DNA from: Candidatus Nezhaarchaeales archaeon
Lineage (GTDB): Archaea > Thermoproteota > Methanomethylicia > Nezhaarchaeales > JAWCJE01
Direction of reading: 5' to 3'
NCBI GenBank assembly: GCA_038853715.1
Contig: JAWCJE010000016.1
Location: 1-44,337 of the forward strand
Length of the DNA: 44,337 nt
Part shown: positions 1 to 44,337 of the stretch, piece by piece
Numbering within the stretch: the first letter of the stretch is position 1
Layout of the letters: the number at the start of each line of letters is the position of its first letter
Position numbers and translations under genes: made by a program
Notes under the pieces: model-generated
What the model saw: only the letters and a program-made list of their open reading frames with translations
Databases searched by the model: none
What the model was told of the DNA's origin: nothing

Positions 1-108
1 AGCTTCAAAACCTTTAACCGCTAGAAAACAGCCGGCGAGGACTAATAAGGCTGCTAAAACCTTTAACTGCGTTATCCTTTCGTTAAGGGTAAACCTAGCG
101 GCGGCCAT
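1..108 (-). CDS. N-terminal part of a small membrane protein (runs off window)
   Basis: An ATG at 106-108 (minus strand) opens a frame of 36 codons to the window edge without a stop. It starts MAAARFTLNERITQLKVL and continues into a hydrophobic stretch (residues about 17-32, AALLVLAGCFLAV) that looks like one transmembrane helix after a basic N-terminus. It lies directly downstream of the decayed coiled-coil gene at 118-585. The intact family member at the right edge of the window is also followed by a short hydrophobic ORF. The family is not recognised and the C-terminus is not visible. Confidence 0.4.
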   Translation of the reverse strand, partial: MAAARFTLNERITQLKVLAALLVLAGCFLAVKGFEA

Positions 109-117
109 CGTAAAGAC

Positions 118-585
118 GGGGTTTAAGGGGCTTTTAGGCTCGGAAGTAAGCCTCAATACTTCTTTCAAGTCCTTCGAATATCTTATCGTACTTCGCCTTA
201 AGCCCTTCAAGTGCCTTCCACGCCTCAGCTTTAGGCTGGGCCCTCCCTTCTTCGTATTGTGTACGCGTGATCTGCCTACGTTTTTTCTTTTAGCGCTCGC
301 CACACCTCGTGGAGGCCCTTTACGATAAGCTTGCTTTCCTCCAACATCTGCTTGTAAACGGCTCCGATCTTACCGTTGCTATATTGGAGATCTTGTAAAT
401 CTTACGCTGTATAACGTTAAGCCTTCTAGTAACCTCGTATAATGCGGTGCCGCTACTACGTGTAGAGGGCGACCGCTTATTCTATTAAGCTCCCTAGCCC
501 TCCTAATGAGCAACACGGCCTCCCTAGTCGGAGAGGCCTTTGCCGGCCTCGTTCTCTATCACTTCGACGTAAACGTTGAGAGGAT
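118..585 (-). pseudogene. Decayed copy of a coiled-coil protein family (paralogue of 44024-44337)
   Basis: Minus-strand conceptual translation gives AVYKQMLEESKLIVKGL, then TRTQYEEGRAQPKAEAWKAL and YDKIFEGLERSIEAYFRA. These align closely with EMLRESKRILKSLYGSW, AHTQYEEERSKLRDKAWREL and YDKAFGELEKRIEAYFRA of the copy at the right edge. Here the frame is broken by a stop after the EKT segment, frameshifts near 290 and 390-420, and a stop (TAA) where the intact copy has an Arg codon in RARKPL. The upstream part reads as helical, charged fragments (REAVLLIRRARELNR). The function of the family is unknown. The ancestral protein was probably a long alpha-helical protein of 150 residues or more. Confidence 0.6.
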
Positions 586-614
586 CGAATGAACCGTGGG
601 GACACGTCGAAAAC

Positions 615-791
615 ATGAGTAACGAGAAGCTTAAGGAACGCTACATCAACCTATACCAAAGCATATTCATAACCGAATGCTACAATTCAAACGATTACAT
701 CGAGCTCTACGCGATCGAAATGGAGCTACTTAAACGCGGATATAGATTCGTGGAACAACCACTACTAATAGTTAAGAATGAGGAAGACTAG
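615..791 (+). CDS. Small acidic hypothetical protein
   Basis: A 58-residue frame starts at the ATG at 615 (MSNEKLKERYINLYQSIF) and ends in KNEED. An upstream in-frame ATG at 576 adds 13 residues of less protein-like sequence, so I prefer 615. The product is soluble and mostly helical, with the pattern YINLYQSIF-YIELYAIEMELLKRGYRF. The next small frame (778-927) overlaps its 3' end in another frame, which suggests translational coupling. No family is recognised. Both neighbours are decayed mobile or repeat DNA, so this may be a recently acquired or lineage-specific gene. Confidence 0.45.
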   Translation: MSNEKLKERYINLYQSIFITECYNSNDYIELYAIEMELLKRGYRFVEQPLLIVKNEED

Positions 792-927
792 GTGCATAAT
801 CTTAATATGTAGAGAAGGGAAATATCGGGTTATAGATGTAGCCGAAGACATAGACAAAGCTAGGGAAATAGCCGAGAAAAATAAAACCAAGACATATGTA
901 ATCACAATAATACCGACGATCCACTAA
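778..927 (+). CDS. 49-residue hypothetical protein overlapping the preceding gene
   Basis: ATG at 778 overlaps the last 14 nt of the preceding small gene in a different frame. The frame codes for 49 residues beginning MRKTRCIILICREGKYRVID and ending in YVITIIPTIH, with TAA at 925-927. The alternation of hydrophobic strands (CIILI, YRVIDV, YVITIIP) with a central charged helix (EDIDKAREIAEKNK) looks like a small folded alpha/beta domain rather than noise. The overlap resembles a two-gene translationally coupled unit. It is not recognised as any known family. Confidence 0.4.
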   Translation: MRKTRCIILICREGKYRVIDVAEDIDKAREIAEKNKTKTYVITIIPTIH

Positions 928-965
928 CCGTAGAAATCCACTAAAACCATCTCTTCTTTAAAATT

Positions 966-1088
966 CTCCGGTAGAAGTAGAGGTTTAGAATCCTCTATTT
1001 CTAGTGGAGAAGCCAGTAGAAATATAGGTTTCCGAAGCCAAGTAATGACCACCTATTTCCACTCGAAACTCCAGTAGAAATAAAGGTT
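966..1088. repeat. Hairpin repeat cluster, locus 1 (five alternating copies)
   Basis: Five copies of a unit close to CTCCAGTAGAAATATAGGTT occur back to back in alternating orientation: forward 966-987, reverse 989-1009, forward 1012-1031, reverse about 1050-1067, forward 1068-1088. Neighbouring copies can pair into hairpins, for example 991-1006 with 1013-1028. Related clusters are at 3208-3281, 29538-29640 and 31250-31330. The central part here (1012-1088), read on the minus strand, matches 29563-29640 over about 80 bp, including the linker TTCGGAAACC. Confidence 0.7.
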
Positions 1089-1109
1089 ATAGAATGATCA
1101 AAAGCTTCA

Positions 1110-1355
1110 GGGTTCTCAAGAGGTTGAATGGAGCTGAACGTATGGAGGCGGATACTCAATATCCTAATATCTAAGGGGTATTCTATGGGTAAGCTAAGCC
1201 TAGATAGGGTTGTAGTTGATAGTACAACCATTAGGGCTAGGAAGGGGGAGCTAGTTTATACGATGAATTAAGCATATTAAGGACGCTAAGATTCACGTAG
1301 TTATATCGCCTGAATCATTACCCTTAAGCGTAGTTAGGAATGAAATCTTAGCATT
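1110..1355 (+). pseudogene. Relic of an IS5-type DDE transposase
   Basis: Plus-strand fragments in shifting frames read VLKRLNGAER, then RRILNILISKGYSMGK, LSLDRVVVDSTTIRARKGE, and KDAKIHVVISPESLPLSVV followed by RNEIL. This order matches the region around the first catalytic Asp (VxxDSTTIxAxKG) and the following KIHVVxxxxGLPLxVxxxxxNxHD segment of IS5/IS4-superfamily transposases. There is a frameshift near 1137, a stop after VYTMN at about 1270, and neither end is preserved. It is dead and abuts hairpin repeat locus 1; no terminal inverted repeats could be assigned. Confidence 0.6.
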
Positions 1356-1414
1356 TAGTGTGGGTACGTGTTTATCTCCGGTTTAAACCTGAAGCTATTG
1401 GTTATGGGTTGTTT

Positions 1415-2812
1415 TCATCGTGATGTTAGTTCTTCTTCGATACGCTTGGCCTCATTGAGGGCCTTATCCATTAACCACTTGGAGATGTATCCTTTAGCGT
1501 ACCATAGTTTAGGTTCATCAACATCTAGTACCTGTACTCTACCGGATGCCGTTTTAACCACGTCTACGCCTAAATCCATGTATTTGGCTTTACGCGGCAT
1601 AATCTCGGCTGGAGTGCTAATGCTATAGTATTCCCCCTTTATCTTGCCGTTAGCTGAGTAATAAGTAGTTTTAACTACCCAGGCTTTAGCGCTTAGCTCC
1701 GTAAGTCCGTAGTCGCCCTTCTCCTTAGGTATTCCTAAGCCGTCGTATACGCCTCCCTCATTAAACTTCCTTTTAACCTTTAGGGTTTCGTCGTCGTAAT
1801 TAACTTCTTCAATAACTCCTGGGGTTAAGCTTATAACGGTGCCATCAGGTTTCATATGGATTATACTTAAACGGCTTCCAACCCTTAAGGCCTTCCTTAG
1901 GAGGATATTCGTTACCATCGCTAGGTTTAACTTCGCTTCCTTATCCTCTTCGAGGAGCTTTTCTACTAGATCTATTGCTGCCGCGAACGGTTTACCCCAG
2001 CTTTTAATTAAATGATGCTTAGGCGTTGTTGGGGTTACTTGACCTCTTATGTTGTCTAGCTTTATTTTCGCTTCTAACGGAACATAGATTTTCACCGCTT
2101 GCTCGCCTTCAAGTAGTAAGCTAGGGGCTTTAACCTTGTTAGCCTTAGCCATAACCTCGTTCGCCACCTTCATTAGCTCCTTAACCTCAAGCATTAACCC
2201 TTCCGTACTAGCGCTAACTGCGGTGCTTCGCCATTTAATCCCCCATCCGTTAGGTTTAACCATGCATCCTAGGTTAAAGAGTTGCCGCACCCTACTAGGA
2301 TTTTTAATCCTCTCAGAGACTGAAACCCAGCCTCCAAATATGAGTTTAACGTGAGGCCCTACTACCTGTATTCTCCTAGTTAATAAAGGTGGTTTACCCT
2401 CGAAGCTCGGTTTTACAAGTGTAACAGTAACCTCGTCTCCTACTTGAAGCGTCTTCTCGGGTAGGAAGCCCTCCCCTCCATAAACGCTAACCTTAACTCC
2501 TTGGGGTAACGTATCTATAACTACTCCACGATGTATCGAGTAAACGTTTGTCATCCAATCTTTCACTATTAGATCCGGTAGTTCTTCCCTTAAGGACTCA
2601 ATAAGCATTGATACGGCTTTAGGCTTACCCCTAACTATTAATTGAGCAGCATCCTCATCATCAAAGATTAAGGCGTCCGCCACCTCAATAGTTTTAGGTA
2701 TTGAAAGCCTTTTAGACATGGTAGTTGAACATTGTACAATCGTAAACCCCTTCCTTAATAATAGGCTTGAGAGAGCTGTAGCGTAAATACCCCTAATTTT
2801 AACCATTACCAT
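1415..2812 (-). CDS. FAU-1-like RNA-binding ribonuclease (RNase E/G-type N-terminus, DUF402 C-terminus)
   Basis: This 465-residue protein opens with KIRGIYATALSSLLLRKGF, the typical start of archaeal FAU-1 proteins. An S1-like/RNase E/G-related region follows (VYSIHRGVVIDTLPQG, GEGFLPEKTLQVGDEVTV). The C-terminal about 170 residues (RVGSRLSIIHMKPDGTVISL, and near the end KYMDLGVDVVKTASGRVQVL) fit a DUF402 domain. FAU-1 of Pyrococcus binds AU-rich RNA and has endoribonuclease activity, proposed to act in 5S rRNA processing; transfer of that role here is inference. Length matches the family. It is transcribed alone toward the decayed left arm. Either ATG of MVMVKIRG could be the start. Confidence 0.8.
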   Translation of the reverse strand: MVMVKIRGIYATALSSLLLRKGFTIVQCSTTMSKRLSIPKTIEVADALIFDDEDAAQLIVRGKPKAVSMLIESLREELPDLIVKDWMTNVYSIHRGVVIDTLPQGVKVSVYGGEGFLPEKTLQVGDEVTVTLVKPSFEGKPPLLTRRIQVVGPHVKLIFGGWVSVSERIKNPSRVRQLFNLGCMVKPNGWGIKWRSTAVSASTEGLMLEVKELMKVANEVMAKANKVKAPSLLLEGEQAVKIYVPLEAKIKLDNIRGQVTPTTPKHHLIKSWGKPFAAAIDLVEKLLEEDKEAKLNLAMVTNILLRKALRVGSRLSIIHMKPDGTVISLTPGVIEEVNYDDETLKVKRKFNEGGVYDGLGIPKEKGDYGLTELSAKAWVVKTTYYSANGKIKGEYYSISTPAEIMPRKAKYMDLGVDVVKTASGRVQVLDVDEPKLWYAKGYISKWLMDKALNEAKRIEEELTSR

Positions 2813-3354
2813 TTTTATCCCCTCAAGCTTCAGCTTTTACCGGTTATCTTCACCCCTCATCGGGTTAGCTTCCTAGTTATAGATGAGCTATTTTTAGCTT
2901 TCACATCCATAAGTATTTCCTTTTCCCTCTTAGCCGAGGGCCTTTTAAAGGGTTAACCTTTCTCCGCTATTATAAACGGAGCTAAAGCTTCCGTTAGGGA
3001 AGGCTAAACGTACATTAGGCGCTGGATTTCTTAACGATGGATGACTACTAGTTTAATGGTGAGTAAGCGTTTTTAAGGATCGACACGAATACGTCGGTGG
3101 ATAAGGCTTAGAACGGCTTAAGGAAACAATTAAGACGTATACTTGCTAAACGAATCTAACGGTGTTAAAGGCTAACGTCCTTCAGCTGTTAAGCTTTTTG
3201 CTCGAAGCTCCACTAGAAGTATAGTTGAAACATTAAGTTTAACCTGTGCTTCTAATGGGGTCTCCGCTAGAGGTAAAGATTAAGCTTAAAAGCTGCTTCC
3301 CTCTGTTAAAAGGATGAGTTCTGCTTTAACCGTTATTAAGTAGGGGTAATAGCT
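2813..3354. other. Intergenic region of about 540 bp between divergent genes
   Basis: No protein-like frame longer than about 25 codons is seen on either strand. It must hold the divergent promoters of the FAU-1 gene and the UPF0147 gene, and it contains hairpin repeat locus 2 (3208-3281, listed separately). Short stop-punctuated frames around 3020-3180 have no recognisable similarity. Confidence 0.5.
3208..3281. repeat. Hairpin repeat cluster, locus 2 (three alternating copies)
   Basis: Forward copy at 3208-3231 (starts CTCCACTAGAAGTATAGTT, ends GAAAC), reverse copy at 3241-3260 (AACCTGTGCTTCTAATGGGG), forward copy at 3261-3281 (TCTCCGCTAGAGGTAAAGAT). The alternating orientation and unit length match the clusters at 966-1088, 29538-29640 and 31250-31330, but these copies are more diverged. 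Confidence 0.6.
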
Positions 3355-3627
3355 ATGTCGCTACCGACCCCTGATGCTGAACAGAAGGTTCAACAGGCGA
3401 TAGCTATCTTACAGAAGGTAGCTGAGGACCTCGGTGTTCCGAGGAATATTAGAAGGGCGTGTTCTGAGTCCATAAAGATCCTTCAATCTAAGAAGTTAAG
3501 TCCTGGGCTACGCGCATCTAACGTGATAAGCGTACTGGATGAGTGCAGCCAAGACCCTAATATACCGCTTTTCGCTAGAACCGCGATCTGGCAGGCTGTT
3601 TCAGTACTTGAAGGAGTGAGGGATTGA
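3355..3627 (+). CDS. UPF0147 family protein
   Basis: This 90-residue all-helical protein matches the archaeal UPF0147 family over its whole length: AIAILQKVAEDLGVPRNIRR, then ASNVISVLDECSQDPNIPLF and ARTAIWQAVSVLE. The family is widespread and conserved in archaea and usually sits near informational genes; no biochemical role is established. It is followed 62 bp later by a zinc-ribbon gene on the same strand, probably in one transcript. Start ATG at 3355. Confidence 0.85.
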   Translation: MSLPTPDAEQKVQQAIAILQKVAEDLGVPRNIRRACSESIKILQSKKLSPGLRASNVISVLDECSQDPNIPLFARTAIWQAVSVLEGVRD

Positions 3628-3689
3628 GAAGGTTATTAACCGCGAAAACCTTAATACCATTAGCTTCCTCTTCTTTTTGAGGGTTATTC

Positions 3690-4043
3690 GTGTCGTTAGA
3701 CGATAAGTCGAAGCTGCAGAAAATGGTTGATATGTTGCGATCAGGGGCTACCATGCTTCCTGATGTGTGCCCCGTCTGCTCTACCCCTCTTTTTAAGCTT
3801 AAAAGCGGTGAAATATTCTGCTCAGGCTGTAATAAGCGGGTTTTAATAGTTAAGGAGGGTGAGGAAGGAGTTAAGGCAACGCAACTCTATATATCGACCG
3901 AGCTTAATAGGATAATCCTGAATAAGATACTTGAGATAGGGGAGGGAATTAAGGAGGAAGCGGATCCTTCACGCCTCTACGACCTTGCTAAATGCCTTTT
4001 AGCCTACCTTGAAGCCTTAGAACGTTTAAAACGGGTATCATGA
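3690..4043 (+). CDS. Sjogren's syndrome/scleroderma autoantigen 1 family zinc-ribbon protein
   Basis: This 117-residue protein has helix LQKMVDMLRSGATML, followed by a four-cysteine ribbon (CPVCSTPLFKLKSGEIFCSGC, C27/C30 and C43/C46 approximately), then a helical tail. The order matches the archaeal autoantigen p27/SSSCA1 (UPF0148-like) family, whose molecular function is unclear. It starts with GTG at 3690 and lies just downstream of the UPF0147 gene. A TFS-type ribbon is excluded because the second metal knuckle and the helix order differ. Confidence 0.75.
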   Translation: MSLDDKSKLQKMVDMLRSGATMLPDVCPVCSTPLFKLKSGEIFCSGCNKRVLIVKEGEEGVKATQLYISTELNRIILNKILEIGEGIKEEADPSRLYDLAKCLLAYLEALERLKRVS

Positions 4044-4410
4044 AGACAATTTGCGAAAAGTAAGCATAGCTTCTCTACCGTCAAGCGCTTCTCGTTGAAG
4101 AAAGCTTGAAGCGTCGGTTCCGCTACCCTCTCGCCTCAACGGTAGCTAGGCATTAAGCATGATAATATGATGAGAGTTGCAATCATCTGAAACGGGTCTA
4201 TTAACGCTTAGCTAGAAACATAGTAGTTCTCCCATTGTTGTTACTGTTAAGTTGCGTTTATGGTAACCCTCTACGCTTAGTTGCTGAAGAGGGCTTTAAA
4301 ACTCCTTCCTACTGATAGCTAGTGGGGCTCTCGATAAGCCCTTTAAGCTCGTCAACGTTAAACCATGAAGCCTTAAAGCGTAAATACCGCGGAAGAATAG
4401 TGCTTTTAAA
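4044..4410. other. Intergenic region of about 370 bp
   Basis: No convincing protein frame. The region has imperfect inverted repeats around 4079-4120 (TCAAGCGCTTC and GAAAGCTTGAAGC) that could fold, and a C-box-like ATGATGA at 4167 with a CTGA at 4187, but no complete C/D-box arrangement. The promoter of the downstream gene should lie near 4380-4405. Confidence 0.3.
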
Positions 4411-4869
4411 GTGTTAACCCGGCTTGAGGGTAAGGTATTGGATAAGGATTTATCTATCCTTAGAAGGCCTAGCGCTGGCTTTATTAACTACGAGGCCCCG
4501 GTAAGGGCTCCCTTTAAAGAGCTGAACCAGCTTATTAAAGCCTTAACTAAGCTTAATAGGCGTAAAGACTTAGTGCAAACCTCGATCGCGGGTAGGGTAG
4601 GCGTATGTGAAGCCGTTAGGACAATGATGGTAAAAGTGCTTAAAGTAGAACCTACACGTCCTAAGCGGGGTTTAAGAGTTTCTCTTCTAGTTATCGTTAA
4701 ATATAGAGGCGTTAAGCCTAAGGCTAGGCTTAAAGCTGACAGGTACCTTGTTAATCTAACGCTGGATCAGGGTGGGTTAAGGCTGTCCATAGGGCTTGTT
4801 AAAGGCTTAATGCGTACGGATCCCGATGAGCTAGCCCATATGATAGTGGGGTCCATAACTTCTTCTTAA
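4411..4869 (+). CDS. Conserved-looking hypothetical protein, basic alpha/beta
   Basis: This 152-residue soluble basic protein starts at GTG 4411 (MLTRLEGKVLDKDLSILRR). Strand-rich segments in the second half (GLRVSLLVIVKYRGVKPKAR, RYLVNLTLDQGGLRLSIGLV) are followed by a C-terminal helix (DPDELAHMIVGSITSS). I do not recognise the family. The basic, repeat-free sequence and clean frame argue that it is a real gene, perhaps nucleic-acid-binding, which is inference from charge only. Its 3' end overlaps the convergent aspS gene by 4 bp. Confidence 0.6.
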   Translation: MLTRLEGKVLDKDLSILRRPSAGFINYEAPVRAPFKELNQLIKALTKLNRRKDLVQTSIAGRVGVCEAVRTMMVKVLKVEPTRPKRGLRVSLLVIVKYRGVKPKARLKADRYLVNLTLDQGGLRLSIGLVKGLMRTDPDELAHMIVGSITSS

Positions 4870-6179
4870 GGTGTAAGGCGCCATCGATCCCTTGGAAATA
4901 GTACAACCTCCCTTATGTTGCTTCTACCGGTAATAACCATTAGTAGCCGTGAAAGTCCTAGCCCCCATCCAGCGTGGGGTGGCATCCCGTAATCGAAGGC
5001 TTCTAGATGGCTTTTAAACGAATCCGGGTTTAACCCTTGTTCCTTTATGCGTTTAATGAGTAGATTCTTATCGTGGATTCTAGTACCTCCACTAGCTACC
5101 TCAAGCCATGAGTAGTTTAAGTCGAACGCTTCACATATTGATGGGTTCTCGTCGTAGGGCTTAATGTAGAACGGCTTTAATTGTGTGGGCCAGTCGACGA
5201 TAAAGTATGGTTCAGGATATTCCTCGCCTAGTTTTCTATATCCCTGCGTTGGGATATCGGCGCCCCACTTAACTTCTAATCCAAGCTTTTCCAGCTTTTT
5301 CAGTGCTTCCTCATAGCTAAGCCTCTTAAAGGGCTTCTTTAACTCCTTTAACTCCACATTTATGTTCTTTAATTCCTTAGAGCCTAACTCCTTTACACCC
5401 TTAAACACGTAGCATACGTAATCCTCTAAGGTTTTCATTACGTCTTCGGCGTCGGTGAAGGCCTCCTCCATATCCACTGATACGAACTCGTTGAGGTGAT
5501 ATGTTGTATCGGATTCCTCAGCCCTAAAGAATGTTCCAATCTCGAATACCTTTTCGAAAACGGAGGTTAGAACCTCTTTATATAGCTGCGGACTTTGAGC
5601 TAGGAATACCTCCTTCTCAAAGTACTTCACTGAGAAGAGCGCTGCTCCTCCCTCGGTTGCGCTAGCTAAAATTCTCGGTGTTACTACTTCTATGAAGCCT
5701 CTTTCGATAAAGAACTTCCTAGTTAGGTTGAGGACGAGGTGTTGAAGCTTAAATATGGCCATTTGCGATGGAACCCTTAAGTCTATGTAGCGCGCGTCAA
5801 GCCTTTTACTTAGATCAGCGGGGATTCGGCCTGTTGGATCTAGTGGTAAGGGCGATTTAGCCTCGTTTAGAACCTCTATTTCCAGCGGTATTACTTCGAC
5901 GCCTAACCTAGCGATGGAGCTTCTTCTAACAATACCCTTAACCGCTACTACGCTTTCACGTTTTAAGCTACTAATAAGTGAAAAAACGTTATCGCTAACT
6001 TTGCCTAGTGGAGCTGTAATTTGGATTACGCCTTCACGATCCCTAAGTATTAAGAACTTTATCTTACCTAGATCCCGTACATCGTGAACCCAGCCTAGAA
6101 GAACTACTTCATTACCTTCAAGTTCTCCCGTTACCTGCTGCGTATAATGAGTTCTCCTCCAACGGAGCAACCAACCCAC
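4866..6179 (-). CDS. aspS: Aspartyl-tRNA synthetase, archaeal type
   Basis: A 437-residue class IIb synthetase. The N-terminal OB-fold anticodon domain (GWVHDVRDLGKIKFLILRD) covers about 20-120. The catalytic core has motif 1 (FIEVVTPRILASATEGGA), motif 2 (GTFFRAEESDTTYHLNEFVS) and motif 3 (GWGLGLSRLLMVITGRSNIR), ending RDRWRLTP. Lacking the bacterial GAD insertion, it is the archaeal/eukaryotic form and attaches Asp to tRNA-Asp in the cytosol. Whether it also charges tRNA-Asn depends on an AsnRS or GatCAB elsewhere and cannot be judged here. It is divergent from the SmAP3 gene. The first Met gives MGWLLRWRRTHY; a slightly later start is possible. Confidence 0.95.
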   Translation of the reverse strand: MGWLLRWRRTHYTQQVTGELEGNEVVLLGWVHDVRDLGKIKFLILRDREGVIQITAPLGKVSDNVFSLISSLKRESVVAVKGIVRRSSIARLGVEVIPLEIEVLNEAKSPLPLDPTGRIPADLSKRLDARYIDLRVPSQMAIFKLQHLVLNLTRKFFIERGFIEVVTPRILASATEGGAALFSVKYFEKEVFLAQSPQLYKEVLTSVFEKVFEIGTFFRAEESDTTYHLNEFVSVDMEEAFTDAEDVMKTLEDYVCYVFKGVKELGSKELKNINVELKELKKPFKRLSYEEALKKLEKLGLEVKWGADIPTQGYRKLGEEYPEPYFIVDWPTQLKPFYIKPYDENPSICEAFDLNYSWLEVASGGTRIHDKNLLIKRIKEQGLNPDSFKSHLEAFDYGMPPHAGWGLGLSRLLMVITGRSNIREVVLFPRDRWRLTP

Positions 6180-6208
6180 CCCTTAAGGCTTATTGGTATT
6201 TCAATCAA

Positions 6209-6220
6209 TATAATATATAA
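6209..6220 (+). promoter_or_regulatory. TATA-like box between aspS and the SmAP3 gene
   Basis: TATAATATATAA at 6209-6220 lies 37-48 bp upstream of the SmAP3 ATG (6257) and 30 bp upstream of the aspS start on the other strand. It is the only strongly AT-rich stretch in the 77-bp divergent gap. Either gene may use it. Confidence 0.4.
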
Positions 6221-6256
6221 GCGTCTTCGCCGCCTTCTATTAATAAGGGTGAGGCT

Positions 6257-6691
6257 ATGAGTGCTACGATGTACGCTACGAGGAGGCTTGTATCCGAGTT
6301 ATTGGCCTTCCTTGATAAAATGGTTCTAGTTAAAACTAGTACTGATAGGATGTATGAAGGTAAGTTTATAGCCTTTGACCAACAAAGCTTTGGTATATGC
6401 TTAGCTGATGCTAAGGATAAAGACGGCGTCCTTTTTTCAAGGGTTTTTATTAACGGCCACCAGGTTTCCGAGATCCTACTTAAGGAGGCGCCCTTCGATT
6501 TAAGGGGTCTTGCCGCTGCTTTAGAGAAGGTTTTCCCTAAGATGGTTACGCTTCATGAGGAGGCCGGCGTTATAACCGTTATGGATAGGGTTAGGGTTAC
6601 TGAGAAGGGGGTTGTTGAAGGTAGCGGCCCCGTAGCGGATAGGGTTAAGAAGGTGTATGAGGAATTTATTGGGAAGGGTCGAAAGGAATAG
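6257..6691 (+). CDS. Lsm/Sm-like archaeal protein with C-terminal domain (SmAP3 type)
   Basis: This 144-residue protein has an Sm fold in the first about 75 residues: Sm1-like LDKMVLVKTSTDRMYEGKFI and AFDQQSFGICLADAKDKDG, then FSRVFINGHQVSEILL as Sm2. An alpha/beta C-terminal extension (ALEKVFPKMVTLHEEAGVIT, DRVKKVYEEFIGKG) follows. That architecture matches SmAP3, the third archaeal Sm family, rather than the short SmAP1/2. RNA binding as a ring is expected for Sm proteins; the SmAP3 role is not settled. It faces tgtA tail to tail with a 4-bp gap. Confidence 0.8.
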   Translation: MSATMYATRRLVSELLAFLDKMVLVKTSTDRMYEGKFIAFDQQSFGICLADAKDKDGVLFSRVFINGHQVSEILLKEAPFDLRGLAAALEKVFPKMVTLHEEAGVITVMDRVRVTEKGVVEGSGPVADRVKKVYEEFIGKGRKE

Positions 6692-6695
6692 GTTT

Positions 6696-8330
6696 TTAAG
6701 CATTCCTTAACGCATTCTTAACTTGCTCTACTAATGCTTTTAGGGCTGCCTTACTCCATAAGGTTTCCATCGCTTTTATAATGCTAAGTTTAATGTTGAG
6801 CTTAGCGCAAAGGTCCTTAATCTCTTCATCGTTAACTCCCTTAACGCTGTAGAGAACTACCGCTTTATAAGGAGCTTTAGGTAGGTAGGCTTTAAGCTCT
6901 TGAAGCATTTGACTGTAATCCTCCCATCCCTCGAAGCTCTCACTTTGTGAAATGGGATATATGTCGTCGAGCTCTAAGGGTACTATGCTGAAGAAGGGGT
7001 CGTAAACGCATATGTGAACAGCTTCGCTTTCAGCTCCAAACTCCTGAGCCAGCCTATTAAGTAGGCTTTTTACGAAGGCATCCCTACTATACGGCTTCCT
7101 TCTACTCTTCGGTATTAGAAGCATCACTTTAAAGGTGGGGGATGGCCTATACCGATCCTTTAATCGTCTCCTATACCTTAAAATCTCGGGCCTCGCAGCG
7201 CTCTCAGGTCCAAGGCAGAGTATACCCCGCTTCTTGGAGATAGGTGTATGCTTCTCTAGGTGGTCTACGTAGGTTAAAAGTTTACGTAGTGCGGCTAATA
7301 GTGATGGATGGCTTCGAGCTCTTACCTCGATAAGCTCCCATAACCTCCCATCGTGTATGGCCTGCTTTATCAGCTTTAATTCGGCTTGACAAACGTAGAG
7401 GTTATGCGTAGCTAGTATACGTTCACGCTCCTCTCTACTCATAGCTTTAAGCTCCCTACAGCTTAGCTTAACGCATACTGGGCATGAGCAGGGTAGGTAG
7501 TTTAACTGTTCAACCCTTAACGTTGCGTGGGGGGTCATGTATCTATCGTTTCTAGCGTATAAAGCATATGAAGCGGAGTCGAAAAGATCGCAGCCTAGGG
7601 CTACGGCTAAGGAGAACATGAATGGGTGTCCAGCTCCAAAGAGGTGGAACGGCTTTTCAATAGGCAGATGGATTTTAGCTGTTAATATCATATCGACGAG
7701 CGTGTTGAAACGGTATTGCTCCATCACCCTTGTAGGGCTTCCTAAGGCGTATAGGTGGAATGGTAGTTGCGACATGGCTTCAGCTGACTTCTTAACTAAA
7801 TCTAGGTATTTACCTCCTTGAACCGGGCCGACCCATAGGATGTCGCGCTCTTTGATGATGTTAAGGGCTTGCCTAGCTCTGGAAAGCGTTTCGTCTACGG
7901 TCCATGAGGCGTGGGCGTAGTCTACGTTAAACCCTGTAGGTACGTCTAGGATAACCGCTATATCACTCCCTATCTCTTCTTGAAACTTCACGATCTCGCC
8001 TGGTTCTACGTCCACCCTTCCATGGCTAAGTAGCTGGTAGGCCCCTGAATCGGTCATTACGATGCCGGGGAAGTCTAGTATACGATGTACCCCTAGCTTA
8101 ACGGCTTCTTCGCTTAAGCTCCTCTTAATTATGTAGGCGTTCGTCATTACCGCGTTATAGCCCATTTCCTCATAGATTTTCCTCGGCTTTACTACTTGCA
8201 CGTTAGGGTTTATAACGGGGAGTAATGCCGGAGTTTCGAGAACCCCTCTCTTAGTTTTTAGCCGTCCTATTCGGGCAAGCATATCTTCACATAAAACTTC
8301 AAATGAACCCTCTAACACGGTAATCTCCAC
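6696..8330 (-). CDS. tgtA: Archaeal tRNA-guanine(15) transglycosylase
   Basis: A 544-residue enzyme that replaces G15 of tRNA with preQ0 on the way to archaeosine. The TIM-barrel TGT domain shows the nucleophile region TPALLPVINPNVQVVKP, GIVMTDSGAYQLLSHG with the active-site Asp, and WVGPVQGGKY and LYALGSPTRV. The zinc site is CSCPVCVKL followed by a distal His in ATHNLYV. The C-terminal about 200 residues correspond to the archaeal C1/C2 domains. A full PUA domain is not evident at the end, so the PUA may be separate (as in ArcS-type splits). It lies 33 bp downstream of the PAC2 gene on the same strand. Confidence 0.92.
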   Translation of the reverse strand: MEITVLEGSFEVLCEDMLARIGRLKTKRGVLETPALLPVINPNVQVVKPRKIYEEMGYNAVMTNAYIIKRSLSEEAVKLGVHRILDFPGIVMTDSGAYQLLSHGRVDVEPGEIVKFQEEIGSDIAVILDVPTGFNVDYAHASWTVDETLSRARQALNIIKERDILWVGPVQGGKYLDLVKKSAEAMSQLPFHLYALGSPTRVMEQYRFNTLVDMILTAKIHLPIEKPFHLFGAGHPFMFSLAVALGCDLFDSASYALYARNDRYMTPHATLRVEQLNYLPCSCPVCVKLSCRELKAMSREERERILATHNLYVCQAELKLIKQAIHDGRLWELIEVRARSHPSLLAALRKLLTYVDHLEKHTPISKKRGILCLGPESAARPEILRYRRRLKDRYRPSPTFKVMLLIPKSRRKPYSRDAFVKSLLNRLAQEFGAESEAVHICVYDPFFSIVPLELDDIYPISQSESFEGWEDYSQMLQELKAYLPKAPYKAVVLYSVKGVNDEEIKDLCAKLNIKLSIIKAMETLWSKAALKALVEQVKNALRNA

Positions 8331-8363
8331 TCGGTGGGACTTTAGCTTGTATTCAGCCTTGCC

Positions 8364-9098
8364 TTAAATGTAGGCTTGACCCGCTTCATACCTAAGTCTT
8401 TCGGAGCGACGTTTTAACTCTTCGCGTACCTGTTCTTCTATCCTCTTCGCGTCCTTAATGAGTTCTGAAAAATCTATGTTAAGGCCGTACATCTTGTTTA
8501 AACATTCAATAGCGGTTGCAGCGGCCATTGGATCCGGATGGACGGCGCTAGCGTATGGAAGTAATGCTAAAGCGGGGAAATCTCTAACCTCAAATCTTGA
8601 AAGCATTAAGGCGACCGGGCCGGTTATCATTAGCCCTTTCTCTAGTATGGGGTAGTTTAGGTTAGTACATCGTTTAATGTAGGCGTTCGTGAAGGCTACG
8701 CGTACCTTATCCCCTGGGGAAGGTTGAAACCTAGAGTCTAACCCGCCGATGAGTAAAGCCTCCTTAAAGCGGTTCTCAATAACCCAATCAGCCACTTGCC
8801 TAAGGAATACGTACTGTCTTCGTAGCGACGGTAATCCTTCAGCTACTAGAAGTACTAAGTGGTTGTAAGCGTATAACTGGTAGGGAGTTATTAAACGATC
8901 TTTTTCCATCCAGACGAAGGGGGGTAGGTCGTCGGTTTCTATAATTCCGATGAGCCTTGGGTTAAGGGTGTTAACGATGTACTTAACGGTGATGTAGCCC
9001 ACGATACCAATACCGCGGAAACCTGTAACGAAGACGCTGTTCTCTGGTACCTTTTCCTTTACGATCACGTGAACCGTCAAGGTAGGCACCTTTAACAA
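8364..9098 (-). CDS. PAC2 family protein (proteasome assembly chaperone 2-like)
   Basis: This 244-residue protein has the PAC2 N-terminal signature FVTGFRGIGIVGYITVKYI, then NHLVLLVAEGLPS, EALLIGGLDSRFQ and ITGPVALMLSR, ending in a charged helical tail. Archaeal PAC2 proteins are thought to help assemble or deliver substrates to the proteasome, or to be related ATP-grasp-associated factors. The specific role here is unknown. It is the first gene of a probable two-gene unit with tgtA. Confidence 0.85.
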   Translation of the reverse strand: MLKVPTLTVHVIVKEKVPENSVFVTGFRGIGIVGYITVKYIVNTLNPRLIGIIETDDLPPFVWMEKDRLITPYQLYAYNHLVLLVAEGLPSLRRQYVFLRQVADWVIENRFKEALLIGGLDSRFQPSPGDKVRVAFTNAYIKRCTNLNYPILEKGLMITGPVALMLSRFEVRDFPALALLPYASAVHPDPMAAATAIECLNKMYGLNIDFSELIKDAKRIEEQVREELKRRSERLRYEAGQAYI

Positions 9099-9270
9099 CG
9101 TTACCTATATGATGCTCTAAGCCTTAATTCGCTTTTCGCACGTCACCTCATCACCATTTACGGGGTGATATGCTTTTTAACGCCGCCTTCTTTTAAAGGC
9201 GGTTGCTTAAAGGAGGTTAAGATTTAAGTTAGCTTAACCCTGAGGTAAACCAGTCGTTAAGTATATGGTC

Positions 9271-9280
9271 ATATATAAAA
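9271..9280 (+). promoter_or_regulatory. TATA box upstream of the beta-CASP RNase gene
   Basis: ATATATAAAA at 9271-9280 in an AT-rich stretch, about 85 bp before the GTG start at 9364. A second AT-rich segment at 9290-9310 follows. The hairpin-forming sequence CCGCC...GGCGG near 9163-9183 lies further upstream. Initiation would be near 9300, implying a leader of about 60 nt. Confidence 0.4.
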
Positions 9281-9363
9281 ATTCCACAATCTTTAAAAAG
9301 ATATTTTACTGGGGAATCTTTAATTGGAGTATACCATGGTCGCTTACATCGGGTGTGCATTAA

Positions 9364-10623
9364 GTGAGGATCACTATACTTGGGGCTGGTAGAGAGATAG
9401 GTCGATCGGCTATTCTTATAAGCGTATCGAATACCGTAATCCTGTTGGATTATGGAGTCCTCATGAAGGATAAACAGCCTGATTTCCCTAGCCACGTTCC
9501 TCCTAAGGATCTCGATGTCATAGTGTTAACGCATGCACACCTAGACCATTCAGGCGCCTTACCGATGCTTTACGTAAGTGAGAAGAAGCCGATTTATATG
9601 ACTAAGTTGACTGCCGAGTTAGTGGATATTTTAATACGCGATCTTCTACGCTTATCCTCTTACTTCCTCCCCTACGAGGTGCTTGAGTTAAGGAGTATGC
9701 TTAGTAATGTTTTGCCAGTAAACTACGGCGATGAGGTTCAGGTGAAGGAAGTTAGGATTAAGTTTTTCGACGCGGGACATATACCCGGTAGCTTGATGGT
9801 ACTTATCGAGGCTGAAGGTAAACGCGTACTATATACTGGGGATTTTAACGTAATACCAACAAGACTTCTAAAGGCTGCTCGGATAGATCTTCCTGAGCTT
9901 GATGCTGTAATAACGGAGGCTACCTACGTTGACGTCGATCATCCTGATAGAGGTGAGCTTGAAGAAAGGTTTGTAAGCGATGCAACGGAAGTTGTGGAAG
10001 GCGGCGGGATAGTACTGGTACCAGCATTCTCGGTGGGGCGCTCCCAAGAAATGTTATGCGTGTTGGCAGCACACTACTTCGGCTACGACGTCTACCTAGA
10101 TGGTATGGCGCGTGAAGTTAGTAGGATCTTCCTTAAGTACCCGGATTTCTTCAGGGATTACGGATTATTGGAGAGAGCGATTAGAAGTACCTTATTCATC
10201 GGTTCACGAGCTGATAGACGTAAAGCTTGTAGTAAGCCAGGGGTTATTGTTACGCCAGCTGGTATGTTGAAGGGGGGGCCCGCCGTCCACTACATGAACA
10301 GGTTAGCTAAAGATGAACGTAACGCTATTTTCCTCGTAAGCTACCAAGTACCCGGTACCCCGGGCCATAATTTGCTGAATACGGGTAAGTACGCATTTGG
10401 TAATAGGCTTGAAAAGGTTAAAGCCCTAGTTAAATGGTATGATTTCTCAAGCCACCTCGATAAGACAAGACTCCTTAACTTTTTAAATTCGTTGAAAGGA
10501 GGACCGAAGGTGTTCATGATACATGGAGAAGGAGCTGCTTGCGAGGCTTTCGCTAAGGATGTAGTAGAGAAAACGGGGCTTGAAGTTAAAAGCCCTATCA
10601 ACGGGGAAAGCTTTAATCTTTAG
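9364..10623 (+). CDS. Beta-CASP metallo-beta-lactamase RNase (aCPSF2/Ysh1-like)
   Basis: This 419-residue protein has the metallo-beta-lactamase motif 2 LTHAHLDHSG at about 58-67, motif 3 DAGHIPGSLMV, motif 4 YTGDFN, and beta-CASP motifs A (ITEATY), B (HYMNRLA region) and C (IHGEGA). It lacks the N-terminal KH domains of aCPSF1, so it fits the shorter aCPSF2-type archaeal enzymes, which are exo/endoribonucleases in RNA processing. Start GTG at 9364 (MRITILGAGREIGRS). Its 3' end overlaps the convergent eL38 gene by 11 bp. Confidence 0.9.
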   Translation: MRITILGAGREIGRSAILISVSNTVILLDYGVLMKDKQPDFPSHVPPKDLDVIVLTHAHLDHSGALPMLYVSEKKPIYMTKLTAELVDILIRDLLRLSSYFLPYEVLELRSMLSNVLPVNYGDEVQVKEVRIKFFDAGHIPGSLMVLIEAEGKRVLYTGDFNVIPTRLLKAARIDLPELDAVITEATYVDVDHPDRGELEERFVSDATEVVEGGGIVLVPAFSVGRSQEMLCVLAAHYFGYDVYLDGMAREVSRIFLKYPDFFRDYGLLERAIRSTLFIGSRADRRKACSKPGVIVTPAGMLKGGPAVHYMNRLAKDERNAIFLVSYQVPGTPGHNLLNTGKYAFGNRLEKVKALVKWYDFSSHLDKTRLLNFLNSLKGGPKVFMIHGEGAACEAFAKDVVEKTGLEVKSPINGESFNL

Positions 10624-10825
10624 CCTTTTTCGAAAGATCAACGATCGGACACTTTAAATCCTTAATTAAAGATTCAACGTCTTCCGGCTTAACCTTTAAC
10701 GTATACAAATACCTCTTAGTTCTAAGCTTCAGTTTAACCACATCCTTTAAACGCTTAATACGGCACTCGATAGCCCTTTTAGATAGCTCTAGTAGCTCCT
10801 CCTTGCTAAAAACTTCCTTAGGCAT
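10613..10825 (-). CDS. rpl38e: Ribosomal protein eL38
   Basis: This 70-residue basic protein starts MPKEVFSKEELLELS and has the core DVVKLKLRTKRYLYTLKV, which corresponds to the eL38 core pattern of KDVVKFKVRxxRYLYTL, followed by a C-terminal segment LIKDLKCPIVDL. eL38 is an archaeal/eukaryotic large-subunit protein present only in part of the archaea. A tRNA gene and eL40 follow upstream on the same strand, so translation genes are clustered. The gene overlaps the beta-CASP gene tail to tail. Confidence 0.8.
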   Translation of the reverse strand: MPKEVFSKEELLELSKRAIECRIKRLKDVVKLKLRTKRYLYTLKVKPEDVESLIKDLKCPIVDLSKKAKD

Positions 10826-10924
10826 TCCATCATCCCCTTAAGCTTTTTAGCTGGTTCTAACCCTTCCACCCTTAATTCTTTTTCCACATTAAACGCGGGT
10901 TGAAGTGTTTAACGCCCTTTAATA

Positions 10925-10999
10925 TGGGCCGGCCCGGATTCGAACCGGGGATCTGTCGCGTGTGAGGCGACCGTCCTAGACCACCTAGACCACCGGCCC
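10925..10999 (-). tRNA. tRNA-Val (anticodon CAC), no intron
   Basis: A 75-nt cloverleaf on the minus strand: acceptor GGGCCGG/CCGGCCC, D stem GTCT/GGAC, anticodon stem GTCGC/GCGAC with loop CTCACAC (anticodon CAC, reading GUG), T stem CCCGG/CCGGG with loop TTCGAAT, discriminator A. CCA is not encoded, unlike the tRNA-Arg in this window. Confidence 0.97.
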
Positions 11000-11023
11000 A
11001 GCACTCTTTTACTTATTAGGCGT

Positions 11024-11032
11024 TAATATAAA
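11024..11032 (-). promoter_or_regulatory. TATA box of tRNA-Val
   Basis: On the minus strand the sequence reads TTTATATTA, centred about 29 bp upstream of the 5' end of the mature tRNA (10999). This is the expected archaeal spacing for transcription starting at or just before the tRNA. Confidence 0.6.
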
Positions 11033-11148
11033 GCTTGATTAACAGATGGCCTTTAACCTTAGAGGCCTAAGTGATCCATCACTTAAAAATTTTAAGGGTT
11101 AACGAAGGAAGGCCGCCTAATACCGATGGGATGTTCTCTATTATGATC

Positions 11149-11310
11149 TTAACGCTTCAAGACCCTCCTCTTCCACCTTAAGTTATGGCTACGACATCTT
11201 CTACACTTAGTCGCTGAGGGAGGGTTTCTAGCGTTACATTTACGGCAGATCTTAACGAAGAGGAGGCGTTGCTGAACAATACGTTGCTTCTCAGGATCTG
11301 TTATCGGCAT
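11149..11310 (-). CDS. rpl40e: Ribosomal protein eL40
   Basis: A 53-residue frame on the minus strand starts MPITDPEKQRIVQQRLLF. It contains the four-cysteine zinc motif ICRKCNARNPPSATKCRRC (C22, C25, C36, C39) followed by SHNLRWKRR, the hallmark of archaeal eL40. A strong GGAGG Shine-Dalgarno lies just before the ATG at 11310. The gene is shorter than usual ORF cut-offs and easily missed. It is on the same strand as tRNA-Val and eL38 downstream, together forming a small translation cluster. Confidence 0.93.
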   Translation of the reverse strand: MPITDPEKQRIVQQRLLFVKICRKCNARNPPSATKCRRCRSHNLRWKRRVLKR

Positions 11311-11436
11311 TTTACCTCCTCCTCGAAAGGGAGGGGGGAAGGGTTTTTAAATATTGCTTATCGTTATATTTCTACTTGAAACTTTAGAGTTGAAAGGTCA
11401 CCGTATACTTTAAAGGGTTTATCGGCGTACTATCTT

Positions 11437-12123
11437 ATGCGGCTCGCTATGAGCATCCAATGGGTTTTAATGGTTGAGAAGGAGGTTATAGGTTTAAGTG
11501 AGGTCATTAATAGCTGGCTTCTTAAGCTACGTTCGGAAGTAAAGTATGGTTACTCGGTGGTCTCAGCGCTTATCGAGGGTGTTGAAGGTAGGATTAAAGG
11601 ATTAAACGATAGGATCCTAGCTGACGAGGAAAAGGCCTTAATGCTAATTCGCTCTGAGCAGGAGGGCCTAGCTAAGGAGGTTCTACTTCACCGTGAGCTA
11701 CTTAAATTTAGGGTAGCGCAACTTAAGATGCATCTTGACGATTTACACGCGTTAACTAGGAAGGTTGAAAAACTTACGGCTTCAGTAAATACGGCGTTAA
11801 GGAGGCTTTCAAGCGCAACATCAACATTAAAGGTTGGTAGTAAGGACGCGGAGAGTGTTAGAAGGTCTTTAATGGCTATAAGTAATGCTTTAGCCATTCT
11901 ACTTAAGGGTCAGAAGGCTTTAAAGGTGTTAAATGAAGCGGTGGAACGTAGCCGTTTAGCTGTGGAGGCAGCTGATAGGCTTTTACTGGAGAGTGGCGCT
12001 TTACTGGAGGAGTTAAAAGAGGACGTTAAGGAATGGAAGTTAGCTGGTGGGGATCCTGAAAAAGCTTTAAGTAACGCTTTAAAAGAGTTATCCTCTAAGG
12101 ATAACGTTAAGGTTAAGCCTTAA
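11437..12123 (+). CDS. All-helical coiled-coil protein, possibly ESCRT-III/CdvB-like
   Basis: This 228-residue protein is almost wholly alpha-helical with heptad-like patterns and no Cys. It runs through GYSVVSALIEGVEGRIKGLN, EQEGLAKEVLLHRELLKF, HALTRKVEKLTASVNTALRR, ESVRRSLMAISNALAIL and ALLEELKEDVKEWK. The size, basic first half and acidic C-terminus resemble Snf7/CdvB (ESCRT-III) proteins, but I see no decisive signature, so this is only a candidate assignment. An alternative is a generic chromosome- or membrane-associated coiled coil. Start could be 11437 or one of the later ATGs (11452 MSIQWVLMVEKE). Confidence 0.55.
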   Translation: MRLAMSIQWVLMVEKEVIGLSEVINSWLLKLRSEVKYGYSVVSALIEGVEGRIKGLNDRILADEEKALMLIRSEQEGLAKEVLLHRELLKFRVAQLKMHLDDLHALTRKVEKLTASVNTALRRLSSATSTLKVGSKDAESVRRSLMAISNALAILLKGQKALKVLNEAVERSRLAVEAADRLLLESGALLEELKEDVKEWKLAGGDPEKALSNALKELSSKDNVKVKP

Positions 12124-12230
12124 CGATGAGCTATGAGCCCCTATCATAAGGGGGGCCGACGTTAATAGAGAGGCTAGGTGTTTTATAGTTCCATCTAACC
12201 CTATCAATACTCACGCTAATTTAACGGGGC

Positions 12231-12692
12231 TTAATGCGGCTTTAACTCCTCAATTACGATATGCGAGGAAGTATGTATTACGCCATCTAGTTTAGAGAGT
12301 TCCCTTAAAACTGAGGCTAGGTTCGACTGATTTACTATTAAGACTAAATCGACATCACCGGTTACGCGGTAACCTCCTTCAATAGGTAGCCTGGACATAG
12401 CCGAGTAAACCTCATTTCTTAGCTTTGGTTGAACCTTAACTAGGATGAAGCAATTAGCCGCCTCAACGCCAAGTACACTTAACGCTTTCTCCGTTAAATC
12501 TATGAAGCCTTTACCCGTCCTAATGAGGCCTTCCTCCTTTAAACGGCGTAGATGGATATTTAAAGCTTGTCTTGTTATACCCATCTCCTTTGAAAGCTCG
12601 CTTTGTGACTTTTTAACAGTAAAAATACGCATAGCTTTACTCGCCGCGTAAAGCTTACTAAGTAATTCCCACTCCCTTTGGGTAATGCTCAT
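12231..12692 (-). CDS. Lrp/AsnC-type transcriptional regulator
   Basis: This 153-residue protein has an N-terminal winged helix-turn-helix (SQSELSKEMGITRQALNIHLRRLKEEGLI in outline, with recognition helix TRQALNIHLRRL) and a C-terminal AsnC/RAM-like ligand domain (ANCFILVKVQPKLRNEVYSA, GYRVTGDVDLVLIVNQS). Lrp-family proteins act as multimers and often sense amino acids; the effector and targets here are unknown. It is divergent from the Alba gene across 138 bp, so it may regulate that promoter or its own. Confidence 0.75.
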   Translation of the reverse strand: MSITQREWELLSKLYAASKAMRIFTVKKSQSELSKEMGITRQALNIHLRRLKEEGLIRTGKGFIDLTEKALSVLGVEAANCFILVKVQPKLRNEVYSAMSRLPIEGGYRVTGDVDLVLIVNQSNLASVLRELSKLDGVIHTSSHIVIEELKPH

Positions 12693-12830
12693 GAGGACGT
12701 ACCCTCACCATTAATTTAACTTTTTCTCATTTTAACCTTTTAAGCTTTAAGCAGCGTGTTTAAGCGGAAGTTTAAACCTGCGTAGACTTAATAAAGAAGA
12801 CTGGTTTCAGGAGTTAAAGGAGGTCGTGGT

Positions 12831-13124
12831 TTGAGTACTCAGCGGCAGAATGTAGTCTTCGTTGGGAATAAACCCCTAATGAACTATGTATTAGCGTGTT
12901 TAGCATTATTTCATGACGGTAATAACGAGGTTCAGATACTAGCTAGAGGTAGAACTATCTCGAGAGCCGTAGATGTAGCTCAGATGGTAATCTCACGCTT
13001 CCTAAAGGACGTTTATGTAAAAAGTACGCAGATAGGTTCTGAGCGTATAACTACGGATGAGGGACGTACTCTTAATAAGAGCACTATTACCATTACACTT
13101 TCAAGAAGGCAGCGGGAGGGGTGA
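12831..13124 (+). CDS. alba: Alba DNA/RNA-binding chromatin protein
   Basis: This 97-residue protein starts with TTG (MSTQRQNVVFVGNKPLMNYV), then LARGRTISRAVDVAQMVISR and IGSERITTDEGRTLNKSTIT, the full Alba fold including the DNA-contacting loop. In TACK archaea Alba is an abundant nucleoid protein that also binds RNA. GGAGG precedes the start. The next gene starts inside its stop codon (GTGA overlap), so the two are translationally coupled. A histone gene is also present in this window (25061-25291). Confidence 0.93.
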   Translation: MSTQRQNVVFVGNKPLMNYVLACLALFHDGNNEVQILARGRTISRAVDVAQMVISRFLKDVYVKSTQIGSERITTDEGRTLNKSTITITLSRRQREG

Positions 13125-13636
13125 AAGCATTTTTGGAGATGCCTGTATGCCATTTCTGCTTAAAAAGCGGTATTTTATGCCGACAGTGCGAAGATAAGCT
13201 TAGTAGAGGTGAGGTAAGCCAGCTCGATCTGGAGATAGGTAAGGAGTTATTATCGCTGGAAACTCGCTTTTTGGAGCTTAAGGATTGCGTTTTTCATAAA
13301 GCGGTAACTATTTCGAATCTACTTATAATCCTTGTAAGCTGTAAAAGGAAGATGCCACGTGAGTTATGGAGGAAGTTGAGTAAGATTATTAGTGAACAAA
13401 GGAAGGTTAACGTTAGGATTGTAGAAAAAACCTCGAGCTTAAAGGCGCTGTTAAACCAAGTGATCTCTCCGGCTAAGGTTGTAAGTATAAATACCATCTG
13501 GTTGCCCGACGGTACTTGGGAATCCTCCGTTAAAATAGCAAATAGCGATGCTAAGAAGCTTCCGGCAGCTCCTCATACGTTGGAAGCCTTAATACATAGC
13601 TTAGTGGGGGAGAATGTTAGGTTTACTTTTGACTGA
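13121..13636 (+). CDS. Zinc-ribbon / KH-domain RNA-binding protein (NusA-like)
   Basis: This 171-residue protein has an N-terminal four-cysteine knuckle (CHFCLKSGILCRQC), a linker resembling RGEVSQLDLEIGKELLSLE, then a KH-like region (KDCVFHKAVTISNLLIILV, RKLSKIISEQRKVNVRIVEK). It ends PAKVVSINTIWLPDGTWESSV and LPAAPHTLEALIHSLVGENV. This matches a conserved archaeal zinc-ribbon/KH protein often annotated as transcription or RNA-binding. The usual GxxG loop of KH is replaced by an RKL segment, so the RNA groove may be altered. It is coupled to alba by a 4-bp overlap. Confidence 0.7.
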   Translation: MKAFLEMPVCHFCLKSGILCRQCEDKLSRGEVSQLDLEIGKELLSLETRFLELKDCVFHKAVTISNLLIILVSCKRKMPRELWRKLSKIISEQRKVNVRIVEKTSSLKALLNQVISPAKVVSINTIWLPDGTWESSVKIANSDAKKLPAAPHTLEALIHSLVGENVRFTFD

Positions 13637-13987
13637 AGGCTGAATTTTAAAGCCTACATTAAAGCCTACAACTTAGCCTTGAGGCTAACGTGAGGCTAAG
13701 GCGATAACGAACGGGTTCCTTGAAGAGCCGAGGATATACATTAAGTGAGGACGTTATGAATGAGACCGATAAGTTCGTATCAAAGCTCTACGGAGTGAGA
13801 GGCCGCCAATGAGGCCTTAAAGGACGAGATGGAATGGATAGTTATGAAGTGCTAACCATCCGATAACGGTTAACTGTTCATTGAGACTTTTCAGCAGTCT
13901 TAGGACGTCTTAATGGAAAGCTATATTTATTTATCCCTCCTAACTTAAGCTACGTTTAACGTCGTATGAGGGCTTTTAGGTTTAGGG
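13637..13987. other. Intergenic region with a possible gene relic
   Basis: Between 13756 and 13855 two short plus-strand frames read MNETDKFVSKLYGVRGRQ and then, after a stop and frameshift, NEALKDEMEWIVMKC. They could be remains of one small helical gene; nothing longer is open. The promoter of the next gene is at its right end. Confidence 0.3.
13922..13933 (+). promoter_or_regulatory. TATA box upstream of the probable rpo8 gene
   Basis: TATATTTATTTA at 13922-13933 lies about 55-65 bp upstream of the start at 13988. Initiation would be near 13955-13960. Confidence 0.45.
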
Positions 13988-14401
13988 GTGGTAGTAGGCT
14001 TGGCTAAGCTCGAACCGCTATCGTTCTATCCTGTAAAGGTGAGTAAGCTTGAACCTACAAAGATAGTAGGAGTTATACTCCTTAGCGCGGTGAGCGAAGA
14101 CGGTAGGGTTAAGGTTGAGCTAGAACTACCTAGGAAGGTGGCTGTGTTTAGTGAGGGCGACGTTATTGAGGTTACGCTGGATAATGCGGAAATAGAGAAT
14201 GGGCTTAGAAAGGATCTATACGTTAACGGCTTAATCTATAAGTTTAAACCTATTAATGATCAAACAACAATTTACCTTTCGATAGGCGGGCTACGCGCTA
14301 AGGTAACCATGCCGACTAGCTTAAACAAGTTTAAGTTAATGGAGAAAGCATACTTAGCAATGCATAAGGTAGATGCTTTAACGCTTAAACCTTCATCTTA
14401 G
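13988..14401 (+). CDS. rpoG: Probable RNA polymerase subunit Rpo8 (RpoG)
   Basis: This 137-residue beta-rich protein has an OB-fold-like pattern: KIVGVILLSAVSEDGRVKVE, FSEGDVIEVTLDNAE, LYVNGLIYKFK and a C-terminal IYLSIGGLRAKVTMP. The closing YxSIGGL strand is typical of the archaeal Rpb8 homologue, found in Crenarchaeota and Korarchaeota. Rpo8 would be a peripheral stabilising subunit of RNA polymerase. The assignment rests on pattern and length only. It starts with GTG; the Met-Ala-like start at LAKLEPLSF is an alternative. Confidence 0.6.
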   Translation: MVVGLAKLEPLSFYPVKVSKLEPTKIVGVILLSAVSEDGRVKVELELPRKVAVFSEGDVIEVTLDNAEIENGLRKDLYVNGLIYKFKPINDQTTIYLSIGGLRAKVTMPTSLNKFKLMEKAYLAMHKVDALTLKPSS

Positions 14402-14646
14402 CTGGTTAAAGCCATTGAACTATCCAGCGAGCCTAACGAGCTTCTTCAGGTTTATCTCACTTCTAGATCGAGTTCTTAAACGGCAACTAAGAGTGTTGAA
14501 CCCCATATGAACGTTGTCTTATTCTCAGCTAGCTTAAACCACCTTCAACCACCCCTCTTCCTCCACCACGTATCCTTCTCATTTACCTAAGGACAGATGA
14601 ACTAGGGCGTTATCCTCTTCCTTTAGCGCGTATTCTGTTAGCTCAA
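14402..14646. other. Intergenic region upstream of the TFB operon
   Basis: No intact gene. On the minus strand a stop-broken stretch reads ELTEYALKEEDNALVHLSLG and then EGYVVEEEGWLKVV, which is protein-like and may be a dead gene, but it is too short to classify. With the promoter segment 14647-14700 the gap totals 308 bp. Confidence 0.3.
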
Positions 14647-14700
14647 AACCTTAATAAGTGAGGGGTGAGGGGGGCCCGCGCCCGTTAAGGGAGGGGGGCC
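14647..14700 (+). promoter_or_regulatory. Putative promoter/operator of the TFB-pilus operon
   Basis: A TATA-like ACCTTAATAAG (14648-14658) is followed by two direct GGGGGGCC repeats (14669-14676 and 14693-14700) that flank the expected start of transcription, 10 bp before the TFB ATG. Such long G-runs are not seen elsewhere in the window outside the eL40 leader. They could be an operator or a structured leader; that is inference. Confidence 0.4.
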
Positions 14701-14709
14701 ACTTATAAC

Positions 14710-15693
14710 ATGGGAGGTAAGTGTGAATGTGGTGGGCGAATAGTGTTAAACTCGAGCGACGAACTAGTATGTAGGGCGTGTGGTTTAGTTATATCCCCGG
14801 TCCATTACGTGCCACCCTTAATACCTTTTAAGGCTGAGCCGAGGAATAGTCCTAGGGTGCTTCAGCATGGAGCGATAATACCTACACCCTATGGTTCAAC
14901 TTGCTCTACTACGAGTGTTGGAAGCCTTTATGATGCGAAAAGTAAGCCGCTGGATACCGTTAAAAGGTTAATATTCTCTAGGTTATCACGTCTTCATAGG
15001 CTACACTCCTTCTCAAAGTCAACGGCGACTAGTTTACGCGCTCTTTACACATTAAGGAGGGTGTGCTCCCTCCTCGGAGTTAGCGAGGCAACGTATACTC
15101 ACGCCAGCTACTTGGTTATGAAGATGCTTCGTAGCGGGATGAAGGCCGATCTCACTAGTTATGCTATTGTGGGCGCGTGTATAATAATTGCTAGCCGCCG
15201 CTTTGATCCTTTGAAGCCCGTAACTGTTAGAAGCGTTACTAGATTGATGCGGCAGCTTGGCCATAAGAGTGTTAGTAAGAATAGCGTGCTACGTTCCTTA
15301 TTCCTAATTAGGAGGCTTACCGGGATTATTCAAGTAGCGAGGCCAGAAAATTATTTATCTTTCATATGCTCAAAGGTCGCTGGTTTAAGTAGTGTGAGAG
15401 CTGAGCTAAAGTTAATCGGGGTAAAACCCGAGGAGTATATGCAGCGTCTTTTAAGCGTTAGTAAGCTCGTCTTAAGTAGGATTCCGCCTACACGTAGAGG
15501 GGGACGTGACCCCTTCGTACTCTCGGCATCCGCGGTTTACGCTGCTGATAGGCTTCTCGCGGTAAAAGCAAACCGAGCGCCCCTTTTAACCCAAAGCCTA
15601 CTAGGTCAGCAGCTAGGTATAGCTGTCTATACGCTGCGTGATCACTTCACGATGTTAGTGAAACCGGTACTCCATCAAATGGGAAAGGAGTGA
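14710..15693 (+). CDS. tfb: Divergent transcription factor B (TFB/TFIIB) paralogue
   Basis: This 327-residue protein has an N-terminal zinc ribbon with CxC...CxxC (C5, C7, C21, C24; CECGGRIVLNSSDELVCRAC), a B-reader/linker region rich in Pro and Thr, and two cyclin-like repeats. The first is at about 100-205 (TATSLRALYTLRRVCSLLG, DLTSYAIVGACIIIASRR). The second is at about 212-320 (ENYLSFICSKVAGL, DPFVLSASAVYAADRLLAV). TFB recruits RNA polymerase to TATA/TBP. This copy is divergent: the CxC spacing and linker are unusual for the main TFB. Its stop overlaps the next gene, so it is co-transcribed with a pilus/secretion gene set. A dedicated regulator like Sulfolobus TFB3 is my inference. Confidence 0.85.
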   Translation: MGGKCECGGRIVLNSSDELVCRACGLVISPVHYVPPLIPFKAEPRNSPRVLQHGAIIPTPYGSTCSTTSVGSLYDAKSKPLDTVKRLIFSRLSRLHRLHSFSKSTATSLRALYTLRRVCSLLGVSEATYTHASYLVMKMLRSGMKADLTSYAIVGACIIIASRRFDPLKPVTVRSVTRLMRQLGHKSVSKNSVLRSLFLIRRLTGIIQVARPENYLSFICSKVAGLSSVRAELKLIGVKPEEYMQRLLSVSKLVLSRIPPTRRGGRDPFVLSASAVYAADRLLAVKANRAPLLTQSLLGQQLGIAVYTLRDHFTMLVKPVLHQMGKE

Positions 15694-15992
15694 TCTATTA
15701 TTTGATATTCAAGCGGAGCTCGGAGCCGATGTTGAAGGAGTTGGATAAGCTTAGGCTTGGGTTGGAGTTGACTCGTGAAACGCTTGAAGGACTTAAGGGG
15801 AAGTTTCACGTAGTTAATGAATGTTTAGACGCTATAAAAACGCTTAACGAACGTATTCAGAAGCTTGAAGCTAAAAGCCTAACAATCAATGATCTGGAGC
15901 GCCTTCGCTTCTACGCTCGTCTCGTTTCAAGAATAGAGGTTAAGCTCATGAGGTTTGGTGGTGATCATTATATCGGTAAAGAAGAGCATTGA
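15690..15992 (+). CDS. Small coiled-coil protein 1 of the TFB-pilus operon
   Basis: GTG at 15690 overlaps the TFB stop by 4 bp; ATG at 15729 (MLKELDKLRLGLEL) is an alternative start. The 87-100 residue product is a single long amphipathic helix or coiled coil (LRLGLELTRETLEGLKGKF, AIKTLNERIQKLEAKSL, LERLRFYARLVSRIEVKL). No family is recognised. Its position between TFB and the secretion ATPase suggests a structural or regulatory partner of the machine. Confidence 0.6.
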   Translation: MIYYLIFKRSSEPMLKELDKLRLGLELTRETLEGLKGKFHVVNECLDAIKTLNERIQKLEAKSLTINDLERLRFYARLVSRIEVKLMRFGGDHYIGKEEH

Positions 15993-16401
15993 AGAGGTGG
16001 TTGAAGCCCTCCTTAAGGAGGGTGTGAGACCTGAGGCTGTTAAAAGATCTTTAATCAACTTAGGCTTTGATAGGGAGCAGGTGGAAAAGGTGTTAACTAG
16101 CGTAGCCGTATCACCGTCAACCGTAGAGCCTGAGTATCGGCTTATTAACGATGAGTTAAAGAGGCAAAAGTTGTCTTTAGAGGAGCTTAGAAAGGAGTTC
16201 ACTAAAATAAAGGATCTTGTGAACACCTTCATAAATAGAATTGAACTGCTGGAGAAGGAAATTAGTCAAGCTGCCACTTCGAGGTTAACTACGTTAGAAG
16301 CGAGGTTTAACGCCTTAATCGATGCGTTAATCGATTACGCCCCATACCTCTTTGAGGATTCTAGGTTAAAGAGGATGCCGACGTTAGTAAAGCAGGAGTA
16401 A
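15955..16401 (+). CDS. Small coiled-coil protein 2 of the TFB-pilus operon
   Basis: The frame opens at TTG 15955 (GTG 15958/15961 also possible), overlapping the previous gene by up to 38 bp. The 148-residue product has an N-terminal helical hairpin that looks like a UBA/winged domain (IEEVVEALLKEGVRPEAVKR, SLINLGFDREQVEKVLTSV). A coiled coil follows (YRLINDELKRQKLSLEELRK, TFINRIELLEKEIS), with a C-terminal ARFNALIDALIDYAPYLF segment. No family is recognised. It ends 9 bp before the secretion ATPase start, so the genes are clearly one operon. Confidence 0.65.
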   Translation: MVVIIISVKKSIEEVVEALLKEGVRPEAVKRSLINLGFDREQVEKVLTSVAVSPSTVEPEYRLINDELKRQKLSLEELRKEFTKIKDLVNTFINRIELLEKEISQAATSRLTTLEARFNALIDALIDYAPYLFEDSRLKRMPTLVKQE

Positions 16402-16410
16402 GTAAACGGC

Positions 16411-18576
16411 ATGGCCAAGTGTAAGTTAAAATGTTCCTTCCGGTTGAAGAGGAAGCCCTCCGAAGCTTTAGGGGCTATAATTACCTGTTCAAGCCCTTCG
16501 GAAGATGCTGGCAATATAGCTTTAAATCCTTCATGCAGAGCTGAAGCTATTTGCCACCTCACGTTAATAGGCCGACCCATAAACTTCTTCGATATTCAAA
16601 CACCTTATTGGATGTATAGCTATAAGAGCGAAACCATTAAAACGTTAGTTGAATACGCTTCCTCTTTAAGTAGGATAAAGTACGAAGTGTTAAACTACGT
16701 TAAATGCCTCCATGGTTTACAGGGCTGTAGTAATGCTCAAACCTCCTTCTTCGTAAAGATGTTCAGCCTATACCCATATCCGGGGCTTATCTACACGGAC
16801 CCTGTAGGGGCTTTCTTAAAAGTTGTTGAGGAGGAGCTTAAAGCTAGGCTCCTAAGGCCTGGGGAGGCCCTATGTGGAAGCTGCCTTAAAGCTTACCGCG
16901 AGGGGCTTAAGAAGCTTAAGAAAACCCTGGCGAAAACCACTCTTATCCGTGGATGGTTAAACGATAGGTCGCAGCAGTATTATGAGTTATGCTTCCGTTT
17001 TTCTAAAACGGCCAGGAGGCATGCTTTAAGCGACGTTAAGCGGATGGCGTTACCCCCGGATTGGAGGGTACTTGAAGAATACCTCGTACCACCCTTCAAG
17101 GTGAAGGTTCTTCAGGCGACGACTTCTGATGAAGTTTTTTACTTCGTTAAAAACCCATTAAGAGATTGGCGCTTAAAGTATATCATAAATGATGCAGTGA
17201 GGGTGTTAAATAGAAAACTTCGAACCTCATTCTCTATCGAGAACTATAGCTTAGATTCCGTCATTTCATGTAGGAAGGCTGAAGCGTTAAACTTGCTTCG
17301 CCCTATGTTAGTCCAAAGGGGGCTTAAGGACTACACGTTGGAGGAGCTTGCCGCCTTAGCTAGTTATAAGTCCGTGGGGCTAATGAAGCTGATGCCGTTC
17401 TTACTTGACGATAACGTTGAGGAGTTCTTCCTCGATAAGCCTTCATCGTACGTATACCTAGACTTAAGGAGGTGGGGGCGGGCTAGAAGCAATATTTCCC
17501 TCACCGAGGGCGAAGTTAATCGGGTAGTAACGCATATTAAGAGCGAATCGGGCTTCCCACTCGATTATGAGAACCCCTCTCTTAAAAGTGAAGTGATTAC
17601 GAAGGATTTTCACGTACGCGTTTCGATAGATATAAGCCCGCTAGCAGTTGATGGCGTAACCTTAGACTTTAGGAAGCTTAAAAGTAGATCCTTCTTAACC
17701 ATAGTGGATCTCGTCAGAAACGGTACGCTAACGGTAATGGCTGCCTCGTACATCGTTTTTAATTTACTGAAAAAGCGAAGCATACTTATCTACGGCGAGC
17801 CAGGGTCTGGCAAAACTACGCTTATGAATGCTCTCGACTTAATATTACCTGCCTCGGTTAGGAAGGTTTACTGCGAAGACGTCATTGAAACCATTCCGCA
17901 GATTGACGAATTTGGAAGGCATCAACTCAGGTATCACGTTGACCCCCTTGAAGCGTTAAGGGAGGGCACTAGTAAACAATTTGAAGTTTTAAAGACGTTA
18001 CATCGAGCTCCCGACTACTTAATACTAGGCGAGGTCCAGCATAAGCTCCATTCTCAAGCTCTATTTCAAGGTCTTTCAGCAGGTTTAAGGGTTTTAGCTA
18101 CAACGCATTCTTCAACAGCCGAACAGCTGATGTCGAGGTTCATATTCCACCACGAAATACCGATTACCTGCCTCTACGATCTAGATCTTCTAGTACAAAT
18201 GAAGAGGCTGCCGTTAAGCTCCGCTAACCAAAGGAGGCTTGTAAGGATAGTCGAGGTGGAGCCACGGCCCCCTAACGTGGTGTCGCTCTCCTTAAACACC
18301 GTAAAACTTGTAGATGTATTCCTATGGGATCCTTCGGGGCGTTTAAGAGCATGCATAGATCTATACGACGCACCATCTATAAGGAAGATAGCCGCCTTTG
18401 AGCCTTTAAACCGTAAATCTTTTAATGACGTTATATCGAGCGTTGCTTCAACTATTGAAGAGTTGATCGGAAAGGACGTAGGAATACGTGATGTTTTAAG
18501 TGCTTTCGAACGGCTTTACGCTGAACACTTCATGTACGTTACGCCAAGGCAGGAGGTGGTTAAGGTTAAGGGCTAA
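16411..18576 (+). CDS. Type II/IV secretion (GspE/FlaI/VirB11-like) ATPase with Cys-rich N-terminus
   Basis: This 721-residue protein has a C-terminal ATPase core with Walker A GEPGSGKTTLMNAL at about 462-475, an Asp-box region (YCEDVIETIPQIDEFGRHQL), Walker B-like YLILGEVQH, and the His-box ATTHSSTAEQLMSR. The domain is preceded by the PilT/GspE N-domain (DDNVEEFFLDKPSSYVYLDL). It would power a type IV pilus or related filament at the cytoplasmic face of the membrane. Unusual Cys pairs in the first about 170 residues (CKLKC, CRAEAIC, CLHGLQGC, CGSC) could bind zinc. Two TadC-like membrane genes follow. Its end overlaps the next frame if that gene starts at 18500. Confidence 0.9.
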   Translation: MAKCKLKCSFRLKRKPSEALGAIITCSSPSEDAGNIALNPSCRAEAICHLTLIGRPINFFDIQTPYWMYSYKSETIKTLVEYASSLSRIKYEVLNYVKCLHGLQGCSNAQTSFFVKMFSLYPYPGLIYTDPVGAFLKVVEEELKARLLRPGEALCGSCLKAYREGLKKLKKTLAKTTLIRGWLNDRSQQYYELCFRFSKTARRHALSDVKRMALPPDWRVLEEYLVPPFKVKVLQATTSDEVFYFVKNPLRDWRLKYIINDAVRVLNRKLRTSFSIENYSLDSVISCRKAEALNLLRPMLVQRGLKDYTLEELAALASYKSVGLMKLMPFLLDDNVEEFFLDKPSSYVYLDLRRWGRARSNISLTEGEVNRVVTHIKSESGFPLDYENPSLKSEVITKDFHVRVSIDISPLAVDGVTLDFRKLKSRSFLTIVDLVRNGTLTVMAASYIVFNLLKKRSILIYGEPGSGKTTLMNALDLILPASVRKVYCEDVIETIPQIDEFGRHQLRYHVDPLEALREGTSKQFEVLKTLHRAPDYLILGEVQHKLHSQALFQGLSAGLRVLATTHSSTAEQLMSRFIFHHEIPITCLYDLDLLVQMKRLPLSSANQRRLVRIVEVEPRPPNVVSLSLNTVKLVDVFLWDPSGRLRACIDLYDAPSIRKIAAFEPLNRKSFNDVISSVASTIEELIGKDVGIRDVLSAFERLYAEHFMYVTPRQEVVKVKG

Positions 18577-19351
18577 ACTTACTAACTTAGTATTTAACGA
18601 GTATAGACGGGTGCTACCCCAATCATACTTAGAGAGGCTAACGGTAAAAGCTAAAGCGTTTAAGGATGCTCGTAACGCTCTAAAACTATCATGCGTCTTG
18701 GCCCCCATTGTTTTTACGTGTGCCTTCATCCTATCCAAGGACGTGATTGTCTCAATTATTTGCGCGGCTATCTTCACCTACGCTTACCTTAAGGTTAAGG
18801 CGTTCAGCTTTTTAAGGAAAGTTGAATATGAATCTTCATTAGTCGATAGCTACGCGGCCATCGTGCTTGAGGAGTTACGATTAGTATTAAGTACCTCGGG
18901 TTCACTGTTTCAAGCTTTAACCTTTGTTTCTAACGGCGACTACCCTTTAATCTCGAAGGCGTTTAAACGCGTACTTAACCTAGCCCAGGAAGGAATTAGT
19001 TTAACAGTAGCCCTTTCTAAGCTTGCCAAGGAGCAAACCTCAGAGACAATGAGAAAGGGGTTATGGTTACTGATAACGGGTAGTAGGAAGCATGGGCTTA
19101 GCGAGCGTATTTGGGATTTATCAGCGCTTCAATCTGAAGCACGTAATCGCTTTACTCTATACATGAAGCATACGCATAACTCGCTTTTAGTATTAATTCC
19201 GTTAGCCTTCCTCCTCCCTCCCTCCATGGTGCTCGCGTTAACCATTAAACGCTTCACCTTACTAATACTGCCATTACTAATCCCGATGCACCTCATACTA
19301 CTCACGCTAACCATTAAGCTTCTATCAAGAAGGGTGGCGCCTCCCCTATGA
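18500..19351 (+). CDS. TadC/GspF-like membrane platform protein, first copy
   Basis: A frame of 283 codons starts at GTG 18500, overlapping the ATPase gene by 77 bp. A later GTG near 18611 (VLPQSYLERL) is an alternative, so the start is uncertain. Paired N-terminal hydrophobic helices (ALKLSCVLAPIVFTCAFIL, VSIICAAIFTYAYLKV) are followed by a cytosolic GspF/TadC domain (LEELRLVLSTSGSLFQAL, AQEGISLTVALSKLAKE, GSRKHGLSERIWDLSALQ). Two C-terminal helices follow (LLVLIPLAFLLPPSMVLAL, FTLLILPLLIPMHLILLTL). This is the inner-membrane platform partner of the ATPase. It overlaps the next gene by 4 bp (ATGA). Confidence 0.82.
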   Translation: MLSNGFTLNTSCTLRQGRRWLRLRAKLTNLVFNEYRRVLPQSYLERLTVKAKAFKDARNALKLSCVLAPIVFTCAFILSKDVIVSIICAAIFTYAYLKVKAFSFLRKVEYESSLVDSYAAIVLEELRLVLSTSGSLFQALTFVSNGDYPLISKAFKRVLNLAQEGISLTVALSKLAKEQTSETMRKGLWLLITGSRKHGLSERIWDLSALQSEARNRFTLYMKHTHNSLLVLIPLAFLLPPSMVLALTIKRFTLLILPLLIPMHLILLTLTIKLLSRRVAPPL

Positions 19352-20193
19352 AGCCCTTGAAGAAGGTTGAAGCCACCTGCTTAGCGTTAAGCGTGTTAAT
19401 AAATGCCTCCTTACTTATAGCCGCCGTCAAGTTAATGCATGACATTACGGTCTTGGTAGCCTTTACTGCGGCTTCCACATTAACGGTTTACCTAGCATTA
19501 CTCCAAGCTTACAGGTGTACGGTTACTAAACGCTTCACTATAACGTCTGAGGTTAAGGAGTTGGAAAACTTCCTATTACTATGGGGGGAGTTTATGAGTA
19601 GAGGGGAGAACCCTGAAGCAAGCTTAATGAGGGCGTTAAGTAAGTATGAGGGGCCCTTAAAGGGCTTAATGGAGGACTTAGCCGCTACGATCGTTGAAGC
19701 TGGGGTCCCCGTAAAGCAAGCCTTAAGCTCGCTAAGGTATAAGTTAAGCGAGAAGCAATCCCATCGATTAATACTGTTGGTGCAGCGCTTAATAGAACAT
19801 AGTACTCAAAGGGCTGGTAAACGCATAGTTGATTTAATACTTTCACTACGTGAAAATAGGCAACTACGTGAAAGCTTGGAACAGGTTATAAGGGCCGAGG
19901 CGTTTAAAGTTAAGCTGTTATGTGTATTAAGTGGCTGTCTTCTAGCGGTTTTCGCGTATGCATCATCGATTTTGGCAGCCTTAAGCGCCTCCTCCACCTC
20001 CATCATGGAAGGAGGGTTAAGCGCGGAGTTAAGTACTATACGGTTTTCATATTATACGGCTTTCTTCGCCTTCACGATATACCCGCCCACTCTAGTAGCA
20101 CTATTTATGGGTGAAGCTAAGCCATACGCCTACTCGTTAATGTGCGCCCTCGCCTACATATTTACTGCGCTATTGACCAGCCTTCTCCGGTGA
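19348..20193 (+). CDS. TadC/GspF-like membrane platform protein, second copy
   Basis: This 281-residue protein starts at ATG inside the stop of the first platform gene. Layout is the same as the first: two N-terminal helices (CLALSVLINASLLIAAVKLM, VLVAFTAASTLTVYLALLQA), then the cytosolic domain (LLWGEFMSRGENPEASLMRAL, VEAGVPVKQALSSLRYKLSE), then C-terminal helices (VLSGCLLAVFAYASSILAAL, YTAFFAFTIYPPTLVALFM). Tandem TadC-like subunits, as in TadB/TadC of bacterial Tad systems, indicate a two-subunit platform. It is the last gene of the contiguous TFB string, before the pilin. Confidence 0.82.
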   Translation: MKPLKKVEATCLALSVLINASLLIAAVKLMHDITVLVAFTAASTLTVYLALLQAYRCTVTKRFTITSEVKELENFLLLWGEFMSRGENPEASLMRALSKYEGPLKGLMEDLAATIVEAGVPVKQALSSLRYKLSEKQSHRLILLVQRLIEHSTQRAGKRIVDLILSLRENRQLRESLEQVIRAEAFKVKLLCVLSGCLLAVFAYASSILAALSASSTSIMEGGLSAELSTIRFSYYTAFFAFTIYPPTLVALFMGEAKPYAYSLMCALAYIFTALLTSLLR

Positions 20194-20215
20194 ATGTACA
20201 CTATGGATTAAGGGG

Positions 20216-20224
20216 GATAAATAG
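20216..20224 (+). promoter_or_regulatory. TATA-like box before the pilin gene
   Basis: GATAAATAG at 20216-20224 lies about 27-36 bp upstream of the pilin start codons (20245/20251/20254). A separate promoter would let the pilin be made in excess over the assembly proteins; that is inference. Confidence 0.4.
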
Positions 20225-20244
20225 CCCTTTGAAAAGTTAATACG

Positions 20245-20496
20245 GTGGTAATGATGCTACACTCCGTTAAGCGGTTACTGAGGAATAGGAAAGCTGGACC
20301 GTTAATTGAGGAGGGGATGCTTTTAGGGATCAGCATCGTTACGTTAACAGTAATAATCTCGGTGATCTACGGCCTTCTAGGGAGTGTTGGAGACGCGATG
20401 ACTAAGATGGAAAGCAGCTTCGGAGACTTCTGGGGGACCGCCCTATCGAAAATGCATGAGGTAGCTAATAACCTAAGGCAAGCTTTACACGTATAG
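20245..20496 (+). CDS. Small type IV pilin / Flp-like prepilin
   Basis: This short protein (83 residues from GTG 20245; 80 from ATG 20254) has the class III signal arrangement. A basic leader (SVKRLLRNRKAG) is followed by a Gly cleavage site and then PLIEEGMLLGISIVTLTV, with Glu at mature positions 4 and 5 ahead of one long hydrophobic helix. The C-terminal part (GDAMTKMESSFGDFWGTALS) is amphipathic, with no Cys. A PibD/EppA-type prepilin peptidase should cleave after Gly. Glu5 of the mature pilin is the classic assembly residue. It lies between the platform genes and the HerA ATPase. Single-helix size resembles Flp/Tad pilins. Confidence 0.75.
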   Translation: MVMMLHSVKRLLRNRKAGPLIEEGMLLGISIVTLTVIISVIYGLLGSVGDAMTKMESSFGDFWGTALSKMHEVANNLRQALHV

Positions 20497-20665
20497 CCTG
20501 AGGGGTAATGGAGTCCGGTAAAACATCGCTTGTTAAGAAGATAACTACTAGGTTAATACGTGAGCGGATGACGAACCCTGCTTAGGGGTCCTAGGGGAGG
20601 GGTAAAATGCCGTTCGGGAATGTAGCCTTAAGGCTACCCTGATAAACGGTGATTACACGCCGCTA
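20497..20665. other. Gap with two very short frames before the HerA-like gene
   Basis: A 25-codon frame (ATG 20509, MESGKTSLVKKITTRLIRER) and an 11-codon frame (ATG 20607, MPFGNVALRLP) are present; both are too short to assign. GGGGAGGGGTAAAATG at about 20594-20609 is a strong ribosome-binding site with a start codon, so the 11-codon frame may be a leader peptide. No stronger start for the HerA-like gene than TTG 20666 is seen in its frame. Confidence 0.3.
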
Positions 20666-22417
20666 TTGATACTTGCGCTCTTTATAGTCCTCGTAGCCGC
20701 CTTCATCAAGAGGACGCTAGCAACCCTCGATCCTACCGTTCTACTATCACCCATCCTGTTCATAGCTTTAACGGCTATAGCCGCTTACATCGCGTTTATT
20801 GCTTACCCGAGGGGTTCAGTTCTTCTCGGTTTTTCAAGGCTTTTACCGGTATGGATTAAACTCAAAGGCTCGGAAGGCTCTCGACACGTAGTGGTACTGG
20901 GCGTTACGGGAAGCGGGAAAACAGAGACCGTTAAACGGTTGATCAGCGGTAGGCAAAGCGTATTAGTCTTGGATTGGGCTGGCGAGTATACTATTTTCCC
21001 GGTTGTTAAGCCTGAAGAGTTGAGTTTAGCAGGGCTAACTGTTGAGGAGATAGTTGAGGCGATAGGTAACGCCTTCCAGCTTACGACGCCTCAAACGGGC
21101 TTCCTATACAACATATTGAAGAACGTAAACGTCGCCAACCTGAAGGTCGTCGTGGAGAGGCTTCAAAGTCTTCCAGAGGCATCTTTAAGCGCGTCGGAAC
21201 GCGAGATAAGGGCCGCCTTGCTTAGGCGTTTAACGCCTTGTGAGCGCCTATTCGGAGGATCTACACCCTTAAACGTTGGGAGGGTGAATCTAAGCCACCT
21301 AACTCATGACGGTAAAGTATTAACGCTTAACGTAGCGTTAAGGATAATATATGACTTAGCTCGTAGGCGTGAGTTACAGGCAGAGGTAGTGGTAATAGAG
21401 GAGGCGCAGAACGTTATACCGGCTAAGCGTGAAGGCCCTCCAAGTAGTGGCGAACTACTATTACAGGAGATGCGTAAGTACGGTATCTCAGTGGTTCTTT
21501 CAGCGCAACTTCCGGCGACGCTTAGCGAATACTTCAGGGACGCTGAATATGTCATAGTTCACCGGTTACTGATGAATAGTGACGAGGTTAGGAACTTCGC
21601 CACCATCCTAGACGAGGACGACTTCCAACGTCTCTCTAGGGCTAAGACTGGTGAAGCGTTAGTACTTCACCGGGGCGAAAAACTGTGGGTAAGGGTGCTT
21701 AAGGCTAGGCAAACCAAGCGGAAGCAACCAGAAATAGCACCCGAGGTGAAGCAAGCGGAGGTTGAGGAGGGCGTGAAAAGGGCTGAGTTCGAAGCTAAGC
21801 TCTTCGAAGTCGCGAAGGGGCTTGAAGGACTTTCGGAGCTTGTTAAAGAGCTTAGTGACAGCGTTGAGAAGCTTACGAAGAGGGCTGAAGACCTAGAGGT
21901 ATTCAAGGAGGGCTTAGAGAAAATCATGAGGGGGAGAGTAGAGAATAAGCTTGATCTTAACGAGTTCAAGGATCGGGTTGAGAAGACGTTGAACATCGTT
22001 AGCTCGGAGCTTCCAAGCGCTTTTAACAAGTTAAAAGAGTTAACCTCCAAGGTTGAGGTCTTAGAGGGTGAAATTGCCACCGTTAAGGGCGTGTATGATG
22101 AGCTTTCGGAGCAGGTGAAGGCAATCTTAACCGCCCTTAACGTACTTAAGGGGGGCCTTAAGCGTATAAAACCTAAGAAACCCCTAACGAGTATGGGCGC
22201 TGAGGCTGTTGAAAACGAGTTAAGAAAGGTTGTTCCGGCGTTGCTTAGGGATCCACCAACGCTAAGCGTAGCCGATATGGGGGATCGCATAGTGATCTCC
22301 CCGGCGAGGTACATCGACGATGAGAGCTTTAAGGCGGTTACGGAGGTCGTTAAAGGCTTTGGCGGGAGGGTTGAGCGCGACGATCGGGGGTTCTTCTGGG
22401 CCATACCGAAGAGGTAA
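20666..22417 (+). CDS. Membrane-anchored HerA/VirB4-like ATPase with coiled-coil C-terminus (CedB-like)
   Basis: This 583-residue protein has two N-terminal transmembrane helices (residues about 2-13 and 28-46: LALFIVLVAAFI, PILFIALTAIAAYIAFIAY). A HerA/FtsK-type ATPase domain follows, with Walker A GVTGSGKTETV (79-89) and Walker B EVVVIEEAQNVIP (about 239-251), then LSAQLPATLSEYF and ILDEDDFQRL. Residues about 350-510 are a long coiled coil (EKLTKRAEDLEVFKEGLEKI), and a small alpha/beta C-terminal domain ends the protein. Membrane anchoring plus HerA/VirB4 core matches CedB of the Sulfolobus DNA import system better than cytosolic HerA-NurA. No nurA is adjacent. A TTG start is required. Confidence 0.8.
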   Translation: MILALFIVLVAAFIKRTLATLDPTVLLSPILFIALTAIAAYIAFIAYPRGSVLLGFSRLLPVWIKLKGSEGSRHVVVLGVTGSGKTETVKRLISGRQSVLVLDWAGEYTIFPVVKPEELSLAGLTVEEIVEAIGNAFQLTTPQTGFLYNILKNVNVANLKVVVERLQSLPEASLSASEREIRAALLRRLTPCERLFGGSTPLNVGRVNLSHLTHDGKVLTLNVALRIIYDLARRRELQAEVVVIEEAQNVIPAKREGPPSSGELLLQEMRKYGISVVLSAQLPATLSEYFRDAEYVIVHRLLMNSDEVRNFATILDEDDFQRLSRAKTGEALVLHRGEKLWVRVLKARQTKRKQPEIAPEVKQAEVEEGVKRAEFEAKLFEVAKGLEGLSELVKELSDSVEKLTKRAEDLEVFKEGLEKIMRGRVENKLDLNEFKDRVEKTLNIVSSELPSAFNKLKELTSKVEVLEGEIATVKGVYDELSEQVKAILTALNVLKGGLKRIKPKKPLTSMGAEAVENELRKVVPALLRDPPTLSVADMGDRIVISPARYIDDESFKAVTEVVKGFGGRVERDDRGFFWAIPKR

Positions 22418-22433
22418 AGGGCCCGCATAACCC

Positions 22434-22504
22434 ACGCGGAGTAGCCTCGGGTTCCCGCATCCGTAACCATGGCGTCCTCTCAAGCTATCCTGAGGCTACG
22501 CGGA
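22434..22504. repeat. Inverted repeat in the herA-helicase gap
   Basis: GTAGCCTC (22441-22448) pairs with GAGGCTAC (22492-22499), and ACGCGGA is repeated directly at 22434-22440 and 22498-22504. The structure begins 17 bp after the HerA stop and lies just ahead of the helicase start. It could be a terminator-like or translational control hairpin. Confidence 0.4.
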
Positions 22505-22516
22505 TAGGGGTTAAGC

Positions 22517-24307
22517 TTGGAAGGTTCTCCTTGGGAGAAGGTTTCGAGCGATAAGCCTTGGGTATTCTTCTTCCCTTACGATGTGGCTAGACGCGGTCAA
22601 GTGCTGTTCGCGGATACCGTTTACAACGCTATTCAACGGGGGATCAGCGTTATCATTAATGCTCCGAGTGGCTTCGGTAAGACGGTAGCGGCCCTCGCCG
22701 CTCTTCTCCCCTTCGTTAAGGGGGGTAGGCGGGTAATATGGGCGGCTAGGACGCATAGGGAGGCGGAAAGGGTTATTGAAGAGCTAAAGCTCATTAACGC
22801 CAAGTACAGCGCAGACGTCAACGCCGTGGCGGTGAGGGGGCGTGTTGAAATGTGCCCGCTTATATCTAGCGGATACGATAACGATGACGCCGCCTTCTAC
22901 TGTCGCGAGACACGTGCAGTAAGAGGCTGCCAGTATTATAAGCGGTTTCTAGAGTTTAAGGCTCCGGAAAGATGGTGTATGACTGGCGGAGAGGTGTATA
23001 GTTACGCGTTAAGCTTTAACGCTTGTCCATACTTTGTTCAGCGTTCCTTAGTTAGGCAAAGCCAAGTGGTAGCGATGAGCTACCAGTTGGCTTTTCAAGG
23101 AATTCAAACGTACCTTAAGGAGGTTGAGGCGTCCACCGCCGTTATGGTGGTGGATGAAGTACATAACCTCCCGGAGTTACTAAGGAGCATTACCAGCGAT
23201 CGATTAACGCTTAGGAGTATTGAGGGGGCGGCTAAGGAGGCAGAAGGTAAACCGATGCTTCAACGCTTCTGCCACGCCTTAATGGAGGTCGTTAAGGGTT
23301 ACGGCGACCATGAACAGCTTGTCACGTTTGATGAACTATCGTTAAGGCTTAAGGCTGAGGGTGCTCCTCGAATACCGTTAAGTATGGTAGCTGAGGTTGC
23401 AGTATTTGAAGGGAATCTAGTGCGTAAAGCCCTCCTTATGGAGGGGAAGAGGCCTAAGAGTAGCCTACACTCCCTCGGGCTCTTCTTGAAGCTGATTACT
23501 TCGGGTAGGTATACCTTGATTGTTGGCGGGGGCGTTCTTCAAGCCTTGAAGCTTGAGGTTGTAAGGCCTGAGGCTGACATCATAGGCTTTAGTGCAACTG
23601 CCGATGCACAGCTCGCGGAGGAGTTGAACTTGGAGTACATCGATTTATCCGTAGCCCCGACGCCGAGTGCTGAGGTATTTTGCTTAAATGATGTGACGAC
23701 AGCGTATGAAGAACGTGAACCTAATTACAAAAAGTACGTGGAATGGTTAAAGCTAATGCCGAAGCGAACGGGGATTTTTGCGGCATCCTTTAAAGTGTTA
23801 AATGGCCTCCTTAACGCTGGCGTCGGATCAGCGCTTTCACCGCTCTTTGTGGAGCGGGAGGGGATGACGAGTAGAGAAAACGAGGAGCTTTTAAGGGGTT
23901 TCAAGGAGGTCGCTGGATACTATTTAGGAGTACTCGGTGGACGAACCGCTGAAGGTGTAGACTTTCCAGGGCTTATACGAATAGTGTTCATAGTTGGAGT
24001 ACCGTTCGAGGAGCCATCGGTAAGGCTGGAGGCCCTTATACGGTACTATAGAGAACTCTACGGTGATGAAAGGAGGGCTAAGTTGACGGCGTACGTAATG
24101 CCGGCCGTTCGGAAAGTAGTTCAAGCGGCTGGGAGGGCGTTCAGAAGCCCTGAGGATCGAGGTATAGTGGTATTGGGGGATAAGCGCTTTGTAACATTAA
24201 AACGCTTGCTACCACGCTGGTTGAAGAGCTTTAAACAGATAAACTACGAAGAAAGACAAAAGCTGGCAGTGACTATAGAAGAAGTATTGAAGATAAAGAG
24301 TCTTTAG
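22517..24307 (+). CDS. XPD/DinG-type SF2 DNA helicase with Fe-S cysteines
   Basis: This 596-residue protein has motif I APSGFGKTVAAL (49-60), motif II VVDEVHNLPELL (DEVH, about 214-225), GFSATAD (motif III region), GGRTAEGVDFPGLIR (motif V) and QAAGRAFRSPEDRG (motif VI). Between motifs I and II are Cys113, Cys129, Cys138, Cys154 and Cys170, enough for the four-Cys [4Fe-4S] cluster of the XPD family. Such enzymes unwind DNA 5' to 3'. Length fits archaeal XPD, but the sequence looks divergent from canonical XPD and may be a specialised paralogue. It follows the HerA-like gene by 100 bp on the same strand, with a TTG start at 22517. Confidence 0.85.
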   Translation: MEGSPWEKVSSDKPWVFFFPYDVARRGQVLFADTVYNAIQRGISVIINAPSGFGKTVAALAALLPFVKGGRRVIWAARTHREAERVIEELKLINAKYSADVNAVAVRGRVEMCPLISSGYDNDDAAFYCRETRAVRGCQYYKRFLEFKAPERWCMTGGEVYSYALSFNACPYFVQRSLVRQSQVVAMSYQLAFQGIQTYLKEVEASTAVMVVDEVHNLPELLRSITSDRLTLRSIEGAAKEAEGKPMLQRFCHALMEVVKGYGDHEQLVTFDELSLRLKAEGAPRIPLSMVAEVAVFEGNLVRKALLMEGKRPKSSLHSLGLFLKLITSGRYTLIVGGGVLQALKLEVVRPEADIIGFSATADAQLAEELNLEYIDLSVAPTPSAEVFCLNDVTTAYEEREPNYKKYVEWLKLMPKRTGIFAASFKVLNGLLNAGVGSALSPLFVEREGMTSRENEELLRGFKEVAGYYLGVLGGRTAEGVDFPGLIRIVFIVGVPFEEPSVRLEALIRYYRELYGDERRAKLTAYVMPAVRKVVQAAGRAFRSPEDRGIVVLGDKRFVTLKRLLPRWLKSFKQINYEERQKLAVTIEEVLKIKSL

Positions 24308-24345
24308 CCTGATAGCCCCGTTTAAAGTAGTAGTACCATCACTAC

Positions 24346-25098
24346 GTGAGCCGTCGGCGTCCTGATACTACGGCTCGCGACGAAGTTTATGCTAAGCGCC
24401 TACCTAAACGTATTTTTAATAGTAAACCTCGCTTAGAAATTGGACGGAGGTTCGGATTGGCTAAAGCCTTAATAATTACGGGTACTCCAGGTACTGGTAA
24501 GAGCTCCTTAGCACGCGCGCTTTCAGATAGGTTAAAGTTACAATTTATCGACGTGGGGGACTTAGTGGAGAAAGAGCACCTATATAGCCGAGTTGGTCCT
24601 TGGCGTTCTAAAATAGTTAAAACTAGCCGTCTTAAAGCTAGGCTTAATGAGTTGGTTTCAACGTCTAGCGTTGACGTAATCGTGGAGACCCATATTTTAC
24701 CAGTACTTCCTAAAGAGTTGGTTAAAGCAGTCATTGTGCTTAGAACAAACCCTATTGAGTTAGTTAATAGGCTTCGTAGCTTAGGTTGGGATGAAGGAAA
24801 GGTTAAAGAAAACGTTTTAGCCGAGCTTCTCGATTATTGTTTATCACGTGCCATTAAATTTTACGGGAAGAAAAAAGTTTGGGAGGTTGATACGAGTAAT
24901 AAAAATCCGAAGCGTGTACTCGAAGAAGTTCTAAAAATCATAGATGGTAAGGTTAAACGTAAACGTGCACCTATAGACTGGATCGAGAAGGTACCTAGTG
25001 AGCTTATATTATCCATAACCGAAGACGTTAAGCATGGTTCGATGGAGAGGGAAGGTTTATTTACGCGGTATGGCCCAGCCACTTCAACATCCTTTTAG
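24346..25098 (+). CDS. Fap7/hCINAP-type adenylate kinase
   Basis: P-loop [19 protein letters not shown] leads into [17 protein letters not shown] and the NMP-binding region ([33 protein letters not shown] type), typical of the archaeal adenylate kinase related to Fap7, which acts in small ribosomal subunit maturation. The likely start is TTG 24457 (LAKALIITG), giving 214 residues. The frame from GTG 24346 adds 37 residues of non-homologous basic sequence. A C-terminal extension ([20 protein letters not shown]) exceeds the usual about 180 residues. The 3' end overlaps the convergent histone gene by 38 bp. Confidence 0.85.
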
Positions 25099-25291
25099 CG
25101 GCTAAATTGATATCCTCAGCGGTCACGGTCTTACGGCCTGCATGCTTGGCTAGCTCTATGGCTTCCTTCGCGATGTCAAGGGCGATGGTCTCAAGTATGT
25201 TGCCTAAGGCTTTTGTAGCTTCATCTCCTACCCTTTCAGCTCCTGCCTTACGTATTACCCGATCAATAGGTGCTAATGGTAGCTCGGGCAA
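25061..25291 (-). CDS. Archaeal histone
   Basis: This 76-residue protein starts with TTG ([17 protein letters not shown]) and shows the histone fold helix-strand-helix: [53 protein letters not shown]. No tails beyond the fold. It packages DNA as dimers and extended polymers. GGAGGGG precedes the start. Presence together with Alba is not universal in TACK archaea and helps narrow the lineage. It overlaps the adenylate kinase gene at its 3' end. Confidence 0.95.
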
Positions 25292-25569
25292 ATATTATAC
25301 CCCTCCAAACTTTCATTCGGATGACCTAAATAAGCTTTAATGATAAAGCTAACCGCTACCCTTACCAAATCCGTAAGCTTTCAAAGTTGGTAGCTTCTAT
25401 AAACCTCTAAAGGAGGGTTTAGGTGTAACGTGGAGGGTGCTTTACAAATCTTTAAAGGAGGCTGTAAGATGACATTAAGAGGTTTAAGTGTAGCAAGACA
25501 TCATGAAGGTGCCTGTAGAATAAAAAGGTTGAGTGAAAGATATCACTGAGCCTTAAACACTACTAGGAA

Positions 25570-25579
25570 ACTTTATATT
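25570..25579 (+). promoter_or_regulatory. TATA box of the eS17 gene
   Basis: ACTTTATATT at 25570-25579 lies about 35-45 bp before the TTG start of eS17 (25614). The 220 bp further upstream hold only a 26-codon frame (ATG at 25470, preceded by AAAGGAGG) of unknown meaning. Confidence 0.45.
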
Positions 25580-25613
25580 GATCTCTACCCATTTGCAATG
25601 GGGTATTTAAGGC

Positions 25614-25928
25614 TTGGGGAAGGTTAGACCTCACGTCGTAAAAAGGCTGGCTGAAAGGCTTATAGAACAATATGGGGATCGTTTTAGCCTAAGCTTCGAT
25701 GATAACAAAAAGCTTGTAGCTGAGCTCTCCGGGCTAAAGGCTAAACACTTAAGGAATAGGGTTGCTGGCTACGTAACGCGCCTCATAAAGATAAGAATGA
25801 GGCGGCAGGCCGCTGAAAAGCTAGTTGAAGCCCAAGCCATACCCTCATCTACACCGAGTACTACCGAAAAACCCGCCGAGACCCAGACTACATTGAGCGC
25901 CACCCAGCCTGAAGGCACCGCTTCTTAA
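25614..25928 (+). CDS. rps17e: Ribosomal protein eS17 with unusual Pro/Thr/Ser-rich C-terminal tail
   Basis: Residues 1-65 match archaeal eS17: VRPHVVKRLAERLIEQYGDR, FDDNKKLVAELSGLKAKHLR, NRVAGYVTRLIKIRMRR. Typical archaeal eS17 ends there. This one continues for about 40 residues of low-complexity sequence with repeated Thr, Pro, Ser and Glu (PSSTPSTTEKPAETQTT). The tail is probably disordered and exposed on the small subunit; such a tail is a distinctive lineage feature. The start is TTG (GKVRPH). It overlaps the convergent radical SAM gene by 4 bp. Confidence 0.9.
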   Translation: MGKVRPHVVKRLAERLIEQYGDRFSLSFDDNKKLVAELSGLKAKHLRNRVAGYVTRLIKIRMRRQAAEKLVEAQAIPSSTPSTTEKPAETQTTLSATQPEGTAS

Positions 25929-27112
25929 GCAATTAACGTTATCCTTCTACGGTATAGTGTTTCAAGTTTTCTTAACGTTAACCTATGCTTCCCTCGGCTA
26001 CTTACCTGTACGCGGCTCTTAGTGCGTGCTAATATACTCTTTTGACCTACTTCGACGTCCCCCACGTCGACGTTAAGCTCCCGCTTAATCGCTAGCTTAA
26101 CGTCGTCAACGCTTACATCAGGTAGGAACTTTAAGCATTCATTAGGGCATCCCTTAGAGCAGAAGGTACCTTCTACGTAGCAGAGGGAGGCGCAAGGTAT
26201 CCTAGTACCGGTTTGACTAGATGCTGATATTGCGTTTGCGCAACAAGCACTTTTAAGAGCGATGAGGCCCTTTTCACGCACAATCTTAAGAGCTTCTGCC
26301 TTAGCCTCCTTAACGCTTACCTCCATAAGCCCGGCCTTAGGGCTTTTCACCCCCTTTAAGTAAATGCCCGCCCTTTCAAGTCTATTTAGGATATTTCTTG
26401 AAACTTTAAAACCGCCGACCACAACACCGATAGCACCAGCCCTTTTCGCTTCGCTAATAACTTTCTCAACTTCATCAACTCCAGGTATTAAGGGTCTTAG
26501 GAACAGGAATGGTTTAAACCCAGCTCTTCTAAGCTTAGATATTGTTTCAAGCCTTTCTTGAGGGGTTGGGGCCTTAGCTTCTAGAACTTGTGACCTGGAA
26601 AGCGCAATAATCGTGATGAGCGGGTTCAGCTTTAACTTGGCTATACCCTTTAACCGCTTAATACTCTCATCGCTTAAAGACGCCTTACTTGAAACTTGGC
26701 AAGGATTACTGAGCATTAAGGAAACCTTGTTTAGGTACTCCATTGTTTTATCTAGACATGATTCATGAAACGGTTCGCAAACACTTCCGAAAGCTAAAAA
26801 GGTCCCCATTACGCCCGGTATAAACCAAGGGTTACTTAGTATAGCTAAAACCATTTCATCCCCAGTTAACCCGTAGGGACGGCATTCTCCAAAGCTAAAC
26901 CCTAGATCCTGAATGTAGCAGTATAAGCATGCATAAGGGCATCCAATGCCTGGATGGATCGTTAATCCGCAAGGCCTAGGAGGACGCTTAGCATGCCAAT
27001 CTCCAATGGCTCTACTAACAGCTTTTTCACTTAACATACTTTTAACCTCGCTTAACATTAAGGCTCTTCGAGCTACGTACTCCTCGTAGCTTATAGATGC
27101 CACCTTGATCAC
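25925..27112 (-). CDS. Radical SAM protein with C-terminal cysteine cluster
   Basis: This 395-residue protein has the radical SAM motif CPYACLYC (CxxxCxxC, residues about 58-65), in the context LTIHPGIGCPYACLYCYIQD. This resembles the SplB-like/MJ0683 type archaeal radical SAM proteins. SAM-binding region VMGTFLAFGSVCEPFHESC and TIM-barrel elements (FLFLRPLIPGVDEVEKVI) follow. A second set of cysteines near 300-340 (SACCANAIS, CASLCYVEGTFCSKGCPNEC) could hold an auxiliary Fe-S cluster. The substrate is unknown. It is not the lipoyl, biotin or wybutosine enzyme. Confidence 0.8.
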   Translation of the reverse strand: MIKVASISYEEYVARRALMLSEVKSMLSEKAVSRAIGDWHAKRPPRPCGLTIHPGIGCPYACLYCYIQDLGFSFGECRPYGLTGDEMVLAILSNPWFIPGVMGTFLAFGSVCEPFHESCLDKTMEYLNKVSLMLSNPCQVSSKASLSDESIKRLKGIAKLKLNPLITIIALSRSQVLEAKAPTPQERLETISKLRRAGFKPFLFLRPLIPGVDEVEKVISEAKRAGAIGVVVGGFKVSRNILNRLERAGIYLKGVKSPKAGLMEVSVKEAKAEALKIVREKGLIALKSACCANAISASSQTGTRIPCASLCYVEGTFCSKGCPNECLKFLPDVSVDDVKLAIKRELNVDVGDVEVGQKSILARTKSRVQVSSRGKHRLTLRKLETLYRRRITLIA

Positions 27113-27448
27113 CTTTAAATGTTAGGGCTTAATGCTTATGGATCTCGATGGATCGCCCACGTAGTAATGGGTTATAGCTCCTCTTAAGGCATAAGGTTTA
27201 ATGCCCATCCTTAGCTTCTAGGTGGAACATATAGCTTTACCCCTACTTACTGAAACCCCTATCCTCGGTTTGAACCCTTATTCCGTCTTCTAGATGCTCA
27301 TATAGTATTCAAGTAACTCGCTCCAAACCTTAAATTAAAGCTCAAAGTGTTTAAACCATCATCGAACTAAAGTTATAGGCTTCCTTGTCGTTTCTCGTAT
27401 AAAACCTTTAAAATTTTTGGGCTATAGGATTGCTATGGGGCTACGATT
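27113..27448. other. Intergenic region of about 340 bp
   Basis: No protein-like frame on either strand. It should contain the divergent promoters of the radical SAM and MoaD-like genes; an AT-rich TATA candidate (TAAAACCTTTAAAATTTTT) is at about 27399-27417, about 30 bp before the ATG at 27449. Nothing else is seen. Confidence 0.4.
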
Positions 27449-27751
27449 ATGAGCTTAGGAGAACTGAAAGTGAAGGTTAAGTACTTAGCTACCCTTAAGC
27501 CGTTGGCCAAAAAGCCTGAAGATGAAATAGTGGTAACCGGTGGAGGTACGCTACTCGATCTACTTAAAGAAATAAAGCGTAAGGATTCAAAGGTGCTTAT
27601 TAAACGCCTCCTAGACCCGTCTTCATGTAATCCTCAACCTGACATTCTGATACTTATTAACGGCTTCGAGATAAGCGCCCTTAACGGTTTAAATACGAAG
27701 CTTAAGGACGGTGATACCGTGGTGTTCCTACCCTCGGTTCATGGAGGATAA
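27449..27751 (+). CDS. MoaD/ThiS-like ubiquitin-fold sulfur carrier (SAMP-type)
   Basis: This 100-residue beta-grasp protein ends in the C-terminal Gly-Gly needed for adenylation and thiocarboxylation (VVFLPSVHGG). Core pattern: LKVKVKYLATLKPLAKK, GGGTLLDLLKEIKRKD, PDILILINGFEIS, KLKDGDTVVFLPSV. Possible roles are molybdopterin or tungstopterin synthesis, tRNA thiolation, or protein modification; the sequence alone does not decide. It is followed 49 bp later by a phosphoribosyltransferase. The start is ATG, with an upstream ATG at 27434 not in frame. Confidence 0.88.
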   Translation: MSLGELKVKVKYLATLKPLAKKPEDEIVVTGGGTLLDLLKEIKRKDSKVLIKRLLDPSSCNPQPDILILINGFEISALNGLNTKLKDGDTVVFLPSVHGG

Positions 27752-27800
27752 ACGCTTAAAGGCTTAAGTAAGTCACGGCTTACTGGTAGCAGGGGTTAAC

Positions 27801-28400
27801 GTGTTTAACGTTAAGTTTGTAGCCCCCAGCTGGAACGATATCTACGATATGTCGTTAAAGCTGGCCGTCAAAATAGATGAAAGTGGTTTTAAACCTCAGG
27901 TAATAGTCGGTATAGCTAGAGGCGGCTGGGTGGTAGCCCGCCTCCTTTCAGACTTTTTAGATGTACCTCGAGTGGCTAGCTTAAGGGTTGAATTTTATAA
28001 AAGCATATATGAAACGGAGCGAAAACCAATACTTTCCCAGCCGTTATCGACTAACGTTAACGGGTTAAACGTATTATTAGCTGACGATGTAGCCGATACC
28101 GGTTCATCCTTAATCCTAGCTAGAGATCACGCGCTTAACGCTGGCGCTAAAGAAGTAAGGATTGCAACCCTCTACTATAAGCCTTGGTCGCAAATAAAAC
28201 CCGATTACTATGTAGCGAAAACAGATGCTTGGATAATATTCCCCCACGAAATACGGGAAACCATTGAGAAGGTGACGGATAAGCTAATTAAGGAAGGCGT
28301 AAAAGGTGACGGATTAAAAAACTTCCTTCTAGCCATAGGTATAAAGGAGGAACTGGTAAACTACTTTCTCCCTAAGGTGTTAGCCAAGCTTCAGGCTTAA
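27801..28400 (+). CDS. Phosphoribosyltransferase (xanthine/hypoxanthine-type, COG2236-like)
   Basis: This 199-residue protein has the PRPP-binding motif VLLADDVADTGSSLILA and the N-terminal VIVGIARGGWVVARLLSDFL, typical of type I phosphoribosyltransferases related to Gpt. The C-terminal half (TLYYKPWSQIKPDYYVAKTD, WIIFPHEIRETIEKV) matches the archaeal purine PRTase-like family, which is followed here by a helical extension (GLKNFLLAIGIKEELVNYF). It should salvage xanthine, guanine or hypoxanthine. GTG start at 27801. Confidence 0.85.
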   Translation: MFNVKFVAPSWNDIYDMSLKLAVKIDESGFKPQVIVGIARGGWVVARLLSDFLDVPRVASLRVEFYKSIYETERKPILSQPLSTNVNGLNVLLADDVADTGSSLILARDHALNAGAKEVRIATLYYKPWSQIKPDYYVAKTDAWIIFPHEIRETIEKVTDKLIKEGVKGDGLKNFLLAIGIKEELVNYFLPKVLAKLQA

Positions 28401-28580
28401 CCAGTGACAATATGAGGCCGAGTGGAAACATCGCGTAGAACACTTAAACCCGGTAACGAATCTACGTATTTCAACAGGGAAACCGGGTGTATGGATTACT
28501 TAACCATCGCTTTCTATAGAGTTCCCAGTCAAAGTATATAAAGCTTCCCCGGATAAAACCTTAACGGATAGGGATAAACT

Positions 28581-29165
28581 TTGATTTTAACAGCGCGTAT
28601 TAATGGTAAAGACTACATTATTTACGTAGGCGGACTAATCCTTAGCGAGAAGGTTAAGGACGTCGACAACGTCATAGGTATAGCTAGAGAAGCCGCTAAA
28701 AGACATCAATGTATGGCTATACAGTTAACGGATGCCGCAGCCATAGCCTCATGGAGGCATCTATTCCATTCGGCGCTACTAGCGATTAAGGCCTTTACAA
28801 GGGGTTATAATGTAGCTGAAGCTCTAGACGTAGAGGTGCTTCTATACGCGTCAGGATCTAAGCAGATACATGACGCCATAAGTAAGCTTGGTATTAAGCC
28901 TGGATTATCTAAGTTAGCTTTAACCTGTATAGGATGCGTAGATGAAACCAGTATTAAGCAGGCAGTAGAGGAGGTTTTAAACTTATTAAAGGGTTTAGAA
29001 GATGATAGCGTTCTGGAAGTGGATGAAAGAAAGAGCGATGGTATTAAACGTTTATTCGGTATTAGTGATGAGGAGGTTCAAGCAACGCTCACCGGTGACG
29101 TTGACCCCTTAGTAAAGTGCGTCCTCAATAGGGTTGCCCTCGTAGATATATTAAAGCGTCTTTAA
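28581..29165 (+). CDS. cgi121: KEOPS complex subunit Cgi121
   Basis: This 194-residue protein has the Cgi121 pattern: AIQLTDAAAIASWRHLFHSA, the strand EVLLYASGSKQIHDAISKLG, IKPGLSKLALTCIG, and the dimer region. Cgi121 binds tRNA and delivers it to Kae1/Bud32 for t6A37 synthesis. It starts with TTG at 28581 (MILTARINGKDY). A C-terminal extension of about 45 residues after LKGL (EVDERKSDGIKRLFGISDEE) is longer than the shortest homologues. The last 15 bp overlap the truncated DUF488 gene on the other strand. Confidence 0.88.
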   Translation: MILTARINGKDYIIYVGGLILSEKVKDVDNVIGIAREAAKRHQCMAIQLTDAAAIASWRHLFHSALLAIKAFTRGYNVAEALDVEVLLYASGSKQIHDAISKLGIKPGLSKLALTCIGCVDETSIKQAVEEVLNLLKGLEDDSVLEVDERKSDGIKRLFGISDEEVQATLTGDVDPLVKCVLNRVALVDILKRL

Positions 29166-29438
29166 TCCTTGTTTGAAGGTTTTTGTGTTCACGTGGTTTT
29201 CGTAGCCTTCTTTACGGTAACCGCCGAGCGTTTCACCCATCCATATGTAGTTTATGTTGGCTTCTTTAAGCCATTTCTCCATGTTTTCGCGTTTAAAGTC
29301 TTTAAGCTTTGACGTTGGCCACCTCCTAACGTCAACCACTACTTCAATCCTACTCGCCTTAAGCATATTAAGGAGCTGCTCCTTAGACCGTGAACCATAC
29401 CCTATGGTCCAAACCCGGGCGTATCTACCTTTCCCCAA
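29151..29438 (-). pseudogene. DUF488 protein, truncated at the C-terminus
   Basis: This 95-residue product starts MGKGRYARVWTIGYGSRSKE and has the DUF488 core VVVDVRRWPTSKLKDF followed by INYIWMGETLGG. Normal DUF488 proteins continue with a region ending in an alpha/beta segment with the conserved Cys-Ala-Glu and Cys-His-Arg motifs. Here the frame stops at FKQGLKTL, where it meets cgi121 tail to tail, so about 30-50 residues are missing. It may be inactive or a shortened variant. Confidence 0.6.
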
Positions 29439-29537
29439 AGCCGACGAGGGACACGCTTAATTAATGTATAGGGTGGTTTTGATGAGCGTATTCGTGCCTT
29501 GGTATCGCTTTAGTGATTAACCCCATTTCCTGTGGAA

Positions 29538-29640
29538 ACTCCACTAGAAGCCTAGGTTACTTAACTATTATTTCTACTGGAGTTTTGGGTGGAAGTATGC
29601 TATCATTATTTAGCTTCGGAAACCTTTGTTTCTACTGGAG
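29538..29640. repeat. Hairpin repeat cluster, locus 3
   Basis: Copies at 29538-29558 (forward), 29563-29582 (reverse, ends TTTCTACTGGAG), a decayed forward copy about 29589-29600 and a reverse copy 29621-29640 (AACCTTTGTTTCTACTGGAG). The 29563-29640 segment matches the minus strand of locus 1 (1012-1088) over about 80 bp, including the TTCGGAAACC linker, so the whole multi-copy cluster has been duplicated, not just its unit. Confidence 0.7.
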
Positions 29641-29697
29641 AATTTTAAAATGGAAAAGGAGTGATGTTTGTTTTATCCTTTGCTTTTCCTTTATCCT

Positions 29698-29796
29698 TCA
29701 CCTTTCCTCTGTTGTTGTTTTGGCTTCTTTAAGGTTATCGTCGCTTAGTACTACTATCTTCTCCAAGATTACTCCATAGACATGTAGTCCGGACAT
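29698..29796 (-). CDS. 32-residue ORF overlapping a Cys-rich small ORF
   Basis: ATG at 29796 (minus) opens MSGLHVYGVILEKIVVLSDD and runs to TGA at 29698. It overlaps the previous 40-codon frame by 28 bp. The sequence has a strand-helix pattern similar in style to the overlapping pair at 615-927. Real coding is uncertain. Confidence 0.3.
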   Translation of the reverse strand: MSGLHVYGVILEKIVVLSDDNLKEAKTTTEER

Positions 29797-29891
29797 TTCT
29801 TAGGGTCACAGAGAGCATACCCAAGTACACAACCTACTTCTAAGAAGTACTCATCCACCCTATTCTTACCCCAGAAAACACACCTATTCAA
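29769..29891 (-). CDS. 40-residue Cys-rich small ORF
   Basis: TTG at 29891 (minus), preceded by a GGAGGTG ribosome-binding site, opens MNRCVFWGKNRVDEYFLEVG and continues GCVLGYALCDPKKCPDYMSM. Four cysteines (C4, C21, C28, C33) and a strong ribosome-binding site argue for a real small protein, perhaps metal-binding. No family is recognised. It sits in decayed accessory DNA. Confidence 0.4.
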   Translation of the reverse strand: MNRCVFWGKNRVDEYFLEVGCVLGYALCDPKKCPDYMSME

Positions 29892-29973
29892 CTTAACACC
29901 TCCAACCCTAAACCGAGAAAAAAGCTTTAAGGGGGTAGCGCTTGACGTAAGCGTTGGAAGAGGTAGGCGATGG

Positions 29974-30264
29974 TTAGGTCTTTACGAACGTGATGTGCGC
30001 GGTGGTTGTGCCTATCACCGTTATGACTGTGTTCGCTCCTATTTCTTTGGCGTGTTTACGCGCTGCCTCCCTCACCTCGTAATTTCTCCACTTGTTAACT
30101 CCTTCCAGCCACTTAGGCCGCGGCTTCTCGTCACACTAGTCGATCTCGTAGTCTTCGAGTACTTTAGCCGCATCCCTTAAAACCTCTATGAACTCGCAAC
30201 AATTGAGTAGTTTGGCGTCGATTAAGGGCATAACGTCAACTTCAACTAGCTTCACTTCCTCCAT
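29974..30264 (-). pseudogene. Small conserved-looking gene with one in-frame amber codon
   Basis: An otherwise open frame of 97 codons starts at ATG 30264, preceded by GGAGGTG, and ends with TAA at 29974-29976. It is interrupted only by a TAG at codon 43 (30136-30138). Before it: MEEVKLVEVDVMPLIDAKLL, then AAKVLEDYEID. After it: CDEKPRPKWLEGVNKWRNYE and KHAKEIGANTVITVIGTTTA, with AHITFVKT at the end. The second half resembles a HA-xx-GANxVI motif seen in the fragment directly upstream (30267-30416) and, loosely, in YbjQ/DUF4156-type proteins. Point-mutation death is the likeliest reading. TAG read-through is unlikely because TAG ends several good genes here. Confidence 0.5.
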
Positions 30265-30266
30265 CC

Positions 30267-30416
30267 TTACCACCTCCTCATAAAGACGAAGTGGTGTGCA
30301 TCGTTGCTAACAACGTCTATTACCGCGTCCGCCTTAACGGCCTCGGCGTGTAGGAGGATTGCGCGCTTAAGGGCATTGAAGTCCTCTAGGTTCACGCCTT
30401 CAAAGCCGTTTGATGC
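30267..30416 (-). pseudogene. 5'-truncated paralogue of the HA-xx-GANxVI gene
   Basis: A frame ending at TAA 30267-30269 reads GVNLEDFNALKRAILLHAEA, then VKADAVIDVVSNDAHHFVFM. It aligns with the C-terminal part of the next gene: RAILLHAEAVKADAVIDVV against REAARKHAKEIGANTVITVI. Only 2 bp separate its stop from the next ATG, as in an operon. The 5' part is missing: an in-frame stop lies just upstream, with GTG 30385 the only start. It was probably lost in a rearrangement with the coiled-coil fragment at 30442. Confidence 0.45.
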
Positions 30417-30441
30417 CGCTAAAGGGGCTTAAAGCGTAACA

Positions 30442-30585
30442 ATGCTAGGAAGGCTAGAAGCGTTAACGAAAAGATACGACGAAAAGTTTGAAGAGCTTGA
30501 AAGAAAGATTGAAGCTTACTTCCGAGCTCAAAAGCCCCTCCTAGTACTCATCACTAATAACCACGTGAGAAGAGCTTTCCCTTAA
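30442..30585 (+). pseudogene. C-terminal fragment of the coiled-coil family (third copy)
   Basis: A 47-residue frame reads MLGRLEALTKRYDEKFEELE and then RKIEAYFRAQKPLLVL. It matches the last third of the gene at the right edge (YDKAFGELEKRIEAYFRARKPLL) and of the decayed copy at 118-585. The end (ITNNHVRRAFP) differs. It is the only copy on the plus strand and is probably a recombination remnant; a short functional protein cannot be excluded. Confidence 0.5.
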
Positions 30586-31127
30586 AATCCCCTTCCAATT
30601 AGCTTAACAATAGATACTATATCCGAGGGTTTTAGAACTGATATCCCGGTTTCGGGGCCTACTACTTCCACCAATATTACCTTATCTGGGTTTGTTAGGT
30701 TAACCTTACGATTAACGTTCGAGGCGATTGAACCTATGATCTCTTCGCTTTTAAGCTGGGTGGCCCTCTTGTTTATGGAGATTTTAAAACTTTCATTTAA
30801 GGCTATACTTTTATTAGCTAGTTTTACCGCTTCGGTTGAGATTTCATTTAGGGATGTTGGTACTACGACTTGTATGGGGGTTAGTTTTAATACGTAACGG
30901 AAATCCCAAGGCCTCTCTTTAGCTCTTTCCTCCAGCTTATGGACGGCTTCGAAAGGGTTTAGCGATGTCTTAACTAGTAAGAGCCCTGGAACCACGGCGC
31001 GTCTAGCGGAAATACTTTCATCTCCTATTTCACGGAAAAGGTACCATAGCTCGCTAATAGCCTCATTTTCACGGTTACGCAATGTTGAAACTATTATATT
31101 GAAGCTCAATAGTAGCCACCATTTCAA
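30582..31127 (-). CDS. THUMP domain protein (Tan1-like)
   Basis: This 181-residue protein starts MKWWLLLSFNIIVSTLRNRE and contains a THUMP RNA-binding fold: AVHKLEERAKERPWDFRYVL, KLTPIQVVVPTSLNEISTEA, SFKISINKRATQLKSEEIIG, then KVILVEVVGPETGISVLKPS. Domain order and length match the archaeal Tan1-like/COG1818 family, linked in eukaryotes to ac4C in tRNA. By itself it is an RNA-binding adaptor, with no catalytic domain visible. It overlaps the end of the coiled-coil fragment by 4 bp. Confidence 0.8.
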   Translation of the reverse strand: MKWWLLLSFNIIVSTLRNRENEAISELWYLFREIGDESISARRAVVPGLLLVKTSLNPFEAVHKLEERAKERPWDFRYVLKLTPIQVVVPTSLNEISTEAVKLANKSIALNESFKISINKRATQLKSEEIIGSIASNVNRKVNLTNPDKVILVEVVGPETGISVLKPSDIVSIVKLIGRGF

Positions 31128-31249
31128 GCCTAGCTTCTACATCATTAAAGCGTTACGCTAGCTAATACGTATTTCCGGCAAAGTGGTAAGAGCAAAATCA
31201 CTGGCCTTAGTAGTCCTTAAAGCTATGTTCAAGCTCTCTTAGAAATAAT

Positions 31250-31330
31250 TAAAGGTTCACATGGTTTCTACTGCGGTCTCCACTAAAAGTGGAGGTAGGT
31301 TTAACGTTTAAACCTATATTTTTAGTGGAG
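31250..31330. repeat. Hairpin repeat cluster, locus 4
   Basis: Reverse copy 31250-31275, forward copy 31278-31302 and reverse copy 31310-31330. The last two form a near-perfect stem (CTCCACTAAAA... paired with ...TTTTAGTGGAG) closed by a short loop. It is the most regular hairpin of the four loci and lies between the THUMP gene and the EW-repeat ORF. Confidence 0.7.
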
Positions 31331-31385
31331 CTAACATAGTAAACCTTAAATAAAGGGTTAAACGCCAACCCAGCGAGGGCTAGCT

Positions 31386-31451
31386 ATGGTTTTCGAGGAA
31401 GAATGGGAAGAGGAAGAATGGGAAGAGGAAGAATGGGAAGAGGAATGGTAA
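31386..31451 (+). CDS. 21-residue Glu/Trp repeat ORF
   Basis: An ATG at 31386 opens a 21-residue frame made of a 15-bp repeat (GAGGAAGAATGGGAA) that encodes EEEWE units: MVFEEEWEEEEWEEEEWEEE, then W and TAA. Three copies of the repeat are almost identical. It could encode a small acidic, Trp-rich peptide or be a simple sequence repeat. It sits about 60 bp before the zinc-ribbon gene at 31511. Confidence 0.35.
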   Translation: MVFEEEWEEEEWEEEEWEEEW

Positions 31452-31510
31452 AGCGAAAGCCTTAAACGTATCCATCAACGATTTATCTTCTTCTTACGGG
31501 GAAATAGCTC

Positions 31511-31786
31511 ATGGTTGAATTTTGCCCTCGCTGCGAGAAAATACTTGTACCCGAGAAACGTGATAAGTTATACCTAGTTTGTAAGAATTGCGGTTTTTCA
31601 AAAGTCTATGAAGGCGCTACTTACAAGTTAACCGAGAGAATAGAAGAGGATAAACGTCGTAAAACGGTGATAATAGAGAAAAAGCCTATTCATGAAAAAA
31701 TAAAGAAGGAGAAAAGAGAGTTAGCTGAAGAATACTATGAAGTTTTTCTAAATACTTTTGAAGAATCCGCTGAAGAATCTGAATAG
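31511..31786 (+). CDS. TFS/RPB9 N-terminal zinc-ribbon protein lacking the C-terminal ribbon
   Basis: This 91-residue protein starts MVEFCPRCEKILVPEKRDKL and has the four Cys of the first ribbon (CPRC...CKNC). A linker with the TFS-like EKPIHEK motif follows, then an acidic helical end (EYYEVFLNTFEESAEESE). The second ribbon of TFS, with the conserved TRxxDEP loop that rescues stalled polymerase, is absent. It may be a Rpb9-like accessory factor or a truncated TFS. It lies just before the ABCE1 gene, in the same direction. Confidence 0.7.
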   Translation: MVEFCPRCEKILVPEKRDKLYLVCKNCGFSKVYEGATYKLTERIEEDKRRKTVIIEKKPIHEKIKKEKRELAEEYYEVFLNTFEESAEESE

Positions 31787-31828
31787 GGTTATACGTATAG
31801 CTTACCGCGGGTAAGTGGAGGGTAGGAT

Positions 31829-33634
31829 TTGGCTCGAGTCGTAGTTATCGAGTATGATTATTGTAAACCAAAGGATTGTAGTTTGGAGTGCTTAAGGTTT
31901 TGTCCTAGGGTTAAAACAGGTGATAAAACCGTAACTATTAATGAGGCTACCGGAAAGCCCATTATCTCGGAGCTTCTATGTTCAGGTTGCGGAATATGCG
32001 TAAAGAAGTGTCCCTTTAAAGCGTTATGGGTGGTAAACTTACCTAAGGAGTTGGAGGGGGAGTGCGTACATCAGTACGGGGTAAACTCGTTTAGGCTGTA
32101 TAGGTTACCAGTACCGAGGAAGGGGGCGGCGGTCGGGTTAATAGGTCAAAACGGGGTTGGTAAAACTACCGCGATTAGAATATTGGCTGGTGAGCTTAAA
32201 CCTAACTTAGGAAGTTATGAGGAACCTCCAGATTGGCCCTTGATATTAAAGTTCTTTAGGGGTTCAGAGCTTCAATCATACTTTAAGGAGTTAGCTCGTG
32301 GAAGGATTAAGGCTGTCCATAAACCTCAATATGTCGATAAAATACCTAGGTTTGTAAAGGGTAAGCTGGGAAGTATCCTTTCCTTGATGGATGAAAGGCG
32401 TATCGTAAATAGGTTGAAGGAGGCCCTAGATCTTGACGCGATCTGGGATCAGGAAGTAGGAAGCCTTAGCGGTGGTGAGCTACAACGATTTGCGGTGGCC
32501 GCCGCTATGGCTAAGGAGGCTGATGTATACCTGTTCGATGAACCTTCAAGTTACTTGGATGTTAACCAAAGGTTAAAGGTATGTAAAGCTATTAGGTCGC
32601 TCGTAGATGACGGTAAGGCCGTAGTTATCGTTGAGCATGACTTAGCGGTATTAGACTACTTATCTGACCAGGTCCACGTACTTTATGGGTTACCAAGGGT
32701 TTATGGGGTTGCTTCATATCCCTACGGGGTTAGGGTTGGAATAAACATATACTTAAACGGCTACCTCCCTGATGAAAACGTTAGGTTTCGTTCTGAGCCG
32801 GTGAGGTTCCATCTACGTCCTTCTCCTAACGAGTTTAGGGGTGGAAGCACCCTTTTATCGTGGCCATCCATGGTGAAAACCCTTGGAAGCTTCACCTTAA
32901 AGGTTGCCCCTGGAGAGGTTCATGAAGGGGAGGTTTTAGGCCTTCTTGGACCTAACGGGATAGGGAAAACCACGTTAATAAGGATGATGACCGGAGAGTT
33001 GGAACCCGACGAAGGCTACTCCCCTATTCCCGCTTTAAAGATTAAAGCTAGTTATAAGCCGCAGTATATTTCAACCTTCTTTAAGGGCACCGTTTACGAA
33101 TACCTAAGGGAGAAGGTTGGTGAAACGCTTTCTGAGCCTTGGTTTAAAGTCGACGTACTCCACCAGCTTCAAGTGGACCTCCTTCTAGATCGGGAGGTAT
33201 CTGAATTAAGCGGAGGTGAACTTCAAAGGGTCGCCATAACTTCATGTTTAGGTGTGGACGCACAGATATACTTCCTAGATGAGCCCACAGCATATTTGGA
33301 CGTGGAGCAGCGGCTTTCAATGGCTAAGGCGATTAGGCGAACCGTAGAGAATAAGAAGGCTTCAGCCATAGTCGCTGAACATGACGTTATGATCGTTGAC
33401 TACATAGCCGATAACATGGTACTTTTTCAAGGGGTACCGGGGGTAAGGGGTGAAACAACAACGGTAATGGGGTTGAGGAAGGCCTTTAACTTGTTCTTGG
33501 AAGGGATGGATGTAACCTTTAGAAGGGATCCGCAAACCGGTAGGGCTAGGATAAATAAGCCGGATTCCTACTTGCATAGAGCGCAGAAGGCAATGAAGGA
33601 ATACTACTATATACCGGTTAAAGAGGAGGAGTAA
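31829..33634 (+). CDS. ABCE1 / Rli1 ribosome recycling ATPase
   Basis: This 601-residue protein has an N-terminal Fe-S domain with two clusters (CKPKDCSLECLRFCP and CSGCGICVKKCP), first ABC ATPase with GQNGVGKTTAIRIL and signature LSGGELQRFAVA, Walker B YLFDEPSSYLD, hinge, second ATPase with GPNGIGKTTLIRMM, LSGGELQRVAIT and YFLDEPTAYLD. All expected motifs are present. It splits ribosomes after termination. The start is TTG (MARVVVIEYDYCKPKDC). It follows the TFS-like gene by 42 bp. Confidence 0.97.
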   Translation: MARVVVIEYDYCKPKDCSLECLRFCPRVKTGDKTVTINEATGKPIISELLCSGCGICVKKCPFKALWVVNLPKELEGECVHQYGVNSFRLYRLPVPRKGAAVGLIGQNGVGKTTAIRILAGELKPNLGSYEEPPDWPLILKFFRGSELQSYFKELARGRIKAVHKPQYVDKIPRFVKGKLGSILSLMDERRIVNRLKEALDLDAIWDQEVGSLSGGELQRFAVAAAMAKEADVYLFDEPSSYLDVNQRLKVCKAIRSLVDDGKAVVIVEHDLAVLDYLSDQVHVLYGLPRVYGVASYPYGVRVGINIYLNGYLPDENVRFRSEPVRFHLRPSPNEFRGGSTLLSWPSMVKTLGSFTLKVAPGEVHEGEVLGLLGPNGIGKTTLIRMMTGELEPDEGYSPIPALKIKASYKPQYISTFFKGTVYEYLREKVGETLSEPWFKVDVLHQLQVDLLLDREVSELSGGELQRVAITSCLGVDAQIYFLDEPTAYLDVEQRLSMAKAIRRTVENKKASAIVAEHDVMIVDYIADNMVLFQGVPGVRGETTTVMGLRKAFNLFLEGMDVTFRRDPQTGRARINKPDSYLHRAQKAMKEYYYIPVKEEE

Positions 33635-33901
33635 GTTATTGTTTAACGGCGCTTAACCTCTTCGCTTTAAAGGTTTTATCAGTTTATGCATTAGAAGGAT
33701 ATCGATAGTGGGCCCTTACCATAGCTACGTTTAAATTCCTTTGATAGGAAAGCCGGTTTTAAAGCTAACCGATTAAACATGTTCCACTCAAAATTTGAAG
33801 AGGTTCGTTAATACCACTGGTGAAAACGGTTTGAAACGGAAGCTAGTTGTAAAAGGTTAAAAAAGGTACGTCCAGAAGTATATTAGGACTTTAAGGAGGT
33901 A

Positions 33902-35032
33902 ATGAAGTTGGCTGAAAAGGTAACTATAAGCTTAATTAAGGCTGATGTTGGAAGCCTTACCGGGCACCATATTGTACATCCAAAGCAGATTGAAGTAGCT
34001 AAAAACTGCTTAAGTAAAGCTAAGGAGGATGGACTCATCATTGATTACTATGTGTTCCACTGTGGTGACGACCTGGAGCTATTAATGACGCATAAGAACG
34101 GTGAAGCTAATCCAAAGATCCATGAGTTAGCGTGGAACACGTTTAAGGAGGTCGCTGAGAAGGTTTCAAGGCCGTTAAAGCTGTACGCCGCTGGTCAAGA
34201 CCTTCTCGTTGAGGCTTTTTCAGGCAACGTTAAGGGTATGGGTCCAGGCGTAGCTGAAATGGAGATCGAAGAACGCCCTAGCGAGCCCTTCATAGTGTTC
34301 GCTGCAGATAAAACCGAGCCTGGAGCCTGGAACCTTCCTCTGTTTAGGGTATTCGCGGACCCATTTAATACCGCCGGGTTAATTATAGATCCAGCTATGC
34401 GTGGAGGCTTTACGTTTAGAGTTATGGATGTTGTTGAGGGCAAGGTTATAGATCTATCCTGCCCGGTTGAAATGTACGACTTAATAGCCCTACTAGGAAC
34501 CCCTGGTAGGTACGTAATTGAAAGAATTTACAGGACGTCCGATAAACTTTTAGCTGCAGTTTTAAGTACGACGCGTTTAAGCCTAATAGCTGGACGCTAC
34601 GTTGGGAAGGACGACCCGGTGTGCATAGTTAGAGCGCAGCATGGTTTACCCGCTGTAGGTGAAATCTTAGCGGCTTTCGGTGTACCGCATATCGTAGCTG
34701 GTTGGATGCGGGGTAGTCACCATGGGCCCTTAATGCCGGTAAGCTATAAGGATAGTCAGAATAAATGTACATTCTTCGACGGCCCGCCACGCGTTATAGC
34801 GCTCGGCTTCCAATTAGCTAACGGTATGCTAGTAGGCTTAAATGGTTCAGAGCCTGCAGATCTATTTGACGACCCCTTCTTTGATTACGCGAGAAGGGTC
34901 AGCGCGGAGATAGCTATATACCTTCGTAGGATGGGTGAATTTATGCCTGCTAGGCTAGGACCTGAAGAGCTAGAGTACACCGGTATGGCTGAGGCCCTTA
35001 AAAGGCTTAAAGGACGTTTTAGGCCCTCCTAA
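33902..35032 (+). CDS. Bifunctional fructose-1,6-bisphosphate aldolase/phosphatase
   Basis: This 376-residue protein is full length for the archaeal type V FBPase. It has SLTGHHIVHPKQIEVAKNCL near the N-terminus with metal-binding Asp/His residues, and the aldolase Tyr/Lys pair in GRYVGKDDPV, then VRAQHGLPAVGEILAAFGVP and WMRGSHHGPLMPVSYKDS. It makes fructose 6-phosphate from triose phosphates in gluconeogenesis. GGAGG precedes the ATG. It faces the triosephosphate isomerase gene tail to tail, 7 bp apart, so two consecutive pathway steps are encoded side by side. Gluconeogenesis is the likely main direction. Confidence 0.96.
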   Translation: MKLAEKVTISLIKADVGSLTGHHIVHPKQIEVAKNCLSKAKEDGLIIDYYVFHCGDDLELLMTHKNGEANPKIHELAWNTFKEVAEKVSRPLKLYAAGQDLLVEAFSGNVKGMGPGVAEMEIEERPSEPFIVFAADKTEPGAWNLPLFRVFADPFNTAGLIIDPAMRGGFTFRVMDVVEGKVIDLSCPVEMYDLIALLGTPGRYVIERIYRTSDKLLAAVLSTTRLSLIAGRYVGKDDPVCIVRAQHGLPAVGEILAAFGVPHIVAGWMRGSHHGPLMPVSYKDSQNKCTFFDGPPRVIALGFQLANGMLVGLNGSEPADLFDDPFFDYARRVSAEIAIYLRRMGEFMPARLGPEELEYTGMAEALKRLKGRFRPS

Positions 35033-35039
35033 CCCCTAC

Positions 35040-35765
<726 letters not shown>

Positions 35766-35798
35766 CTAATAAAGCTTGGTAGGACCGTGGTGTAAAGC

Positions 35799-36677
35799 AT
35801 GAAGGTTGAACCGATCTGCGCAGTATGCCTGCTTTCCAGAGGTATGGAGGAGGCTAGGTTAGCTACCGATAAGGAAGACGTACTCATGAAGGTAGCTCAG
35901 GGACTTCTAAACCTATTAAGTAAGGAGTTTAACGTAAATGCTATCCCGGCTTACCTTGGTAGGAAACGCGACCGTTTAGTTAGGGAAATTACTAATTGTA
36001 ATGATCCTTACCGTGAAGCTAAAAGGAGGAGCAATGAACTAGCTTTAAAGCTACTGCCACAAGCATACGAACTACTTAATGGAAAGCGGGGTTATGCTAG
36101 ATTTAAAACGGCCAGCCTTATCGCTACGCTTGGTAATGCCTTCGAATTTGGAGTGCTAGGATATAGCTTCCCCCTTAATCAAGGGGTAGACCTGCTTAAG
36201 GAGTTAAGCCAGCAGGAGGTCTACGACGAAACTTACAAGGTCTACGGGGTTTTAAGGAAGAACATAAAAATCCTATACCTAACTGATAACGCTGGTGAGA
36301 TAGCTTTCGATAAGGTCTTAATCGAGGAGTTGAACATGATTGGAGCGCAAGTAACCGTTATGGTTAAGGGGGCACCTATAATAAATGATGCCCTACTAGA
36401 GGATGCCCTACTTTTTAAGCTGAACGAGGTTGCTAACGTGGTAACGAGCGATGGAGATGAGGTCGGTTTTAACCCTTTGGACGCTTCCGAAAGGCTACGA
36501 AGCCTCTACCTCTCATCCGACTTAGTGATAGCTAAGGGCATGGGACACTATGAAACACTAAGCGAGATGGAAATCTCACCTCCCATAGTTCATATGTTGA
36601 AAGCTAAATGTCAACCTGTAGCTAAAAGCCTAGGGGTAAAGCGTGGCAGTCTAGTAATAAAAGCTAGGTGGGATTAG
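35799..36677 (+). CDS. DUF89 damage-control phosphatase
   Basis: This 292-residue protein is a DUF89 protein: early Cys pair ICAVC, then core NAFEFGVLGYS, the metal/active-site LYLTDNAGEIAFDKVLIEEL (Asp-Asn), VKGAPIINDALLEDA, and the second metal site LVIAKGMGHYETLSE. The family consists of metal-dependent phosphatases that hydrolyse damaged or overflow sugar and nucleotide phosphates. It lies next to two triose/hexose phosphate genes, consistent with such a role (inference). It diverges from tpiA across 57 bp. Confidence 0.9.
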   Translation: MKVEPICAVCLLSRGMEEARLATDKEDVLMKVAQGLLNLLSKEFNVNAIPAYLGRKRDRLVREITNCNDPYREAKRRSNELALKLLPQAYELLNGKRGYARFKTASLIATLGNAFEFGVLGYSFPLNQGVDLLKELSQQEVYDETYKVYGVLRKNIKILYLTDNAGEIAFDKVLIEELNMIGAQVTVMVKGAPIINDALLEDALLFKLNEVANVVTSDGDEVGFNPLDASERLRSLYLSSDLVIAKGMGHYETLSEMEISPPIVHMLKAKCQPVAKSLGVKRGSLVIKARWD

Positions 36678-36921
36678 CCATGGGGCTTAAGCGGCGGAAC
36701 GAAGGATGGACGGGGAAGATACCAGAGCTTCCAACGATACTTTCAATAAGTCATCGCCAAGGAGAAAACTAAACTTAAGATATTGGTGAAACGGTTTAAC
36801 GTTATTTTTGGAATGAAAGTCGCATAAACGCTGCCACTCTTTGCCTATGGAACATTTTGACTTTATAATTAAAGTTCATTTTTGTAATCCTGCCAGGAAT
36901 TTATTTAAACGTTTTTCCGCT

Positions 36922-36947
36922 CTTGTCTCAGTGGCTATTGAGACAAG
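36922..36947. promoter_or_regulatory. Inverted repeat at the start of the TRASH-domain ORF (possible operator)
   Basis: CTTGTCTCA (36922-36930) and TGAGACAAG (36939-36947) form a perfect 9-bp inverted repeat around the GTG start at 36931, about 20 bp after an AT-rich TTATTTAAAC (36901-36910). The position fits an operator covering the start of transcription, for example for a metal-dependent regulator; that is inference from the metal genes downstream. Confidence 0.5.
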
Positions 36948-37098
36948 CCTTGCGATCTGCGCAAATTGTGGCTGCAAAGTTTACGAGGGTGGATATAGAG
37001 AGATAATCAACGGTAAGTAGGTGGCTTTCTGCTGTGTGCATTGCGCTAAATCCTATAAGCATGAGGCTTCAGGAAAAACAGGTAAAACAAAAGAATAA
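36931..37098 (+). pseudogene. TRASH-domain metal-binding protein with an internal TAG
   Basis: A 56-codon frame beginning at GTG reads AICANCGCKVYEGGYREIIN, then a TAG at codon 30 (37018-37020), then VAFCCVHCAKSYKHEASGKT and TAA. The CxxC plus CxxxC arrangement over about 30 residues is the TRASH (YHS-like) heavy-metal domain, found in metallochaperones and metal sensors. It is followed immediately by a dead FTR1 iron permease, so the TAG is most likely a death mutation of the same locus. Confidence 0.6.
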
Positions 37099-37111
37099 AA
37101 GGTATAGGAGT

Positions 37112-37972
37112 TTGCTGGGTTGATATTTAATAACTTTCAGAGAGGCCTTATAACGGCGATAATTCTATCCTACCTTAATAGAACAGGTAAAGGTTGTTTG
37201 ACACGTTATGCATGGTATGGAGTTATCTTAGCTGTTGCGGCAAGCTCGGTTGCGGATGTGTCAATATTCGTCTTATACGGTGCTCTTGACAGAATTTTCA
37301 GTTTCTTTTTGAAGCTTTAGCATTTTTTCTTGCGGTTATTGTTCCGCACTCAATGGTATATTGAATGACGGTTAAGGAAAAAAGCGTTAAACAAGAAATG
37401 GAGAAGCGCATTGAAGCAGTAACAGCAAAAGGAACAATAGTTGGCCTCATATCGGTGGCTTTCATAGTTGTCTTTAAAAGACGTTGCAAAACTCTTAATG
37501 AATACTTTACTAGTCAACTTAAGTAATGGAGTTTTGCAATAAGCTCTTTAGAGAAGTACTTGAAACGACGCTGTTTCTTGCGCCTCTTATTTTGGAGGAT
37601 GCAATTTCAACATTTATTGGGGGAGCTGCTGGATTAATAACCTCTTTACTGTTTTTCTTATGGAATGTTTATGGCTGGCATGAAAATCAGCCTTCGAAAC
37701 TTCTTTTACTTTACAAGCATACTGCTCATACTTCTCGCAGGTGGCCTAGCCGGTATGGCACATATGAACTAATAGAGTATTACAAGGAAAGCGGGTTTCA
37801 GCTTGGATACATTGCGGAGCCAGTGTTCAATTTAGGTATATCAGCAGACAACCCGTTTCACCATAAAGGTATGATAGGCTCCATATTTGCGGTAATGTTC
37901 AGTTACTCAGTAAGCCCAGAATGGGGTAAAGTAGTGGCTCACTCTACATATCTAGTGACAATAGTTGCATAA
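37112..37972 (+). pseudogene. FTR1 family iron permease, decayed
   Basis: From a TTG at 37112 (after GGTATAGGAG) the sequence follows the FTR1 order across shifting frames: ITFREAL (first RExxE region), AIILSYLNRTGKG, GVILAVAASSVADVSIFVL, FEALAFFLAVIV, KQEMEKRIEAVTAKGTIVGL, FREVLETTLFLAPLILEDAI (second RExxE), KISLRNFFYFTSILLILLAG, and HHKGMIGSIFAVMFSYSVSP near the C-terminus. There are at least four frameshifts (near 37148, 37285, 37670 and 37780) and two TGA stops at positions where Trp is expected. A 69-bp insertion lies in the second RExxE region. The protein would have imported ferrous/ferric iron. Dead beyond doubt. Confidence 0.85.
37477..37545. mobile_element. 69-bp MITE-like insertion in the FTR1 relic
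   Basis: TTGCAAAACTC (37484-37494) and GAGTTTTGCAA (37529-37539) are perfect 11-bp inverted repeats near the ends of the insert. CTTTA is present on both sides (37472-37476 and 37546-37550) as a 5-bp target duplication. Removing 37477-37550 restores the reading frame VFREVLET of FTR1. The element is too short to code for anything and must move with a transposase in trans. No other copy is seen in the window. Confidence 0.75.
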
Positions 37973-38107
37973 AAAAGAAGGATGAAATGTATTGTTTAAC
38001 CTTTCAGTTCAAGAACCTATGGAGCGATATCATTTATTTTAAACGCGCTTCAACTTAATACTCCAGAAAATTCATAGCTTTTATGTTTACTTGATCTCTT
38101 CTGGTTT

Positions 38108-38395
38108 CTAAAGTATAGCTAAAAATACAATGATTAACGCGCCCAATAACTCATGTTGTTTCGGATTTGTGTAAAGCAGAATGGCAGCCGCAATTATTAT
38201 AATGCCAAAGATTATGCCAAGAACATCCATCGCGTATGCAATCCCATCAAAGTTCCATCTAGGCATATGCCCCTCCATTTCATGCATCATACGACTCCAA
38301 CCAGTAGGCCACCACCAACTCCACCAAAGACACATAATGACGCTACCTAAAGCTATGAATATGCCAGATAGGAGCGAAAGAAGGAAAGCTGCCAT
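38108..38395 (-). CDS. Small Trp-rich membrane protein, possibly C-terminally truncated
   Basis: This 95-residue product starts at ATG 38395 (MAAFLLSLLSGIFIALGSVI). It has three hydrophobic segments: MAAFLLSLLSGIFIALGSVI, DVLGIIFGIIIIAAAILLY, and GALIIVFLAIL at the very end. A Trp/Pro-rich loop (WWSWWWPTGWSRMMHEMEGH) follows the first. Ending inside a hydrophobic helix suggests loss of a last transmembrane segment. The frame can be extended upstream only into the antisense of the tRNA, which is not coding. Family not recognised. Confidence 0.5.
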   Translation of the reverse strand: MAAFLLSLLSGIFIALGSVIMCLWWSWWWPTGWSRMMHEMEGHMPRWNFDGIAYAMDVLGIIFGIIIIAAAILLYTNPKQHELLGALIIVFLAIL

Positions 38396-38435
38396 AGGCT
38401 TTTGATACGAACCTATCAAGAGGAGAGGAAGAGAG

Positions 38436-38445
38436 ATATATAAAT
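38436..38445 (+). promoter_or_regulatory. TATA box of tRNA-Arg
   Basis: ATATATAAAT at 38436-38445, centred about 24 bp upstream of the mature 5' end (38464). Strong match in an otherwise mixed stretch. Confidence 0.65.
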
Positions 38446-38463
38446 ATTCGGATAAGAAGAATG

Positions 38464-38577
38464 GGGCCCGTAGCTCAGCTTGGATGGAGAGGATGTTTAC
38501 CCCGGAGCGGCGGCCTTCGGCTTCCTTAAGATGAGGATAGCCGTAGGTCGTGGGTTCAAATCCCACCGGGCCCGCCA
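38464..38577 (+). tRNA. tRNA-Arg (anticodon UCG) with two 18-nt introns
   Basis: Acceptor GGGCCCG/CGGGCCC with discriminator G and encoded CCA (38575-38577). T arm GTGGG-TTCAAAT-CCCAC. Removing an 18-nt intron at 38521-38538 (canonical 37/38 position) and an 18-nt intron in the D-loop (about 38487-38504, exact border ambiguous over a GGAG repeat) gives a perfect 75-nt cloverleaf. D stem is GCTC/GAGC and anticodon stem GCGGC/GCCGT with loop CTTCGGA (anticodon UCG). Without both excisions neither stem forms. D-loop introns are rare outside some thermophilic TACK archaea. Confidence 0.9.
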
Positions 38578-38762
38578 ACTGCGGTTGAGTGGTTTTTAAT
38601 ATCCTATCCTTCGAACCGTAAATGTTATCTTCTTTAACGAGGTCGAAGAATATGCCTATATGTGCCGTTTCAAGCCTTACGTGCCGATAGACTTAGTTTA
38701 TGGTGATGGATATTTAGTGTCGATTTTAGCCTGTATAATATGCAGCTCATAAATGTTCGTGG

Positions 38763-40319
38763 TTAATGCTTCGGGAATCCTCCATACTTCTCCCTCAGTA
38801 CTCTATGTAGGATCTTCCAGCCACACATTTTAGGGAGGTTGTCAAGGAAGATTACGGCTTTAGGAATCTTGTAGCTAGCGAGTTTTTCTTCGCAAAACTT
38901 TATTATCTCCTCCTCGGTAGCTTCCTCGCCGGGTTTAAGTACTACTGCGGCTACGGGTATTTCTCCGCGTTTTTCATCGTAACGCGCGAACACTGCTGCT
39001 TCAGATACTTTAGGATGCTTTACGAGTACGTTTTCAACCTCGGCTGGGTAGATCTTCCAGCCCGACATGATGATCATATCCTTCTTCCTCCCGGTTACGT
39101 AGAGAATGCCGTCTTCATCTAAGTACCCGGTATCACCAGTGAGGAACCATCCATCGGGTAGGAAAACCTCCGCGGTTTCCCTAGGCCTTTTCCAGTAGCC
39201 TTTAGCTACGCCAGGCCCTCGAAGGGCTATTTCACCTATTTGGTTAGGTGGTAACTCCTTGGATGGATCAGCTTCATCCACGACCTTCACTTCACAATAT
39301 CCTACCGGGGCCCCTACGCTTAGGTATCCTTTTGATAGGTGTGAAAAACCTACGGGTACGGCTGGTGCCGTTCCGATAACCACGGTTTCCGAGAGCCCGT
39401 AGGCGTTAACCACCTCTATGTGAGGGTATCGTTTAACGAACTTCTCCCATACTTCTTGAGGTGTTGGAGCCCCTCCGGTAATGATTCGCTTAGCGCTTTT
39501 TAGGTATTCCTCGGATCCCGGTGGAGCGTTAACGAGGGCGTGGAGCACTGGTGGCATCCCTGAAAGTATAGTTGCTTTGTACTCCCTGGCTAGCTTAAGG
39601 TACTTGTTAAGCTCGTAGCGCTCCATAATTACGAAGGTGGCCCCGTACCTTAACGCCGTTATGCCCCAGCTAACACCAACGTGGAAGTGAGGGTAGAAAC
39701 CTAGATATACGTCGTCCTCGTTAAGCCTTAACGCCCAACGCTCAGCTTCAACGGCTGCCATCCAGTTACCATGGGTTAGCATAGCCCCCTTAGGAAAACC
39801 TGTGGTTCCAGCGGTATACTGTATTTGGCATAGGTCCTCGATTGAGCAATTTTCAGGTTTAAGCATCGCTTTTCCTTCCTTCATTAACTCGCTCCACGAA
39901 TAAGCTTCCTTAACTCCTCCCTCGATGATGACGACGTTCTTTAAATGGGGCGTTTTAGGCATTACCTGCGATATGACGTCCTTGTAGCCTGCCTCAACAG
40001 TTATTATGGTACTGGCCTCGGAATCGTTAAGTATGTGTAACATCTCCTCGGCTTTAAAGGCTGGGTTAGCCGGTACCGCGATCGCGCCTATCCGCCATAT
40101 TGCGAAGTAGCTAATTATGGTTTCACACCTATTACCGGTGTAAACACAAACCCTATCCCCTTTACTTACACCTAACCTCTTTAAGCCGCCTGCAACCTTA
40201 CATACCCTATCCAGTAAGTCTTTATACGTGTAGATTTCACCGCTTGAAGGGTTCACTAAGGCTGGTTTCACGCCGTAGTAGTGCACGTTAACATCTAGAA
40301 ACGAGGTGAAGTTAGGCAT
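38763..40319 (-). CDS. Acyl-CoA ligase (AMP-forming)
   Basis: This 518-residue ANL-superfamily protein has the P-loop YTAGTTGFPKGAMLTH, then the A5-type motif NAYGLSET, the GDTGYLDEDGILYVTGRKKD core, YPAEVENVLVKHPKV and the C-terminal catalytic Lys in KMCGWKILHRVLRE. It activates a carboxylic acid (probably medium or long chain) to its CoA thioester via an adenylate. Its start faces the class III CoA-transferase start across 138 bp, so the two may be regulated together. Confidence 0.92.
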   Translation of the reverse strand: MPNFTSFLDVNVHYYGVKPALVNPSSGEIYTYKDLLDRVCKVAGGLKRLGVSKGDRVCVYTGNRCETIISYFAIWRIGAIAVPANPAFKAEEMLHILNDSEASTIITVEAGYKDVISQVMPKTPHLKNVVIIEGGVKEAYSWSELMKEGKAMLKPENCSIEDLCQIQYTAGTTGFPKGAMLTHGNWMAAVEAERWALRLNEDDVYLGFYPHFHVGVSWGITALRYGATFVIMERYELNKYLKLAREYKATILSGMPPVLHALVNAPPGSEEYLKSAKRIITGGAPTPQEVWEKFVKRYPHIEVVNAYGLSETVVIGTAPAVPVGFSHLSKGYLSVGAPVGYCEVKVVDEADPSKELPPNQIGEIALRGPGVAKGYWKRPRETAEVFLPDGWFLTGDTGYLDEDGILYVTGRKKDMIIMSGWKIYPAEVENVLVKHPKVSEAAVFARYDEKRGEIPVAAVVLKPGEEATEEEIIKFCEEKLASYKIPKAVIFLDNLPKMCGWKILHRVLREKYGGFPKH

Positions 40320-40457
40320 AAGCCTCCAAACATTAACGTTAAGTTAGATCTTTAAAGGGTTTTCTTAAACATCTAGGTTGAGAATCGAGTAGTCCCGTTA
40401 ACGGCTTCCTTTAAGGTCTAAATAGCTTTTTAAGGTGCAAGCCCCTCTTCCTTCCTG

Positions 40458-41663
40458 GTGTTACTGTTGAGTACGCTTTTCAGTAACTTAACGGTTTTAA
40501 GTCTTGAGCAAGCGTTAACAGCGCCTTACCTAACCTATAGGTTCGTCCTCGATGGGATGCGCGTTATTAGAATTGAGCATCCGGAGCTAGGGGATCCTAA
40601 CCGCTTCGTAGGTGATAACGTACTAGGTGAAAGGGGGATGTGTACTTACTACCTCCCTTATAACGTAGGTAAAAAGGCTATAACGTTAAACCTAGGACTA
40701 CCGGAGGGCAGAGAACTGCTGAAGGAGCTTATTAGGAAGCTTAAGGTCGACGTCTTCGTAACGAACCAGCTTCCGAGCAGGTACGTTAAGCTTGGCATCG
40801 ACTACGAAACACTTCGAAGCGTTAAACCCGACATAATATGGGTCGGTATCAGTGGTTACGGTCCTGAAAACCCTGAGCCAGCCTACGATCCGACGCTTCA
40901 AGCTAGATCGGGGCTTATGGAGATAACCGGCGATCCTGGTGGTGACCCCATGGTTATAGGTGTTCCGCTATCGGATTTAGGCGCAGCCGAACATGCTTAC
41001 TCTGAAGTTATGAAGGCGTTGTATAAACGCGCTTTAACCGGTGAGGGTAGCAGGATCGACGTATCGATGTTTCAAAGTAGCGTCTCCTGGCTAATAACTA
41101 AGCTACCACACGTTAAATCCTTTGGTAAGAGGATTTCGAGGACCGGTAACGTGCATGAGTTTTTCGCCCCGGTTAACGTCTATCCAACTAAGGACGGCCG
41201 TTACGTTTACGTGGCGATCGGAAACGATAGACAGTGGGAAGCTTTAACTAAGCTTCCCGGCTTCGAAACGTTAGCGAGGAAGGAGTATAGGACCAACGCG
41301 GGTAGGATAGCAGACGTTAAGAACTTAAACGTTAAAATGGTGGCCATAACTAGAACCAAGACGTTAAATGAGTTGATATCGATGTTTAATAGTGCCGGCA
41401 TACCGGTGGCTAAGATTAACACGCTGGAGGAGGTATGCGAGGATCCGCTCATTCGAGACCTTATGATCCGCTCGGAGGATCCGAAAACCAAAGTAAAGTT
41501 ATACTTGCCGCCGCCACCTGTGGTCTCTCCTTACCTTAAATCAGTAGGGTTCAAGCTCAGCTTCCCGCCTAGAATGGGTGAGCATAACGAGGAAATTTAT
41601 GTAAACCTGCTCGGTATAAGCAAGGAGAAGTTTGAGGAGTTGAAGAGTAAAGGAGTAATCTAG
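40458..41663 (+). CDS. Class III (CaiB/BaiF) CoA-transferase
   Basis: This 401-residue protein has SLEQALTAPYLTYRFVLDGM, GVGxxIRIEHPExGDPxR-like RVIRIEHPELGDPNRF, NVGKKAITLNLGLPEGRELL, QARSGLMEITGDPGG and the catalytic Asp in GVPLSDLGAAEHAYSEV, followed by GEGSRIDVSMFQSSVSWL. It moves CoA between organic acids, or acts as an acyl-CoA racemase. Start GTG at 40458. It converges with the methylmalonyl-CoA mutase small subunit (4-bp overlap). Partner acids are not evident. Confidence 0.9.
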   Translation: MLLLSTLFSNLTVLSLEQALTAPYLTYRFVLDGMRVIRIEHPELGDPNRFVGDNVLGERGMCTYYLPYNVGKKAITLNLGLPEGRELLKELIRKLKVDVFVTNQLPSRYVKLGIDYETLRSVKPDIIWVGISGYGPENPEPAYDPTLQARSGLMEITGDPGGDPMVIGVPLSDLGAAEHAYSEVMKALYKRALTGEGSRIDVSMFQSSVSWLITKLPHVKSFGKRISRTGNVHEFFAPVNVYPTKDGRYVYVAIGNDRQWEALTKLPGFETLARKEYRTNAGRIADVKNLNVKMVAITRTKTLNELISMFNSAGIPVAKINTLEEVCEDPLIRDLMIRSEDPKTKVKLYLPPPPVVSPYLKSVGFKLSFPPRMGEHNEEIYVNLLGISKEKFEELKSKGVI

Positions 41664-42082
41664 GGGGTTCGGCCAGCCTCCTTTAGGTTTTGTAGCCGCT
41701 TGAAGTAATCGACGATCGCGCTAAGCTTAGAACCTACAGGGAATACTTCAGCTACGCCCATCGACTTTAAAGCTACTATATCCTTATCCGGTATAACTCC
41801 CCCTACTACAACGGGTACGTTCTTACCCTTCTCCTTGAGAAGCTTAATTACCTCCTGTGAAAGGGTCAAATGCGCCCCTGAAAGTATACTTAATCCTACC
41901 ACGTCTACGTCTTCGTCGACCGCTATTGAGGCTATGCGTTCAGGTGTTTGATGCCGCCCGGTATATATAACCTCCATACCGGCCTCCCTTAACGCTGTAG
42001 CTACTACTTTAGCGCCCCTATCGTGACCGTTGAGGCCCGGCTTAGCGATTAAAACCTTAAGCCTTTTAGACATAACCATCAA
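41660..42082 (-). CDS. mcmA2: Methylmalonyl-CoA mutase small (B12-binding) subunit
   Basis: This 140-residue protein has the cobalamin-binding motif GLNGHDRGAKVVATAL (DxHxxG) with lower-ligand His, the second motif VVGLSILSGAHLTL (SxL) and VVGGVIPDKDI (GG). It is a free-standing B12 domain, as is usual for archaeal mutases. It lies 3 bp downstream of the large subunit gene and is co-transcribed. Confidence 0.95.
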   Translation of the reverse strand: MMVMSKRLKVLIAKPGLNGHDRGAKVVATALREAGMEVIYTGRHQTPERIASIAVDEDVDVVGLSILSGAHLTLSQEVIKLLKEKGKNVPVVVGGVIPDKDIVALKSMGVAEVFPVGSKLSAIVDYFKRLQNLKEAGRTP

Positions 42083-42085
42083 CCT

Positions 42086-43756
42086 TTAAGCAGCTAGATC
42101 CTCGGCTGTTCCGAACACCTGCCTTAAGGCTTCGGCCATCTCACCTACGGTTGCTCCGGCTTTAACTGCTCTAATCACGTAGGGCATTAGGTTTCCAGCT
42201 CCTTCCGCCGCTTTACGTAGTTCGTCTAAGACCTTTTCCACCTTAGCGTAGCCCCTACTAGCCTTATAGGCTTGGATTTCCTCGAGGCGTTTTTTCTCTA
42301 CTTCAGGCCGAACCTCGAAGGTTTTTATCGGTGTTACCTCTTCAGCTACAAAGATATTTTCACCAACCCTCGCCAGCTCCCCTGTTTCTATAGCCTTTTG
42401 ATATTCGTAGGCTTGCTTAGCTATTATCCGTTGGAAGTAGCGCTTCTTTATAGCCTCTACGGCGCCGCCCATGGCGTCCACCTCCTCAATGATCCTTTTA
42501 AGCTCCTTCTCCACCTCGTTGGTGAGGGCCTCTACAAAGTAGGATCCGCCGAGTGGATCTACGACGTTGGTGACACCGCTCTCATACGCTACTATCTGCT
42601 CCGTTCTTAACGCTATCTTTATCGCTTCAGGGGTGGGTATGGCGTAGGCTTCATCGTAGCACTGTATGTTCATGGCTTGAACGCCAGCTAAAGCCCCGGC
42701 TAAAGCTGATATGGTGCCCCGTACTATGTTGTTTAACGGCTCCGCCCTAGTCATTTGGGCTCCTCCGGAGCCCATGAAGATCCTCATGGTGAGGCTTTCA
42801 GGTTTTTTAGCGTTAAACCTCTCCTTCATGATCTTAGCCCATAACCTTCTAGCGGCTCTTAAACCGCATATAGCCTCGAAGAAGTCTGGGCCGCAGACCA
42901 CGTTCCAAACGGATATGTTGAAGGCGAAGCTATCGATGGGTAAACCCCTCTTAAGCAGGGCCTCCACGTAGGCTATGGCGTTAGCTAGGCTGAAACCCAT
43001 GGCGGTTACGAAGTTTGCACCAGCCTCTTGAATATGAAACTGACAAACAGTGATAGGTTGCCACCTAGGCATGTTTTTAACGCAATACTCGATAACGTCG
43101 CAGCATAGCCTCATGGAGGGTTCGAGAGGGTAAATGTAGGCGCCTCTAGCTATTAACTCCTTCAATATGTCGTTTTGGCAGGCGCCCCATAAAACCTTTG
43201 GTGGTAGGCCGCGATTTTCAGCTTCGGCTATGTGCATAGCCATCATAAATATGGCGTTGGCGTTAGCCTGTATATGTACGCTTATTTTATCCATGGGGAT
43301 GTCGCGGTAGAGGATTTGGTAATCCCTTAACGTACTTATCGATACGCCTACCTTTCCAACCTCGCCTTTAGCCATTGGATGATCAGGATCGTAACCCATC
43401 TGGGTCGGTAGGTCGAACGCTATGCTTAAACCTGTTTCTCCATGCTTTAAGAGGTACTTGAACATCTCATTAGTTTCCTCAGCCGTTCCGAAGCCCGAGT
43501 ACTGCCTCATAGTGAATAGGCGGGTCCTATACATGAGCGGGTAAATTCCGCGGGTGTAAGGATACTGACCCGGAAAGCCTAAATCCTTAAGGAAGTCTAA
43601 GTCTTTAACATCGTTAGGCGTATAAACGGGTTTTAACGGTATACCGCTAAAAGTGCAAAACTTCTTTTTACGCTCAGGGGTTTTGGTTAACGCCTTCTTA
43701 ACATCCTCTTCGTACCACTTCTCCTCGGCCTCCTTAAGCAAGGAGGAAACCCCCAT
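42086..43756 (-). CDS. mcmA1: Methylmalonyl-CoA mutase large (catalytic) subunit
   Basis: This 556-residue subunit has TRGIYPLMYRTRLFTMRQYS, GFGTAEETNEMFKYLL, LSIAFDLPTQMGYDPDHPMA and WGACQNDILKELIARGAYIY, then QEAGANFVTAMGFSLAN and GAQMTRAEPLNNIVR. The substrate-specific Tyr in RQY and the Arg ten residues after the Q of QND are those of true methylmalonyl-CoA mutase, not isobutyryl-CoA mutase. With the B12 subunit it interconverts succinyl-CoA and (R)-methylmalonyl-CoA. The epimerase and meaB-type chaperone are not in the window. Confidence 0.96.
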   Translation of the reverse strand: MGVSSLLKEAEEKWYEEDVKKALTKTPERKKKFCTFSGIPLKPVYTPNDVKDLDFLKDLGFPGQYPYTRGIYPLMYRTRLFTMRQYSGFGTAEETNEMFKYLLKHGETGLSIAFDLPTQMGYDPDHPMAKGEVGKVGVSISTLRDYQILYRDIPMDKISVHIQANANAIFMMAMHIAEAENRGLPPKVLWGACQNDILKELIARGAYIYPLEPSMRLCCDVIEYCVKNMPRWQPITVCQFHIQEAGANFVTAMGFSLANAIAYVEALLKRGLPIDSFAFNISVWNVVCGPDFFEAICGLRAARRLWAKIMKERFNAKKPESLTMRIFMGSGGAQMTRAEPLNNIVRGTISALAGALAGVQAMNIQCYDEAYAIPTPEAIKIALRTEQIVAYESGVTNVVDPLGGSYFVEALTNEVEKELKRIIEEVDAMGGAVEAIKKRYFQRIIAKQAYEYQKAIETGELARVGENIFVAEEVTPIKTFEVRPEVEKKRLEEIQAYKASRGYAKVEKVLDELRKAAEGAGNLMPYVIRAVKAGATVGEMAEALRQVFGTAEDLAA

Positions 43757-43826
43757 TCAATGCTACATTTAAATTCTATATTAACTTATAGCTGAGAAGG
43801 AAGTGGTTATCAGATTAGTAAATGCG

Positions 43827-43955
43827 CTAAGAAGTAATACGGCTGGTTTTACGTGTAATAGTTATGCGACGCTCCTTCCTCGACTTCTCAGTTAGCCTCT
43901 CGTAGAGCATGAACGTCAGCACTAAGGAGGCGCAAGTAAGGGAGGTTAGAAGCAT
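43827..43955 (-). CDS. Short hydrophobic ORF next to the coiled-coil gene
   Basis: On the minus strand a frame ending at TAG 43827-43829 reads MLLTSLTCASLVLTFMLYER, then LTEKSRKERRITITRKTSRI. It has one transmembrane helix with a basic tail. The frame stays open upstream (PYCVPTLNPVAFLTW) to the end of the coiled-coil gene, but no clear start was found; ATG 43955 is only one option. Its position mirrors the membrane ORF at 1-108 beside the other family copy. Confidence 0.35.
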   Translation of the reverse strand: MLLTSLTCASLVLTFMLYERLTEKSRKERRITITRKTSRITS

Positions 43956-44023
43956 CCAGGTTAGAAACGCTACAGGGTTTAAGGTGGGTACGCAGTAAGG
44001 TTTAATGCTCGGAGGGGCGCTGA

Positions 44024-44337
44024 TTAAGGAGGCCCGTTTAACAGCTTAAAGGATTTAAAAACATGCTTCGTAAGGAGGGGCTTTCGGGCTCGGAAGTAAG
44101 CCTCAATGCGCTTTTCAAGCTCTCCAAACGCTTTGTCGTACTTCTCCTTTAAGGCTTCGAGCTCTCTCCATGCCTTATCTCTAAGCTTGCTTCTTTCTTC
44201 TTCGTATTGTGTATGTGCGATTCGCTTCTGCTTGTATTTCTCGGTTAACGTTCGCCACGATCCGTAGAGGCTCTTCAAAATTCGCTTGCTCTCCCTTAGC
44301 ATCTCCTTGTAAACAGCTTCAACCTCACTATAAATCG
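44024..44337 (-). CDS. Coiled-coil protein family, apparently intact copy (5' end beyond window)
   Basis: The minus-strand frame is open from the window edge: IYSEVEAVYKEMLRESKRIL, then GSWRTLTEKYKQKRIAHTQY, EEERSKLRDKAWRELEALKE, KYDKAFGELEKRIEAYFRAR, KPLL and the end FKLLNGPP. It is charged, helical and probably a coiled coil. The ATG at 44302 lies inside sequence conserved in the copy at 118-585, so the true start is probably outside the window. Two other copies (118-585 and 30442-30585) are decayed. No known family is recognised. Confidence 0.6.
   Translation of the reverse strand, partial: IYSEVEAVYKEMLRESKRILKSLYGSWRTLTEKYKQKRIAHTQYEEERSKLRDKAWRELEALKEKYDKAFGELEKRIEAYFRARKPLLTKHVFKSFKLLNGPP

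Follow-up and report, generated by a model that had tools for sequence, protein, structure and literature searches.

A conserved archaeal locus combining a small type IV pilus, a CedD-type ATPase and a full-length TFB

Introduction

How DNA is exchanged after DNA damage is understood for the Sulfolobales, where the genes for the pilus, the import ATPases and TFB3 are scattered. In a Candidatus Nezhaarchaeales genome (1.55 Mb, 95% complete), genes resembling these parts lie together on one strand of contig C16, raising the question of what holds them together and whether they do the same job. A sequence-only reading of the window (the whole stretch of 44,337 nt analysed here) had proposed a pilus-driven DNA transfer island controlled by its own TFB. 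We put the probability at roughly 60% that the block is one form of an ancient, vertically inherited locus in which a small type IV pilus (T4P) and a CedD-type DNA translocase, served by a dedicated TFB, would act in DNA exchange after damage. Our literature search found no report of a link between cedD, tfb3 and a pilus locus, or of a pilus-CedD locus. Relatives are labelled G (genomes) and f (families).

Gene content of the block and its pilus machine

The block occupies positions 14710–24307, and adjacent genes either overlap or are separated by 9–169 nt (Table 1). All of the genes previously listed on one strand were present; the start had been placed at 14640, whereas the TFB gene begins at 14710, and the RpoG gene (from 13988) also forms part of the neighbourhood. 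The full gene order, kept from RpoG onward, is repeated in two genomes of family f2 (G001 and G003), which sets the block beyond chance.

Table 1 Features of the block and its flanking genes in the window
Feature	Position	Strand	Basis or remark
RpoG/Rpb8 RNA polymerase subunit	13988..14401	+	PF16992 36.5 bits (cut-off 27); conserved left anchor of the slot
ACCTTC, one mismatch to the damage-response hexamer A(N)TTTC	14541..14546	+	weak
Divergent full-length TFB	14710..15693	+	Zn ribbon and two cyclin repeats; PEWRAF reader motif absent
CC1, small coiled-coil protein	15690..15992	+	ORF list
CC2, small protein with helical N-terminus and coiled coil	15955..16401	+	kept in relatives
GspE/VirB11-superfamily pilus assembly ATPase	16411..18576	+	PF00437 43.7 bits; long Cys-containing N-terminal region
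TadC1, single-T2SSF platform protein	18500..19351	+	PF00482 at cut-off, 25.2 bits
TadC2, second platform half	19348..20193	+	profile comparison only; Pfam silent
Small prepilin, class III-type signal KAG/PLIEEG	20245..20496	+	alignment of 23 pilins
CedD-type HerA-superfamily ATPase	20666..22417	+	TM hairpin at the N-terminus, long coiled coil at the C-terminus, NTD lost
Fe-S XPD/Rad3-type helicase, second paralog in genome	22517..24307	+	four invariant cysteines
AK6-like nucleotide kinase	24346..25098	+	PF13238 73.5 bits; conserved right anchor

The predicted products, together with an A24 peptidase encoded elsewhere in the genome (G000:C13:8937), supply the parts of an archaeal T4P, namely a GspE-type ATPase, a TadC platform and a class III prepilin. 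The long-form GspE family is class-wide and extends beyond the class. TadC2 gave a 65% profile match to the C-terminal platform protein of another T4P of the same genome, and its f2 ortholog reached 18.9 bits against T2SSF, under the cut-off. The pilin motif, KAGPLIEEG in the window, takes the form [RK]x[AG]S[PQ]L[VIL]EEG in the relatives (alignment of 23 pilins). No ORF for a TadZ/FlaH secondary ATPase was found in the window block.

Conservation of the locus

The core TFB-GspE-TadC1-TadC2-pilin is kept throughout the class and recurs in further classes of the phylum; in nearly every family examined the TFB gene accompanies the pilus genes, and a HerA-type ATPase lies downstream of the core in 13 families. 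Conservation of the TFB, the pilus machine and the ATPase as a unit was thereby supported. The loci of f6 and f9 have no XPD; downstream of the core they encode a HerA-type ATPase of ~600 aa that carries TM helices, and this layout was also found in other classes (f14, f15, f25, f33, f36, f37, f45, f47 and f51). The f6 and f9 loci also carry divergent one-TM ORFs resembling minor pilins, and the f36 locus additionally carries an A24 peptidase gene. Small coiled-coil-like ORFs occupy the CC1 position in f47, f51 and f45, and CC2 is kept in f2, f3, f47, f51, f45 and f49. A contig profile search returned a single match, a Sifarchaeum (Asgard) contig with GspE-TadC1-TadC2.

In f3, f4 and f8 the TFB/GspE/TadC1/TadC2/pilin core is present and HerA and XPD are paired elsewhere in the genome. 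Retention of the pilus genes without the HerA and helicase genes, which would speak against a joint role, was thus seen only in part, as the genes do not adjoin in these families but both are encoded in the same genomes. The pilus ATPase is also present in f13, f49 and f52 with no HerA-type gene adjoining, and two genomes that have it, G224 (f49) and G249 (f52), gave no CedD match at E 1e-35. Among genomes of the class with a completeness of 70% or more, the pilus GspE and the ATPase occur together in 29, are both missing from six and never occur singly (Fisher 6e-7), a test that ignores shared ancestry, the six joint absences falling in two families.

These distributions bear on a different reading, that of an Epd/Tad-like adhesion or biofilm pilus with the HerA-type ATPase as a separate repair neighbour held in place by the housekeeping neighbourhood. 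The split platform and short pilin resemble those of Epd/Tad pili, whose known role is attachment (PMC6668835), the ATPase does not lie beside the pilus genes in f3, f4, f8 and f13, and CedD occurs in the absence of this pilus in Sulfolobaceae and related families. We nevertheless consider adhesion unlikely, given the adjacency in 13 families, the joint presence and absence within the class, and the kinship of the ATPase to CedD described below.

AK6 is the right-hand neighbour in most loci, and RpoG is also a neighbour in f2, f3, f8 and f9. The flanks consist of syntenic housekeeping genes in every family, and no integrase or relaxase was seen near the locus. The candidate mobile island was rejected on the basis of these flanks, and the label "island" gave way to that of a stable chromosomal locus, inherited vertically and flanked by RpoG and AK6. 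Archaeal mobile elements often encode HerA-superfamily pumps (PMC4158269), which would fit a conjugation-like exporter of such an element, with the HerA-type and XPD-type motors processing and exporting DNA; the same synteny and the lack of a nearby integrase or relaxase make such an exporter highly improbable here.

Identity of the HerA-type ATPase

The window ATPase scored 82.7 bits against the NCBIfam model of CedD (NF053655), 31.8 against HerA and 19.8 against CedB, and the ATPase of a relative (L075) scored 197 bits against CedD vs 74.6 against HerA, neither CedD score reaching the 600 bits set as the curated cut-off. The region before Walker A matched CedD at 96% in f6, 88% in f14 and 82% in f47, whereas the same N-terminal halves matched HerA at no more than 3.3% and CedB at 25% at most. 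The TM hairpin and the CedD N-terminal domain are both present in these three families. The window ATPase comprises two N-terminal TM helices, the ATPase and a long coiled coil (model mean pLDDT 70), and is a derived form from which the CedD N-terminal domain has been lost. The membrane anchor proposed earlier thus holds for the window and fails in f2, where the ATPases of G001 and G003, the other two genomes with the full block, lack the TM helices as well as the N-terminal domain.

Solved structures matching the window ATPase were HerA and VirB4. In the tree, the ATPases linked to pilus genes or to XPD fall into a single clade, separate from canonical HerA (100/100), within which the window ATPase groups with the XPD-linked ATPases of f3, f4 and f8 (100/100); the base is too weak to place the Sulfolobaceae CedD as sister of the pilus-linked ATPases or not. 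Canonical HerA was rejected, as CedD scored better, the N-terminal halves hardly match HerA and HerA-NurA pairs are encoded elsewhere in the genome (L166, L168); a best match to such pairs would have pointed to a cytosolic enzyme. CedB was likewise rejected in favour of CedD, which corrects the earlier term "CedB-like". The sequence comparisons support an ATPase of the Ced kind, with CedD as its best curated family.

A neighbourhood shared with cedD and tfb3

Both f27 and Sulfolobus acidocaldarius exceed the cut-offs for CedD and for CedB; the phylum, probably the TACK phylum Thermoproteota, therefore includes Sulfolobaceae. The thermosome gene adjoins cedD in three f27 genomes, most of which also have S17e, a MoaD-like gene, FBPase and ABCE1 nearby, and in two of the three a TFB of 195–199 aa lies across the thermosome gene from cedD. 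The window order is RpoG, block, AK6, histone, S17e, MoaD-like, ABCE1 and FBPase, the last three named by sequence resemblance only. CedD-type genes in f11, f20, f43, f24 and f53 stand beside an RpoG-type gene and/or AK6 plus thermosome, with RpoG as the neighbour in f43, f24 and f53. The numbering of SiRe_1717, which is Tfb3 (PMC10470591), and SiRe_1715, which is CedD and is required for DNA import (PMC11868833), agrees with a shared cedD-tfb3 neighbourhood. The suggested link to a TFB3-like regulator was strengthened by this arrangement, since cedD and TFB3 share a neighbourhood in Sulfolobaceae as the block's TFB and CedD-type gene do.

The TFB and its promoter

The window TFB scored 22.9 bits against Pfam TFIIB (cut-off 23.6), and the best Foldseek matches of its AlphaFold model were TFIIB. 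Sequence and model agree on two cyclin repeats in the pilus TFB, which also has the Zn ribbon and a C-terminal HTH; the PEWRAF motif, absent from it, is present in the two general TFBs of the genome. TFIIB homologs in many T4P loci had already been noted by Makarova et al. 2016 (PMC4858521).

Upstream regions of 180 nt from 26 pilus TFB genes were compared with 223 intergenic controls. The most enriched hexamer was ACTTTC, found in 16 of the 26 (reverse 0) vs 14 of the 223 controls (Fisher 6.7e-11). The wider A(N)TTTC occurred upstream of 23/26 pilus TFB genes vs 52/223 controls and in 13 of 16 families, and the maxima in 1000 dinucleotide shuffles were 10 (ACTTTC) and 17 (A(N)TTTC). It typically lies 40–170 nt ahead of the predicted TFB start, often farther than in Sulfolobus, and was not enriched in the relatives' divergent GspE/minor-pilin promoters. 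Orc1-2 binds the A(N)TTTC element (PMC9738581), and ups promoters depend on it (PMC5817253).

Upstream of the window TFB the exact A(N)TTTC is absent. The ACCTTC at 14541 is the third best forward match in the 44 kb to the relatives' matrix, though weak, and is followed by a C/T-rich stretch, as in f3. The proposed kinship of the block's TFB to TFB3 stands on the neighbourhood and on the A(N)TTTC of the relatives, and is weakened by the full-length architecture and by the missing exact motif in the window.

The XPD-type helicase

The helicase scored 168 bits against Rad3 vs 62 against DinG; its helicase motifs and four Fe-S cysteines (C113, C129, C138 and C170, invariant in 12 sequences) mark it as a predicted XPD/Rad3-type enzyme. 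A canonical XPD is encoded elsewhere in the same genome, and the XPD tree leaves open whether the block and paired XPDs form one clade. HerA-XPD pairing recurs in f1, f2, f3, f4 and f8, from which we infer that the two proteins likely work together. Only in f1 and f2 does the pair stand beside the pilus, and XPD was rejected as a core part: the helicase, earlier taken as integral to the pilus unit, is a local addition in these two families.

Channel and uptake components

As noted earlier from the sequence, there is no CedA/VirB6-like channel protein at the locus. Nothing exceeded the cut-off of PF04610, a model that also misses the Sulfolobaceae genomes. A search of 15 class genomes for CedB gave no match at E 1e-10, and no ComEC was found in 16 genomes.

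The absence of ComEC would call for another pump if uptake were transformation-like, with free DNA drawn to the cell by the pilus and pulled in by the ATPase, and GspE, platform, pilin and DNA translocase do stand in one locus. Neither a retraction ATPase nor a DNA-receptor pilin was identified, however, and CedD acts in cell-to-cell exchange (PMC11868833), which leaves uptake of free DNA rather improbable.

Proposed function

For the reading that we favour, DNA exchange after damage, the following course is proposed. DNA damage would switch on the TFB gene, via A(N)TTTC in the relatives, and the TFB would drive transcription of the operon. GspE with TadC1/TadC2 would assemble a thin PLxEEG pilus that draws cells into contact, and DNA to be used in recombinational repair would be carried over the membrane by the CedD-type ATPase. 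In the f1/f2 order the XPD-type helicase would add strand separation. The DNA cargo, its direction and the induction by damage are proposed by analogy with CedD and TFB3 in Sulfolobales.

More tentatively, and with the odds somewhat against it, the phylum may have had one ancestral locus, a damage-induced pilus and CedD-type pump under a full-length TFB, of which tfb3/cedD of Sulfolobales would be the remnant, the pilus having been lost and Ups used instead. If the locus does the same job, damage-response DNA exchange would be much older and shared by many lineages not yet in culture, it would become clear where TFB3 and CedD came from, and a concrete, testable gene set would be at hand. A likely role in DNA handling would also follow for a type of T4P whose association with a TFB, recorded in 2016, had come with no function.

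Comparison with known systems

The proposed compact relative of the ups/ced/TFB3 strategy holds in outline, with CedD in place of CedB, a full-length TFB, no CedA found and a helicase outside the core. CedD of Sulfolobales (SiRe_1715, NF053655) is likewise a HerA-superfamily ATPase, shares TM helices and the N-terminal domain with the relatives, and has the same gene neighbourhood (thermosome, RpoG/AK6, S17e, TFB). In contrast, the block ATPase scores below 600 bits and lies downstream of T4P genes, no CedB was found in the class genomes searched, and the window member has a long coiled coil and no NTD. TFB3 is likewise an extra TFB near cedD, and most relatives of the block carry A(N)TTTC ahead of their pilus TFB gene; TFB3 lacks the second cyclin repeat, whereas the pilus TFB has both as well as the C-terminal HTH.

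Thermoproteales T4P subclade 4D (Makarova 2016, PMC4858521) resembles the block in the Cys-containing N-terminus of the ATPase, a short membrane protein, a TFIIB homolog and RPB8; it differs in its one-cyclin TFIIB and in having no pilin, and a HerA/CedD gene is not mentioned for its loci. Epd/Tad pili share the two single-domain platform proteins and the short pilin, whereas the block has a TFB and a CedD-type ATPase and no TadZ/FlaH gene. Ups pili of Sulfolobales are, as we suggest for the block, T4P tied to DNA exchange under an alternative TFB. Unlike them, the block has a split platform, one small pilin and a long Cys-containing ATPase, and UpsX is not among its genes as annotated. In Sulfolobus ups does not lie beside the ced genes, whereas the block has the pilus and the CedD-type gene together.

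Related loci and further copies in the source genome

In three of the related loci (L154, L155 and L159), the CedD-type gene is apparently divided between two ORFs, one for the TM portion and one for the ATPase portion, and in L207, from a further family (f34), approximately 2.5 kb separates a CedD-type ATPase from an XPD-like helicase. In the f49 loci (L158 and L164), the HerA slot 3' of the pilin is occupied by unrelated proteins of 356–378 aa and approximately 130 aa. A short contig of the Asgard archaeon Sifarchaeum (L115) carries GspE-TadC1-TadC2 of the block's type; no HerA gene was seen on it up to the contig end.

The source genome contains a truncated second CedD-type ATPase copy, adjoined by a 110-aa ORF of coiled-coil appearance, and two further T4P loci, on G000:C14 (L032) and G000:C7 (L033), with the TadC platform split in one and fused in the other.

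Coordinates of the features described
Feature	Position	Strand	Remarks
Truncated CedD-type ATPase copy	G000:C21:24018-24707 (L031:9913-10626)	minus	237 aa, 62% identical
GspE N-terminal region	window 16411-16900	+	C4, C8, C42, C106, C155, C158

N-terminal cysteines of GspE

The six tabulated GspE cysteines are kept in three genomes and perhaps constitute a metal site. The ATPases of Thermoproteales T4P subclade 4D resemble the window GspE in having cysteines in the N-terminal region.
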